From the NCBI GenBank assembly GCA_021234155.1, contig JAJEKV010000027.1, positions 8,232,873 to 8,296,872 of the forward strand: a stretch of DNA of 64,000 bases, given 5' to 3'. Below, piece after piece: positions 1 to 64,000 of this stretch. Each line of letters opens with the position of its first letter. Position 1 is the stretch's first letter. Source of the stretch: Isoetes taiwanensis. Taxonomy: Eukaryota > Streptophyta > Lycopodiopsida > Isoetales > Isoetaceae. The position numbers were made by a program, and so were the translations under genes. The notes under the pieces were generated by a model. That model was not told where the DNA came from. It did no database searches and saw nothing but the letters and a program-made list of their open reading frames with translations.

Positions 1-1848
1 AACAAATGTCATTCATCTGCTTCACCATCGCAGAAACAAAAAATAAGAAATAACCAAGTAGTTGAATGCTTAAGAAAAGAAAGAAAACATGCATGTACCA
101 TTTAGCAACGCTTTCATGAACTCCTCGAATTCAGCGGATTCGCCTTCAACTTCTTCATCTTCTTCTTCATCTTCGCTTCTTCTCCTTGGGTAGACCCTAC
201 TCATTCTCTCAAGAATCTCCTTCCTGCCTTCAAGAACACTCCGTGATGAACTCCCCGCTCCAAATTTCCTCGATTCATTCTCTCATTCCTCATCAGAGGA
301 ATCAGAGGAATCAGAAGCATTCAAAGCAAGAACCGTGGGCAGCAGAGGGAACACCTCTTCCAGCCGTAATAGGCGCCTCTTGGAGGACACCTCCGGCTCT
401 TCCCTAGCTGATCTCTTCATGGCGATGGACTAGCGAAATTGGGCGAAGGATCCTAGCGAAGATTGGGCGGAGAATGGGCGCCAAACTAGGCTGGAATAGA
501 TATAGGCTGCATTAGACGTGAAAATCGTAGGAATGATTCAAATTCCAGTCCTATCAACCATCATTAAATGCCATTATGTGCATGTCTCAAAATTTGAGCC
601 ATGCATAATACCATAAATATCCAATATCTTCCTTGTTTAACCTTATTCCTAAACCTATATGGTTTGAGTTTAACCTGAAAATGAACACCGATATAATTCG
701 AATTTAACATACTATTTAATACCAAGATGTTGCGTGGATCGCACGACGCAAAATGAAGGTGTACAATTTGTATGCCCCAGCACAATTCGCTTCGTGTGAG
801 CCGAACGTCCGTACTAACCTCATTTTTGAAATTTGCAACGTGCATATGGAAATCGAAAAGTCCATTCTCCTACAATCCATGCTTTTATACATTAAGCAAA
901 TTCAAATTTCGAATTGTAGGGGGCGGGAAGCTTGTATTGGGATGAAGTAAAGATCTCCGTTAAGGCGCTTGTCCAATCGCCTCGAAATGAAAGTCGGATA
1001 CAAAGCTTCAACCTACACATTCAAATTTTTGAAATGTAGAAGGCGGGGAAGCTTGTATGGCCATGGCCTCTAAAATGAAAATAATGCAAGACAAGAATCT
1101 GGCGGACGCCGCACGCTTGGTATCCGACAAACCAAGAGACACCGGCCATGAGTTGCCCAAGATGCTATAATGCAAGTGGCTTTTTAGAAGCGCCCACGTG
1201 TTGCACCAAATCATTCGACAACCAAATGTAATTAAATACATATGGCGCCATGAATGCGATCCCCTTATTAGGAGAATATTCCAAGCAAATCTGAATTATG
1301 AGAGTTTGGTATCCTAGGTGGCATGGGAAAAAAGGGCAGAAATATGACGTGGAATGGCTGATAGGAGGTCAAGTTTTTGAGACCCCAAATCCACCCCTAA
1401 TGATATAATTTGATGATTCATTATGTTGTAAATTCTATCCCCCTCCTATTGAAGATGTTCTTGTCGAGATCCAAATTTCCCTCTGGATATGCTTGTTCAC
1501 TAAGGTCTCGAGAGACATAAGTGGCAACAAGGTGGGTGTCCTTCCAAACAAAAAACCGCAAAATGGATATCTGATTGGTTTTCTCACACTTATGGCCTTT
1601 GAAAAATGGTTATATGTTCCATCAGTCTATATCTAGAAAGATGTCATTGTTAGTGCCCATGCTCGTGACAGTTTTGGACATCTTCCAATATTACCTACAT
1701 TGGATAACATTAAGAATACATGGCCAGTTGGTGCCAAGTTCCATGGCATCCCGGAGCTTTATATTAGGCAATGCATCTCAGCATGCAAATGAAACACAAG
1801 CATGTGATGCGCATTAGGAATGAAAGTTTATTTAATTAGAAGGAGGAT
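1..1848. other. No recognisable gene; pyrimidine-rich tract and a short dispersed repeat
   Basis: I see no supported gene here. A TTC-rich tract (about 143-186) reads as an acidic stretch on the minus strand, but nothing around it supports a gene. Two similar ~38-bp segments lie 120 bp apart (about 900-938 and 1019-1058); both run from ATTCAAATTT to GGGAAGCTTGTAT, so they are a local duplication or two pieces of one repeat. The sequence up to the transposase remnant at 1849 may be the decayed 5' part of that element. Confidence 0.4.
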
Positions 1849-2884
1849 GTGCCCATTGCCCCCTTTGATGCTCGCTTGGAGGAATTGCAAGTACAACATA
1901 GAATTAGGTTATATTGTCATCATTGTAGAGTATGGATAAATAATATGCAATGTGTTGACTATATATGTCATAGAAGAGGCAAAGTTCGCAGGTATGGATT
2001 GCAAGGAGAGAGGCAAACTAGAAGAAGTTTCAAGACACAATGTGGATTCAAACTTTGTATAGTTATTCTTGCCTGTGATGGCTCTAGCATCGCCAAGATA
2101 CTTATTTATTTGCACTGGTCATGATGGCCACAATCCATAGTCCGAGGATGACCAATGGTCCCTCCTTACATCCATCTATGTTGGAAGAGGCTACTAGTAT
2201 GCTATTAGGGACTATGGATTTTCAGTGTGGTGGGGCAACATGATCAAGAGGGAAAGGAGATACGAATAACGTTGTCATTAAACCAATAGATAAAGTCATG
2301 TACCTTCCCAAGATGGCGCGTGAGGACATCTGGTGCCTTGAATATCAATTGCGGCTAAGTGATACAATCATATACTCTCGCTTTGCCAATTTTTTGTTTC
2401 ATATAGACTATAAAACGATGTGTTTTGTTGAATTGCCTACAAGTTTGAGTGACGTTAAGGTTATGGTCTCCTATATATTGCAATTGGCATCATTTGGTCC
2501 CGATTCGGTGAAGTAGAGAGCGGAAAGGATAGTTGGGTAGGGTCACACAATGTAATTTACCACCAGCCCTATGCACCTGCCCATGATGACCCAGCAAAAC
2601 GTCCATGGATTATGGTTATCTAAGATCCATGGATGTTGGAGCAAGCACTTAGATATAGCCAAAATGCGGCATGGACCATGGATTCAACTTTCAGGACAAA
2701 TATGTATGGTTGTCCAGTATATGGTGCGCATGTTCCAAACCACAATGGGATGGATATTCCTGTTTTCTATATGCTATGCAACGACAAAGACACGGTTGAT
2801 CTATGTATCCAAGAATCGCTACTATCTGATCCAAAACCACACTGTGATCCTGAGATATCTCATCCTCAACATCATGATCCTTAA
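1849..2884 (+). pseudogene. Decayed MULE/FAR1-type transposase
   Basis: Three open stretches in three frames together follow a MuDR/FAR1-like transposase. The first (1849-2124) has a basic Arg/Lys-rich segment followed by KTQCGFKL, typical of the N-terminal DNA-binding part. The second (2298-2516) is a helical linker. The third (2633-2884) holds the best evidence: WTMDSTFRTNMYGCPVYG followed by IPVFYMLCNDKD, which matches the start of the MULE DDE domain, where the Asp of MDST is the first catalytic acid. Frame changes and stops separate the pieces and the rest of the DDE domain is not seen, so this is a dead copy. The family assignment comes from motifs only; the subfamily is unknown. Confidence 0.75.
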
Positions 2885-3620
2885 TAGCATGCTCATGGCC
2901 ATGCCTACTAGACTTTGTCTCCGTCGACGTCTCTCAGCCCCAGACGCTCGCAATGCCAACATCAATTGCAACTCGCTACCATCCACTACTCCTTTCCCTG
3001 AGAAAATCTCTCTGCAATCTCAAGAGGTGTCATGGTTCTCTCATTTTTTGCCCACTTTATAGCTAGTCGTGGCTGTGCTCTAGCCCTACACTTGCCCTCT
3101 TGCTGACTAGCTAGGTATTCTCTCCTACTACATCTCTCCTGGCCACGTATTCGGATCCTTGCTCTTTGCCTCTCCAAAGATGCCCCATCCTCATCATGCA
3201 TTGGGTGTCTCTTACGAGCACCTCAAGGTCTAGGAATCCATTCCACATCTCGATGGAATGTCCGTTGGTGCACTTGAGCACTCTGTAGCGTCATTCCTTG
3301 CGTCATCCCCTCATAGCCCTCTCCATGATCTCGTGTATGAGTGCATCCCTCATACGCACAAAACCACCTGTCTTGTGAAGTGGTAGGCAAGCCTGGAATA
3401 GACGTAACTAAACGCCGTATACTCCATATTCCATGCTGGACCCTGGAGTATCGATCATGTTTTTTTTAGAGAGGGGGAAGGCCATGTAATTGAAAGGGCT
3501 AATGCACTTACTCGTCATGGGCAAATATGTGGTGCCTAGGGGACACATTTTCTCTACCTCCTTGGGCTCAGGATACTTTTACCCTTGATTAGGTGATCCC
3601 AGGAGATAAATTTACCAGCC
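2885..3620. other. No recognisable gene
   Basis: Unassigned sequence between the transposase remnant and the GC-rich minisatellite. It may contain the eroded 3' part of the MULE. I found no convincing exon, RNA gene or repeat. Confidence 0.35.
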
Positions 3621-4500
3621 TCAGGGATCGGGTCCTCGGCGGGTCGGATTAAGGAGACCCGTTACGAGAATGGCCGGGCATACGTCGGCCCAGACCATCC
3701 CGCCCGTCCAAACCCCGTGCAATGGCGGCCCGTCGCCTCGAGAGATCCGCCTCGGGGATCATCCCTGCCCGATCCCCTCCTAAAGGGATCCCCACCGGTC
3801 GATGAGCATTTCATTAGCTGGAGGGCGATATCCGTAGAGTGATCCCTCCTCGGGGATCCAGGGCACCGGACTTGTGGATCCCTCCTCGGGATCACCCCTA
3901 ATAGCTGATACTGGCGGGCGGCTATCGTAGAGGTGATCCCCCTCCTCAGGGATCCCGGGCACCGGACCTGGTCCCTCCTCGGGATCACCCTAATGGCGAT
4001 ACTTGGCCGGGGCGCTATGATCCCTCTAAAGGGATCCCGGGCACCGGGACCTTGGATCCCCTCCTCGGGATCACCCCTAGGGCTGATAACGTGAGGCCGC
4101 TATCCGAGGTGATCCCCCTCCCTCAGGATCCGGGCACCCGGACAGCGGATCCCCTCCTCACGGGATCACCAGCGTGGCTGATAGCGGACCCTATCAACCC
4201 AGTCACGGCCCCGGTACATTAGCTTGGCCGGACCCTATCGCCGGGGTGATCCCCCCTCCTCAGGGATCGGGCACCTCAGCGGATCCCCTCCTCGGGGATC
4301 ACCCCTAATGGCTGATGCTTGGGCGGGCTATCGTAGAGGTGATCCCCTCCTCAGGGATCCCTCGTGGTGATAGCGGCTTGTGAGGGCCTTCGCCCGTGGT
4401 GATCACCTCCTCGGTCCCGGTTCAAGTGGTGATAGCGGTAGGGGCGCTATCCGCCGTGGCGATCCCCCCCTCCGGGATCCCGATATGGTGGCGTGGGCGG
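3620..4500. repeat. GC-rich minisatellite built of GATC hairpins
   Basis: A degenerate tandem array. The landmark GGATCC-GGGCACCGG recurs near 3855, 3950, 4032, 4126 and 4264, giving spacings of roughly 80-140 bp around a ~90-bp unit. Most units carry two short inverted repeats such as GATCCCCTCCTCGGGGATC (7-bp arms, 5-nt loop) and a linker containing GGCTGATA or GGCGGGCTATC. The copies differ by small insertions and deletions, most often next to the hairpins. Open frames through the block are by-products of the repeat. No coding role is visible. Confidence 0.85.
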
Positions 4501-5290
4501 GGAGCTATTCTCCGCCCGTTAGATGCCTCAGGCTGGCTTGCTGTCGACCATTAGATCCATTGATTTATACCGTCCTCAGGGATCAAGCGGCAACAACTTT
4601 AATTTTAAAATTAAATTGGACGTGCTATTAATGCTGTGGTATCATTAGCCCAATCCCGCCCCGCCACGTAGGGACCTTGGGATACCGGGAGAAACATGAA
4701 AGTCCTCACGAAAGAGTCCAAATCGGCAGCGCTGAGAACTCTCATGTGTGGCGCTTACTGGGATTCCTAAATTGCACGATGGTTTTTGTCGAGGCGGCAC
4801 CACCATTAAGTCAAGTCGTTTACATCGTTTACCTCACGTATCAGATGAAAATTCACTGAGGTAAAATCGACCCTTCGGTCTGTTATATCAAGTTTTTTAC
4901 TATTTCCTACTATTCTTTCTTGAATCTTTACCGTGAAGGGTTTGCGTGATGGATCGAATCCTTAAACACGGAAGTCAGCCTCAACACTGCGTTTTGGCGA
5001 GAATGTTTGTCTTGGCAATTTGCTTCATATGCATTCCAGATTCCAGGCGTCACCCGCACAAAGGGAAGCGGATTGGGATGCCAAAGGTGGAGTCCCCAAC
5101 CCGTCGGGGGGCAACAAAAATTGGATGAAGGGGAGGAAAAATCTACGGTGGGGAAGAATACAGAGGAGGAGGGTGAAAGAACGAAGCTTCGTGGGACGCC
5201 AAGCTGGGCGATTTGAATGAGGAAGGGGGCGTGAAAGGAGGGTGTTGTCATAGACGAGCACGATCGCGTTAGCATTGAACGAAGAGCCCC
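4500..5290. other. No recognisable gene
   Basis: Short overlapping open frames on both strands between 4930 and 5300 show no motif and contradict each other. The segment may belong to the unknown broken gene that follows, but I cannot show it. Confidence 0.3.
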
Positions 5291-5294
5291 CGAC

Positions 5295-6610
5295 ATGATT
5301 TACGATCCGGTGGCAAAGAGATGGAAGTGCTTAGTTGATGACCGCACCAAAAGTTACTCCAGAAGGTTGAGCTTCGAAAATCAAGGTGTTTCGAAAGTGC
5401 ATGCCTTGGTTGATAGGTGGCGGGTTCCTGATGCGCCGAGGGGGAGGATCCCAAACCGTATTCATTTGCCCAATGCAGAGCCCGCCAAGACGAATGCCAA
5501 TCAGAAGAAGAGGAGTTATGCAAAGGTTTCTGTGGCCTGAAGCATGGATCCAGACTATAAATATGCCCACAACCTCACCCGGTAAAATTGCAGAGGGCCG
5601 GGGAGACATCTTTGGAGTGGTGGCCCGATGAGCAAATTGAAATGGGTCTTTCGATAAGAGCCAAAGAGAAGCCTTCATTAATTTAGGTCGCAAGAGGAAG
5701 AAAGCAAGTGAATTGGAAAGCCAACAATTGCAAATCGAGGGAGATAAAGGCACCGGATCGGTGAGCACCAAAATTTAATCTCTCGATGATGAGCTTTGGC
5801 CTCCACTAACCAAAAGAGCGGGAGCAAAGCCAATTGGCCTGATGATGTGGCTGCAGGAGGTGGCTGCAGCAGCAGGTGTAAGCATTCGTCCCCTTTGCCT
5901 AAACCTGCCCCTTTGCCTAAAGTTTGCCCCTTTGCCTAAACTTTGTTGCCAAAGCGGGCCCAAAAAATTTCTGAGGCATCGTGCGTGATCCAAAACCCCA
6001 AAACCTCCTCCTAAATCCACTTTGAATTCATGGCCGCTTAACCGGATCCGGGCTGAAACCGGAGCTCAAGATAATATTCCCAAGCCCAAAGAAGATTATC
6101 TCAGTATCATTTGTACTCTGCCGATCCACATTTTCTCGATTTGCGTTTTGGACTACCAAAGAGGTGTTGATGCGATCGATGGCAAGGCCCTTCACATTAA
6201 ATTTCCTGTGGTGGTTGAGAGCCCCTTCATCAAGGTGGGCAGCAAGTCGCCGGCAAATGTAGAGTTTTACATCCAAGAAGCCGCAGGCCCTAAAATTTAT
6301 GACAATCCTTCTCGGCCCGAGGGGATCCGGAGAGCGATGTGGACTTCGGATTGCATTGGTTCTTATCTCCTGTAAGTTTTTAAGTTCTTAAGTTTCTTCA
6401 ATTTGTTTTTCATTGCACTCAATTGCTCAATTGGTTTGTACAGGGTGATCGCACTCAATTCCAATCCGAAAAGGTGCCATCATGTGTTCTTGCATCCCGC
6501 TTTGCATTCGGCCGTTCTTGAATGGAAGCAAGGCCGGGTTGGCGGGGGCTTATGAGCGATTTGCCAAGCTCATCCCCGACAACCCGCTTGGTAGGGCACG
6601 GGTGGAAGAT
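5295..6610 (+). pseudogene. Unrecognised broken gene with a probable intron
   Basis: I do not recognise this gene. Several plus-strand stretches in shifting frames read like one protein. The first, from 5295, ends with the basic segment NANQKKRSYAKVSVA. A later one runs through a Pro/Leu-rich repeat (PLCLNLPLCL, about 5895-5945) into the best segment, 6022-6375, which contains VVVESPFIKVGSKSPANVEF. That segment ends at a good splice donor (CTGTAAGTTTTT, about 6372); a pyrimidine-rich stretch and TTTGTACAG follow near 6440, so a ~75-bp intron is plausible. The next exon would read VIALNSNPKRCHHVFLHPAL before frames break again. Frameshifts suggest a pseudogene, possibly carried by a transposon. 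Function is not assigned. Confidence 0.35.
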
Positions 6611-7060
6611 CCGTGACAAAGACAATTCTATTATATTCTGCCAATGCCGGGTAAACTCGGATCACTTGATTATTTAAGTTTTAAATCTATTCTAATTGCC
6701 TTTCAAATTGCTATTTCTTAGTGGCCATTGGAGCCTTTTTCATCTTAGGGGTGACCGATGGCTCGGCGTGTGCCGGCTTGGAAAGCCCCGCCCTTGCATT
6801 CTCGCGACCTTGATTCATATGCCCCTTGCATGCATCTACCCGAGAATTTGTGATTAATCGTAGTATTCCTCTCTAACTCGAAATATTTAATCTTTTTGCA
6901 TTATGATTGAAGCTAATTTCTTATTCATACTTTGCATTCCTCACAGACGTGTTTAAGAGGTGGAGGCATGAGGAAAGTGCATTGCATAATGCACCACGCA
7001 TTCCATTAGAAACTCTTGTGTATGTCATAAATTATGTGAAGAAATTTGTTAAAGACATCA
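6610..7060. other. No recognisable gene
   Basis: Unassigned spacer between the broken gene and the left end of the CACTA-like element. Nothing else is visible. Confidence 0.3.
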
Positions 7061-7570
7061 CACTACAAAACCAAAAGCCCCATTACGACGTCTATTACGA
7101 CGCCCGGACGTCGTTTACGCGCCGATGATCGACGTCGAAACGCCGATAAACGACGCTCTATTTGACGCCGGATGCGCCGATGTACGACGTTTATGTTGCC
7201 GCTATACGCCGCAATGGCCGGCGTTTTTGCGGCGACATGACGCCGCTCAACGCCGTTGATACCGCGGGTCGTACGCACGCCGCATCGCTTCCGAGTGACG
7301 GGCGCCCGCTGCCGGTCGGGCGCGGGCGATGACTCGCAACGTCGCTCAACGACGGCACACGCCATCATGTCCGGCCCAGGGGCGTTGGGCGCCAAATGCT
7401 GTGGCGTGGCGGCCGCGCGTGTGAAACGTCGTTCAACGACGTTTGCCGGGCGTGGACGACACTGCCCTCACAGGTGGTTCGGCTGGCGGCTGGCGCCCGC
7501 GACGACGGCGTCGTTCAACGACGCCGCCGACGATGCCACGCGGATAACGTCGCTCAACGACGATTAAAGA
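7061..7570. repeat. Left subterminal repeat region of the CACTA-like element
   Basis: The palindrome-like motif CGTCG(T/C)TCAACGACG occurs at 7340, 7427, 7509 and 7548. More degenerate GACGTC/ACGACG copies lie before it. Subterminal repeats in CACTA elements are bound by the element's own DNA-binding protein; that role is inferred from the family. Overlapping open frames in the block are artefacts of its high GC content. Confidence 0.75.
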
Positions 7571-10020
7571 ATTTTGATAAAAAAATATTTATTTAATATT
7601 ATTCAATATGATTTAACGGGACTGGTTAATATTCATATGCAAAATTAACAAATATTTAATATAAATAATATTTAGTAATATTTATTAATATTAATATTAT
7701 CAATAATATTAATAGTATTAATAAATATTAAATATGAACAAAATAAATCGAGAATAAATATTTAAAAATTTAAAAAATTCGAAAAATAGAAACAAATATT
7801 GATTAAATTATATTAATGGTAGATAAGCATTATTGTTTAATATGTAATTAAATGTTTAATAAATCTAAGAATAAAAAAATAGAATCGAGCATAAAATTAA
7901 CATAAAAAAATCACAAATAATAAGAACAAAGCATAAAAATTTAAATTGAATTCAATTAATATATTTCACAATGTAATTTGCACATTACAAAATATATTAA
8001 GTCTTTAGTTGTTGCTCTCTTCTTCTTCTTCTTCATTGGCTTCGTCTTCATTTACTCGCATTATATTGTATCGCAACAATTAGTTCATTGTAGTCACAAA
8101 TAATTATCTAATGAATGATACACACTTCATCCCCCTTTCACGCTAAGTAGGCGCGATAGCCGCGATGACCGCCTTTGTTTGAAGGCCCTTTTCGGCTCAT
8201 CTTTTAGCAGGGGCGACCAAAGCAAATGACGCCTAGTGAGAATGAGCACCAAAACTAATGTTAGTGTTCAACTCGAGAACCTACATTATAAACCAAATTT
8301 ATACTTACAAATAGCTTATCCAGAAAGCCATAACCGCCGCACCAGGTCTTATTGGCACTATGGTCGCCACTTGCTTCGTGCCTTCTACAGGCCGTCGGCT
8401 TTACCTTTGTTCTAGCTTCCCTTTCTTTGATAATATGTTGGCCTTCAAACACTACAATGCAATACAAGGACTTAGTCCACATGGCATCATCTAATTATCG
8501 ACTCATGGGAGATGATGTACTTGAAATGCCTCATTAGTCAACCAATGATAGGCATTACAATTTCCTCTATCAGGACTCCATGCTTTGGCAAGATCTTTCA
8601 CCAATTTTCCGATTACCTCTCGCAAAATATAAATAAAATATGAGTACAATGAGGTTATAATGAAGAACGAAAAAGAGCCTAATACCGGTGGATTTAACAT
8701 GTTTACCCCTTTGAACAAAGCCCTCCATGAGATCTCTCTCGACTTGAGCTCCGGGATATTCTCGCTTCTAAAATCTCCTTGATCCTCTTTTTCCTCATCA
8801 TAGGCTCCCCAGTTCCAAGTCACCCCTTGTGGACGTTATGGCAAACGCCATTTGTGACATTATTAGCCATCTTCCAAAAAAAAAAAATTGTCGCCATCCC
8901 AAGTAAAGGTCGCGGGCGCAAGAAATCTTCTTGCTACTACACTCAACATACGACTAACATATGAATATGTGTTAGTGAACAAAAAAAAAGGGCATAATTC
9001 AAGATGAACTCACTCATATTGAAAGAGATGCCTTCGTGGGAGGTGGTGGTGGTGCACGATCTTTAACAGAGCTTGAAGAGGAATTGCGCCCACTTTCCGA
9101 CGTGACGACGGTGGGCGCCCTTCGTGGGGGTTCATTCTCCCTGCTCTGAACGCCCCAAGATTGAATTCTCAAGGAGTGTATGAGCTATGACGGAGGGGTC
9201 ATGGGGCCGACCTCCGCCTACTTTTGTTCAATGTAGCGCAATCTCCATTTCTGCGGGCGACATCCGAATTGCAAGGCATTCCACCCATCTTCAGGTTATC
9301 GCCCGCTGATATCTCCTTTGAGTTCCTCGCTTCTTTTTCTTCCTAGGATGCGAGGTCCTTTTTTCTCTTCTTCGGCGGTGGTGATGAGAAGAAGATCCGC
9401 CCATAACCACGGTAATTTATCTAACATTATGCATAGGAAAAGAAGGACGAACCGCATTTACACGCTACATTTAAAAACATTAGAACGTTAAAATAAATGG
9501 TTAACTTACATTTTATCCTAGAAAAAAAATCCATACCAAATCCACACAATGGTGGAGGTGGCGGTGGTGGCGAGCTAAACCCGAACGCACTCAACTTCGC
9601 CTCTTAAAGGCCTTTTGCAGTTTAGGGGTCAAATAAGGCTACCAAGCCACGAGAAGTAAAGTTGTGAACAATAGATATGCCATCGTGCCAAATCCCATGG
9701 TTGCCGGACATGTGCAAAAAACTTGCAAGTTATTTATATGGAGCGATGAATAATAGTAGGAAAGCAACAAATGTTAGCAACATGGGAAGTTCATTACAAA
9801 ACATTGGGATTTGAATAATTAAAAGTGTCTTTATATATTTGGTTATTAGACAATTAAAAAATTTAATACTCTTAAACATGGCAAGATATACAATGTTGTA
9901 TTCATTATTTGAGTTGTGACAACAACAATTTTGACATCTCCAAGGCATCCATGCACTTATGTGTCGCCTTTGTCTCACAACCATGGTAGAAGATATTCCA
10001 ACACTTTGTAAGGCTTCAAC
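7571..10020. other. CACTA interior without a recognised gene
   Basis: An AT-rich stretch (7575-7990) is followed by mixed sequence. Two minus-strand open segments (8261-8482 and 8503-8823) and fragments near 9730-10020 lie on the same strand as the kinase-like pseudogene and may be downstream parts of that gene. None shows a motif I can name. A long hydrophobic run in the second segment may be intron read-through. Confidence 0.3.
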
Positions 10021-10025
10021 AACTT

Positions 10026-11003
10026 CTAAGCTTTGGGTCGTGATGAGAATACGTCCTTCACGAGGCACATCATTCTTGTTTTGCTCCTCCAACTTGTCAA
10101 GACGCCGTTGGTACATATGGGTTGGATTAATCCATTGGGCATTGTTGTTATTATTAAACCACTCCATTCGTCGATAGCTTGCAATTTAAACGTAAGCATC
10201 TCATAAATATATCCCAATGCATAGACATCATGAATTTCGTGGTCCCCATACACCATCATCATCCCTTTGATTTCTCAAACACGCTTCCTCTAACCATGGA
10301 TATTTTGCTTGTCCATCCGCCAAAAGTAAGTACCGACACTTCAACAAGGGACGACGCTCTTTGGCGAAAATGAATTGCATTGTCCCAATCACCAATGGCC
10401 ACCCACACATTTTGGTACTCATCATCAAAATGTAATTTGACTCTCTTGCAATTAAGCTTTGTGTGAGTGAAGTGGCCTTTGTGGATCTCAACGACACCTT
10501 CCGCTAGGGCAAGAGCTATCTCTCGAACATATCGATATACAACTCGTGATTTTGCTCTAAGTTCTATGTGTTTGTCGGGCTTCTTCTTGGCGTTCTAGCA
10601 AATTGCATTTGACCATCTTCTAAAACGTGACAAGTTATTAGGTAAATAGTCAAACAAGTGTGCAAGTGTCTCTCCATTCATGAAAGGTAGAATCACCATT
10701 GGCCCTATGGTATCCCCACTAGAGCTAGCAACTTCATATGCAAGTCCAATGGATGTAGCCAAAAGCAGGATGCGCGGGCTCTTGAAGCGTATGTATCTTT
10801 TGAGCCATCTCATACGCTCTCGCCCTATCTTTGCCCTTGAAAACCCATCCATCGTGATAGCTCATCATCTTGGAAGTGTTGTGTTCCGCTGATTTTGATT
10901 TGATACGCATATGTGTTGGTTTCTCCTCAATAAGGTGTATCACATCCACGGCTCTACTTCGCATGGGATCAACAAAGATTGATGTGTTCATGTGATTCTC
11001 CAA
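10026..11003 (-). pseudogene. Kinase-like gene fragment inside the CACTA-like element
   Basis: Read on the minus strand in pieces across several frames, this follows a protein kinase fold. An N-lobe-like segment (FKGKDRARAYEMAQKIHTLQ) is followed by hinge-like MVILPFMNGETLAHLF. Next comes the helix before the catalytic loop (REIALALAEGVVEIHKGHF). The loop itself, HTKLNCKRV, stands where HRDLKxxN is expected, so the catalytic Asp reads Lys and the Asn reads Arg. AIGDWDNA takes the place of the DFG region, keeping the Asp. DVYALGYIYEMLT matches the conserved helix after the activation segment. At least three frame changes separate the pieces; some may be introns. The minus-strand segment 11099-11302, which starts MAGQEEMLTSLL, may be the N-terminal exon. 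It is likely a captured, degenerate kinase or pseudokinase. Confidence 0.55.
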
Positions 11004-11098
11004 AGAAAAGTGGGGCTTGCTAGGCCCTCGCCTCCACTAGAGCTTCCCCCGATGCAAAGCATTTTTAATTACCTCCAACCGACGCGGGCATTGAGATC

Positions 11099-11302
11099 CT
11101 AATGATGTTCTTGTGATCCAAACGCCGCTTCTTTGAGGAATTCCATGAAGCTACCCATTCCTTGACACGAGCCAGCCCCATTGGGACTTTTAAGCTGCAC
11201 CGAATGCTTCAAACATGTCTTCAGCTCATCCATGGGGTTTCCAATCATTGGCTTTACATGTGTGTCAAGGAGAGAAGTCAACATTTCTTCTTGACCTGCC
11301 AT
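11099..11302 (-). other. Possible N-terminal exon of the kinase-like gene
   Basis: A 67-residue open segment on the strand of the kinase-like fragment and just upstream of it. It begins MAGQEEMLTSLL and has a predicted-helical composition, but no domain I recognise. Strand and position are the only reasons to link it to the kinase. Confidence 0.25.
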
Positions 11303-11779
11303 TTTTGTGCTAACTCAAATTGGCACTTCCTTTTCACATGTGTGACAAAATGGTCCACGCTGACCAGCTTTGCATCTCCCTGGTCGGGACTTTCGTTAGC
11401 ACATATCTCATTTTATGACCATGCGCCTAATCTCACTAATCATTAGTGTCTTCACAAAGCCGGGGCCATACCTAGAAAAACCAATTTAGATTCATTAATC
11501 TTGCTTTTGTGACTTTTTTCAAACCTTCATTATGAATCTTTACCTACTTTCTTAAGAGTTAGTTTCCCTTTTTAATTTTTTTAAAACCAACTATTTAAAT
11601 TTTTCTTGCTCTTAACCACTCCACATCGTGTTTCTTTGACATCCCTAACATCTTTAAAAACAACATTCTTAACTAGAAACCCTAAAATCAATAATGCAAT
11701 TTTTTTTCAAAACCCCCGCCTTTGTCCAATCCTCGTAAAGATTTCTATTTATTGATATATTAATAAAAAAAATAAACAA

Positions 11780-12118
11780 GAGTAGGCGGTGAGCTTGGAC
11801 CCGAACACCTAGTCTTCTCCACTCAAGGCGGAGCCAACCATGCCCTTGTCCAAGTCTCCCCAAATTTTTCTAAACTAAATACATTAATCAATAAAATTTC
11901 AAGAGTAATCGGTGAGCTTGGACCCGGGAACACCTAGTCTTTCCACTCAAGGCGGAGCCACCATGCCCTTGTCCAAGTCTCCCCAATTTTTTCTAAACTA
12001 AATACATTAATCAATAAAATTAAGAGTAATCGGTGAGCTTGGACCCTTTGGGAACACCTAGTCTTCCACTCAAGGCGGAGCCCACCATGCCCTTGTCCAA
12101 GTCTCCCCAAGTTTTTTT
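11780..12118. repeat. Three tandem copies of a ~120-bp unit
   Basis: Copies start at 11780, 11903 and 12024 (periods 123 and 121 bp). Each contains GGTGAGCTTGGACCC, CCACTCAAGGCGGAGCC and CCCTTGTCCAAGTCTCCCC, followed by an AT-rich end. Differences are single-base changes and small insertions, so the array is recent. It lies inside the CACTA-like element. Confidence 0.9.
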
Positions 12119-12393
12119 TTTAACCTAAATAAAACATTAAAATTTTATTCTCCTACTCAAACTCAAATTCTTACCTAGAATGTCTTCGAGGCTAAAAATC
12201 GATTTCCAAGAGCTTAATGATTTTGTTATTAGTGTACATGCAAAAAAAAAAATAAAGGCATTCAATAATTAGAAAAACTTACATAAATAAAGAAATAAAA
12301 AAAAAAAAAAAAAGCGATTCACATTGAAAAGATCATTGACATTAAAACTATTTACATTGTTAAAAAAAAAAAAAAGAACTATATATTGACATG

Positions 12394-12424
<31 letters not shown>

Positions 12425-12429
12425 ATAAA

Positions 12430-12467
12430 AGAAGGGGCCTCGTCTTTCAACGACGCCCCCTTCTTGT
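12430..12467. repeat. Short hairpin carrying the subterminal motif
   Basis: AAGAAGGGG and CCCCTTCTT form arms around CGTCTTTCAACGACG, a variant of the CACTA subterminal motif. It sits among A-rich runs (12300-12420). Confidence 0.6.
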
Positions 12468-12570
12468 AATAAAAAAAATAGAGGAAGAATGGGCCTAGAT
12501 TTTGAAGAAGTCCTTCTTCCATGGAAAAAAAATAGAGGAGGAGGAAGAAGAAGAAGAGGAGGGGAGGAGG

Positions 12571-12744
12571 AGGAAGAAGAAGAAGAAGAAGAAGAAGAAG
12601 AAGAAGAAGAAGAAGAAGAAGAAGAAGAAGAAGAAGAAGAAGAAGAAGAAGAAGAAGAAGAAGAAGAAGAAGAAGAAGAAGAAGAAGAAGAAGAAGAAGA
12701 AGAAGAAGAAGAAGAAGAAGAAGAAGAAGAAGAAGAAGAAGAAG
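12571..12744. repeat. (GAA)n microsatellite, ~58 units
   Basis: A perfect trinucleotide run, flanked by less regular GAA/GGA sequence from about 12535 to 12800. Long poly-Glu and poly-Lys frames through it are translations of the repeat, not genes. Confidence 0.98.
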
Positions 12745-13189
12745 AGATAGGAAAAGAAAGATTGAATAGAATGAGAAAGTGGTGAAGAAGAAGAAGAAGA
12801 AAATGAATAGAAGATTGGAAGAACGGAAGATTAGAAGGAAGAAACCAATGATTGGAAGATCATTGGAAGAAGAAGGAGGAGGATTCGATTCATACTAATA
12901 AGAGGCTTAAATGGATTGAAGAAAAACAAGGATGGAAAGAAGAGGAGGATAGAAATGGGATGGATTGAAAACAAATAAGAAAAACAAGAAGCCCTAAATC
13001 TATCAAACAACAAGCCTAATTCAAAAATAGAGTTGATTGATCCATTGAAATACCTTTTGGATGCTTGCTTGAAGCTTGAAAGGACAAGGAAGGATGATCC
13101 GCGCCCAAAAATCGCCACTTCTAAAAACGCCTCCAGCCGCTTAGGAACCAAAAACCAGGCGCGAAAAGCCGCTCGCTTTTCGATAAAAA

Positions 13190-13310
13190 GTTACGTGACG
13201 CCGCTGAACGACGCCGCGAGGTCGCTTTAACGACGTTTCGCAATAGTCGATTAAACGACGTCTCATAACGACGCTCTTTGTGTTAAACGACGTGCCTTTT
13301 TTTTTTATTA
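13190..13310. repeat. Right subterminal repeat region of the CACTA-like element
   Basis: Contains CGCCGCTGAACGACGCCG, GTCGCTTTAACGACG, TTAAACGACG twice and ATAACGACG, matching the left-end motif family. It ends in a T run and AT-rich sequence; the terminal CACTA tip is not seen. Confidence 0.6.
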
Positions 13311-13339
13311 AGTTATAATTATAAGTTATTATTATAATT

Positions 13340-14470
13340 ATAATAATACTTGTTAAGTCAAGTGCACACACGCTCAATCCTTACAATTGCAATTGATGGT
13401 GAATTTGACGAGAATGGGCTCCATGTGACACATCCATTCCAAAAGATTATAGTTGGGCCCTCGGAGACCTTTGGAAGACCACGATTTTAAATTCCATCGA
13501 TAACATCAGATTATATCCTCCACACTAGGCCAAAGTAAGTCTTGATTCAATGAAGGCGGGGATTATTATGGGGTACCAAGTGAGTTACCTTGGCATTAAT
13601 TTTCAAAGCCACATTCGGCCAAGTATCGATCATTTATATTACGGGAGGAACTCCAATCGATTAACAACTCCAACGTCGATGGAAACGGTTTGTTAAACGG
13701 CCCCGCAAAACATCTCTCTCTCGTATAAGTATGCATTGCATCTTCCTTCAGAAATACATATAAAAAGGAATCAAACCATTACACAAAGATAGAGATCAGT
13801 CTCCGAGGTAGAATGCATAGAATAAACTCGTGGCTCTTTTTAATGAGATTTTAAAGCATTGAACATCATTGAAACTCGTGAATATCGATGGGGAGGAAAT
13901 CAACATGATGCTATTGGTAACAATGATATGTATAACAAGGAATCGTGAGAATGATAGTTGGGGAATTGCATCAAATGGAAATGACGATGGGGAGGAGGCA
14001 ACTCAGATGCCAATGATTCTTGGGGTATTGCTTCCAATGAAACTCACACATCTGGAGCAGATAATAATGGAGCACTAGTTGGCAATGATTACTTATGTAT
14101 TTTATCTATCCTTCTTTATCTATCCACCCTAGATTTCTCCATCCTTGTTTATCTATCCACTTTAATAAACTGCATTTGTGCACCATTGAGCTTCACTTGC
14201 TTTCATATACTAAATCAAGTTTGCCAATCACTGGGCCATGATCAGAAAGGCAAACATATGGCTCACCGTGTTGCTCTTCTCAGATACACCTACACAAGGC
14301 ATGCCCCCATGCCCATGCAAAGCCGCGAAGAAGAGCTTTTTGATTTGCCATATTCTCTCGCATGATCACATACAACTTCATATATGGTTGCTTTCATAGA
14401 TTACCGCTAGGGTTTTGACACGCCTTCGTGGTTCAAACGACGCCTCACCACCTTTGAAGTTCCCCAGGCC
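13340..14470. other. No recognisable gene
   Basis: Unassigned sequence outside the CACTA-like element. Small open frames (for example 13869-14078) lack motifs and splice context. Confidence 0.3.
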
Positions 14471-14475
14471 TTGGG

Positions 14476-15824
14476 GAGAGGAAATTTGGGGCTGTCGAGG
14501 AGGAAATCAAGGTCCAAGGCCCGCTGCCAACACCCCAACCCCACACAAGACACGGCCAAGGTCCCGCCACCGACAAGAGGGTCAAACGTGAACCCCTGTG
14601 TGGGCCGTGCTCTAGAAAGGGTTTATTAAGAAATGAAGTCCCGGTCTGCTGCACTTGGGACTCCGGCCGAGAAGCAAAGAAATGAATACGGAGCAAGGGG
14701 AACTGACGGAGGCCGGAGTTTGGGCCTTTCCTCCCGATGTGGGTGTAGAAGTCGGGGGCGCTGGCAAGACATTCGTGAAATTCGCACTAATGCAGGCTGT
14801 AACGGGCCAGCCCCGGTTTTTACAGCGATCCCTAATTCATCTCCGCAAAGACACTTTACCAATTTCTTCGGGAATTTCTTAGTAGAAGGCTCAGGGTCAG
14901 CAGTTAGTATTAGAACGTCAAAGGCAGCCCGCTGCTGTGGCAACCGAGCTGGCACCCTTCCTCAAGCAAACGAGGCCAGGACCTTGCAGGGATCCTCACA
15001 AAGAGAGTCCGACCCCGTGAGGCGGATCCAAAGTTCCCCGAGGTACTCTTCCCCGGGCAACCGGGCCCCCTGGGCCGAGACGCCACGACCACCCTCTCCC
15101 GAGCCCTGCCCCCTATCCGACCGCTTGGATCCTCCGCTCAGGGCCCCCCTTCGAAGGTCCAAAAGATTCCAGATCGGGTCCGGAGAACTTTGTCAAAGTT
15201 GTGACCTTTTGCAGGGCCCCAAGAGGGAGAGTCCTGACCCTGAGGCTTTGAGAGAAACCGGGCGGCCAGACTGCTTTCGCTGATCCGCATCGGGCTCCCC
15301 TTTTCGAAGGTCCAAATCCAGACGGGTCCGAGAATAGACCTGGGCGCCCCTGCCTTGTAGAAACCGTCCTCGACCGATGTTCGGCAAATAGACCCTAAAT
15401 TACCCTAGTGGGAGCAAAGTTACACACGGTTTTATGAAAGAAGGAAACACTCACGCCTCCACGACAAAGATCCCGCATGCACATCCTAGGCCAATTGACT
15501 ACGAAAGTGTGATGGAAGTGAGCTACTTTGGCGCTTTTGACCCGGGTGGTCTTCTGGCCACGAACTTGGTCCTCAGGCAATGTCGACGCTCGAGTCCATT
15601 GGCGTAGTCAGATCGCGATTCCGGAGAATGAGGTCGCCCGGCCCGGTCCCCAAAATTCGGGAGAGGAAATTGGGTGCTGAGCTCCTGAGGGGATTTTAGG
15701 GTCCGCGCTTCCAAGGCCAACACCCCAACCCCACTAAGACACGCACAAGGCAAAGGTCCCGCCTAATTCCATAAGGAGAGTTCAAACGTGAAACCCTGGG
15801 CTGTCGCCTCTAGAAGGGTTTACG
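14476..15824. repeat. GC-rich block bounded by direct repeats, origin unknown
   Basis: Two similar ~150-bp segments (14476-14626 and 15661-15824) share GAGAGGAAATT, AACACCCCAACCCCAC, AGGTCCCGCC, TCAAACGTGAA and CTCTAGAAAGGGTTTA. Between them lies sequence much richer in GC than the surroundings. It holds an internal repeat, TTCGAAGGTCCAAA, at about 15151 and 15304. A 216-residue open frame (14633-15283, plus) crosses the block, but other frames are open too and none shows a family motif. It could be one period of a longer tandem repeat, part of a retroelement, or organelle-derived DNA. I cannot decide between these. Confidence 0.45.
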
Positions 15825-15949
15825 CTTTTTAAAGCCGAACTTCTCAGACAATCATACCCCAAATGAGGATCGCCATCTATGGTCTAGATAGAGGAATAAC
15901 TTGCAATATGCCATTCAACAAATTCTCGCCGATGCCCTGAGTCACCTCC

Positions 15950-16180
15950 TGTGTGAATATGCACCCAAACCAAAAGGGGTTTCAGGGGGATTTAATTAAA
16001 GTTGTAAGTCGTAATGGTCCGTGTTGCGTAACCAAACGGTTTCGTGGGGATTTAATTAAAGTTGTAAGTCATAATGGTTTGTGTTATGGTTTGTAAGATA
16101 ATATCAAGCCAAAGCCGGTTTTAGGGATTTAATTAAAGTTGTAAGAAGTAATGATTTGTGTTGTGGGTTTATAAGATAAT
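15950..16180 (+). repeat. Three partial copies of the 440-bp repeat's 5' end
   Basis: GGGGATTTAATTAAAGTTGTAAG (allowing small changes) occurs three times in succession. The first copy begins GAATATGCACCC...GGGGTTTCAGGGGG, which matches the start of the repeat arrayed at 37.1-38.9 kb (GAATATGTAGCA...GGGGTTCCAGGGGG). The later two copies lack the very start. These look like old, diverged, truncated tandem copies. Confidence 0.5.
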
Positions 16181-16362
16181 ATCTATCTTATTTATAAAGC
16201 ATGTGGGCCTTTTAAAAGAAATTGTTGGCCTTTTTAAAAAATAAAAGGTCAAGGCCTATTTTAGCATGCATTGTTGTGGTGGCTTTTTCAAACCATATAT
16301 AATGATACATTCAATTTTGATTTTTCTTTTTCTTACCTAATTTTTTCCGTGGTTCTGCCTCA

Positions 16363-16430
16363 GTGAAGCCGACACGCAGTGGATATTTTTCTCGTGTTCG
16401 GGTGAAGCCGACACGCGGTGGATATTTTGA
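16363..16430. repeat. 39-bp tandem duplication
   Basis: GTGAAGCCGACACGC(A/G)GTGG followed by ATATTTT occurs at 16363 and 16402 with one substitution in the core. Confidence 0.85.
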
Positions 16431-16449
16431 TTTTCAATTCCTTCGGGTC

Positions 16450-18530
16450 AGAAGCAAAACAATTCAATCGTCACCGGAGAAGAAATTTTGCTTTCAAGCA
16501 AAGTCCGGGGCTAATGATCCGCCGATGTAAGCTTCGCGGTACACGTAACTAGTCCGTTGATCTTCGCGACTGCGGTAAACACAAGATGTAATTATGCCCC
16601 ACCCGGGGCCCATCCGCGCTGGGCAAAGACCGGCAACGCAAGTCCCATAATCCCTCGGCCGCAACCCTGAATATGCAAAAATTCAACCTCCGCCCAAAAG
16701 AAAATTTTCAGCTCAAATTCCTCGAGCTTCCGGAGTTAGGAGAACTTCCGACGAAAATTGATCCTCAGTGATGGACCCATACCGATAGCCATAGCCATAG
16801 ATACACTCTAAAAATTTGGCTTGGATGAATTTGGCAAAATGGGGCTTGAATTAGGCTTGGATGAATTGGGCTTAAATGGGGTTTGAATGCGGCGTATTGA
16901 GGTCCTGAAACCGAGATTGAATCCTGAAGTAGGGTACCGAAGAATTAGAAGGCAAAGATCCGCTTTTACACCGGTGGGTCACTTTTATACAGCCTTTGAT
17001 CATCACAGTAATCCGCCAATATGTAGCGCATTTTGCTTGGATAAAAAAATCGATTTCCCCTTGGCGACATAGCAGCTCGCATGGTCGGGCATTGAATCCA
17101 AGTAAAATTGCCGCGATGTATCCATGATCAAAGTGAAGAATTGGACCGCTTTTGCCAAAGCCCATTTGGACGCAATAAGCCCCCATTTTTCTATTGCATC
17201 GCTACCGGGCTTACGGACGAGCTAGATTGCATCATTTCATTTCCATTTTAATACTTGATTAATGCCGAATCGCCTAGAATGTGATGCTCGCGGCAGCCCA
17301 AACGAATTGATTTTGACCGCTTACATTTGAATCGTAGAAACCTTCGCTAACATTCACCGGATTCGCATTTTGTGAAGAACCCATCAATAATTAGACCAAA
17401 GAATCGACTATTTACGATTATAGCCATGTTTGATTGATTGGCTATGCCGAAACAAAGTTTGGGGGTTGAATTGAATGTGTTTTATGTACGAAGATGTGCA
17501 CTGGCACTTATTTTGATCGTAATTGCAAAGCAGTGTAGTCCTTGGGCCGATAGCCATCAATTGGTTCCCAGATTCGTCCTTCCTTTCTTTGCACCCCTTT
17601 ATCCGTCATAAGGGATATAAGCAAACTAATAGATCGAAGGCCACATTGGGTCCGCTTTGAAGAATCACCATGGCATATTGCAAAACCATATGGGCAAGGT
17701 CATATGAGAATTGGCATGGGCATTGTTTGAAGTAGGAGGATGAGAAGGGATGAAGGATTTAAAAAGAAATAAACGCCGCCTTGATATTTCGGCTTTTTTG
17801 CCTTGTTATTAAAACCCGAACTTCGGCCGATGCTTTCTTGATTTTTGGTGCCTAATGTTGCCGGAAAAATTTGGAACGCCGGAAATATCATATGCCGCTT
17901 ATTTTCGTCTGTTGCCGGTAGAAATTTCGGCTTCAGCTTCAGTTACCGCTGCCGCCGCCGCCAGGCTTTCCCCGGCCCCCCTCGCCGGCAAGAATTACCC
18001 GTCTCGGAAAGCCGCCAGCAGATCTCCTTGTAGCAAGCCCTTCGTAGAATACAATGGAACAGAGTTGGAGCCGCTCTTTCGTGCAAATCCTCTGAAGGGG
18101 CGTGTATGGCACTTCCATATTTGGTCAGGGTGAAGCTTCATTGCATGGCAAAGAATGGCGATAGCAACATTCGATATGCCCCAACCTTGAACCCGTGATC
18201 AAATCGACCTTCTTAGGACAGCGAATCTCGGTCTGGTGCATGTCTATGCCTAGAGTGGTCTAAAGAAAGGCACCAACTTCTACCAACAACTTGAGATGTT
18301 TTCTCACCGCACCACAAGAATAGGCTACAAACCCCTTTTGTTGTTTTGGCAATTGGCTATGATTTTATCCATCCATGGAGATTTATATGCAAAGGAGCAA
18401 CCATCTCTTTTTCTCTCATTTCAAGGCAATGCTCTCATGGTCATGTTGATTTTAGTTGTAGTGGCACCCTTCCAATGACATCCTCGAGAGGTTTCCTTCC
18501 TACGCACCACTAGAATAGACTATGGTGTTG
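16450..18530. other. No recognisable gene; one GC-rich open segment
   Basis: Unassigned. The minus-strand frame at 16872-17186 and the plus-strand frames at 17845-18133 are open. The latter is locally GC-rich and rich in Ala/Ser, as plant transit peptides can be, but no family motif, start context or splice support was found. Confidence 0.25.
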
Positions 18531-18541
18531 TAACTCCAAAG

Positions 18542-18712
18542 AATTAATATGAGTTATGGTGCTGAATATGAAGGAGGGGCATCATCGACATTCAATTACA
18601 GACAAGTTATTCTCTCTGCCTAAATTAATATGAGTTATGGTGTCAATATGAAGGAGGGCAAATATCGACATTCAATTACAGAGACAAGTTATTCTCTGTT
18701 GCCTGGACATGA
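18542..18712. repeat. 81-bp tandem duplication
   Basis: AATTAATATGAGTTATGGTG begins each copy (18542 and 18623). Both continue through AATATGAAGGAGGG, ATCGACATTCAATTACAGA and ACAAGTTATTCTCT with a few changes. Confidence 0.85.
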
Positions 18713-18719
18713 GGCAATT

Positions 18720-19920
18720 GTTCCTTTCATTTTGGGATGGATTTTTCTACTTTGTCTTTATGGATCCGATACTATTAACTCTTAGCCTTCATGCTTAGTA
18801 GATGGTTTCGTGTTGCAACTATTGGCCTTGATTTCATATTATCTGTGTTATTTACCAAAGCCATGAGCTCAAATGAGAAAATTATGAGATGGATAGGTTT
18901 ATGAATGCTTTTATTGGTTAATAATTGTTTCAGAAAGTTCCTAAAATCAGACATATTAAATCAACTACTCACTGAAGAAGTTTTGCTCCAATGGTATCAC
19001 ATTTGCTTTATGGTCTTTTAGTGCTTGGTATGGCAGTATGCCCATGATGCCCAAGTAATGACTACTAGATTTGTTCTACTTTCACATTTTTTGCATTGTC
19101 TATATAGTGATCGATTAAATTATGATTAAAATAGCAACAGAAGGAGATGCACATGGATGAACTGCCTCAGGAAGGCAGTCTGATGGGAGCCTTTGACAAA
19201 GGCTACAGAACTCCAGATGGACCGACCTTGTTGTAGCTCGAAACAGCAGATTCACAGACAGAAAAAAAGGCAATTGGCAAATATCCTGATATCTCAGATA
19301 GAAAAAAGAGGCGACTGCAAACAAAGTGAATCACATAAGAGAAGCGAGAATTTATCGGATTGGGACAAGAACTGCTTCTTTTAAAGCTAGGATTGCCGTA
19401 AACACCGCCTCGGGAATGATTTCTTCATACTTAAGTCTGTATGCTAAATGATCAATGAATCAAGAACTTTCGTTGTTGGACGATATTTTTGAGGAAAAAT
19501 GAAGTGTAGCATCGATCTAGACCAAATGACTAGAATCGAAAGCATAAATTAGAAGAACGTAAGTTGTTTATGCCGCAGATTAAAAATAATATTATTTTGC
19601 TATGTTCCCTCCTAAGATTTGAAGTGTATAATTTTTCACACTCTTACCTCTATTTCTAACACCTCCCTTATTGTATTTTTACAACTAGGGTCGACTTAAA
19701 CTTAAATATCTATACAACAAGCATCTCTACACTATGGAATTTAACTTTCACAATGTTCACAACGACGATGAAGAATGCCATGCCCTTGGCCACAAGGGAT
19801 AAATTTCTTGTAAAAAATAAAAGGCCATCTATTTTCAATGACATTTTTTTTTTCTTTTATTTTTAGTGACTTAGATATCTTTTTTTCTTCTAACAATCGC
19901 TTGCCACCAAAATCTCCCCG
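18720..19920. other. No recognisable gene
   Basis: AT-rich spacer. Nothing supported on either strand. Confidence 0.35.
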
Positions 19921-19924
19921 CCGC

Positions 19925-20045
19925 TTCTATTCTATTCTATTCTATTCTCTTTTGTACTTTGGGTCCCATAGGCCGCTTGGTTCCCCGTGGACGAAAAATT
20001 CATCTTATCTTATCTTATCTATTCTATTCTTATTTTATTAAAGCT
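19925..20045 (+). mobile_element. Truncated 3' end of the LINE family, with a CTTAT tail
   Basis: GGGTCCCATAGGCCG, then CGTGGACGA, then (CTTAT)n matches, on the opposite strand, the 3' end of the LINE at 42.3-47.2 kb. Only the last ~50 bp plus tail are present. A (TTCTA)n run lies immediately before it, so this insertion is flanked by simple repeats on both sides. Confidence 0.7.
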
Positions 20046-20049
20046 TTTT

Positions 20050-20895
20050 TTTTTTCAACAAAAAAAGTTTGAAAAAGCATGCCTCTATAAACTTAAAATT
20101 TCCAAGCCATAAATATATGCTAATATTGCCTTGCACTATATATGCCTTGAATAATATATCTCATATGACTTTTGTCTTCATTGCATTTCTAATTGTGGTT
20201 GTGATTGTGTACGAGTTTTCATGATTTTACATTGTATTACTTTCATCCTTGTGGTTCTTCAAGGCATTGTCATTCTTGTGTTCTATTTGATGTTTCAAAT
20301 ATTAGACCTTTGGCTTTAACATTTTGAACATGTTCTATATTTGCATGGCTCCTAGGAAGGAGGACATCCATAATTGGAATTTAGGATTATATGCATAATG
20401 TCAATGTCATGTCATTTTTATATTACGGACATCTTGGAGACCAAATGATCTCTAGTGGACTTATACTATATGGCACAAACACGTGAGAGGTCATAATAGG
20501 AATCTACCGAAGAGCACATGTCCAACAATCTATATCTAGAACATGTCATATAACCAAATGTGTATGTATACCTTACAATAACCTCTAATTAATAATATTT
20601 GCCAATGGTAAAGAGCAAGAATTTGGGGTCGCAGCATTTGGCTCCAAAGACCTAGAAAACATGTTTTGAGTAATGTTCTCAGCTGGAATTGCATGGACAG
20701 TCTAACTTGATAATATAGCCTAATTTGCAACTATTCCAGCTTTGTCATATGCATGTTGACAACGATTTTCATGCTCTAATAATGCATTTCCATAGAAATG
20801 CCTAGGCCGTAGCAATGATGGCATCAATGATGGCGTAAATGGTACCAGGACTATTGCTAGTTTTAGACCTAGATTCTATAAGTTGAGATAAATTC
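20050..20895. other. No recognisable gene
   Basis: AT-rich spacer with no supported feature. Confidence 0.35.
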
Positions 20896-20898
20896 TAT

Positions 20899-21034
20899 TG
20901 CCCATCTAGGCGGTGATCTAGTGATTAGACATCTGGTTTGGCCTAACTCACCCATAGGTTCAAATCTCACTGAATACAGCTCGGTGGAAGGTGTGGCGAG
21001 TGCAAGTCTTGTTGCCGAGGTTGTGTAATTTGAA
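20899..21034 (+). mobile_element. tRNA-derived SINE
   Basis: An A-box-like TGATCTAGTGATTAGA (20913) and a B-box GGTTCAAATCT (20956) are spaced as in a tRNA gene. They are followed by ~65 bp of unrelated body and a run of 12 A. Box spacing, short length and A-tail fit a tRNA-derived SINE. No clean target-site duplication was seen, and the head does not fold as an intact tRNA by eye. Confidence 0.7.
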
Positions 21035-21079
21035 AAAAAAAAAAGTCTTTAGATTCCATTAGAAATTAATTAGACTTTA

Positions 21080-21370
21080 GATTCCATTAGAAATTAGTTT
21101 AGATTGTTTTGAAGATAAAACAACAGAATGCATTGCACATTATGTTCTAGAGATGGCCTTTACCTTTTTTCTTATGGACTCTTTGCACAAGTACATATTT
21201 TGCCACCTCTGTAGTAAAGAATAAGTTCTGATTCAATTAGAAATTAGTCTATATTGTTTGAAGATTAAAAAATCAGAATGCAAATGTTCTGATATGGCCT
21301 TGCTTTTTGCTTATTGTCTCTACACAAGCATGCTACCAGAAGCTACATTTTTCGCCACCTTTCAGTGCAC
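21080..21370. repeat. Diverged ~155-bp local duplication
   Basis: The segment from ATTAGTTTAGATTGTTTTGAAG (about 21093) to TTTTGCCACCT is repeated from about 21244 to 21361 as ATTAGTCTATATTGTTTGAAG to TTTCGCCACCT, with small insertions and deletions. No coding role is apparent. Confidence 0.65.
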
Positions 21371-21399
21371 ATCTCCCACATTCTGCTTCAGAATTGCAC

Positions 21400-23940
21400 G
21401 AAGATACTGTGATCTAATTTTTGAAGCTTGTTGTTTACTGGATCGCATCTAGCAGCTTACATCTGAAATACGTTTAAAACCAGTTTCTAGTACTCTACCT
21501 GTACTGTGAAGAGCATATACAAAAATGGGACCACCTACACAAATATGAGCATGCCCACACCACTACTGCATTGTAGATAAGATAAATGGAACCTTGCAAG
21601 GCTTGAAATTGGCAGACAATTATAATGTTAGCTAATGAAATTTAAAGCAAATCAGACTATGTGCTTGAACTATAAGCAACCGGACATTGCTCTAAAGAAA
21701 TGAAAGTACACTGAAAAAACGATCATGATTTCCAGAGAAGCAGCAATTGAACATGAACATAACCAAAGTAATGGCCATTGACTAAGATGGTTGTCATGAT
21801 TAAGGAGCTTCTAATCTAGTCCAATGAACCCAAAAATACATCTTTTTGTTTGTCCATTTTCTCTTCAAATCTGATTCTGCAAGAAATAAAGGTGAAAGGA
21901 TGCAGAAGATATTGCCATGTCTAGGCATTTTACAACTGGAGAATGGAAAGAAGGTCGATACATGCAAAGGATTCAATGGCAATGCATTAGGGAATAAGCC
22001 TAAATAGCTTGTTTCCCTCATTATAGTAAGCAGATTGAAGTATGGGCAGATGAGCAAAGTAGGTAAGTGCTACGCAAATGAGAGCAAGATAACTACTATA
22101 TGGCATGCATGAAAAGTGCTTATAGAGAATGTTAAATTCATATTTTAGTTAGACACTTCATGTTTAAACTTCATTATTTTATGTGAGAGGATACTCAATG
22201 TGAGTGACCAATCAACATGCATAAATCCTCATCTTTTGGCCACTTCATCTTTGCAAACCTCTTAACGTTTTGAAGATCTGAAGACATTGCCTAGATGCAA
22301 ATGATAATGCTACTAGCTTCCTCAATTCATTATTCGCAACACCTCCATCTCCATACAAGTTTTTCTGTCATGGGGAGGAGATTTTGGCAACTATATAACA
22401 CACCTTAGTGCGTTTGCAAAAGTTTGACTTAGAATTTTAGCATATTCTTTGGTAATTAGAAGATAGTCAGTTACACAATGCAGACTTGCCACATTCAAAA
22501 TCATAATTTCCTGACCTTCGTGATGATAGGCTGCACTCTTCTAAAATTGTTGGAGATACTTTGTCACCTCGCTCGCCTCTCTAATCCTTTGGATGCAAGT
22601 GCTGAGGTGGTTTGATGTATACCTAAAAGAATGACATTGCACGAAATTTGCTTGCAACAGAGCTCCGAACCCATAATGTGCGGGCAGAGGCTATTTCGTC
22701 TAATTACAGACCCAGATTATCTTTGATAATGGCCTCCTTGGCCTCTATAAATTTGCAATGATTCTCAAGAAATCGCTGTTTGCTTCCGCCTAGTAAGCTA
22801 AATAGCCTCATTACCAAAGCATTACATTAGAGAATGTGCCAGTAAGTAATTTCGGCTTTGCTCGCCTTGCTTTGTTCTAACTGCTCGCCAAGCCGCTTGC
22901 CCCCGCACATTACCTATATAAAAGAACCATGTCAATGTTGCTCCAACGCCAGGCACCCGCCATTTGCTGAAACCCAATCCTATGATTACACACCTTTAAC
23001 CGCACCTTGCCACTAACCTATATTGGCCGGGCAATTACCAAAACACTCATTTTGAAACTAAAACACTGAATTCTCCGCTTAACTTCCTTGCTTTCAATTT
23101 AAATGACAAGAGATGTTCCCAACCTTTTGATCACATCCTCCGCATCGATCTACCATCGTAGTAGATTTATTGACACAAAAAATTTTGTTAGTCGTGACCG
23201 CTACTTCTGGGAAATGTAGAGTGCGAAAATTGCGGTTCTACAACAAACTTCCACTATCGCATGTGGAATCTGGCGCTAGGTGAACCGAAAAAATCAATTA
23301 AATTATCTTCTGATATGTAACTGTATTTATAGTTTTTCTTTAGCAGGCTTGCCTAACCTTAATGTCATCTCTTTTTCTTCTAAGTATTCAAATGTTCACT
23401 GGGCCGCTGATGACTTTAAGTTGTGATATATCATGAAAATGCTATATTTCACCAATTTTATGGATCTATATTCGATGGCTTAGTAGGATGTGTTAGCTCA
23501 AAAGATCTATAAAATTACCAAAATTTAATAATATGGCATCCTAGTTATATGAAATTCGCCAAATTAGTGGACATTCTATAGTAGGAGATCTTAATTCTTG
23601 GTAAGACATTTTAATTCTACTAAATTTGTGTCTATAAAAAAGTTAGGAAAATATAAAACAATCGCCACCATTTCTATGGGTTAGAAATAGACAGAGGATA
23701 TAAAGTCATCACTGTTCATGTTCTTATTGCCCTCGCAATAGAACTGACACTCTTTGGATGAGGAGGCCACATCATCTTTTAGCCCTATTTATAGCCCATT
23801 TTTTTTTTCTTGGTTGGCCACAAAAGAAACATTATGTTGAAGCGAAGTGCGCACATTGAAAGGGAACATGTTGAGGTGGGCGATGCACATCTCCACAATC
23901 CCAAGGGGACCGTGAGTCGCAGTTGCCGCGGTTAGCAGAT
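21400..23940. other. No recognisable gene
   Basis: 2.5 kb of AT-rich sequence without a supported exon, RNA gene or clear repeat. Part of 23.1-23.3 kb is less AT-rich, but shows nothing I can name. Confidence 0.35.
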
Positions 23941-23965
23941 TGTGAGCTACCTCAAGATCTTCTCG

Positions 23966-24585
23966 CTACTCGGAGCCCCGAACTTGCGTATTATAGGGGT
24001 TGCAGAGGCAGAAGATGATGCCCTTTCTGATATGGATGCTGCTTTGCATTTTTTCACTGATGTCATGCATGTGAAGGCTGGTGGAGTTGTCTCCGCTACT
24101 AGGTGGGAGCGGCAAGACCTCGATCGCCCTCGCCATCTTTTGGTTCGGTTTCAAGACACTCTTAGTCACTTACATGTTCTTCAAAGATGGAAACCATCTC
24201 GAGGGACTAGTTTCTCAAGACAGAGGACCTCTCTCCTCTTCAATTGTGTACTGTAAGGAGGAGCTCTCAGAAGGTGAGGGCAGCCCTACCCTGCAAAAAA
24301 AAGAAATGGGCAAGCAGGCTGTGGGAGGCGCTGCAATTATTCTAGATCAATGGCCTTCCAATCCTTGGACTGGCTATGTCTAGATAATTTTAGAAGCATA
24401 AATTTACTACTAGCATTAGCATTATCTTATCTTATTCTTGGTAGCCTTTTAATATTTGGTTATTGTGTTTGGTGATGGGGCCTAGTCCCCGTGTTTTAGA
24501 TGGGTTTTGCCTCTTGCATGTGTTGCCCCATAACCCGTGGGTTCCCGTGGACGAAAAATTTATCTTATCTTATCTTATCTTGTTG
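23966..24585 (+). pseudogene. LINE remnant: ORF1 RRM-like domain joined to a LINE 3' end
   Basis: The plus-strand frame from 23942 contains NLRIIGVAEAEDD, then HFFTDVMHV, then RPRHLLVRFQDTLSHLHVL. This is the pattern of the RRM-like domain of L1-type LINE ORF1 proteins. Reading continues with frame shifts through the segment typical of the domain's end (KEELSE). Instead of endonuclease and reverse transcriptase, ~180 bp later comes the LINE family 3' end: CGTGGACGA then (CTTAT)n (24547-24582). The element therefore lost all of ORF2, or was made by recombination. The P-loop-like GGSGKTS in an overlapping frame is accidental. Confidence 0.6.
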
Positions 24586-24589
24586 ATGT

Positions 24590-26180
24590 CGCTTCTATCT
24601 AGCTTCACACCCTCCTCCTTGTCATTTGTGTAGTAAGTGTTCGTTCGCTTTTCTATTTGATGTTTTCCTTGGATGGTCAAGGTCTCTATGCATGTATATT
24701 TTCCTCTCTCAAAGATGGCTTTTGTCGCCCGAGGCGGCGGTACCAACCGCCGCTTCTATTGCATGCTTTTTTTCCAGCTTGGTCAACTTATTCTCTAATG
24801 GCCCCTCCTTCCTCCTGCATTGTCATCTCTTCTTATCCGGCCGCTTTCTTGCCTACTATGGAATACCTAGTGTCTAATGGGTTATTTTTTGCCAGGTTTC
24901 TTTTCTGCCTGCAATCCACGAAGGCACATGGAGTTAGGACCTGCCCACATTCTCTTCGGTTCTAGGGCGGGAGTTCGCTCTCGGCTTGGGACGTTGGTTG
25001 AGGATACTTAATTTATAGTTTCTAGGCCATACTCTTTGTACTTATTTACAATTTTGAAAATTACATGCTCTTCAGACTTGTCTATACTTCGAAGCATATG
25101 TGGTTAAGCGTTGTTGTCTATCCTATTAGGGGCTCATTGTAAATTTTTTCAAAAGCTCAATGAGAACACTACTTCACTTCGGCCACTTGATTGTATCTCA
25201 GGACCCATCCTAGGAATAGATATGCTATAAACCTTTAACTAACATATATTCATTTTTCCCACGAGTATAAGGTGGCTCTAACAATATTCCATTTTTGTTT
25301 CCTTTGGTCCTCTTCTAGATTTATGAAGGCATTGTACATGTATCATGTTTGCTTGCTTCAAACTGTAATTATGCCATATGACATAACTTAAAACGACGAC
25401 ACTTCAAGCTTAACAAAGTCATGCTATTATAATGTCATTCGTATAAAATTGGTTTCATGCCATTTAATTCATAAATGGAATGTGATCCACACATAGGCTC
25501 TAAAACCAACCAACATATTGCCATTTTTAAATGTTAAAGACAAAAAATAGACCCACACAAACACCCACAATAATGTTTTAAACTTATCTCTAACTTTAAA
25601 TAACATTCTGCCAACTTTTACCTCTAGCAACACAACTTTCTTAAGCATTGTTGTAGCACTGCCTGGTTGCTATAAATTTCATCATACTCCAACACTTACC
25701 ATTGCTTGATTTTAAAGTGCTTCAACATGACAATCACAAGAACACCAGTCTAGATACCGAGAGTCAGAAATGCTCTTGATGTGAACTACTGGAATTAGTG
25801 GTGCAAAACTGGATACATGCATGGACAGGCCAAGTACGATTTTGACATATAATGGCTGGAGCGATTCATACAGATACAATAGTACTCTTGACCGGTAGTC
25901 ATTGGTTTCAATTGCTAGCAATCTTCCATTCACTTTTTAACAATTCTAAACTACATTCGATGCAAGAGACATGCAACAGACATACACAAGATCAAAGAAA
26001 CTGCTCAAAGAAAGGAGCTGGACTTTTGTTATAAAATCCAATAGCTAACTAATACTTTTTTTTCTTTTGAAGAACGACAAACTTTTATTCAATATTCCAA
26101 AGGAAGTACATACATAGATGCAGAGATAGGAATAAAATCTCAACAGACAAAGATAATCCACCACTGAGTGCAGCCACATG
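24590..26180. other. No recognisable gene
   Basis: Unassigned spacer. Overlapping Leu/Phe-rich open frames at 24626-24965 have no motifs and different frames read equally well. Confidence 0.35.
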
Positions 26181-26181
26181 T

Positions 26182-26500
26182 CTATGCATAAGATAAGATA
26201 CCCAAATATTTCTCAAAAATCAAACGTTTTTTCTCAGGAGCAAGCTGAGAACATAAGTATGCCTTCACCAATCTGTCTTGAGCCTCACAAAGAAGTTGGT
26301 CGACATTAATTGATAAGCCTTTGAAGATATACAACCGCCTTCTTTTCCAAACAGACCACAACAACCAGCCTGAAGCTAAGTGGAAAGCCTATTGCTGCAA
26401 GCTATTCCAAGTGGAAGGATAAATGGCAAGAAGCACCTGCCGGTTAGTCAAGGCCACATGGAAGAGAGATAGTAACCATGACCAAACCTGGCTAATACTT
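26182..26500 (-). pseudogene. LINE ORF2 C-terminal fragment (different LINE type)
   Basis: The minus-strand frame 26182-26364 reads LLWSVWKRRRLYIFKG, a pattern common in plant LINE ORF2 proteins after the reverse transcriptase, where a W-x-x-W-K-x-R-N motif follows the zinc-knuckle region. Upstream in another frame, LAIYPSTWNSLQQ and FHLASGW continue the similarity. It differs from the LINE at 42-47 kb, so it represents a second family. Only ~100 residues are recognisable. Confidence 0.45.
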
Positions 26501-27000
26501 GAAGATAGGGCATTTGAGTTAATATTAGAAACTTGTTTATTCCTTATTGTCTCCATATTATCCAACTGAAATTAATGAACGACCAATGATACAGAACATT
26601 TTTTAAAGCCGTCGTTAATTAGTCAGGATAGCTAGAGGAATTCCATCCATGGTCCATTACAATGCAAAATCTGCAAGTGCTGAAATTATATTCCTAACCA
26701 ATCCAACAATAGACCTGTTTTATTGCAACTAACCCAAGATCACATTGGTCAGGAATGTTGTTGATCACAATTCGGCAGGGATGCTGTTGGTTCAAGTCTC
26801 CTTACCAAATGAGAACTTAATCATTTTTTTGCTTTTGACAATGCATTGGATGCCAATTTAGGCATTGCCAAAAAGCTAACTGAAAGCACATCACGCTCTT
26901 CCTACCATAGAGAAACTGGTTCAACTCCTAGAAGTGCACAAAGCGCCAGCCGCGCCAACGCTAAATTCTTGTACTATCTACTTACTTAAAATGTTTTTGG
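26500..27000. other. No recognisable gene
   Basis: Two B-box-like strings (GGTTCAAGTCTCC near 26788 and GGTTCAACTCC near 26919) occur, but without a tRNA fold around them. Confidence 0.3.
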
Positions 27001-27011
27001 CGGGAGGGTGT

Positions 27012-27150
27012 CCACTTTTTTCCGTATACATGAATGCCCCTCTGCCTTGAATTCTGGCGAGGAAGGCTGGTCGATGCGCCGAACGCGGAGGCCTGCCTGA
27101 TTTGCCAAAATTCAAGGCAGAGAGGCATTCATGCAACATGAAAAAAGGTA
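27012..27150. repeat. Long hairpin 1 of the 27-kb cluster
   Basis: Arms 27029-27057 and 27105-27133 are complementary at 27 of 29 positions. Pairing extends outward through A/T-rich sequence to about 27012 and 27150, and partly inward (AGGCCTGCC against GGAAGGCTGG). It may be a foldback MITE or an RNA hairpin precursor. Confidence 0.75.
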
Positions 27151-27383
27151 GCAAGGATTCAGTAGGATAAGAATCGCTGGAATGTGGGATTAAAACAATA
27201 GAATGCTGGGTGAAACCGCTGGAATGCCGGGTTGAATCAGAGAATGCAGAGTAAAAACTCTTCTCGTCTGTGGGTTCAAAATAGGTTAGCATTCTTCAAG
27301 AAAAAAAAACTTCCATCTGGCACGTGGTGATTGGCGGACACGGCTGAATCCTTGCTACCTTGGTTTTATGTATACCAAAATTT

Positions 27384-27471
27384 GCTTCTACTTGCAATTC
27401 TGCCATGGAAGGTGTGCCGACGCGCGTTAGCGTGGGGGCACATCTGACACAACAGAATTGCAAATAGAAGG
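27384..27471. repeat. Long hairpin 2 of the 27-kb cluster
   Basis: GCTTCTACTTGCAATTCTG (27384) pairs with CAGAATTGCAAATAGAAGG (27453) with two mismatches. Inside, GGTGTGCC and GGGGCACATC continue the stem in part. The right arm is also the start of the tandem duplication that follows. Confidence 0.7.
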
Positions 27472-27635
27472 AAAATCTTGAAACGTGAAGTTTGGTTACC
27501 TGCTATTCAGGAAAAATCTCTTCTAAAATCTTCACATTTGACACAGTAGAATTGCAAGTAGAAGAAAAATCTTGAAACGTGAAGTTTGGTTACCTGCAAT
27601 TCAGGGGAAAATCTCTGCTAAAATCTTCAAAAATG
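27447..27635. repeat. 94-bp tandem duplication
   Basis: AGAATTGCAA(A/G)TAGAAG begins copies at 27454 and 27548. Both continue with AATCTTGAAACGTGAAG, GTTTGGTTACCTGC and CTAAAATCTTCA. Confidence 0.9.
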
Positions 27636-27639
27636 ACGA

Positions 27640-28440
27640 GTAAAACAGCCAAATCCCGAGTAAAATGTCGGAACGTGGAGTGAAAATCTAGTTTCAAAAC
27701 TTAGTAACATTCTTGTTTCGAATATTGCCACGTGGCATAGCATGATTGGGCAAGAGGCCTGAATTGCAGGTAACTGAACTTTACGGCCACTAGTGACACC
27801 GATGAACAAAGATTTCTACCAAAAGCCAACTTTTGATCAGCTTGTGGTGCAAACTTCATAATTTTTTTTCTTTACATTCTGTGGTCCCGCTTAATGTAAT
27901 TGATCCATCATTCTTCCGCGTGGTGCCGGATGTCTTCTTTCATTTCTGCATCCAGCAAGCCGTAGCTTTTTTTGGGGTTGATGTTGTCTCATTTTGTTCT
28001 TTTGATATATCTGATATATATGCTTGAAGTATGGTGCATGAATCGGCGCCCACCATGCATGCAAGCCCATCCCTATCTATGCTTTCTTTCTTTCTAGGTC
28101 TATCTATGCTTTTATGGGTTTCTCATGGAACATGATTGCAGGTTTTCCATCGAATACGATTGTTGCATCTATAGGGTTTTCAGCAATGCTTTGAAGCCCG
28201 TGATTTCTCTTTTCATCCTATGAGACTTGCAGCTCAAGCCCAAAACGTTCTTCACAACGCCGCTTTTTACTGTGATCCGCTACTATAGCAGCCTTTAACA
28301 TCTTAATTTTGAGCGCCTTGCATAAGTTTGTTTATGGCTAAACCGTATTATGGCTTCGGGTCCTCGATCCCCGCACAATGCAATGTGATATTCCCTCTAC
28401 GCACATCATGCACGCACATTCAAGGTCTTAGTGGGGTCAA
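27640..28440. other. No recognisable gene
   Basis: Spacer between the hairpin cluster and the minus-strand HUH element. No supported feature. Confidence 0.3.
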
Positions 28441-28453
28441 ATTGACCTGCTTT

Positions 28454-28471
28454 TAAAGGGGCGCCCCTTTA
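28454..28471. repeat. Perfect 18-bp palindrome
   Basis: TAAAGGGGCGCCCCTTTA is self-complementary throughout. It lies at the distal 3' side of HUH element copy 2 and may mark its end. Confidence 0.9.
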
Positions 28472-28598
28472 CTCAACACCATAGCTTAAAACCATATCTA
28501 GACACACTGGATCCCATAAAATACAGCAGCATATAAATTCATAGTCTACGCCAAGGCATAATAACACAAACACAAGAGCATCATTCAAAGATGAGAGG

Positions 28599-28778
28599 AG
28601 CCTGAGGAACCGAACTCCAGTTTGAATCCAATGCTCATAACTCACCTGCCTGTGTATGCAATAAGTCCAGGCATCCATAAACATTAAGCCTATGTATAGG
28701 GACGATCAGACCATGCCACTGACTGCTACTGCAAGTTGCAACGGGCAGTGGCATGCATCTGATGATCCCTATACATAG
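28599..28778 (-). repeat. 3' module B of HUH copy 2: 32-bp-arm hairpin plus T-arm-like stem
   Basis: Arms 28690-28721 and 28746-28778 pair almost perfectly (outer CTATGTATAGGGA, inner CATGCCACTG) around a ~24-nt loop. Downstream on the minus strand, ATGAGCATTGG and GGAGTTCGGTTCCTC repeat the string found after module A, so the whole module was duplicated. Confidence 0.75.
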
Positions 28779-28834
28779 CGCTCGCCTTGACAAAGGAGAA
28801 GACCTGCAATGCAACAGAAAAAGGCCATCAGTAA

Positions 28835-28917
28835 GCCCGAGGAATTGAACCCCAGCGCAATGCCAATGCTCATCCGCATATAAGATAGATCCCACAAGAG
28901 TGGATCAGCCTTTATGC
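28835..28917 (-). repeat. 3' module A of HUH copy 2: hairpin plus T-arm-like stem
   Basis: On the minus strand, GCATAAAGGCTGATCC pairs imperfectly with GGGATCTATCTTATATGC. It is followed by ATGAGCATTGG and GCTGGGGTTCAATTCCTCGG, which resembles a tRNA T-arm/B-box. The homologous position in copy 1 has the same architecture with different stem bases. Confidence 0.7.
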
Positions 28918-29164
28918 CTAAGGGCCAACCTACCAAAGCCTGAAAGTGTTAGCAACCGTGGCAATAAATGCACAACAAAATGACGTTTATAAAACCATAG
29001 GCCAACTCGAGGAAGACAACAAGGCATGAGCATAAAAAGCACTGCATGTTCATGGACTCAGAAAATGTATACCTGACACAAATGCCAGCAAGAGAAGGCT
29101 GCAGAAAAACCTGATTACATAACATGATCAAACACAACAGCAAGAAAAAGAATCCACCTATTTC

Positions 29165-29535
29165 ATGGGCTCCCGAGATGCAGCCCGCCTGATGATGGCA
29201 TCAATCCGGTGGATCTCCGGGCCGTAAGAGTCATGACAAGGCTGGTATGTGATCTACATGCATGAAGCTCGCATATTGGAGCATCAAGTTGTTCCCAAGC
29301 AACACTAGAGATTGCCGAGTCAATTGCAAAGATATATAAACCTCGGCCAACCGCCTCCTCAAGATCCTAAGGAAGCCGTAATTTCAGGCCTCCATACCAA
29401 CCCGATAAGGCTAGATATGAACTCCTCCGCATTGAAAACCTTCAAAAACTCTACAGATAAACCCGAACTAGGCCAGATGCATCAATTCTAGAACTATTAA
29501 GAGAGGGATCCAAACTCGTAACCGGTGGCCCATCT
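29165..29535 (-). pseudogene. Remnant of the second small frame in HUH copy 2
   Basis: DNA-level match to the 128-residue frame at 50108-50494: GAGGAGTT, TCTAGCCTTATCGGGTTGG and TATGGAGGC align with GAGGAATT, ACTAGCATTGTGCAGGTTGG and TACGGAGGC. Reading frames are broken. The match shows that the second frame belongs to the element and is not a chance ORF. Confidence 0.55.
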
Positions 29536-30600
29536 CACCCCGCTGTATTCCCATTATCTTCCATTTCAATCCCCGCAAGAACGGTCACCACCACGTGACT
29601 TTTTGTCAAGAAAAATAAAATAAACACACAACCGGCATGTACAACAAACAAATCATACAAGGAATCCCAACAAACCATGGTGTGGTCCCCAAAATGGAGA
29701 TGTAATCCACACCATGATCGAATTTCTACTGGGCTAAAGGATGGATCACCAAGATCCTCAAAGTTACAGTCCATCTCATCTGGTGGCAAGGAGTCATCCT
29801 AGTACCTCTGACGCCTAGGACTATTCCGTTCCACCACCACATACCCTGCATGCAAACTAAAGAGGATGGTCCTCACATCGATGGCATGCAATGGGATTGG
29901 GGGGTTCAACAGAGTCTCCCATGCAAAGACGACTCGCGGCTCATTGACATAAGCATTATTGGATCTAATGATCCAACCACGCTTAAAGTGTACTTCCCAC
30001 TCATGAGCAAAAGAAATAGTAAATGTCAAGCTAGGAGTGAGTCACTGACCTCTGCAATAAAATACAAAGTGAGCTGACTTATTCAACAGGTTCCTGTTGT
30101 CCAATACACACAAACCTTTGGTGTCCCCAAATGGGCCCATCTCGTATACAAGTCCCGCCCTTCAAATCATGGATTCAGAGATGTTATGGAGATGACAAGA
30201 ATAGTGTACCTTACCTACATCCTTCATACAAAGCACTCCAAGCATGCCTTTAAAAGCAATGGTAACTGCTATCCTTCAAAGACTTTGCACACTAGAACAA
30301 CACCAGCTGGTTTGGAGGCCCAATTGGAATCTTTCTTTATAGCCTCATTGAAAGCCCTAGGTGTCTTGTATCGGGCTCTTAGCACAGATTGGACATGAAG
30401 ATGGTCTGCAGAAGACCCCCTCTCCAAGGCAACTGCACCAGCAATACATCTTCTATCACAAAAGGAAGAAAGAGCATCAAAGAAACTAAGGGGGACATCT
30501 TGTCCGCATAATCCCAAAGCAAACAGAGACATCAATTGCCTTCCGCTTTTAGTGCAAGGTTAGGCATGGCGGTGACTAGGTATGGCAAAGGAAATATCAC
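29535..30600 (-). pseudogene. Degenerate HUH/Rep-like protein, catalytic tyrosine lost
   Basis: Minus-strand pieces follow the intact frame at 48974-50104. The first, 30269-30535, contains GLCGQDVP, CIAGAVALERGSS and ADHLHVQSVL, so the HUH pair is kept. Around 30200-30240 the next piece reads GMLGVLCMKDVGKVHYSCH where the intact copy has GMVGYCMKDFGKVHYSCH: the codon of the tyrosine is replaced by two codons (Val-Leu). A stop follows SESMI. Later pieces (29799-30029 and 29535-29789) keep WIIRSN, DVRTILF, VERNSPRRQRY and NFEDL. An upstream frame (30532-30810) covers the N-terminal region but is shifted and has a stop soon after the conserved MS(L/M)RR start. Not functional as read. Confidence 0.75.
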
Positions 30601-31049
30601 CAGACCAACCCGACTACATGGGCATGAGGAGCAGAGCTTTGCCCTTTCTAGTCGCTTCTCCTCATCGACATGAGCACAAACACAACTCGTAAAACAAACC
30701 GAATCGAAGGCGCCACCGCTTGTCAGAGCGTCGTTGTTGTTTGCAGCTTGTTGTTTGTCAGCTGAAATGGATAGGGGCAACCTCATTTCAAAGTAGGAGG
30801 CTACCGACACCTGTAGCGACCAAAATTAGAAGCCCTTTGCTTCGTCGCCATGTATAGCATCCACACGCGCTGGCCCTATCTGCTCGTCCTTTGCCAAAAC
30901 AACAGAGAAGGAAAAAAAAAAAAAAAAACCTTCTTTCTAAAATCCAGATGCCACCGTCATCTTTTTATGTATTTGTATACCAATACCACCTTTAACCTTC
31001 AAAAATCTTATGTTATAAAACTACGATTCTTGATCCGGCAGAGATTATA

Positions 31050-31766
31050 GCAAGGACAACATAACGGTTTATGGGTTAAACAAAAAGGAAAAAGGCATAG
31101 GATTTGCCAATATGCTATCATGTGGACTTGAGTTATGGAGGTAAGTCACTCATGTTTGCATTTATTCTGAGTGATGCAATCTAAATCTCAACATTTTGTT
31201 GTCCATCCTTAACTCACTCTTAACGATAGTTCACATCTCCACTCTTACCACATTTTGTTGTCCATCCTTAACTCACTCTTAACGATAGTTCACATCTCCA
31301 CTTTTACTGGCATTATCGTTTGCCATCTCAGTTCGTAAAAAAACCTCGTTTTGCACTTGCAAGGGTTTAGAGCCATCGTTGTTAATTAACCTCGTTTTGC
31401 ACTTGCAACATCGTTGTTCCTCACATTTCACCACATTGTCAATTGTTACTGCTCATCTTCATCATATACGTCAGAAACCTCTAACTATTAAGGCACATCC
31501 TAATGAACACTTTTACGCAATAATGTTGAATCGACACAATTACATTTAGGTGTTTAGAACCAATACCAATTATGAAAAAAAAAAAAAATTAACTAGATAT
31601 TTAAAAAGACTATCCCAAATAAAAAATGAAACACATCCATACTTATGCGTGGCAATGTCGGGCACACATTTACTAGTATATACTCAATAAATAACTTATC
31701 AGTTCATATTGTTATTTCCATTTTCTAAACCATTCTGTTAAACAATTGCAGGCACTCATCTGTTCC
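31050..31766. repeat. Spacer with a 59-bp tandem duplication
   Basis: ACATTTTGTTGTCCATCC begins copies at 31191 and 31250, nearly identical up to CACATCTCCACT(C/T)TTAC. Just after, ACCTCGTTTTGCACTTGCAA occurs twice (about 31343 and 31389). The rest is AT-rich spacer 3' of the epoxide hydrolase gene; no poly(A) signal was assigned. Confidence 0.8.
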
Positions 31767-33162
31767 CTAAAACTTTCTCAAAAAATTGATAAGGAGATCA
31801 TTAACCACAGAAGCTTTCTCCTGATGAACAAAATGGCCGGCATCTTCAATCACAACAACGTCCTGGAGGCTAGTGGCAGCTTTAGCATAATTACCATGAA
31901 TGTATTCTTTCATGCCTGCAAAGCTGAAAGCAATGTCCTGTTCGCCAATAATATGTAGTGCTGGCAATTCTATTGTCTTTCCTGCCCACGGGGCCTTCAA
32001 CTCCCATGTTCTGTAAATATTTGAAATGAATACATAAGACGTTGCTTCAGAAAAGATACAAACACCCAAAAAAAAGGGGCTGTCTTACAAATCAACAGCT
32101 CGATAATAGTTTAGAGGGCCAGTGAAGCCAGTCTTCTCATACAAATTTGAGTAAAATTTAATGTCTTCTTCTGTGAGCCATGCTGGCAGAGTTTCTGGCT
32201 CCGAGAAGGATATGTTGCCTGTCACTGAAAACACATTATGTGGAGTTATAAACAAGGTTTTAAATACTGAACTTAAGCTTGCGGATGCAAAAACTGCTTC
32301 AGCTTTTCCTGGTTCCTGATTCATAATAAAAAAAATAAAGTAAGAAGACATTAAATTTTATAAGAGACTATCTACACACTCGAAAATAAGAATCTCATCT
32401 CTCTGAGACATATAAAGGGTTTGAGCAGATTGTTAAGAACACGTTGGGCACATATCAAAACAAGCATCATTAAAGATACTTCCCATGGAAAATTCGAGAT
32501 GTTCACAGAATTTTATCAGAAATATTTGCAAGGTGCGAAGTCTTAAGATGTCATTTACCTGCCATTTAGATATGTATACATCATCCCCCATAGATTGCCG
32601 GTAGAGAGAAACAAAGCTTCCACGAGGGTTTCTCATAGAATATGCCACCCCAAGGGATGCTATGGCAATAACCCTGTCAGGTCGAAACAAGCAGAGGTCC
32701 CATGCAATGAGCCCTCCCCAGTCATGAGCCACTACAAAAACCTAAGGGCAATGCCAGGTTCTGAAAATGAAGCAAAGAACAATTAGGGTTGCAAAAACAG
32801 GGGTTGAAGCCACACCTTGTTCTGCTGTAAATGGTCAAGAAGGCCGATCAAATCTCCTACGATGTGCAGGGAGGTATAGTTTGAGCTACCCTGTGGAGCA
32901 TCAGATTCGCCATATCCGCGCAGATCCGGCACCACAACATGGTAGCCAGCATCCGCCAAAGCTTTGATCTGGTAGCGATATGAATACCAGCATTCGGGGA
33001 AGCCATGCAAGAGCAACACTGTCGGACCTGCAGCGCAAATTTTTTTCCATTCAGAAGATCAACAGCACATGGATTTGGGAAGATAATAAAACCTGTTCCT
33101 TTTTCGACAAAATGCATGCGGATGCCATTTGTTTGCACAAATCTGTGTTCCACGCCCTCCAT
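31767..33162 (-). CDS. Epoxide hydrolase (soluble, alpha/beta-hydrolase), five exons
   Basis: Exons on the minus strand: 33093-33162, 32816-33027, 32559-32741, 32089-32315 and 31767-32010. Every intron is GT-AG and all phases join, giving 936 bp, 311 residues and TAG. Length fits plant soluble epoxide hydrolases (~315-320). The family opens epoxides to diols, for example fatty-acid epoxides of cutin and defence pathways, in cytosol or peroxisome. HGFP at residues 31-34 is the oxyanion-hole motif. HDWGG places the nucleophile at Asp101, EQD gives the acid Asp256, and EDAGHF gives the base His290. Lid tyrosines that would activate the epoxide are Tyr150 and Tyr225 or Tyr226 (GPLNYYRAVD). The start is the first ATG, giving MEGVEHRFV, the usual N-terminus. 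No signal peptide is visible. It looks intact; substrate and expression cannot be read from sequence. Confidence 0.92.
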
Positions 33163-33267
33163 GACCGCCCAATTGTTGGTCTAACTCTAAAACTTGAACA
33201 TGGTCGCACGTCCCATAAAAAATGTTTACATAGAAAGGACCTTTATTGTGTGCTCACCCAAATGTTA

Positions 33268-33407
33268 TGTGGAAGGCTAACAAGGAGCCTATTCCTGGCC
33301 TGGCAGCGGAGCAGACTACCTGCAGCAGCTAGGAGCGCCGGTAGGCGCGACTGGCTGCTGCACGTAGCCTGCCAGGCCAGAAATTGGCGACTTGTTCGCC
33401 TTCCACG
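33268..33407. repeat. Long hairpin upstream of the epoxide hydrolase gene (A)
   Basis: About 70-nt arms. The outer ~38 bp pair with few mismatches: GTGGAAGGC, ACAAG and CTGGCCTGGCAG on the left have exact complements on the right. GCAGCAGC continues the stem towards a small terminal loop near GGTAG. It starts ~105 bp upstream of the epoxide hydrolase start codon. It may be a foldback MITE or a small-RNA precursor. Confidence 0.75.
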
Positions 33408-33572
33408 GCGTCTAGCAAAGAACAACGATGGAGATAGAGCTATGAAGATAGAGCGTGATGTGCAACCACGAGCCACGACCAGATCTAGCAGGTTGCCTCA
33501 AGAATGATGTAGCCACTTGCTATTCTTGAAAAGAATGGCAGCCACATGGCAGCTTTGGATTGGATCATAGCC

Positions 33573-33760
33573 AAGAATACACACCTACTTTGCTTGACGT
33601 ATAGGGGAAAGGAAGTTGGGATCACATTCTGGCATGTAGGGCGGGGTCCTGCGTCCGGCGGCAGTCGTGAGCGGGCGGGTCTCCCGCAGTGCCAGAATGG
33701 GAGACCATCTTTCTTTCCCCTACAAAACAGAAGTTGGGATGCGTTTTTGGCCTTTTGCTG
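33573..33760. repeat. Long hairpin upstream of the epoxide hydrolase gene (B)
   Basis: TAGGGGAAAG (33602) and CATTCTGGCA (33625) pair with TGCCAGAATG (33690) and CTTTCCCCTA (33713) around a GC-rich loop. Weaker pairing extends outward by ~35 bp on each side. The arms are more diverged than in hairpin A. Opposed open frames read through both arms, as expected of an inverted repeat. Confidence 0.7.
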
Positions 33761-35060
33761 GAAGAAATCTAAAGCAGAAGAGTACCGGATCCGAGATAAG
33801 TTCAAAAGGGGTGTGGAGGGGGGGGGGGGGGCATCCGCTTCAATCGGTGCATAGGCTGGATACTACAGTAGAGGGGGGCTGGATTATTCAAACTAGCCAT
33901 ATAAAAGAATGCAACAGAAAAACTATAACAGATTGATTTGCAAAAGGACACTCTTATCAGAAGAATCGATTTGAAGCAGAGCCTTCAGAAGAACCTCTTT
34001 CAAGCAGAGAAGCAGAAGATTTGAGATACCGGTTAACAGAAGCAAAAACACCGATTACCAGAAGTGTTCTTTAGCCGACTTCCATTCCGTGTTGGAGGAA
34101 GAGGACACGTGGCGAGACCACACTAAAAATGCAGACCCGACTTCTGTTTTGTTTTACACAGTTCGTTTTCCGATCAGTTAAGGCTTATAAAGTAACGGTG
34201 ATGAATAATCAAAACATATATAACTCTCCTAGAAAAATGCCTTTGGGATATTCTTCATTGATGCTTATTTCTAAAAACGACACGTAAGTTTCTAAGTTTC
34301 CGAGGAAAAAATAGAGCTTTAAAAAATATATGGGAAAAAGAAAAAAAAAAAAAGGACGGATTTGGCCAGGTGCACCCTGTTCTCGCCATCGCCGGATCGC
34401 GGAATGTTGTCGGAACTGGCTATGGCGGTCTGCAGCAGAGAATGAAGAAGAAAAAATGAGCAGTCAGATGCTCTTCATTTCCTCCAGCGATGGCTCCCTT
34501 GGGTCACAGATGCCTGGTTTTGTGCTCTGCTTTATAAGCCATGGTAACTTTAGCTAAGGGAGTTTTCGACCTGGTGCAAAATGCGCTAGCATGGTAGATA
34601 CTTGGATCGATGCAGATAAGTTCTTTGATGGAAATGCAGTCAAGTTAAGTTAGTTGGTGTGCAAATATATTGCAAGGGTTTAAGCTTTGACGGAGTAGAT
34701 TTAGAAATGGAGAAATAAGAAGCCAAATTTATGAAGCTCTTGCACAAGGCTCTTAAATCGGTGCCAACACAGAACTCTGCATCTCAGAAGAGCAGAGCAA
34801 AGGGAAAAAGATCATTATCTGAAGCAGAAATGAGCAAATCAGTGCAAAAGATTGAGCAAGAGGAAGGAAAAACAGCGGCTTTGCAGTTCTCCTTCCTCCT
34901 CACTTGCTTTGTAACATTACCATTCTTTTAATATATTGATGACACAGTTCTTCAAAAAAAAAAAACAACGGCTTTGTTAATGGGTCCTTTATTGTTGCCT
35001 TTAACGAAATTTCGTTCCCAAAATTTGTTCATCACTGGTAAACCTTAACTCGTTCTGATT
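33760..35060. other. Spacer with a 14-G run; no recognisable gene
   Basis: A run of 14 G (33818-33831) is the only unusual tract. A TATA-like GGCTTATAAAG lies near 34170. Short open frames at 34330-34557 and 34731-34931 lack motifs. This is the divergent interval between the epoxide hydrolase gene and the phospholipid methyltransferase fragment. Confidence 0.35.
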
Positions 35061-35069
35061 TGCTGAAGC

Positions 35070-35334
35070 ATGGTAGCGGCAAGGCTGGTGATAGTGGCGC
35101 TCTTACTTCCCTTTGGATACTATTGGGTTCTGTGGACATGGCCGGCTCTTTGGGTCAAATGGTGTGGCTCTGGAGTGGATCCCTCACACAAAATGGCTCA
35201 GGTTTCAATCGTCCTTAAAATCTTGCAGCTGTATGGACCGATCTCATTTCTTAAACATGCCCACTGTGAATCCTGGCAAGATATTGTGGTTTTTTCGTTG
35301 GTTCTCACTGCGAATATTCGGAATTTATAGATAG
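35070..35334 (+). pseudogene. Phospholipid N-methyltransferase (PLMT-like), 5' part only
   Basis: The frame starts MVAARLVIVALLLPFGYYWV, then WTWPALWVKWCG and DPSHKMAQVS. This follows the N-terminus of plant phosphatidyl-N-methylethanolamine N-methyltransferase, a small ER membrane enzyme of phosphatidylcholine synthesis. The family starts with a hydrophobic LLPFxFYWWLW-type helix, then a CGxxxDPSxxMAxVSH block. After VLKILQLYGPIS the similarity seems to move to another frame (ILWFFRWFSLRIFGIY), so a frameshift is likely. The later catalytic and membrane segments (the family has ~160 residues) were not found downstream. Best read as a truncated pseudogene; a first exon before a very long intron is possible but less likely. 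Confidence 0.6.
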
Positions 35335-35379
35335 GTTGCTTTTCAATCCTAATATATGTAGCCTTGTGGCACACGTTCC

Positions 35380-36010
35380 TTATGCTTCACCAAAGCTTGA
35401 ACCTTGCCATGCCCGAGAAAACGACATTTCAAAATAAATGTGTATAATGACCGTGAGAGCCCATGCCCCCAATTTAATCGGTCGCGTTATCCAGTAGAGG
35501 AAGGGGTTAAACCCTTTAGAGCCCATTATCTTACAAATAAATGGGCGAGCCCGTTTTAGGGGCGAGCCCATTTATTTTTGCCAAAAATGGGCTTAGAAAG
35601 GGGTTTGACCCCTTAACCTTTATTTTGACTCGAGACCTTTAGCAAAGGACAAAGAAAATATGCATCAGCTATGACAAAGAAAATCTGCATCAGCGACAAA
35701 GAAAATCTGCATCGGCTATCTCGGAGCTCGGATTTGGGTGACGCGATTTAAGATTTAAGCAGCGATTCAATCAACGATTTAAGATTTAAGCAGAGATTTA
35801 AGCTCTGATTTAAGAAGCCTTCAAGATTGCAAGGCTAGAGCTCCAGGACCTCCAAGACGGCCGGCCAGAGCTCCAGAGCAAAGCAAATCCTTCAGCACGG
35901 CCTGCCAGAGCTTTATCTTCACAGAGATATTTGAGAGCTGAGATGCTTCGTGAATGGTTTATCAAGATAAACAGGCAAGCAGATGGTTTATCAAGATAAA
36001 CAGGCTGAAT
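35380..36010. repeat. Foldback element and short tandem repeats
   Basis: A foldback spans 35501-35614: AAGGGGTTAAACCC pairs with GGGTTTGACCCCTT, AGCCCATT with AATGGGCT, and AAATAAATGGGC with GCCCATTTATTT, around a 7-nt loop. Beyond it are three copies of GACAAAGAAAAT(A/C)TGCATC (35646-35715), a cluster of GATTTAAG (35750-35815), and ATGGTTTATCAAGATAAACA twice (35954 and 35982). Confidence 0.8.
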
Positions 36011-37095
36011 ATGAGCTGTTACAGCTAATAACTAATTTCAATCTAACGGCTAAGATCTAAAGTAGTCGAGGAACTGCGGGTTAAGTATCCTTGCAGCTTG
36101 CTTGCTTGACAATAGGAGTTGTTGGTATAGTATTATAGTATCAACATAGCTTCAGATCCTCATTAATTACATTCTCACCATAGCCTGCCTTTCACATTTG
36201 TAGATTTTTGTGAGCATGCCTACAACCACACTAAACATACAGAGAAACAACTGCTAGGATGCTTGCAGAATGGGTATATGAAACTTAAACCATGGTCCCG
36301 TTTTTGAATCCTACACCACACATGAAACTAGGATCTTCCTGGTTCCATATGGCCTAATCATGGATAGGCAGCAAGATTCATGACTTTTCTGACGAACGAT
36401 CGTTAAACCAATATATACGAGGACAATCCTTTCCTATCCTGATGAGCACCTTAGCAGGATACTGGATGGGCACCACCAGTTTGGGATGAACTGAGATGGT
36501 CCATGCCTGACCTTTCAGTCTTTGTTGCAACTTATCTTGGATAAATATCAAATAAGCAGCAACTCTTGGACTTTTAATTCAATTGTTGACCATTTGGAAG
36601 CCATCTTCTGAAGGTTTGAACAATCATCTGTGTCTGTTGGTTTGTAACTGTGGAATATGTTGTAGTACCATGTCGACAGGATGAAAGTTACGAATTATTA
36701 GTGCATATTGTAATCTAGCTCTACAAATACAGTATAGATATTTGAGCATATATGCTGCAACATGTCAATTTTGAACAGGTAGTAGCCTTAAACCCACCAT
36801 TTGGCATTAAACAAACTGGCCAAACCAGTAGTGTGCAATAGTACACATCTACCTTCCAGGCATAGAAACTTGAAGTAACAACATGGTTTCAAATCCTATA
36901 TGTTCAATCAATTCAAGGATGCCTATTGAAATTTGAACTGTGATAAATTTACTAAACAAGGTTTGGAACATACTATAAGTCCAACTCATAGAGTTGGAAG
37001 TCGAGAAATGTTCGCGGCGGTATGTGCACCCTCTTCCTTTGGAGACATACAGATGAGCAAAATAGAGGATGTAGGGATACAACACCATGTTAGTA
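36010..37095. other. No recognisable gene
   Basis: AT-rich spacer. Nothing supported. Confidence 0.35.
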
Positions 37096-37099
37096 TAGA

Positions 37100-38910
37100 A
37101 TATGTAGCAAAATAACAGGGGTTCCAGGGGGATTTGATATGGATGTAAAAATAACAATTTGTGAAACCATAGACCATATATCCCTAAAACAATTGAACGG
37201 GTTGTTATAAAAAAAAAACATAGATTCAAGATAAAAAATAATCACATTAGCTCACTGGGTACATTGGTTAATGTAGTCTTATTAGGACATTGAGTTATTT
37301 TGGTAGAGGTTCAAGCCCTCGTATTTCATATTCTCAAATCTTAGGCAAAGCCGTATAGAGGTTCGAATCATAAATGACTATAATCAAAACGAGAGGTGTC
37401 CAGAGGCCCCAACATACGACCTGGACCGTAGGATCGACGAATCCGACGACTGTGGTACTCCAGGGTGCACCTCGTTTAGAATATGTAGCAAAATAACGGG
37501 GGTTCCGTGGGGATTTGATATGGATGTAAAATAACAATTTGTGAAACCATAGACCATATATCCCTAAAACAATTGAACGGGTTGTTATAAAAAAAAACAT
37601 AGATTCAAGATAAAAAATAATCACATTAGCTCACTGGGTACATTGGTTAATGTAGTCTTATTAGGACATTGAGTTATTTTGGTAGAGGTTCAAGCCCTCG
37701 TATTTCATATTCTCAAATCTTAGGCAAAGCCGTATAGAGGTTCGATATTCCCTCAAAACCTTAGGCAAAATCGTATTTCATATTTCAAAATCATAAAAAG
37801 CCTCAATCATAAATGACTATAATCAAAACGAGAGGTGTCCAGAGGCCCCAACATACGACCTGGACCGTAGGATCGACGAATCCGACGACTGTGGTACTCC
37901 AGGGTGCACCTCGTTTAGAATATGTAGCAAAATAACAGGGGTTCCAGGGGGATTTGATATGGATGTAAAAATAACAATTTGTGAAACCATAGACCATATA
38001 TCCCTAAAACAATTGAACGGGTTGTTATAAAAAAAAACATAGATTCAAGATAAAAAATAATCACATTAGCTCACTGGGTACATTGGTTAATGTAGTCTTA
38101 TTAGGACATTGAGTTATTTTGGTAGAGGTTCAAGCCCTCGTATTTCATATTCTCAAATCTTAGGCAAAGCCGTATAGAGGTTCGATATTCCCTCAAAACC
38201 TTAGGCAAAATCGTATTTCATATTTCAAAATCATAAGCGCCTCCAATCATAAATGACTATAATCAAAACGAGAGGTGTTCAGAGGCCCCAACATACGACC
38301 TGGACCGTAGGATCGACGAATCCGACGACTGTGGTACTCCAGGGTGCACCTCGTTTAGAATATGTAGCAAAATAACAGGGGTTCCAGGGGGATTTGATAT
38401 GGATGTAAAAATAACAATTTGTGAAACCATAGACCATATATCCCTAAAACAATTGAACGGGTTGTTATAAAAAAAAAACATAGATTCAAGATAAAAAATA
38501 ATCACATTAGCTCACTGGGTACATTGGTTAATGTAGTCTTATTAGGACATTGAGTTATTTTGGTAGAGGTTCAAGCCCTCGTATTTCATATTCTCAAATC
38601 TTAGGCAAAGCCGTATAGAGGTTCGATATTCCCTCAAAACCTTAGGCAAAATCGTATTTCATATTTCAAAATCATAAGCGCCTCCAATCATAAATGACTA
38701 TAATCAAAACGAGAGGTGTCCAGAGGCCCCAACATACGACCTGGACCGTAGGATCGACGAATCCGACGACTGTGGTACTCCAGGGTGCACCTTGTTTAGA
38801 ATATGTAGCAAAATAACAGGGGGTTCCAGGGGGATTTGATATGGATGTAAAAATAACAATTTGTGAAACCATAGACCATATATTCCTAAAACAATTGAAC
38901 GGGTTGTTAT
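37100..38910 (+). repeat. Head-to-tail array of a ~440-bp repeat (four units plus a partial)
   Basis: Units start at ATATGTAGCAAAATAAC at 37100, 37481, 37920, 38360 and 38801. Periods are 381, 439, 440 and 441 bp. The first unit lacks ~60 bp in its distal half. Within a unit, in order: GGGGTTCCAGGGGGATTTG, an A-run (TTATAAAAAAAA), an A-box-like TTAGCTCACTGGG, a B-box-like GGTTCAAGCCC about 55 bp later, a second GAGGTTCGA, and a GC-richer end with GGTGCACCTCGTTTAGA. Units are almost identical, so amplification was recent. Minus-strand frames through the array are repeats of each other, not genes. Confidence 0.92.
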
Positions 38911-39310
38911 AAAAATAGAATAGAATCGAATAGTTTTTTAACGTCCACGGAGACCAATAGGTCATGGGACGCATACAATGGGCTAGTACAATCATTACTA
39001 CTAGGATTAAAAAACCCCTGCCTCGAAAGGTTTTCAAGGGAAAAACCTTTGCAGTAATGATGATACTAGACAAGCGGAGATAATAACTACTGAGGGCTCA
39101 GTGATTGCTGACGTTTATCTAGAACCTCAAGTATGTATAATGCCAAGTCATGCACAGATGGTGCTCTGAGAAGTTGTGGAAGCGTGGAATGGAATGCTAA
39201 TGTCAAAAAATGATTCCGGACTATCTCAAAAGCAGGGCAACTCAGAAGAGTTGATAAAAAATAATCACATTGATCATATTTTGTTTGAGCGACCAACTTC
39301 CGCATACAGC
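38909..39310 (-). mobile_element. 5'-truncated copy of the LINE family
   Basis: On the minus strand, the frame 39087-39305 reads LLSCPAFEIVRNHF, parallel to LQSCPAYDLIRTCY at the C-terminus of the full LINE at 42.5 kb. The same 3' untranslated region follows (AGGGAAAAAC, GGTTTTCAAGG, CGTCCACGGAGACC reading on the plus strand), ending in an ATTCT-type tail (38909-38930). It adjoins the 440-bp repeat array on its tail side. A piece of that repeat (GATAAAAAATAATCACATT) occurs at its other end. Confidence 0.75.
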
Positions 39311-41200
39311 TAGCTCACTGGTTAGCTCACTGGTTAGATTGATGCCTTTCCATATTCAATGCCATGTGATATTCATTAAGATATCAACAAAGTCGAAGTA
39401 TCATTTAGGCATGCAATTTAAAATTGCATTTTAGATTCAATAACAATCATCATTTACTGAATTCTTATATGCCAGAAACATCTTATTTAAACTTTATGGG
39501 CATTATAGACAAAGTAAATTTTGTCTTCCAGACATACAAGCAGAATCCATGTCTCTATGTGTTAAGCTATAACCACTTGAATAACACTAACATGACTTAA
39601 CGAAGTGTAAGACTTCTTGTTTTTAGGATTGAAAGGCAAAAGCACTCAAATCAAATTTGCCAATACTTGAATAGTAGCTTATTTGGGCTTCGCAAGGCAA
39701 AAGTGGTTTATTGATTTGCATAGCAAACTGTCATTGAAAGTAGATAGTGCTATTCATTTGCTTCAATACTTGTATATTTGACTTAGCTATGCCTTTTGAA
39801 TTGTTGTAGGTAAACCATATTATTATCTTCGACACTAGATAAAGGTAGAGAGCTTTTCCTTTCAAGTTTGTTACATCTGAAAAAGACAATGTGATCAAGA
39901 AAAAGACTCTGACGTTACATATGCTATTTGCCCAAGTGTCTATTATATAAAATGCAATAATGTTTATGACTTGGAATAATTGGAATGCACAGTGGTGCAA
40001 CTAAATATGCAGCAAGGTACCTCATCATCTTCTATATAAGATGTGTTGTCTATTTACTCTATTTTATGATCTCACGCAAGGAAGCTTGCAGTTCAATTCA
40101 CTCAAATAGGTACAATACTTTTTCATCTCTAACCTGCACTATTAGCAAGTTCAACAGAAGAGCAACTGTCTTACTGAAATTCACTTGACAAACAAAGACA
40201 TTTCAATAGTACATCATATGCGCATGGCATGGCGGTATATATACTGTAATACTGAGCCTTGATGCTGAACTGAACATCTATGTACACATGTATCTGCTTT
40301 AACTTTCTTGGGCTCTTCATATGGTGCATGATCTCACTGTCATATGCTTAAACTGTCAATAGTTGCTTTAATGTCATTTTCGTGGTTTTTCTTTGTGTAA
40401 TGTGTTTCCGTATCATTTTACATGGCTCAAATTTGTATGACACAAACAGCTTCATTTGCCCAGATGGGTCTTGTATTTGACAATGTGTTTTAGTTTGTGT
40501 ATAGTTTCATTGATTTCTGGAGTTCCTATATGATAGTTTGGTTCTTGAGCTACATGTACTATTATCAATGTGATTCCTTCTTCATCTATATTTTTTGCGT
40601 CGTCTTTTCCCAACCATCCTCCACATGTGCATATGAGGTTCGTTTGGAATGAAAACTTACAAAAACAACATATGTAGTCGTAATAACGTTGTGGATACAT
40701 GAACCTTTGTATAAATTGGTTTATTTCCTTTTTTCGAACATCTGATTGTGCTTCTGGAGTTCATTGTCTAGCCAATGTATATGATTCTTATTGGGTCACC
40801 TTCTTTGCTTCCTTCAAATATTCAAAATGTGCTCCTCGAATTCAGGATCTAATCAATATTGCAATGATTACAAAAATGGTTAATATTCTACGTAGTCGAT
40901 GTATTCAATTATATTAATAACTTTATCTAGTTTAATTGTTTGTGTGTGGATTGTAGGGTTTGAATGGAGTATCAAATCCGCCAGACGTTGTGAGTGGGTA
41001 CCAAATCTGGTGTGGATCAAAATGTTGCAAAGTTGTAGCTTCATGTGCAAAGTGTTGACATGCTTGTTTGGTTGTTCATGGACTCACCTCCTATAATTGT
41101 TTAGATTTTGCTCCACGGCTTTGTACTTGTATAGAATTACAAACATCTATATACACTAATTCAAGTATTTTATGTGCTATTCTTTCCTTGTTTTCAAATG
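39310..41200. other. No recognisable gene
   Basis: AT-rich spacer of 1.9 kb. Short frames lack motifs. Confidence 0.35.
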
Positions 41201-41201
41201 G

Positions 41202-41603
41202 TATTATTCTGCTATATATTTTAAACTTAGGTGCACCCTCAACTATTCCGTCATTGAATCCGTCGATCCTACAACTTAGACTGCAAATTAGGGCATTTGA
41301 TTAAGGTCATTTATGGTTGGAGATGCCTATGATTTTAAAATATGAAATATGGGTTCGCCTAAGGTTTTGGAATATAAAATACGGGGACTCGAACTCTATA
41401 CATATTCGCCTAAGGTTTTAGAATATGAAGTACAGGGGCTCGAACCTCTATCAAAATATTTCAATGTTTACATTAATGCTTTGACCAATATAACCAGCCT
41501 AACATGATTATTTTTTTCTATTGCATGTGCATGCATGTGCGTGTGCACGTATGCATCCCTATAAATCCCCCCTGAAACCCCATATTATTGTGCTACATAT
41601 TCC
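41202..41603 (-). mobile_element. Single diverged copy of the 440-bp repeat with terminal direct repeats
   Basis: Reverse orientation relative to the array. It begins with TATTATTCTGCTATATATT and ends with TATTATTGTGCTACATATT (17 of 19 identical), so the copy has direct, not inverted, terminal repeats. Internal order matches the array: GGTGCACC, GTCGATCCTAC, CGAACCTCTATC and CCCCTGAAACCCC. It is much older than the array units. Confidence 0.75.
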
Positions 41604-41640
41604 ACTTTGTTGCACTGATTTAATTCAAATTGCTTTTCCT

Positions 41641-41739
41641 GCAGATGGTTGAATTTGAAACAAAGTCAATAAGCTTGGAAACAGGACTAATAGCCATATG
41701 CCTGCTAATCTATCCTGGAGCTAGTCTTGTTTTGACACA
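41641..41739 (+). other. Possible isolated exon
   Basis: A 99-bp open segment lies between a good acceptor (GCTTTTCCTGCAG) and a donor-like AAG/GTGATC. It reads METFEV-like sequence beginning MVEFETKSISLETG, then a hydrophobic stretch (LIAICLLIYPGASLVL). I do not recognise it and see no partner exon nearby. Splice-like context plus a membrane-like segment is the only evidence. Confidence 0.25.
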
Positions 41740-41947
41740 AAAGGTGATCTATTCTTTTATGTTTTTTCTTTCACATCTATTTGGTATGTGAAGATAGAAT
41801 TCTCCATAAATACCACGTGGATAGTGGACAATTTCCTTACAAGTTCCATCTAAAATCATAAGCACATTCCAATTTATACTGTGTAATTAAGATACACTTC
41901 GAATATGGACTGGACATTCTACCCTCACATATTCCTGTTGGTACAAG

Positions 41948-42012
41948 CAGAATTAGATAGAATAGAATAGAATAGAATAGAATTATTTTTATCGTCCACG
42001 GAGACCAATCCG
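41948..42012 (-). mobile_element. Very short LINE 3' end with an ATTCT tail
   Basis: Only ~30 bp of the LINE 3' end (TATCGTCCACGGAGACCAAT on the plus strand) remain, with a tail of six or so AGAAT units. It sits ~300 bp from the full LINE's own 3' end, in the same orientation. Confidence 0.7.
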
Positions 42013-42396
42013 CCTAGAAAGAAGCTACAATACGCCTTTTGTTTAAAAAATCTCAGTATAAGAACATACAACTCTTTCAATTTTATTTGCACAATCTCAC
42101 AATTTCCCAGGAAGGCAGTATGGGTAAGTTGGAAAAGTATGGTCTGCTTACATAGTACATTTGTGAGCTTTTTTTGGAGGATTTTGTAAAAGTTGAAGCA
42201 TGAATAGAGAATGGCATTGCTAAACTGAGCTTCTACAAATTTTCTATACAAAAAAATAAATTTCATCAAGATATATTGTGTTCTTGATATTCAAATTCTC
42301 TTTACCATTAAGAATGAGAATGAGAATGAGAATGAGAATGATATTTTATCGTCCACTGAGGCCAATCGGCCTATGGGACCCATAAGGAGCGCAACA

Positions 42397-42470
42397 AACT
42401 TATTACTGTCCGGGTTAAAAAACCCCCGCCCCGAAGGGTTTTCGAGGGAAAAACCGTGGCAGTAATAAGA
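42397..42470 (-). promoter_or_regulatory. LINE 3' UTR stem-loop
   Basis: CTTATTACTG (42399) and CAGTAATAAG (42460) pair perfectly over 10 bp around a G/A-rich internal segment. In the copy at 38.9 kb the corresponding arms are ATCATTACT and AGTAATGAT. Both arms changed together, so pairing is kept. LINE reverse transcriptases commonly recognise a 3' RNA structure; that function is inferred. Confidence 0.55.
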
Positions 42471-42514
42471 ATGCTGTCAAACTGTACAAGTATACATCAA
42501 TGTATATATACATG

Positions 42515-43675
42515 TCAAGTGTGTGCCCGAGGACATAGCTGATCTCGCATGTCCATAACCTCCTGAAGGTATGATCCCAGCACCCGTACGGATGTTGTGC
42601 GCAATGTCACATGTAACGACTGGCCAGGCCTGACCAACTCAGCATAGCATGTCCGAATTAGATCATATGCTGGGCAACTTTGAAGGGTATGAGATTCATC
42701 CTCAATGACTCCCATTTGGCAGCATTGACAGAGCCTGTCCTGGCGTGGCTCACCAATCCATCTGCCCGTCTCAATTCGAAGATGATGTGCCCCTGTGCGA
42801 ATGGAGGCAATGAGTCTGCGCCTTTTCATGGGCAAGTGGGTACGCAAGTAGCATTGCGGGCCTCGTTCCAATGTGGGATTTATGTGGCGCTGGTAGTGTG
42901 CTGTCTTGACATGTTCATGGGCATTGGCATCCCAAAGCTTGCTGAGGAAGCAAGCGTCAAGATATTGCCCCAAGCTATGGCGATCTGCCTCTGTTTGCAC
43001 ATGTATGCACCTGTGCTCCTGCACATTCCATCTAGCCATCCATTGAGCTCTCTTTTCCCTCCAGCAGGCCTTGAGGCGCTGGGGCCCCATTGCCATGATA
43101 TAAGCTAGTTTACGGAGACGAGCATCGTCCATATTGACCACCTTCTGAAAATAGACAATGTGGTGATCAAGGGCCGCCCTCTGAAGAGGCAAGAATCCTG
43201 TCTCCCCGCAAAGAGAATTTGATATGGGACTGTTGACTTCACCCCTAGTGCTTTCATTTCTAAGAAGGCTTTTCGACCTGCTCCAAGTCATTCCAAGTAG
43301 CAAGTGATACCACTTGGACCCCATACTTCCACCCCGTATAAAAGGGCGGGCTCTACTAAGACCTTGAATATGTGTGTGGTGATGGGCCCAATCATACAAC
43401 TCCGCTCTATGACTATTGTTTTGCATTGCATATAGTGCCTTCCAGCCTGCCGTCACTCGTAGCCGTATGGATGTGTCCCAGTGCATAGTAGAAGGAAACT
43501 CCACTCCCAAATACTTGTATGTGGATGCAACTTCCACATTCTGACCTTGGTAACTAAAGGAGGGGACCCTCGGCTGACGTGAAGATGATATGAAAACCAC
43601 CTTAGTCTTGGCCAGGTTGACGCGCATATCAGTCGCTTGGCAGAATGTGTCCAGGGCATCGAGATGTCGTTGCAT
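42515..43675 (-). pseudogene. LINE ORF2, region after the reverse transcriptase
   Basis: 386 residues. The start (NLAKTKVVFISS and YKYLGVEF) is the segment that follows the YADD box in LINE reverse transcriptases. The end has a Cys-x2-Cys-x9-His-x4-Cys knuckle (CQCCQMG, DESHTLQSC) followed by PAYDLIR, typical of plant LINEs. It is separated from the YADD frame by a frameshift between 43675 and 43693. Confidence 0.85.
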
Positions 43676-43692
43676 GTCTGCTGGTGTGTAAG

Positions 43693-44760
43693 TTAGAGGT
43701 CCACATCATCGGCATATATTAACTGTCTGATGATCTGATAGAGAAGGTGAGCTCCATCGCCCCCATTATCAGCAAGCCATCTCTCCAATTGATCAATGTA
43801 AAGCCCAAACAATGTTGGGGAGAGAGGGCATCCCTGACGAACCCCGATACTACTATCAAATGGTTGGCTTGTCTGCTGCAACTGACCCGAGCATCTTTCA
43901 TATAGCCTGTACACTGCATTCTGCAAATCTACAGGAACCCCCAGCTGTTGCAGTCTTGCCCATAGTTTTTCTCGAGGCACAGTGTCAAACGCCCAAAAAA
44001 TCCACAAAGCAACAATATAGATCCCGACGGCGGTTCCTGCCGGCCTTCAATCGAAGTTCGCGAGCGTGAAGATGTGGTCAATGGTTGAGTGCGGTCTGAA
44101 TCTCTCACGGGTGAGAGCCCGCGACCTCTCTTTACCTCGGGCCGCCAGATCAACTGCTGCTCAAAAATCCCAGCAAGTAGTTTTGCAAACACCGAACTAA
44201 CCATGATTGTTCGGTAATTGGCCGGGCAGGCAGGGGTCACCGCCTTATAGATGGGAACAACTCGCTATTGGTCCACCGCCCGCGTGGCGGGAAGCCTTCT
44301 TGTAATGCCTTGTTGAACAAGGCGGTCAGCACTGGTATTATGGACGGCCCTGCCTACTTAAGCAATTCTGCCTGCATACCATCCAAGTCTGGGGCTTTCC
44401 CATTGGCAAGACGCTGTAAGCCTTGTTCCACGTCCGAATCTGTGATTTCCAGCACTGGGCCTTCTTGCAAGGGTAATGCTGCATGTGCACCCCGAGGGTC
44501 GTATAGTGTTGCAAGTATTGCCTCCACCGCCGGGAGTGATATTCCCGTGAGAACATCGCGGCTTTTCTAAGAACCCTTCGCCAAAAGGTCCTGGGGTGAC
44601 GTTCGAGGAGGTAAAACATTTCCCTTTGATGCGCTGCAATGTACCTGGCTTTCTTAGCTTTAAGGAAGATCGCGATCGCCTGGACCGCATGTGGGCGTAA
44701 AGCGTGGTGACTTGGCGGAGCCGATTTGTGTTCCTTTGTGTTCCTTGCACTCGCATCAAA
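43693..44760 (-). pseudogene. LINE ORF2 reverse transcriptase domain (broken)
   Basis: Pieces in several frames. GKPQTWMVCRQNCL is a shifted GKAPGLDGIQAELL-like start; then ACPANYRTIMVSSVFAKLLAG, AFDTVPREKLWARL, GVRQGCPLSPTLFGLYID, and QLIYADDVDL with the catalytic YADD. The order matches LINE reverse transcriptases. The linker before it (FWRRVLRKA) is also typical. Confidence 0.88.
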
Positions 44761-44911
44761 CCATTGATTACGTGGGAAGGTTGTGTTCCCGGAGGTCAGC
44801 ATCGCGGGCGGCTTATCCCAATGCACCTCTACGCCCAAGTCCTAAGCGCACATCGGTCCGCCCTACTGCTCATTTGCTCTAGTGTAGGATATTGCAAAAT
44901 TTTCTCGCCAG

Positions 44912-45883
44912 TCATCTATAAGCATCCGGGCATAAGCCCCCATGTTCATAATCCAATCGCAGCTGAGGCATGTGAGGAGTTGTTGCACCGGGGGTTCGCA
45001 CAACCTGCCAAGCCAACTTCAAGTAAAGTGGTAAGTGGTCTGAGTCGATCTCTTCATCCCTATTAGTTGTTCCCACCTGAAAGTGCTTGACGACATGCAT
45101 ATCCTGCTCAGGCACCAACACATAGTCCACCACACTAGATCCGCCCCCCTGGTTTTCCTGCCTACAAGTGCTCTTGCGGGTGGAAGGCCACTGTGCCAGT
45201 CCATTGCATATTACCAGGTCAAAGATACTGCAGAGCAAAAGCAACTGTCGACCATAGCGCGTGACCTGATTGTCATCTGATGTCCGTGACCAAGCTCCTT
45301 CTGCAGGACGCAACTGCAATATATCATCAGTCAAGGGATCAAATCTCATGGGTTGTTCTACCCCGGTGCGCGCATTGAAGTCTTCAAGGAGTATGACACT
45401 GCCCAACTGCTTATGTTGCTGTATGTCATCATATAGATCGACATAGGGGTCCAGCCTATCCACATCCGAGTGGGTGTGATAGAAGTTGCTTTACGCATGT
45501 GGAAAGTAGCAGGTGCCACAAAGAGGGGTCTGCTATCGCAGCTTTGCACACGCACCCATAGGTACCGGTTGTGCTTTGTCCGTCTTGAACAAGGAGATTG
45601 ACCGTGCCAAGGTTGTTCGGTAGTAGCGGGCAACCCCCCATGCCCCCTTTCACGTGCAATCATTGAAGATTGAGTAGTGCCGGTATCCCGGCAAGCCGGG
45701 TATCCTGTGGTCCGCATGCTCCCATGTTTCCATGAGGAAGATGAGATCCATGTCTGCGGCAATCGAAGTTGAGACTATCTCCCTTCCGGCCATGGGAAGC
45801 CCCCACAATTCCGGTGAAACCATGGAGGCACAATTCCTATTTGTTGGCGGGGCGCCAGGTGGGGATTCAAAGGGCAATGGCAA
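44912..45883 (-). pseudogene. LINE ORF2 endonuclease domain (broken)
   Basis: Exonuclease-endonuclease-phosphatase family. The N-terminal piece reads MDLIFLMETWEH (the E of the LxETW motif). A middle piece has ILLEDFNARTG (DFNAR motif); the C-terminal piece has SSVVDYVLV and SDHLPLYLKL (SDH motif). Frame breaks lie near 45460 and 45650. Confidence 0.85.
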
Positions 45884-45889
45884 GGGGGT

Positions 45890-47209
45890 GGCGTGGCGGG
45901 AAGCAACCCGCTATGCGTGAGCAAATGTAAGGTGAGGCAACTTGAGCGGGGCATGCGGCCAGAAAGGCGGCAAAGGGCCCCGTCTGGTCGGCCGGAGGGT
46001 TAGCAAGATTCATAGCAAAGATTCGGGCTGCCCGGAAAATTTGCGCCTTGCCTCAATCAGTCCCCGGCAAATCCCCCTGCAATGCTTTTAACTTTGGCCA
46101 ACCTGTACCGGCGTCTTCTTGTTGGGCGGGGTCGTCCCGTCAGCATACGGCGCTTCCCTTTAGTTGCCTACACCGGGCGGGATGGTCGCTTCACTTGCGA
46201 TCTCAGATCAGTAGGAACGTGGACCACCCGTGGTGGTCCGGGTGTCCGGACGCCATGGCTGCCTCGCCCTAATAATGTTTACCGGCATGGGGAATGTTCG
46301 AGCAAGAATCAACATTTGGAGCCGGTTAATGAGGTCCTCCCCGCCTCTTCTGGGGCCACGTACCACCACATTGTGGCTTCTCCCTCCGGCTCTTGGAGCT
46401 CTCACCGTTGGGTCAATCCCGCCTCGGCACAACAGAGTTGTTTGTCGTCGGCGGGGCATAGGTCGTGGCCTACGTTGGGGCGAGGTGGCATGGAGCGGCT
46501 TTGGGGATGCAAGAGAGAGGCGGCCCCTACCGACGCCTTTGCGCACTCTTGGGCGGTGGGGATCGCCGCGGCGTGTATAGTGGTCTCTCCTTCCTCGGGG
46601 CGGAGCTTAGCTCCTGCTGAAATTGTTGCTGCCTTGTCAATTCACGCATGCACCGCTTGCAATTGCTCATGAGCATCCGCATTGAGGCCCTTGCCTTGTT
46701 CAAAGAATGGTCGCCCTCGACCTCGTGATCTTCCGATCTTGGGCGGTGGAGCTATGCTCCAGTTTCTGCAAGCGAGAGTCCAGCATAGGGTTCATTGCAA
46801 ATGAGGCCACTTCTTGTCTCTCGACCCTGCTTTGAAGGGCTCTCAATTGTGACTGGCTCTCTTCAAAAGCAACCTGGACTTTTCGCATCACAGTAGCAGC
46901 CTCCTCAGCCTCTGATCGAAGGCGGGAGATGGTTATCATTGTCTCCTGCTCAACACGTTGCTTGTCCTGTGTCATGGTTTCCATGGCGGTGTGCAAGGAA
47001 TCTATGCGGGCCTGCATGTCAGCAAGACTCTTCTTATCCTTCTGCCTTTCAGAGTGCACTAGGCGAAGGCCATCTTCCAGGTACTGTATGCGGGTCTCCA
47101 TGCTGGAAACACGCTGTTTTTCAGTAGCCAGCTGCCTCTTGAGCAATTTGGGTGTGGAGGCCTGCATTTCCTCTGCCAAGCAAGAGGCAAGATGCATTTT
47201 TTTTTTCAT
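45890..47209 (-). pseudogene. LINE ORF1: coiled coil plus RRM-like region
   Basis: The frame 46700-47209 gives 169 residues rich in Glu, Gln, Arg and Leu in heptads (METRIQYLEDGL, MQARIDSLHTAMETM), a coiled coil as in ORF1 trimers. Downstream, 46208-46546 in a shifted frame carries NVVVRG and GGEDLINRLQMLI followed by basic residues, resembling the ORF1 RRM-like domain. Position upstream of the endonuclease supports ORF1. Frameshifted. Confidence 0.65.
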
Positions 47210-47299
47210 TTGTAATCATAGCTTTCACCACTTATTCTTCAAATCAAACAACAATGACAACCATAATAGAAATGAGGCCTTTACACTGCATTATAAACA

Positions 47300-47570
47300 G
47301 GGAATAATTTAAGCATGCTATATATTTTGACATAAGAATACATTTGGCTATTTGTTACAAATCTTAGAGTATTCTATGATATACGTTTGACTAAATTTAT
47401 CGTTATTTTTTAAATTATATATATTTGGAGTTGTCGAAACTTAAGAACTAAATAATCCTTTAAACATTAGTTTTGCTATCTCCTAAGTAGACATGCCAAA
47501 AGAATAATTGTGTATTTTAGCATATTTCAGTACAATTACCAATAATAATAAACAATAAAAAAACACAATC
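47300..47570 (+). repeat. Dispersed repeat, paralogue of 59.65-60.36 kb
   Basis: From AAGCATGCTATATATTTT through TTTGGCTATTT, GGAGTTGTCGAAACTT and TACAATTACCAATAATAATA, this matches the sequence around the 59.8-kb repeat copy, but without the ~475-bp insertion. It thus serves as the empty relative of that site. Confidence 0.6.
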
Positions 47571-48600
47571 AAGGTTCCTGTCAAGATTCCTATCTTTAGG
47601 ATCCTATCAAGGTTCATGTCTTTCGGATTTGGGGAGGGGTCCACAAGGGTTGGCATGACTATTTGAGGATTCATGAGTAAATTAGGGCAGAAATTTAGGG
47701 CAAAGCAGATATGCTGCTCGAAGGGCATTTTGGATTCTTAGAATCCAAAAATGGGGACTCAAAAACATCCTTCCAGCCTGTTCCTTCATTGTATTTGGAG
47801 GTGGCGTGCTGTTGTATTGTCACCTCGGGTTTTTAGGTATGGAATACAATGTTAATCCATTCTGTAACAGTCATAGGTATAAGAAATAGTGGCATTGAAC
47901 CTTGTAACAGTCATTGTAGGCACAAGTTTGTTGCAACAGAATAGGGAAGCGGGCATTAGTCATTGTAGGCGCCTATTAGAAATTGTAATGATGCCTTTTT
48001 AAGGCCTTCAATCTTTTGGCAGAAGTTGGACATGCCAATTATAGCATGCTATATTTTCCTTGCTCTATATGGCATGGCCCTATGTTTAAGGGAATTATGT
48101 TTAAGATTTTATTGGAATTATGTTCAATGGTTATCAAATCCTAAGAAATAGAGCTAAGTGTTTGACCCCATCAAATGATTAGATATAGGGCTAGGATGGC
48201 CCAAGGAGGATATGCACTCGAATATTCCCAAATCCAAAGGTTGGGAATGCACTAGAGCACTCATCTGCAATACATAGCCAAGGCTGTGAAAACTAACACG
48301 CTCTATACAAAACTGGGGCTACCATAAAAAAAACCTTCCACATCTAAATAGAAGCGACAAAAAGGTCTACGTAGAAAACACGTTGAAAAAACTTGGCCTG
48401 CAAACATCATCATCTCTTTACGGTTCCACATACATACAAAGTTAGACATACAAGAAATTTATCGTGGCGGCCAAGGCCGCCGCGAACATTTCTCTTGGTC
48501 AACTAGATGCAAAAGACACCCTATGTAGAAGATACTTGGTAAAATGTCAAAATATCATGGATGATGTCTGATATCGAAGGAAAAAAAGTGATTGAAATTA
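47570..48600. other. No recognisable gene
   Basis: Spacer 5' of the intact HUH element. The local repeat AAGGTTC(C/A)TGTC occurs at 47571 and 47610. Nothing else is supported. Confidence 0.35.
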
Positions 48601-48973
48601 CCTTATGTCCTCAAAATTGTGTGCAAAAGATGTCTTCATAATCTTGCAACAATCAAATTTGGTATTTTTGTAACATATGATTTATTAAGGTTAATAGGTG
48701 GTATTCGTATACCAAACCGTATGAATACCAGAGAAAGACAGGGGTTGCGAACGCATACAGATCCATTTTTTTTTCCCTAGGTCGGGGGGAGGCGCGTCCT
48801 TCCCGGGCGCTCCAGCACTTGGCGCTGCTTGCTAAATCGGGAGGATGGGCGGGGAAAGGGATCGGCATGTTGGCTTATCTTCCTGCGAGGGCTTACAGTT
48901 TCGATTTCGTCTTCCTGCAGGTGAGTTAGCGCCTGGTCTGTGTGTTTTACCTCTTTCGATTCTGTTGCTTGAG

Positions 48974-50104
48974 ATGTCTTTAAGAAGGGAGGCCAGGAGG
49001 GCAAGGGCTGGGCATGCAAATCTTCCATCTGGTTCGATGGCCTCTATGGCCTGCTCATCTGCACAGACTGCTGATTCTATCCCTTTGCCAGATACTAGCC
49101 CGAGCTGGGATTCAATTGATGTTTCTGTTACTTTAGGCCTTTCTGGACAAGATGTTCCCAAATCTTTCTATGATGCCCTTGTCAGATTTTGTGACTCCAA
49201 ATGTCTAGCAGGGGCAGTAGCCTTGGAAAGGGGCTCCTCGGCTGATCACTTACATGTTCAGGGTGTTTTGAGAGGTCGATTCAGAAGTCCTAAGGCCTTG
49301 AATGATGCTATCAAAAAAGACTTCAACTGGTCTCCCAAGCCTGCTGGCGTGGTGTTGGTCTGCAAAGCTTTGAAAAATAATAGGCTGCATTGTTTTGAGG
49401 GAATGGTAGGATATTGTATGAAAGATTTTGGAAAAGTTCACTATAGTTGTCATATGCACAATATCTCTGAATCTATGATTGAAAAAGGTAAGGATCTTTA
49501 TTTAAGGTGGGGTGCAGGTGATACTAAAGGGTTGTGTGTCTTGGATAATAGGAATCTCTTAAATAAGGCATGCCATTACGTGATGTATCATGGGGGTCGT
49601 AGACTATCCCCAAGCCCCGACCTTTACTTTGTGCGGATGTTGAGGTCTGGAAAATACACATTAAGTAGTTCTTGGATTATTCCTCATAATTACGCCCATG
49701 TGAATGAACACAGTGAGGCGGGCAAAGATGGAGAGTGTTGCTTAATCCCCGGCGGGTTTGCCTTATCCGACGTAAGAACTATTATCTTTGGTTATCCTTC
49801 AGGGTTTGTTCCTGTTGAGAGGAATGGGCCTGGTAGAAGGCGCTATTGGGATGATGCCATTCCAGCAGACGAACAGGACTCAAACTTTGAGGATCTGCAT
49901 GAGAGAACCTTTAGCTCTGAGGCGGATATCCCTGATGTTGGTGCAGACTATATCCCCATTATACACCTGTGGGATCACACCATGGCAAAGGGGTTGATTT
50001 CTTTCATGTGGTTCCTTCTTGTACAGTGTATAGTCTTTTGTATTTATCTGCTGTTGTATTTCTCTGGTTTATGGTTGGTACAGATTTGTGCAGGGTCTTC
50101 TTGA
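48974..50104 (+). CDS. HUH endonuclease (Rep-like, single tyrosine) of a Replitron-like transposon
   Basis: Such enzymes nick one DNA strand, forming a tyrosyl-DNA link, to start rolling-circle-type replication or transposition. The frame is open from 48845, but I chose ATG 48974 (377 residues) because copy 2 aligns from a matching MS(L/M)RR start and a donor-like CAG/GTGAGT lies at 48918-48926. A basic stretch (RREARRAR, residues 4-11) could be a nuclear signal. The HUH motif is DHLHVQG (His92, His94, Gln96); motif III is GYCMKDFG (Tyr147, Lys150). A C-terminal region conserved in copy 2 has SSSWIIPHNYAHVNE, FALSDVRTIIFG and VERNGPGRRRYWDD. The last ~37 residues look like a membrane helix and are poorly conserved; they may be intron read-through. 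It looks intact except for that end. Confidence 0.72.
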   Translation: MSLRREARRARAGHANLPSGSMASMACSSAQTADSIPLPDTSPSWDSIDVSVTLGLSGQDVPKSFYDALVRFCDSKCLAGAVALERGSSADHLHVQGVLRGRFRSPKALNDAIKKDFNWSPKPAGVVLVCKALKNNRLHCFEGMVGYCMKDFGKVHYSCHMHNISESMIEKGKDLYLRWGAGDTKGLCVLDNRNLLNKACHYVMYHGGRRLSPSPDLYFVRMLRSGKYTLSSSWIIPHNYAHVNEHSEAGKDGECCLIPGGFALSDVRTIIFGYPSGFVPVERNGPGRRRYWDDAIPADEQDSNFEDLHERTFSSEADIPDVGADYIPIIHLWDHTMAKGLISFMWFLLVQCIVFCIYLLLYFSGLWLVQICAGSS

Positions 50105-50107
50105 GAA

Positions 50108-50494
50108 ATGGATGGAAATGGCGACACCATGGATGAGACCCCACCTGTGGTTGTTAGTATTGGTCCTGATATCATCAGTTCTACCATTGATGATTCTCAT
50201 CCAAACCCGCATGCTTATCCTCCTGAAAGTGAGGAAGTCTTTACTGCTGAGGAATTTGTGACTAGCATTGTGCAGGTTGGTACGGAGGCGCATAGGATTG
50301 CAGCCTCATTGAGGATCCTGAGAAGGCAGATAGGAAGCTTCTATGTTGCTATAAATTCTGCCTTATCTGCTGTGCAATGGGACCGTCTTGGTGTCTTGGG
50401 AATCGAGTCGCATGTGTTGCGCTCACACATGAGCTTGGCAAGGGCTCTCCCGACACGGAGATACGCCCGGCAATCAGCTCATCGGGCATGCTAG
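50108..50494 (+). CDS. Second small frame of the HUH element (ORF2 or 3' exon)
   Basis: 128 residues, starting 3 bp after the Rep frame stops. The N-terminus is acidic; the middle (FVTSIVQVGTEAHRIAASLR) looks helical. No known domain. Copy 2 retains matching DNA (29165-29535), and its start region MEDNGNTAG parallels MDGNGDTMDET. The segment between DHTM and this frame is hydrophobic in both copies. In copy 2 it starts GTTTGTTGG right after the ATG codon, like a donor, while copy 1 has GCAAAGG there; TTTGTGCAG lies before this frame. So this could be a separate protein or a spliced C-terminal exon. Unresolved. Confidence 0.45.
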   Translation: MDGNGDTMDETPPVVVSIGPDIISSTIDDSHPNPHAYPPESEEVFTAEEFVTSIVQVGTEAHRIAASLRILRRQIGSFYVAINSALSAVQWDRLGVLGIESHVLRSHMSLARALPTRRYARQSAHRAC

Positions 50495-50722
50495 CTACGG
50501 GGCCGACCGGGGAATTGAGAAGCTTTGTGTTGAACTTGCATCGATTATCCGGTTATGTGTGATGAACTTATATGTTGTTGTGATCTCGAACTATTTACGC
50601 CATGTGGCTTCGTATCTGGTATTTCAATGTAAATATTTGACATTTGTTTGCTTGATAATTGGACACCTGTTTCCTGTTTATATTTCTGACAGTGTTTATT
50701 CCAGTGGGGCATTGGCCCCCTT

Positions 50723-50802
50723 GCATAAGGGAGCTCCATTAGTTGGAGCTCTCTTATGCTCGGCTGAGCTGTGGTTGCTTGCTGGGGTTCGATTCCCCAG
50801 GC
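50723..50802 (+). promoter_or_regulatory. 3' hairpin plus tRNA T-arm-like stem-loop of HUH copy 1
   Basis: GCATAAGGGAGCTCC (50723) and GGAGCTCTCTTATGC (50745) form a 15-bp stem with one G-U pair and a 7-nt loop ATTAGTT; the inner part also resembles a tRNA D-arm/A-box. Twenty-one bases on, CTGGGG-TTCGATT-CCCCAG is a perfect T-arm with a canonical B-box. Copy 2 has the same arrangement with different stem sequence. It could be an origin/terminator structure, a pol III promoter, or a captured tRNA piece. Confidence 0.6.
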
Positions 50803-50834
50803 TCAGGCCTGATATTTGATCTGCAGGTATAACA

Positions 50835-50959
50835 GTATTCTTTGGAGAATACGCCATGGTTTTATTTATAGTTGCATGTATTTTTGTTCAAGTCAAACAA
50901 GCCAGGTATGACTTGTAAAGGACTTGAAATGGAGGGCAGGGATGCTCTTAGAGAGCATC
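50835..50959 (+). terminator. Two further perfect hairpins at the 3' side of HUH copy 1
   Basis: GTATTCT-TTGG-AGAATAC (50835-50852) and GATGCTCT-TAG-AGAGCATC (50941-50959). Helitron-type elements carry a short terminator hairpin near the 3' end; an equivalent role here is only an inference. Confidence 0.4.
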
Positions 50960-51271
50960 TTGACTTTTGGACCATTGTCTTTTTTTTTTAAATGGCTGTC
51001 ATCTGACGGCCCAAAATCCATAACACAAGTTATATCCATAATACCATATACATGATGCATGACCCTGTCTTCAATATGCATGGTTATCTAAATTCATTAA
51101 TTAGCATTGGCATCATCTTTTAACACCTTCTTGATCCTAATCATTCTTGGCTTAAGTTTAAGAAATAGGTTCCATAGGAATTACAACTTCCCATGTTGGC
51201 ATTTTAGTTGTATACAAAGCCAGTTCCTTTTTCTCTTCGAGATTAACAGCCTCCAATTGGTCATTATTCAT

Positions 51272-51566
51272 TTCTACATATTCTAAACGAGGTGCACCTG
51301 GAGTACCACAGTCATCGGATTCGTCGATCCTATGGCCCAGATCGTATGTTGGGGCTCTGGACACCTCTCGTTTTGATTATAGTCATTTATGATTGGAGGC
51401 GCTTATGATTTTGAAATATGAAATACGATTTTGCCTAAGGTTTTGAGGGAATATCGAACCTCTGGCTTTGTCTAAGATTTGAGAATATGAAATACGAGGG
51501 CTTGAACCTCTACCAAAATAACTCAATGTCCTAATAAGACTACATTAACCAATGTACCCAGTGAAC
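51272..51566 (-). mobile_element. Partial copy of the 440-bp repeat
   Basis: Covers the distal part only: from TTCTACATATTCTAAACGAGG on the plus strand, through GTCGATCCTA and TCATTTATGATTGGAGGCGC, to the A-box complement (AATGTACCCAGTGA). It stops exactly there and lacks the A-run and the 5' third. Confidence 0.8.
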
Positions 51567-51972
51567 ATCTTCTATCATAGGGATAATGGATTAGCTCTAT
51601 CAACATTATTTGTGCATTAGTTGCTCAAATAATACATTGGTTTGTATGCATAATAAGAATCTACATTATAAAGCCAAGCCTTACATAACGTGATGCAAAG
51701 TATGCTCGTCATTGCTAAAATGCTCGTCATTGCTAACATCCATTTCTAAAATGCTCGTCATTACTAACATCCATCTCGCCATTATCCTATCAAGCCTTAT
51801 TTGGAGTGATAGATTGTCTAAGTAGAGAGGGGCCACTGAGATCAGAATTTTCTGAAAACAAGAAGATTGAGACAACAAAGTCATCTGGGCTTGGAGCCAT
51901 AGAGGTGGAGGATGTAAGACAATCATGATGACCTTGTAAGACCTGGACTGAGCCAATGCCTTTTTAAACCAT

Positions 51973-52131
<159 letters not shown>

Positions 52132-52139
52132 GAAAGATA

Positions 52140-53420
52140 TCCGAATTAGTAAAGATAAAGAAGCAAAAGATGACATCGAAAATAGATTGTCTTTTATGTT
52201 TTAAAAGTCTACTACAACATCGCATACTTCATAAACAGGGAAAAGGTGCAATCTAAAATAGACGAAGGCCTTCTCTTTTTTGATAAACCAACATAACTTC
52301 TTATAAAGGTCCACAACATGCTTTATAAACAAGATTGATCTTATTTATAAACAAGGAAAAGATACAATCTAAAATAGCCAAAAGACCTTCTCTTTTTTCA
52401 AAAAAGCCAGCAAAACTTTTTTTAAAAGGTTGCGACAACTTTTTAAAGGGATGCAATGAACACAACATCAAAAATCGACCTTCAAATATCGACTAACTCC
52501 GATTAGATTGTCAACAGCTGTAAGCGAAAGTTCGTCAGGTAAAAAGCTGTGAATTTTACTACCATTGCCATTGCCATGAATCTTACAGGAAGTTGCTTGG
52601 ATGAAGAAAGGTGATTGTCAAAAATTATATAATAGACATTTTAATACTTCATTAAATCCAATTGAATCTTAATCTGCATTGATATCTCTAACTGATTATA
52701 TAAAAATTGATAACTTATGATTTATGCTTGAGATGTAGAGACATCGCTTTTCTTTTATCTTTTTGTGTTTATAATTCCACATGTTGCTCAATGAGTACAA
52801 GTTAGCATTACATAAGAAAGTTTGCCAAATTCGCTTTAAGCAGTTTAAGGAGTATAAAAGGGAAACGGGGTAATATTTTATTTTCCTATATAAATGATTA
52901 GTAGAGAGAGAGAGAAAAAAAAAATAATAAAAAAATAATAAAAATCGGCCAAAAAAAATCCAAAAATAAATATTTCAGACGAGAAAAAATCCAAAAAGAT
53001 TACATTTGGAACTGGAAAAAAAGTTCGGGGAAGCCCTCTGCCTAGATTGTTTGGGCAACCTAATTGGACACGCGGAAGTTATGCACGCTTGCGGCCAGAT
53101 TTGCCTCGAAGATTTACCTTCGCGCCTGGGTTGGGTTTTCGTTTGAATTCTGAGAGGGCTTTTCTTGCAGAGTGTTCTGCTTGCTTTAAGATGAGGTATG
53201 GTTGAAACCCGCGATGCACACTAGGCCGAGGTATTCTGTTTTGTATTTTGGTTTAGATTTTTGCATCGATGGACGTGGTTTGAATCCATGCCTTCTTTGC
53301 TCATTAGGAAGGTTGGACTGGCAGGAAACTGGAGGGAATAACCTAAAAGAAAGAACTCTTCAGTGGAAAAGACTGTTTTCTTTTGACAGTGCTGGAATTT
53401 TCCCGAAGCTTGGACACTTA
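52140..53420. other. No recognisable gene
   Basis: AT-rich spacer with two related segments containing ACAATCTAAAATAG (near 52246 and 52349). The open frame at 53202-53636 has no motif. TGTGACACTCCCCGAAT at 53428 resembles an LTR start, but no matching partner was found. Confidence 0.35.
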
Positions 53421-53710
53421 CTTGCCTTGTGTGACACTCCCCGAATCTATACGATGCTCCCATCGTATAAATATGAGAAATTTCCCTCCCATGGCGACTC
53501 CATCACCACAGAAAGGCCCTCCGTTTCATTCGGACCACTTGTGATGGTCGAGTGTCCGGGTGAAGGACACGGAGGTGTCATTCGTCCCACACCTTCTATG
53601 GGAATCCTATATAACGAAAGCGTACATACATGTTAGCACCTGGTAACAATACTAATAAATAATATACCACCACGAAGGGTGGCCCATCATCCTCAATACA
53701 ACTAACAATA

Positions 53711-55333
53711 GTGTGACGTTCCAGCACAGTATACGGTCCCAGGACGTATATTGTACTGCCTCGTCATGCGTACACGCCACCCCGACTGACGTGTACGCCG
53801 ACGTGTAGCCAGGCTAGTAGCCCCTAGGGGGCAACTTGCTAGGTATGTGCATTTCTTATTAATGTGCACATGCACATTTATTAAGGTGCACACATTTCCA
53901 TGTGGGCACAATTAGGTGCACACATTTCCATGTGGGCACATTTAGGTGCACACATTTCCATGTGGGCCCATTTAGGTGCACACATTTCCATGTGGGCACA
54001 TTTGGGTGCACACATTTCCATGTGGGCACATTTGGCCACCTAGCTATTAAAGGCAAGTGGGCCCATTCCCAATTATCCCACATGCCTAAAGGGGATAATT
54101 GGAAACCCTAGCCTAACCCCTTGCCTATTTAAGTAGGAGAACCCTAACTTGCCCATTTTCGTTCCTAGGGTTTTAGAGCCTCGCTTTGGCTGCTCCAGAG
54201 TCAAAAACGCCTCCCGCACTGCCCCAGAGAATGGCACCATTAGTTTCCCTTGATTCGAAAGCAGCTCAAATAGGATGGTCGGCCTCGTGTCGAGGAGCAA
54301 CCCAAGGATCAGGTATTTAGTTAATTTAATAGCCTAAACCATCTTCTAGACATAGAATCAATAGGTTTAGCCTATTAAATTGCCCATAGCAGCTCTCTAG
54401 ATCTCTAGATACCAGACTCTAACTAAAGAACCTAACTCTATGATATAGATTAGATATAGTTCTTTAGTTCTTCCCAAATGTATGTGGATGATGTATCTCT
54501 ATGAACTCCTTGTATTGGGAAGGGGGGTAGAGACCTAAAGCTTGGTAGTAGATGCTCCTAGATTAGCCTCTCTAGCACACTATAGATTCGGCCTGTGTAC
54601 AAGAACCACACCAGGTTGTGGGTGAAGGGGCCAAACTGGCTAAGAAGGAGGTTCATGTTCTGACTCTTGAACGATCCCTCTGGTGTGTAAGGCCTACCGG
54701 GGATCATTGTGACTAGGTCTGATGGCTCACCACTGAGTGCGGGTGAGGCATGGACTCGACACCCGTGAAGTGGTGTACACTTTCCAAAGGTTCACCGGAA
54801 TACGGCAAAGGGCCCTCTAGTCACCTTGAGTCAGCATGTAGATCTCTGGAGGGAGTGACCCCTTCCTGCCCCCATCGAATCGGGAGATGGAACCCAGGAA
54901 TAGCCCCCTTTGGCTATGCATCCCGGCTGGCTACGGGCCAGTCCCCACACTTTTCAGCCCTTACTCGCAAAGTGTGGACAGGGAGGGGCGGATGGAGGGA
55001 CAACCCTATGCCATGTTCTTATGCCCGCCCAAATCCATTGCCATGAATTACCTCGCGCAATGAACTCGAGACCCAAGCCGCCGGGCCATCCCCTTTGAGT
55101 CTGAGCCTTGGGTAGGATTCCCTTATGTGATGTGCTGATCTTTGTCTATGCAGATATGTGGTGAACCATCCTTCGTGATGGTCTTATGATGTTGATGTAT
55201 GTACTACTGACATGTATGTTTACGCTTCAGCCTAGGTAAGCCCCGAGGGAGACGGGGTAAAATGACCCTTCACTCTTCCCAATCGGGACTCGCTACGGTG
55301 CAAGCGGTGATTGTGGAGGGCCCCTCAGACGAT
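53711..55333 (+). repeat. LTR-like dispersed repeat, copy A
   Basis: Aligns over its whole length with 62401-64000. Shared landmarks are ATACGGTCCC, CCTAGGGGGCAACTTGCTA, CTATTTAAG (a TATA-like box at about 54125) with AACCCTAACTTGCCCATTTT just after, CTCCTTGTATTGGGAAGGGG, GACTCGACACCCGTGAAG, and GGGAGACGGGGTAAAATGACC. It starts with TG. A TATA-like box plus transcript-like sequence fits a long terminal repeat. No gag or pol was found next to it, so it may be a solo LTR; the 3' end is not defined. Confidence 0.6.
53885..54034. repeat. 30-bp minisatellite, five units, inside LTR-like copy A
   Basis: GGTGCACACATTTCCATGTG begins units at 53885, 53915, 53945, 53975 and 54005. Because 30 is a multiple of three, it makes long repetitive frames on both strands. 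Copy B has a different, lower-copy version. Confidence 0.95.
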
Positions 55334-56740
55334 GGAGCTGGTATGGGGATGAACTCTGCTTGTATACGGTGAGGCACCGTGATATGAGTAGGGGCGCCAC
55401 AAATAGAATACCAACATAACAAAGAAAAATGTACCATAAATAAGGGCTCTACCCCAAGTTCGGACTCATGGTGGTCGATTGACAAATCAAGGCCTCCCGA
55501 TAAATGCAGATTTAAGTATAACATGGTGTTGGCTGGCATATAACAATGGCTAGGGTAGTCCACTCCATCCGTCCCTCCTGTGCACACTTTGCAGATAGGC
55601 TGAATCTTGCTATGCTATGATTGTATCCTCCTATGAGACTACTCCGGGTTATATCTCCCCGATCCGATGAGGCAGGTCAGGGATGCATCCCCTCCCCGGG
55701 CATGACGAATCCCTGGGTATGATAGAGAACACGTGCCACATCAGTGACCCCCGCATCCGTAGCTGACTTACTCTCCTAAATCTAAAGGCCGACTCACCGT
55801 GCATGTTGGAGTCCAGGACGTCCATATAGGCACATTGCCTGCGATCCAGGGAGTGTTAAACCAATACCCGGCCCACATTCAGTGACCAACTATAAGTCTA
55901 GTGCACTATAGGAGTCTTGTAGCCAAGCTAGGCAAGATCCCACCCCCGTTTCACCATCATACACGTTGTCTGGTGCTAAATCACAACATTGCATCCACAG
56001 CCAGGTGGGCTCTTGTGCATAGGCCGCATATATTGGGATTTAAGGGATTCTAGACAGGAGCATCTCTACTTCTACATAGCATTTAGGTCTTTACCTCCCT
56101 TAATCCTCTCCAAACACAGGAGGAACAGAAAGAGAACTATCATTATACATCCAAATTGGCAAGCCTCGTGTCATGTATTTACACCCAAAAGGCATATAAA
56201 TACATGGAACGTCACACCTGGAATGCCAGAAAGAAACAGCAACACAAATCAGGGGGATGTTCCAAAATTTTCTGTTGCTTTTGTATCAAATATAATATGG
56301 CGACTAAATTTGGCCATACAAATTTTTGAATGCTGACATGAGGGTTTATTTGTGCATTTTTCCTATTATTTGCCATCCTGAACTAGATTGGGGTTATTAA
56401 CATGTCAAGCTGATATAAAGGATGCCAAATCAAAATGGTTTCGAATAAAATTCGTTACTCCATTCGAGTTTTTCTTGAGCAGAAATGCTTGCTGAACTTT
56501 CAAAAAGAGACTCATGAGCAAGAATAGTTCCAGATGCAGACTTCGACCTCTATATGAAGGCAAAGGTATGGCTTTGGTAAATATATCTAGATTGAATCGC
56601 AGACTTAACAACTTTATTTGTTAGACTTCTATAATAAGGCATTGCTACAGAAGGAATTCAAGGCAGCCTTATCACTGATTATAATTTGAAGGTGTTGTTG
56701 TCCCTGCAAAGCACCCTGATTGAAAAGTTCGCTCCTTAGT
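55333..56740. other. No recognisable gene
   Basis: The first part may be the rest of the LTR-like repeat or its host element (open minus frame 55270-55587, no motif). GGAACGTCACAC near 56203 is the reverse complement of GTGTGACGTTCC at 53710, but no other inverted similarity follows. Confidence 0.3.
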
Positions 56741-56745
56741 TACTT

Positions 56746-57208
56746 ATATTGTATATGCAGCTTTGATGTCTATTCGAGTACCATGTTCAGTGATGACATG
56801 CGAAGAGGAATCTCTGGTGGACAAAAGAGACGTATTACAACCAGTGAAGGGCAAATTGTTTATCAGAGACCTTGTGAACATGTTGTAGAGTTTTTGAAAG
56901 CTGTGGATCAAGTGTCCAAAGAGGAAGGGAGTAACTGACTTTTTATAAGAGGTGAGATGCTTTTCCATCTCTAAGTAGACTATAAACATCTCTTAAGTCA
57001 CAATGAACTTGGATATATTGGCTAGTAAGATTATGATCACATGCTCCTCAACTCCCAATGACATTTTGTAACTACAGGTGACATCACAGAAGAATCAAGA
57101 ACAATATTGGGCTGACAGAAGGTGGCCTTATCCTTATATGGATGTGAAGGAGTTTGTTGGAAGATTCAAAGCATTCCATGTTGGTCGAAAGCTTGCAGAA
57201 GTCAAAGT
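56746..57208 (+). pseudogene. PDR/ABCG-type ABC transporter remnant with a deletion
   Basis: Full-size ABCG (PDR) transporters export lipids, hormones or toxins at the plasma membrane. The first piece reads FSDDMRRGISGGQKRRITT, the ABC signature region, and runs directly into SEGQIVYQRPCEHVVEFL, which in intact proteins lies ~80 residues later. Walker B, D-loop and H-loop are therefore missing. A stop ends the piece at 56938. After ~130 bp, following an ACTACAG acceptor, [20 protein letters not shown] and [19 protein letters not shown] continue the family pattern. No membrane domain is found. A dead exon pair. Confidence 0.82.
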
Positions 57209-57209
57209 A

Positions 57210-59640
57210 CATTTTTATTTCCTTGCAAAAACTGAAGTAGTGAGTTTATAGTTGCAATTAGAAAAGAGGTTACACAAATGGATTTTTTTTGCCATGGAGA
57301 ATCCAGCTGGAGCTTAGAACTGCTAGAATACTTGAGCAAAGATTCACCTTTTCACATCTTAGCCTTTCATTTCTAAGCTTTTGATTTTGCATAGATAAAT
57401 AGAATCTTGGTGGTTCCATTATGAGTAGTTTATGATCCATATTACTTAATGTATTTGTGGTCCCCGCTTTTAAACTATGCATTTTGGCCCCTAAATGGAA
57501 ATTCTTCAAACGCCTTTGGCACAAAAAGCTAGGCATATATTTGCCAAAATGGAAGGATTTTGTGGTGGATTAGAGCATTTCAATCTTTTCCTAGATCTTG
57601 CTATCATAGTTTTTTTTTTAGAAATGCCTCCTATGGCATACTAGTTTTTTGCCACATCTATGTCGAGAAGATACCATGTTGGCAATTTTTTTTTTAACAT
57701 GTTAACACTTTTTATTTCCTTCTAGAATTTAGGAGGGACAACATTCTAGACTTTTTGTTTTGATAGATTAAAATAGTTGGAAATGAAAATGTAATTTGCA
57801 AAGGTGTTGTTTTCTTAAATGCAGAAATGCAAGTTAAAAGAATGCTATAACAGAGAATCAAGCCCAAAGATTGCATTGTTTAAAAAATAAGAATTTTCTC
57901 AACTTTTCTCTCGTTTGCATCATTCAAGTTTACTCTAAGATTTAAACTTTGAGCTTCTTCCATATAATCCATTATTGAAGAGGTGCTCACTTTTTGGTTT
58001 CTCCAAAATTCAAATTGTGCACATCCTTAGCTAATTAAATATGATTATCATTGTATTCATCTAGACCTAAGGTTAGTCTAACACTACTTTTAGTTTGCTT
58101 CATGCAAACAAATATGTAGTGATGTCTGACATAAACCATGTGCCTTGAATGGATTTGTTCAACTTCAATATCTAACCACTAAATTTATAGAAATTGAGGC
58201 ACAAATTTAGATAGCACTATGTATTATCTATGGATGCCAATGCTGTTTGCTCCATCGTTTTACCAATATCTTTAAGCTGCCAATCTAGAACAATAGCCCA
58301 ATCAACGTTTCGAGAGACACAAATCCTAGTTTTGCATAAGATGTATACTCATATCCAATTCTAATAGGTTGAGCATCTCGTGTCTACCAGCATAATTGGA
58401 TTTGCATAACTACACTCAGAGAAATTAGAGCCAACTTCATAGGGGATATCACGGTCAATGGGAATCCTAAGCAAGACAAACCAACCAAGATCTATCTTGA
58501 TACATCTTGACACATCTTGATTCACCCCGTATATATCTTGATACATAGTGATCAATGCTCCCGCTATACGTAGCACACGGGTTCAATCCCCAAGGGTGCA
58601 CAGGGCGCCCCCGCGCCATTGATTTTTTTTGAATGGGCGTAGTTATCTTTGGCAGCCCTACTTTGGAGCAATCTACTTTTTGGGACATAAAGGCAAAGGT
58701 CATTTTTGGCTTGTGGGTAATATTGCACGTTTCTTTCCCTAGGGTTAGGATCGGGGTTGGAAATTGAAGGTTCGCGGGACTTGCAAGACACCTTTTACCA
58801 TGCAAAATAAAGTCTAAAAAAACATAGACATTCAAAAACTAGTCAAAAGCACGTTTGATTACTTTGCATAGCAAATTGTAGGATGTGGTATGAGTAAGAA
58901 CAAGATATCACAAGAATGCATGGAAAGATAAAGAGCTATCTCAATGTGGCTTGCTATCTCAAACAGGCAAATTAAAACAATATTAAACGATTGAAAGAAA
59001 TTTGAAAGGTCAATTTTCTTTGAACTTATTCGCAACAGTGTTCAGTAAAAATAAACAAAAAGAACCTGCACCAAAGCATGATAAGTGTATATATAATAGT
59101 ACATGCGTAACAAGGTAGCATCAACGGTCTATGCTCTTGGCTTTGTGGTTTACATGCGAAGTTTAAAGATCATTTTGCTTGGAAACATTGGCCATCTTTT
59201 GTTGCAACAGAGATCTTTGAAGTTGCACCATCTTTCTATATTGTGGAGTTAGAAGGCATGAAAAGAGTATGTGGAGTATAGGTCCTTCTCGGAAGTTGTC
59301 TCAATGTCTCAATGACATATTCTTGGTTGCATTTTTGAAAGCATTTCCATGAATCCTTTCTTGCATCCATTCTCGGCATATCCAAAAACTAATGTGTTCC
59401 AGTCACAACACTATGAACCGATAGCTTGTCTAATACATGTTGTGCCTCTAGAAGTGAATCACACACCCGTGAAAGGACCACCTTTCAAATCCAATCTTTG
59501 CTATTTCTTCCATATGAGTTAAAATGGACGTTAAAATTTCTATCTATCTATCTATCTATCGATCCATCCATCCATCGATCCATCGATCCATCTATCTGCA
59601 GGAATAGTAAAAGCATTTTAATCTCAAACTGGATACGTAA
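57210..59640. other. No recognisable gene; small simple repeats
   Basis: AT-rich. A short TCTTGATACATCTTGA(C/T) repeat at 58493-58550, a B-box-like GGGTTCAATCCCC near 58579 without a tRNA fold, and a TCTA/TCCA tetranucleotide tract at 59541-59597. No exon supported. Confidence 0.35.
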
Positions 59641-59813
59641 GAGCCAGGGAAAAAATTAAGCATGCTATATATTTTTCCATAAAAATGGTTTGGCTATTTT
59701 TCAAAATTTTCTGATGCACTTCGATATACATTTGGCTAAAGTTATTATTACCATTACATTTATATGTTCTTGGACTTGGCGAAACTTTTGAATTAGGTAC
59801 TATAAACTTTCAC

Positions 59814-60147
59814 TTGGCTATATATTCTAAATGAGGTGCACGCTGGAATACCACAGTCGACGGATTCGTCGATCCTACGACCCAGATCGTATGTTGGGGC
59901 CTGAAAGTACCTCTCGTTTCGCTTATAGTCATTTATGATTGGAGGCGCCTATGATTTTGAAATATCAAATACGATTTAAGCCTAAGGTTTGAGGAATATC
60001 GAACCTCTATCACGGCTTTGCCTAAGAATTTAAAATATGAAATACGCGGGCTCGAACCTCTATCAAAATAACTCCATGACCTAATAGGACTACTTTAACC
60101 AATATACCCAATGAACTAATGTGATTATTTTTTACGTTGAAGATATG

Positions 60148-60178
<31 letters not shown>

Positions 60179-60288
60179 TCCATTCAATTGTTTTAGGGAT
60201 ATATGGTCTATGGTTTCAGGAATTGTTATTTTCTACATCCATATCAAATCATCCTGGAACCCCCTGTTATTTTGCTACATATTCTAAC
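59814..60288 (-). mobile_element. Full-length single copy of the 440-bp repeat
   Basis: Reverse orientation. It begins TTGGCTATATATTCTAA and ends TTTGCTACATATTCTAA, direct repeats matching at 15 of 17 positions. The body follows the array unit, with a longer T-run (60149-60173, the A-run on its own strand). It lies inside a dispersed repeat whose relative at 47.3-47.57 kb lacks it, so it is a true insertion. Confidence 0.82.
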
Positions 60289-60369
60289 TGGAAAAGGAAA
60301 AAAACGTAAATTCTGTAGCTTTAGATATATGTATTACAATTACAAATAATAATCAACAATCAAGAAATA

Positions 60370-62400
60370 TACAATAATATTAAAAAAACTTTTAACAAAA
60401 GCTTACAACATAGCTTATAATATCCATGGTCTGAACAACATTCAATGCAATGACAACTTCTAGATATGGTAATCAAATTGCACTTATCTCTAACCCTTGA
60501 AGGAAAATATTATGCAACCAACTTGGGCATCTAGAAAGATATTGGCCATCTCTTACAATTCCTTTTTGAAGATGCATAGTATGCATAGAAATGCATAGAA
60601 ATTACAATGAAAGATGATGGTAGGTGGGGATGTGTAAAAGTCTATAATAGGAATTCACTTTTGTTTGGCTATTAATGATTTAATATGTAATTATTATAAT
60701 ATAAAGAAAGGCTAATCCCTTTTTCTTTAAGGAAAAGGGGGGAAATAGTTTGGCTAATCCTAAAAAAATACTGAAGTACTTGTTTTATCTATGGCTATTT
60801 TTTATTTTTTTAAAAGAAAGCTCCTTTCATAAAATTCGCCCATAAAAATGTCTAGACCCCCTAAAAAATCGCCATTTGGCTATTAATAGCCACTAATTTT
60901 TTCCATGGTAAGAGCAAAGATAAGTTATTTATATAAGGCTATCTAAAAAGCTATCGTCTATGAGAAAGCCCAAAAATGTTGGAAATAATACATATTCAGT
61001 GCATAAATTTAGCCCCTCCAAAACTAAAACATCAGAGAAGGATTTGTTTGGGATAGATAACAGGTCACTCTGAGTCACTCAAGATTCTAAAGCTTTATAT
61101 TTACCATAAATTTGGAGTCATCGGAGAATGCCCCAAAAGCATCTTTGCTGGAGGTAGAATGGTGTCACATGGCAACACACTTTCCAATGGCATTAAGCTT
61201 AGATGCAAAGAAGGGTATGACATTGTAATCAGTTAAACTGAGGAAATAACCTAGCAACTTAATCTAAAATTTTGATTGAAACGGAAACTTCTAGAGTCTC
61301 TGTGTCATAGATAAAGGTATCTGATGAACGAGTTGAACTAGAAGATGCATTGTAGAGACATCATAAACAATCTAATCCAAACATTGACCACACATCCACA
61401 GTGATTGACATTCACATGCTTAATCCACGTGAAAACTTTTCAACTTTTCAACTTTCCTGATGTGTCTATAGTCCACAACAAGATTGTAGCATTTGTAGAC
61501 CACAGAAACGATATATATAAATATAACTTCACTGCAAAAATATGTAAATCTTCTATATAGAAACTAGTTTTTCACACATCTGAGGTTATACGTGGCGGTT
61601 ATAAAAGTTGGGCTTGCCATTTTGACATTAGCCAAACTAGGGAAATAAAAGCTGGGCTTGCCATTTTGGCATTAGCCAAACTAGGGAAGGGTATGAGGTT
61701 CAGAACTGATCATCTATGACCATTTAGGTCAAGATGTATGGTTTTATCCATTAATGATATCACATTTGTGATAGATATAAACTTTGAAATATCATGGGCA
61801 AAATAGGCCCCATAAACTCCTCTAGAAAATTTTGGACTTGTTCCCTTGCTTTATTTTCGGATAGTAGTGCCTTTTCATACGTTAGATTTATCTTTCCTGT
61901 CACCTTGCATGTCCATACTCTTTGTCTGTACAGGTTAATGCATTTAAGATACGATGTTAAGGAATATCAAAAGATTTATTTTATATGCTACTTAAAAAAG
62001 GAAAAACAAAATATTGTTAAGGATACTTGTAATGTCTAAAGATTTCTTTGGTAAACCAGACCTAGAAAACTACCTTGTTTGGATTCAAATCTTCTGGGGT
62101 TCCATAAACAGAAGAACTTTCCTTTCAAAAAGTGGCAATTTTTACTCCAATATTGAATGCGCCTTATACTTTCAACCTTCTGCTATTTTATATTCTTTGA
62201 AATTATGCCATGAACAGTAGAAAAATCTCCAAATTTTCAAAATTACCAACAATTCAAGGGTGTGGCCCAGGTGGAGATGCCTGCTCCCACCGATCTCCAG
62301 AGCATGGGAAGATAGCTTTGTAGATGGTTTTGAGCTCAGAAGAAGCAGCGTCATATAGTCTTATCAATGCAGTTGCTAGTGGAGGGAGGCTGCGGTTCTT
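60370..62400. repeat. Spacer with a 44-bp tandem duplication; no gene
   Basis: GGGCTTGCCATTTTG(A/G)CATT and AGCCAAACTAGGGAA occur twice (61611 and 61655). The rest is AT-rich with nothing supported. Confidence 0.7.
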
Positions 62401-64000
62401 TGTGGACGTTCGGGACGATATACGGTCCCGGGGATCGATCTTTATCTTGCCTCGTCCTACACGCACACGCCACTCCGATCGACGCGTGTGCTGACGGCGT
62501 GTAGCCAAGTGGGTAGCCCTAGGGGGCAACTTGCTAAGAATGTGCATTAGTATTAATGTGCACATTTACCAATGTACACATTAATGTGGGCACACATTTC
62601 CATGTGGACACTTTATGCCAAGTGGGCCATACCCAAGTGTGCAATTAATGTGCACATTTACCAATGTACACATTAATGTGGGCACACATTTCCATGTGGG
62701 CACATTTTGCCACCTAGCCATAAAAGGCAAGTGGGCCCATTCCCAATTATCCCACATGCCAAAAGGGGATAATTGGAAACCCTAGCCAACCCCTTGTCTA
62801 TTTAAGAAGGGAAACCCTAACTTGCCCATTTTTCGTTTCTAGGGTTTTTAGAGCTCTGTTTGGCTGCCTCAAGAGCCAAAACCGCCTCCCGCACTGCCTC
62901 GAGAGAATTGCACCATTAGTTTCCCTTGATTCGAAGCGTTTTGTGGGATGGTCGAACTTCAGGAGGAGCCACTCAAGGATCAGGTATTTGGCCAATTAAA
63001 TAGTCTAAACCCTATTTCAGTCATATAATCAGTAGGTTTAGCCTATTAAATTGCCCATAGCAGCCTTCTAGATCTCTAGATACCAGCCTCTAACTAAAGA
63101 ACCTAACTCTATGATATAGATTAGATATAGTTCTTTAGTTCTTCTGTGATATATATGGATGATGTATCTCTATGAACTCCTTGTATTGGGAAGGGGGGTA
63201 GAGACCTCAAGCTTGGTAGTAGATGCTCCTAGATTAGCCTCTCTAGCACACTATAGATTCGCCTCAGGCACAAGAACCACACCTGGTTGTGGGTGAAGGG
63301 GCCAGACCGGCTAAGAAGGAGGCTCATGTTCCGACTCTTGAACGATCCCTCTGGTGTGTAAGGCCTACCAGGGATCAGAGTGACTTGGTCTAATGGCTTA
63401 CCACTGAGTGTGGGTAGGGCATGGACTCGACACCCGTGAAGTGGTGTACACTTTCCAGTGGGTTCAGTCGAATACGGGTAGTGGCCCTCTAGTTACCTTG
63501 GGTCGGCATGCAGATCTCTAGAGGGAGCGATCCCTTTCTGCCCCATCGGAACTGGGAGGATGAGACCCAGGAATAGCCCCGTTGGCTATGCATCCGGCGG
63601 GCTACAGTCAGGTCCCGACACTTTTCAGCCTACTCTGCAAAGTGTGCACAGGAGGGGCGGATGGAGTGGACAACCCTATGTCATGTTCATATGCCAGCCA
63701 AATCCATTGCCATGAATTCTGTCCGCAATGAACTCTGGAGACCCAAGCCGTCAGTCATCCCCTTGAGTCCGAGCCTTGGGTAGGACTCCCCATATGTATT
63801 GTGCTCACCTTGTTTATGCAGATGTGATGGACCACCCTTCGAGGTGGATATGTGCTTATGTTATATACTGACATGTATGTTTACGCTTCTGCAGCTAGGT
63901 AGGCCCTGAGGGAGACGGGGTAAAATGACCCCTTCACTCTTCCCACTGGAACCCGTCACGGTTGCAGTGTCATGTGGAGGGCCCTGTATCGGCATGGAGC
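62401..64000 (+). repeat. LTR-like dispersed repeat, copy B (runs off the window)
   Basis: Same family and orientation as copy A, with TATA-like CTATTTAAG at about 62798 followed by AACCCTAACTTGCCCATTTT. In place of five 30-bp units it has two longer units containing GGGCACACATTTCCATGTGG (about 62578 and 62680) with AATGTGCACATTTACCAATG between. The interval between copies A and B contains no retroelement genes, so they are not the two ends of one intact element. Confidence 0.65.

Follow-up and report, generated by a model that had tools for sequence, protein, structure and literature searches.

The window analyzed here is a 64,000-nucleotide stretch of the Isoetes taiwanensis genome (assembly GCA_021234155.1, contig JAJEKV010000027.1, positions 8,232,873 to 8,296,872 of the forward strand), and all coordinates below refer to it. 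On the plus strand, the frame 48845-50104 stays open for 419 amino acids, or 376 amino acids when counted from an ATG at 48974. The encoded protein contains an HUH pair and one catalytic tyrosine, and its coding features are as follows.

48974..49966, plus strand: HUH endonuclease gene, section with a selection signal; the frame is open to a TGA at 50102-50104
49124..49501, plus strand: Replitron_HUH domain (amino acids 51-176) with H92, H94, Q96, Y147 and K150, from the PF21859 match and a residue table
49637..49783, plus strand: equivalent of the Replitron C-terminal domain (amino acids 222-270), from a profile comparison with three Adiantum proteins

The HUH protein and its fern relatives

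The 376-amino acid protein was searched against Pfam at E<=10, with search filters that remove most matches with E above about 0.1. PF21859 (Replitron_HUH) was the single family listed, with an E value of 3.9e-19 and a score of 69.7 bits (cut-off 28.5) over positions 1-127 of the 128-position profile. No helicase profile was obtained at this threshold for either this frame (48974-50104) or the second open frame downstream (50108-50494), and no Helitron profile, viral Rep nuclease profile or superfamily 3 helicase profile was listed. The sequence-only reading of this DNA had proposed a single-tyrosine HUH element lacking a helicase, and the profile match, the motif residues and the Pfam result for helicases agree with that proposal. 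Its placement of H92, H94, Q96, Y147 and K150, numbered from the ATG at 48974, was correct. Replitrons, which it had named as the closest group, proved nearer than it had allowed, and in the comparison that it had suggested with Replitron, CRESS Rep and Helitron models only the Replitron model was matched. A search of the PDB by sequence with the HUH protein gave no match apart from one to Nebulette at E 1.3.

The frame is not a chance occurrence, because the PF21859 match is accompanied by a codon-position bias relative to a second copy in the window (p 6e-8, detailed below). The start codon at 48974 is weakly favored by the sequence, since the 5' UTR upstream of it (48720-48973) shows no significant codon-position bias (mismatches at codon positions 1/2/3 of 27/32/23, p 0.51), but amino acids 1-45 show none either (p 0.30).

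A single-sequence search of 5.8 billion proteins yielded one relative (of 2412 candidates), and a search of the same proteins with a two-row alignment yielded seven (of 5739 candidates). All relatives found are hypothetical proteins (P0001-P0007) of two ferns, Adiantum capillus-veneris and A. nelumboides, and the proteins share 23-34% identity with the window protein (alignment A3). PF21859 is matched by all eight aligned proteins, comprising the window protein and the seven from Adiantum, whereas PF21860 (Replitron_C) is matched by three of the eight. The Adiantum proteins carry the GMxGYCxK motif of the window protein where they cover it, with Y147 and K150 retained in all seven rows reaching those positions. 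For motif II, H94 and Q96 are kept in all four rows that truly cover the motif and H92 in two of the four, a count that leaves out P0004 and P0005 (unrelated letters) and P0001 and P0002 (which begin after the motif). Two A. nelumboides proteins, P0003 and P0006, differ from the window protein at the opening position of the HUH pair, which is Asn instead of His, but retain the later His and the Gln.

A comparison by hhalign of amino acids 103-270 with three Adiantum proteins gave a probability of 99.4% and reached into the C-terminal region, where the aligned stretch of P0001 is called as Pfam Replitron_C (amino acids 123-175). The C-terminal block can be assigned to the Replitron family because it aligns with this stretch, and the earlier suggestion that it marks a plant lineage is therefore not upheld. 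PF21860 itself has no Pfam match in the window protein. A further block, SS[SC]WI[IT]P, is common to P0001, P0002, P0004 and the window protein.

The order and spacing of the motifs, HLHxQ followed by YCMK, resemble motifs II and III of CRESS virus Rep proteins, and the locus could on this basis be a CRESS DNA virus fragment that became integrated and encodes a geminivirus-like Rep. However, Pfam listed no viral Rep profile at E<=10 against the 3.9e-19 obtained for Replitron_HUH, and neither frame contains a helicase. Among viral_contigs, 14 pattern matches to the window protein included no confirmed relative and P0001 had no pattern match, while the one PHROG match of the window protein had an E value of 0.14. 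A viral origin of this kind is highly improbable.

The second copy and the candidate ends

A diverged relative of the same DNA is located in the other orientation within the window.

28516..31024, minus strand: degenerate second copy with a changed catalytic Tyr, gaps, stops, an inverted repeat at 28690-28778 and a second 3' module

The two copies align by blastn in their coding parts (70% identity, E 9e-50, with a further piece at 67%, E 2e-6) and in both end regions (a 54-bp 5' block at 85%, E 4e-10, and a 3' block at 75%, E 3e-4). These alignments bear out the earlier view of the locus as a repeated element with a broken copy at 28.5-31 kb. The shared non-coding flanks that had been described are also real, but the conservation detected by blastn is confined to 48662-48715 and 50742-50803.

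Mismatches between the copies at codon positions 1/2/3 number 27/20/67 in the HUH part (p 6e-8), 12/6/29 in the section after it (p 1e-4) and 27/13/32 in the C-terminal part (p 0.012), and the lineages of both copies were therefore subject to selection for protein over a long period. The tail at amino acids 300-331 shows no significant bias between the copies (p 0.50), and comparison with the second copy reveals no coding signal beyond approximately 49966 (12/11/13 mismatches in 49967-50107, p 0.90). The dN/dS ratio in the HUH part is about 0.08, a rough figure because dS (2.4) is near saturation; the second frame gives 0.40 and the 3' UTR control 0.47. The changed Tyr codon, gaps, stops and inverted repeat of the second copy indicate that it decayed after this long period of selection. 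The inverted repeat at 28690-28778 is 77% self-complementary and probably represents the insertion of a small element.

A former Replitron gene that was adopted by the host and kept as a host nuclease would likewise show selection on its reading frame, and would have stayed intact while the window's other copy broke down. Nevertheless, conservation between the copies extends to end blocks that lie beyond the gene, and the edges carry a direct repeat, as in a mobile element, and the selection is equally explained by copies that were mobile until recently. Adoption by the host is thus very unlikely. The locus is instead interpreted as a mobile element because the end blocks are conserved with little UTR similarity detectable by blastn between them. 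The features used to map its candidate ends are listed here.

48662..50887, plus strand: candidate full Replitron element, 2226 bp, from the start of 5' conservation and a 10-bp direct repeat
48662..48671, plus strand: left direct terminal repeat GTATTTTTGT, candidate nick site; the first 10 bp, recurring at the right end
50878..50887, plus strand: right direct terminal repeat GTATTTTTGT, an exact 10-bp repeat
48662..48715, plus strand: conserved 5' terminal block, 85% identical to 31024-30972 on the minus strand
48699..48730, plus strand: 5' subterminal 11-bp stem with GTATTC/GAATAC at 48701 and 48723
50835..50852, plus strand: 3' subterminal inverted pair GTATTC-TTTGGA-GAATAC, from the 6-mer pair count

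The candidate ends at 48662 and 50887 are derived from two copies within one window. Conservation between the copies at the 5' side begins exactly at 48662, as determined by both blastn and a strict alignment. The 10-bp repeat GTATTTTTGT taken alone is modest evidence because direct repeats of at least 10 bp arise between such end regions in 9 of 300 shuffles, but support for the ends is raised because the repeat begins where 5' conservation begins. In the second copy, the counterpart of the left end is GTAGTTTTAT, starting at 31024, and that of the right end is GTATTTTAT at 28524-28516. The alignment of this right tail is not significant by itself, with 93 of 500 shuffles reaching it. A scan of the second copy for exact repeats, the range of which ended before 28516, found no matching end repeat, and the inexact GTAGTTTTAT/GTATTTTAT pair falls outside that range.

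According to the available part of the published Replitron account (PMC10741241), these elements range in length from 900 bp to 4 kb, lack inverted end repeats and have direct terminal repeats of 5-11 bp. The candidate length of 2226 bp lies within this range, and the 10-bp direct repeat, with the shuffle frequency given above, lies within the stated repeat lengths. The same end letters can alternatively be split into a 5-bp repeat GTATT and a 4-bp duplication TTTG, and another listed pair of ends, 48653-50897, has the repeat TCAAA and the duplication CAA. With a criterion of 2-8 bp for Replitron target-site duplications, no clear duplication was found at the candidate ends in the two copies of this window.

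GTATTC or its complement GAATAC occurs four times in the 2226 bp (48701, 48723, 50835 and 50847), giving an inverted pair at each end. Any 6-mer appears twice at both ends in 16 of 2000 shuffles of two 100-bp end regions. These pairs are candidate binding sites. Folding of the 5' region is no more stable than that of its shuffles, with z-scores of -0.02 and -0.93 for the two copies.

The 3' structures and the second open frame

Downstream of the HUH gene, three further features are found before the right-hand repeat.

50108..50494, plus strand: second open frame, 128 amino acids
50723..50759, plus strand: 16-bp hairpin with one G-T pair and a 5-nt loop, from the fold of 50695-50830
50764..50806, plus strand: double stem resembling an acceptor stem and T-arm, loop TTCGATT, formed by a 6-bp hairpin and a 6-bp stem stacked outside it

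Folding of 50695-50830 gives a z-score of -5.36, and none of 200 shuffles folds as well. A hairpin near the 3' end and HUH chemistry are shared with Helitrons, and a Helitron that had lost its helicase would present both. The window element differs from Helitrons in having one tyrosine in its motif, no Helitron or helicase profile at E<=10 in Pfam and candidate direct terminal repeats, which leaves descent from a Helitron barely conceivable.

The stretch 50764-50806 adjoins the 16-bp hairpin and is shaped like a tRNA acceptor stem joined to a T-arm. Its loop fits TTCRATT, a full Pol III B-box by consensus. When folded alone, the stretch has a z-score of -1.78, with 11 of 200 shuffles folding as well. 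ARAGORN finds no tRNA here, and no Rfam family is matched at its cut-off. Among five sub-threshold Rfam matches, the top score is that of the tRNA-like mascRNA over 50764-50806 (17.3 bits versus a cut-off of 42.5, E 0.62) and the lowest E value is that of psaA (0.47). The motif GGGGTTCRATTCCYC, allowing up to two mismatches, is present at three places in the window versus 0.22 expected by chance; because it was built from two copies, two of these are exact matches by construction and one is a further match.

T-arm-like letters are present in the second copy at 28875-28831 and 28640-28596 on the minus strand. Similarity between the first copy's 3' module and the second of the two modules in the degenerate copy exceeds that in all 500 shuffles, and neither 3' module of the second copy folds better than shuffles. 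It is doubtful that the 3' end carries a working tRNA-like module, composed of an acceptor stem and T-arm and present twice in the second copy, that may serve as a recognition or replication signal. If this were true, the end of this HUH transposon would be a tRNA mimic. Such a module goes unmentioned in the available part of the Replitron description (PMC10741241).

The second open frame has a weak codon-position signal (p 0.096) that is equalled by the 3' UTR control (p 0.105), and 50108-50494 is consequently rejected as a proven gene. It was also rejected as a counterpart of the acidic, leucine-rich tail of Adiantum P0001, to which it has no similarity. An intron scan paired GT donors at 49880-50089 with AG acceptors at 49960-50299, 60-300 bp apart, using a simple home-made score and the best 40 pairs. 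Among these, the candidate intron 49969-50157 has compatible frames and would splice the second frame onto the coding part; its acceptor is good and its donor is weak (score 2, CCT|GTGGGAT).

Replitron assignment, proposed movement and neighboring sequence

The element is very likely a Replitron, that is, a helicase-free eukaryotic transposon with a one-tyrosine HUH nuclease and a C-terminal domain that moves by a proposed nick-and-rejoin route. The sequence data show the family of the protein, its motifs, past selection for its coding capacity, both copies and their conserved end blocks. Counted against the assignment are the unmatched PF21860 and the Asn found in place of H92 in two of the four rows covering motif II. 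Like Replitrons, the window element has an HUH domain that spans almost the full profile, no helicase detected and a seedless plant host, and it resembles those in the available part of PMC10741241 in its size of about 2.2 kb and in having direct rather than inverted repeats at its candidate ends. It differs from Replitrons in its diverged C-terminal part and a possible second frame. The family and its occurrence in seedless plants have already been reported, as stated in the part of that source at hand (PMC10741241). What the window adds is a well-preserved Replitron copy with a first, candidate map of its ends.

Binding sites, nick sites, an intermediate and an integration step can be proposed from these features. 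The process would begin with binding of the HUH protein to the GTATTC/GAATAC sites at both ends, with a metal ion held by the H92/H94/Q96 cluster. At the terminal GTATTTTTGT repeat, Y147 would then nick one of the strands and remain linked to the 5' phosphate. This chemistry is proposed because enzymes of the HUH superfamily link their tyrosine to the 5' phosphate of single-stranded DNA, as described in the available part of PMC13231165. For the steps after the first nick, we infer that the strand would be displaced by a host helicase and polymerase, that nicking again at the right-hand repeat would release a free single-stranded intermediate, probably circular, and that the reverse reaction would join this intermediate to a new site. 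The original Replitron description, reportedly published by Craig in PNAS in 2023, was outside the reach of the literature search, in which an experimental account of Replitron movement was not found. The long intact frame, with candidate nick and binding sites at both ends, is a direct substrate for experimental tests of movement.

The second copy adjoins a host gene with introns for an epoxide hydrolase (approximately 33162-31767, minus strand). Among the best 120 of 2251 protein matches to this gene, the top scores are from Citrus (419 bits) and Persea (405 bits), with Adiantum at 360 bits, and the highest identity, to a further sequence, is 54%. In a midpoint-rooted tree of 29 rows (28 of the best 120 and the window protein), it belongs to a group of nine rows, supported at 100/97, that also holds a moss, Selaginella, two Adiantum, three lgn rows and one eukprot row, with the order within the group left open. 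The named conifers and flowering plants fall outside this group, and the end branch of the window protein measures 0.73. This placement is in keeping with a seedless land plant as host.

Several other repeats are present in the window. A tandem array of approximately 440-bp units occupies 37093-38927, with related single copies at 51264-51566 and 59814-60287. A degenerate LINE-like stretch on the minus strand at 42515-45490 has reverse transcriptase and endonuclease matches under the Pfam cut-offs. Finally, a 1.6-kb direct repeat is located at 53715-55323 and 62405-63984, the two units of which are 83% identical.
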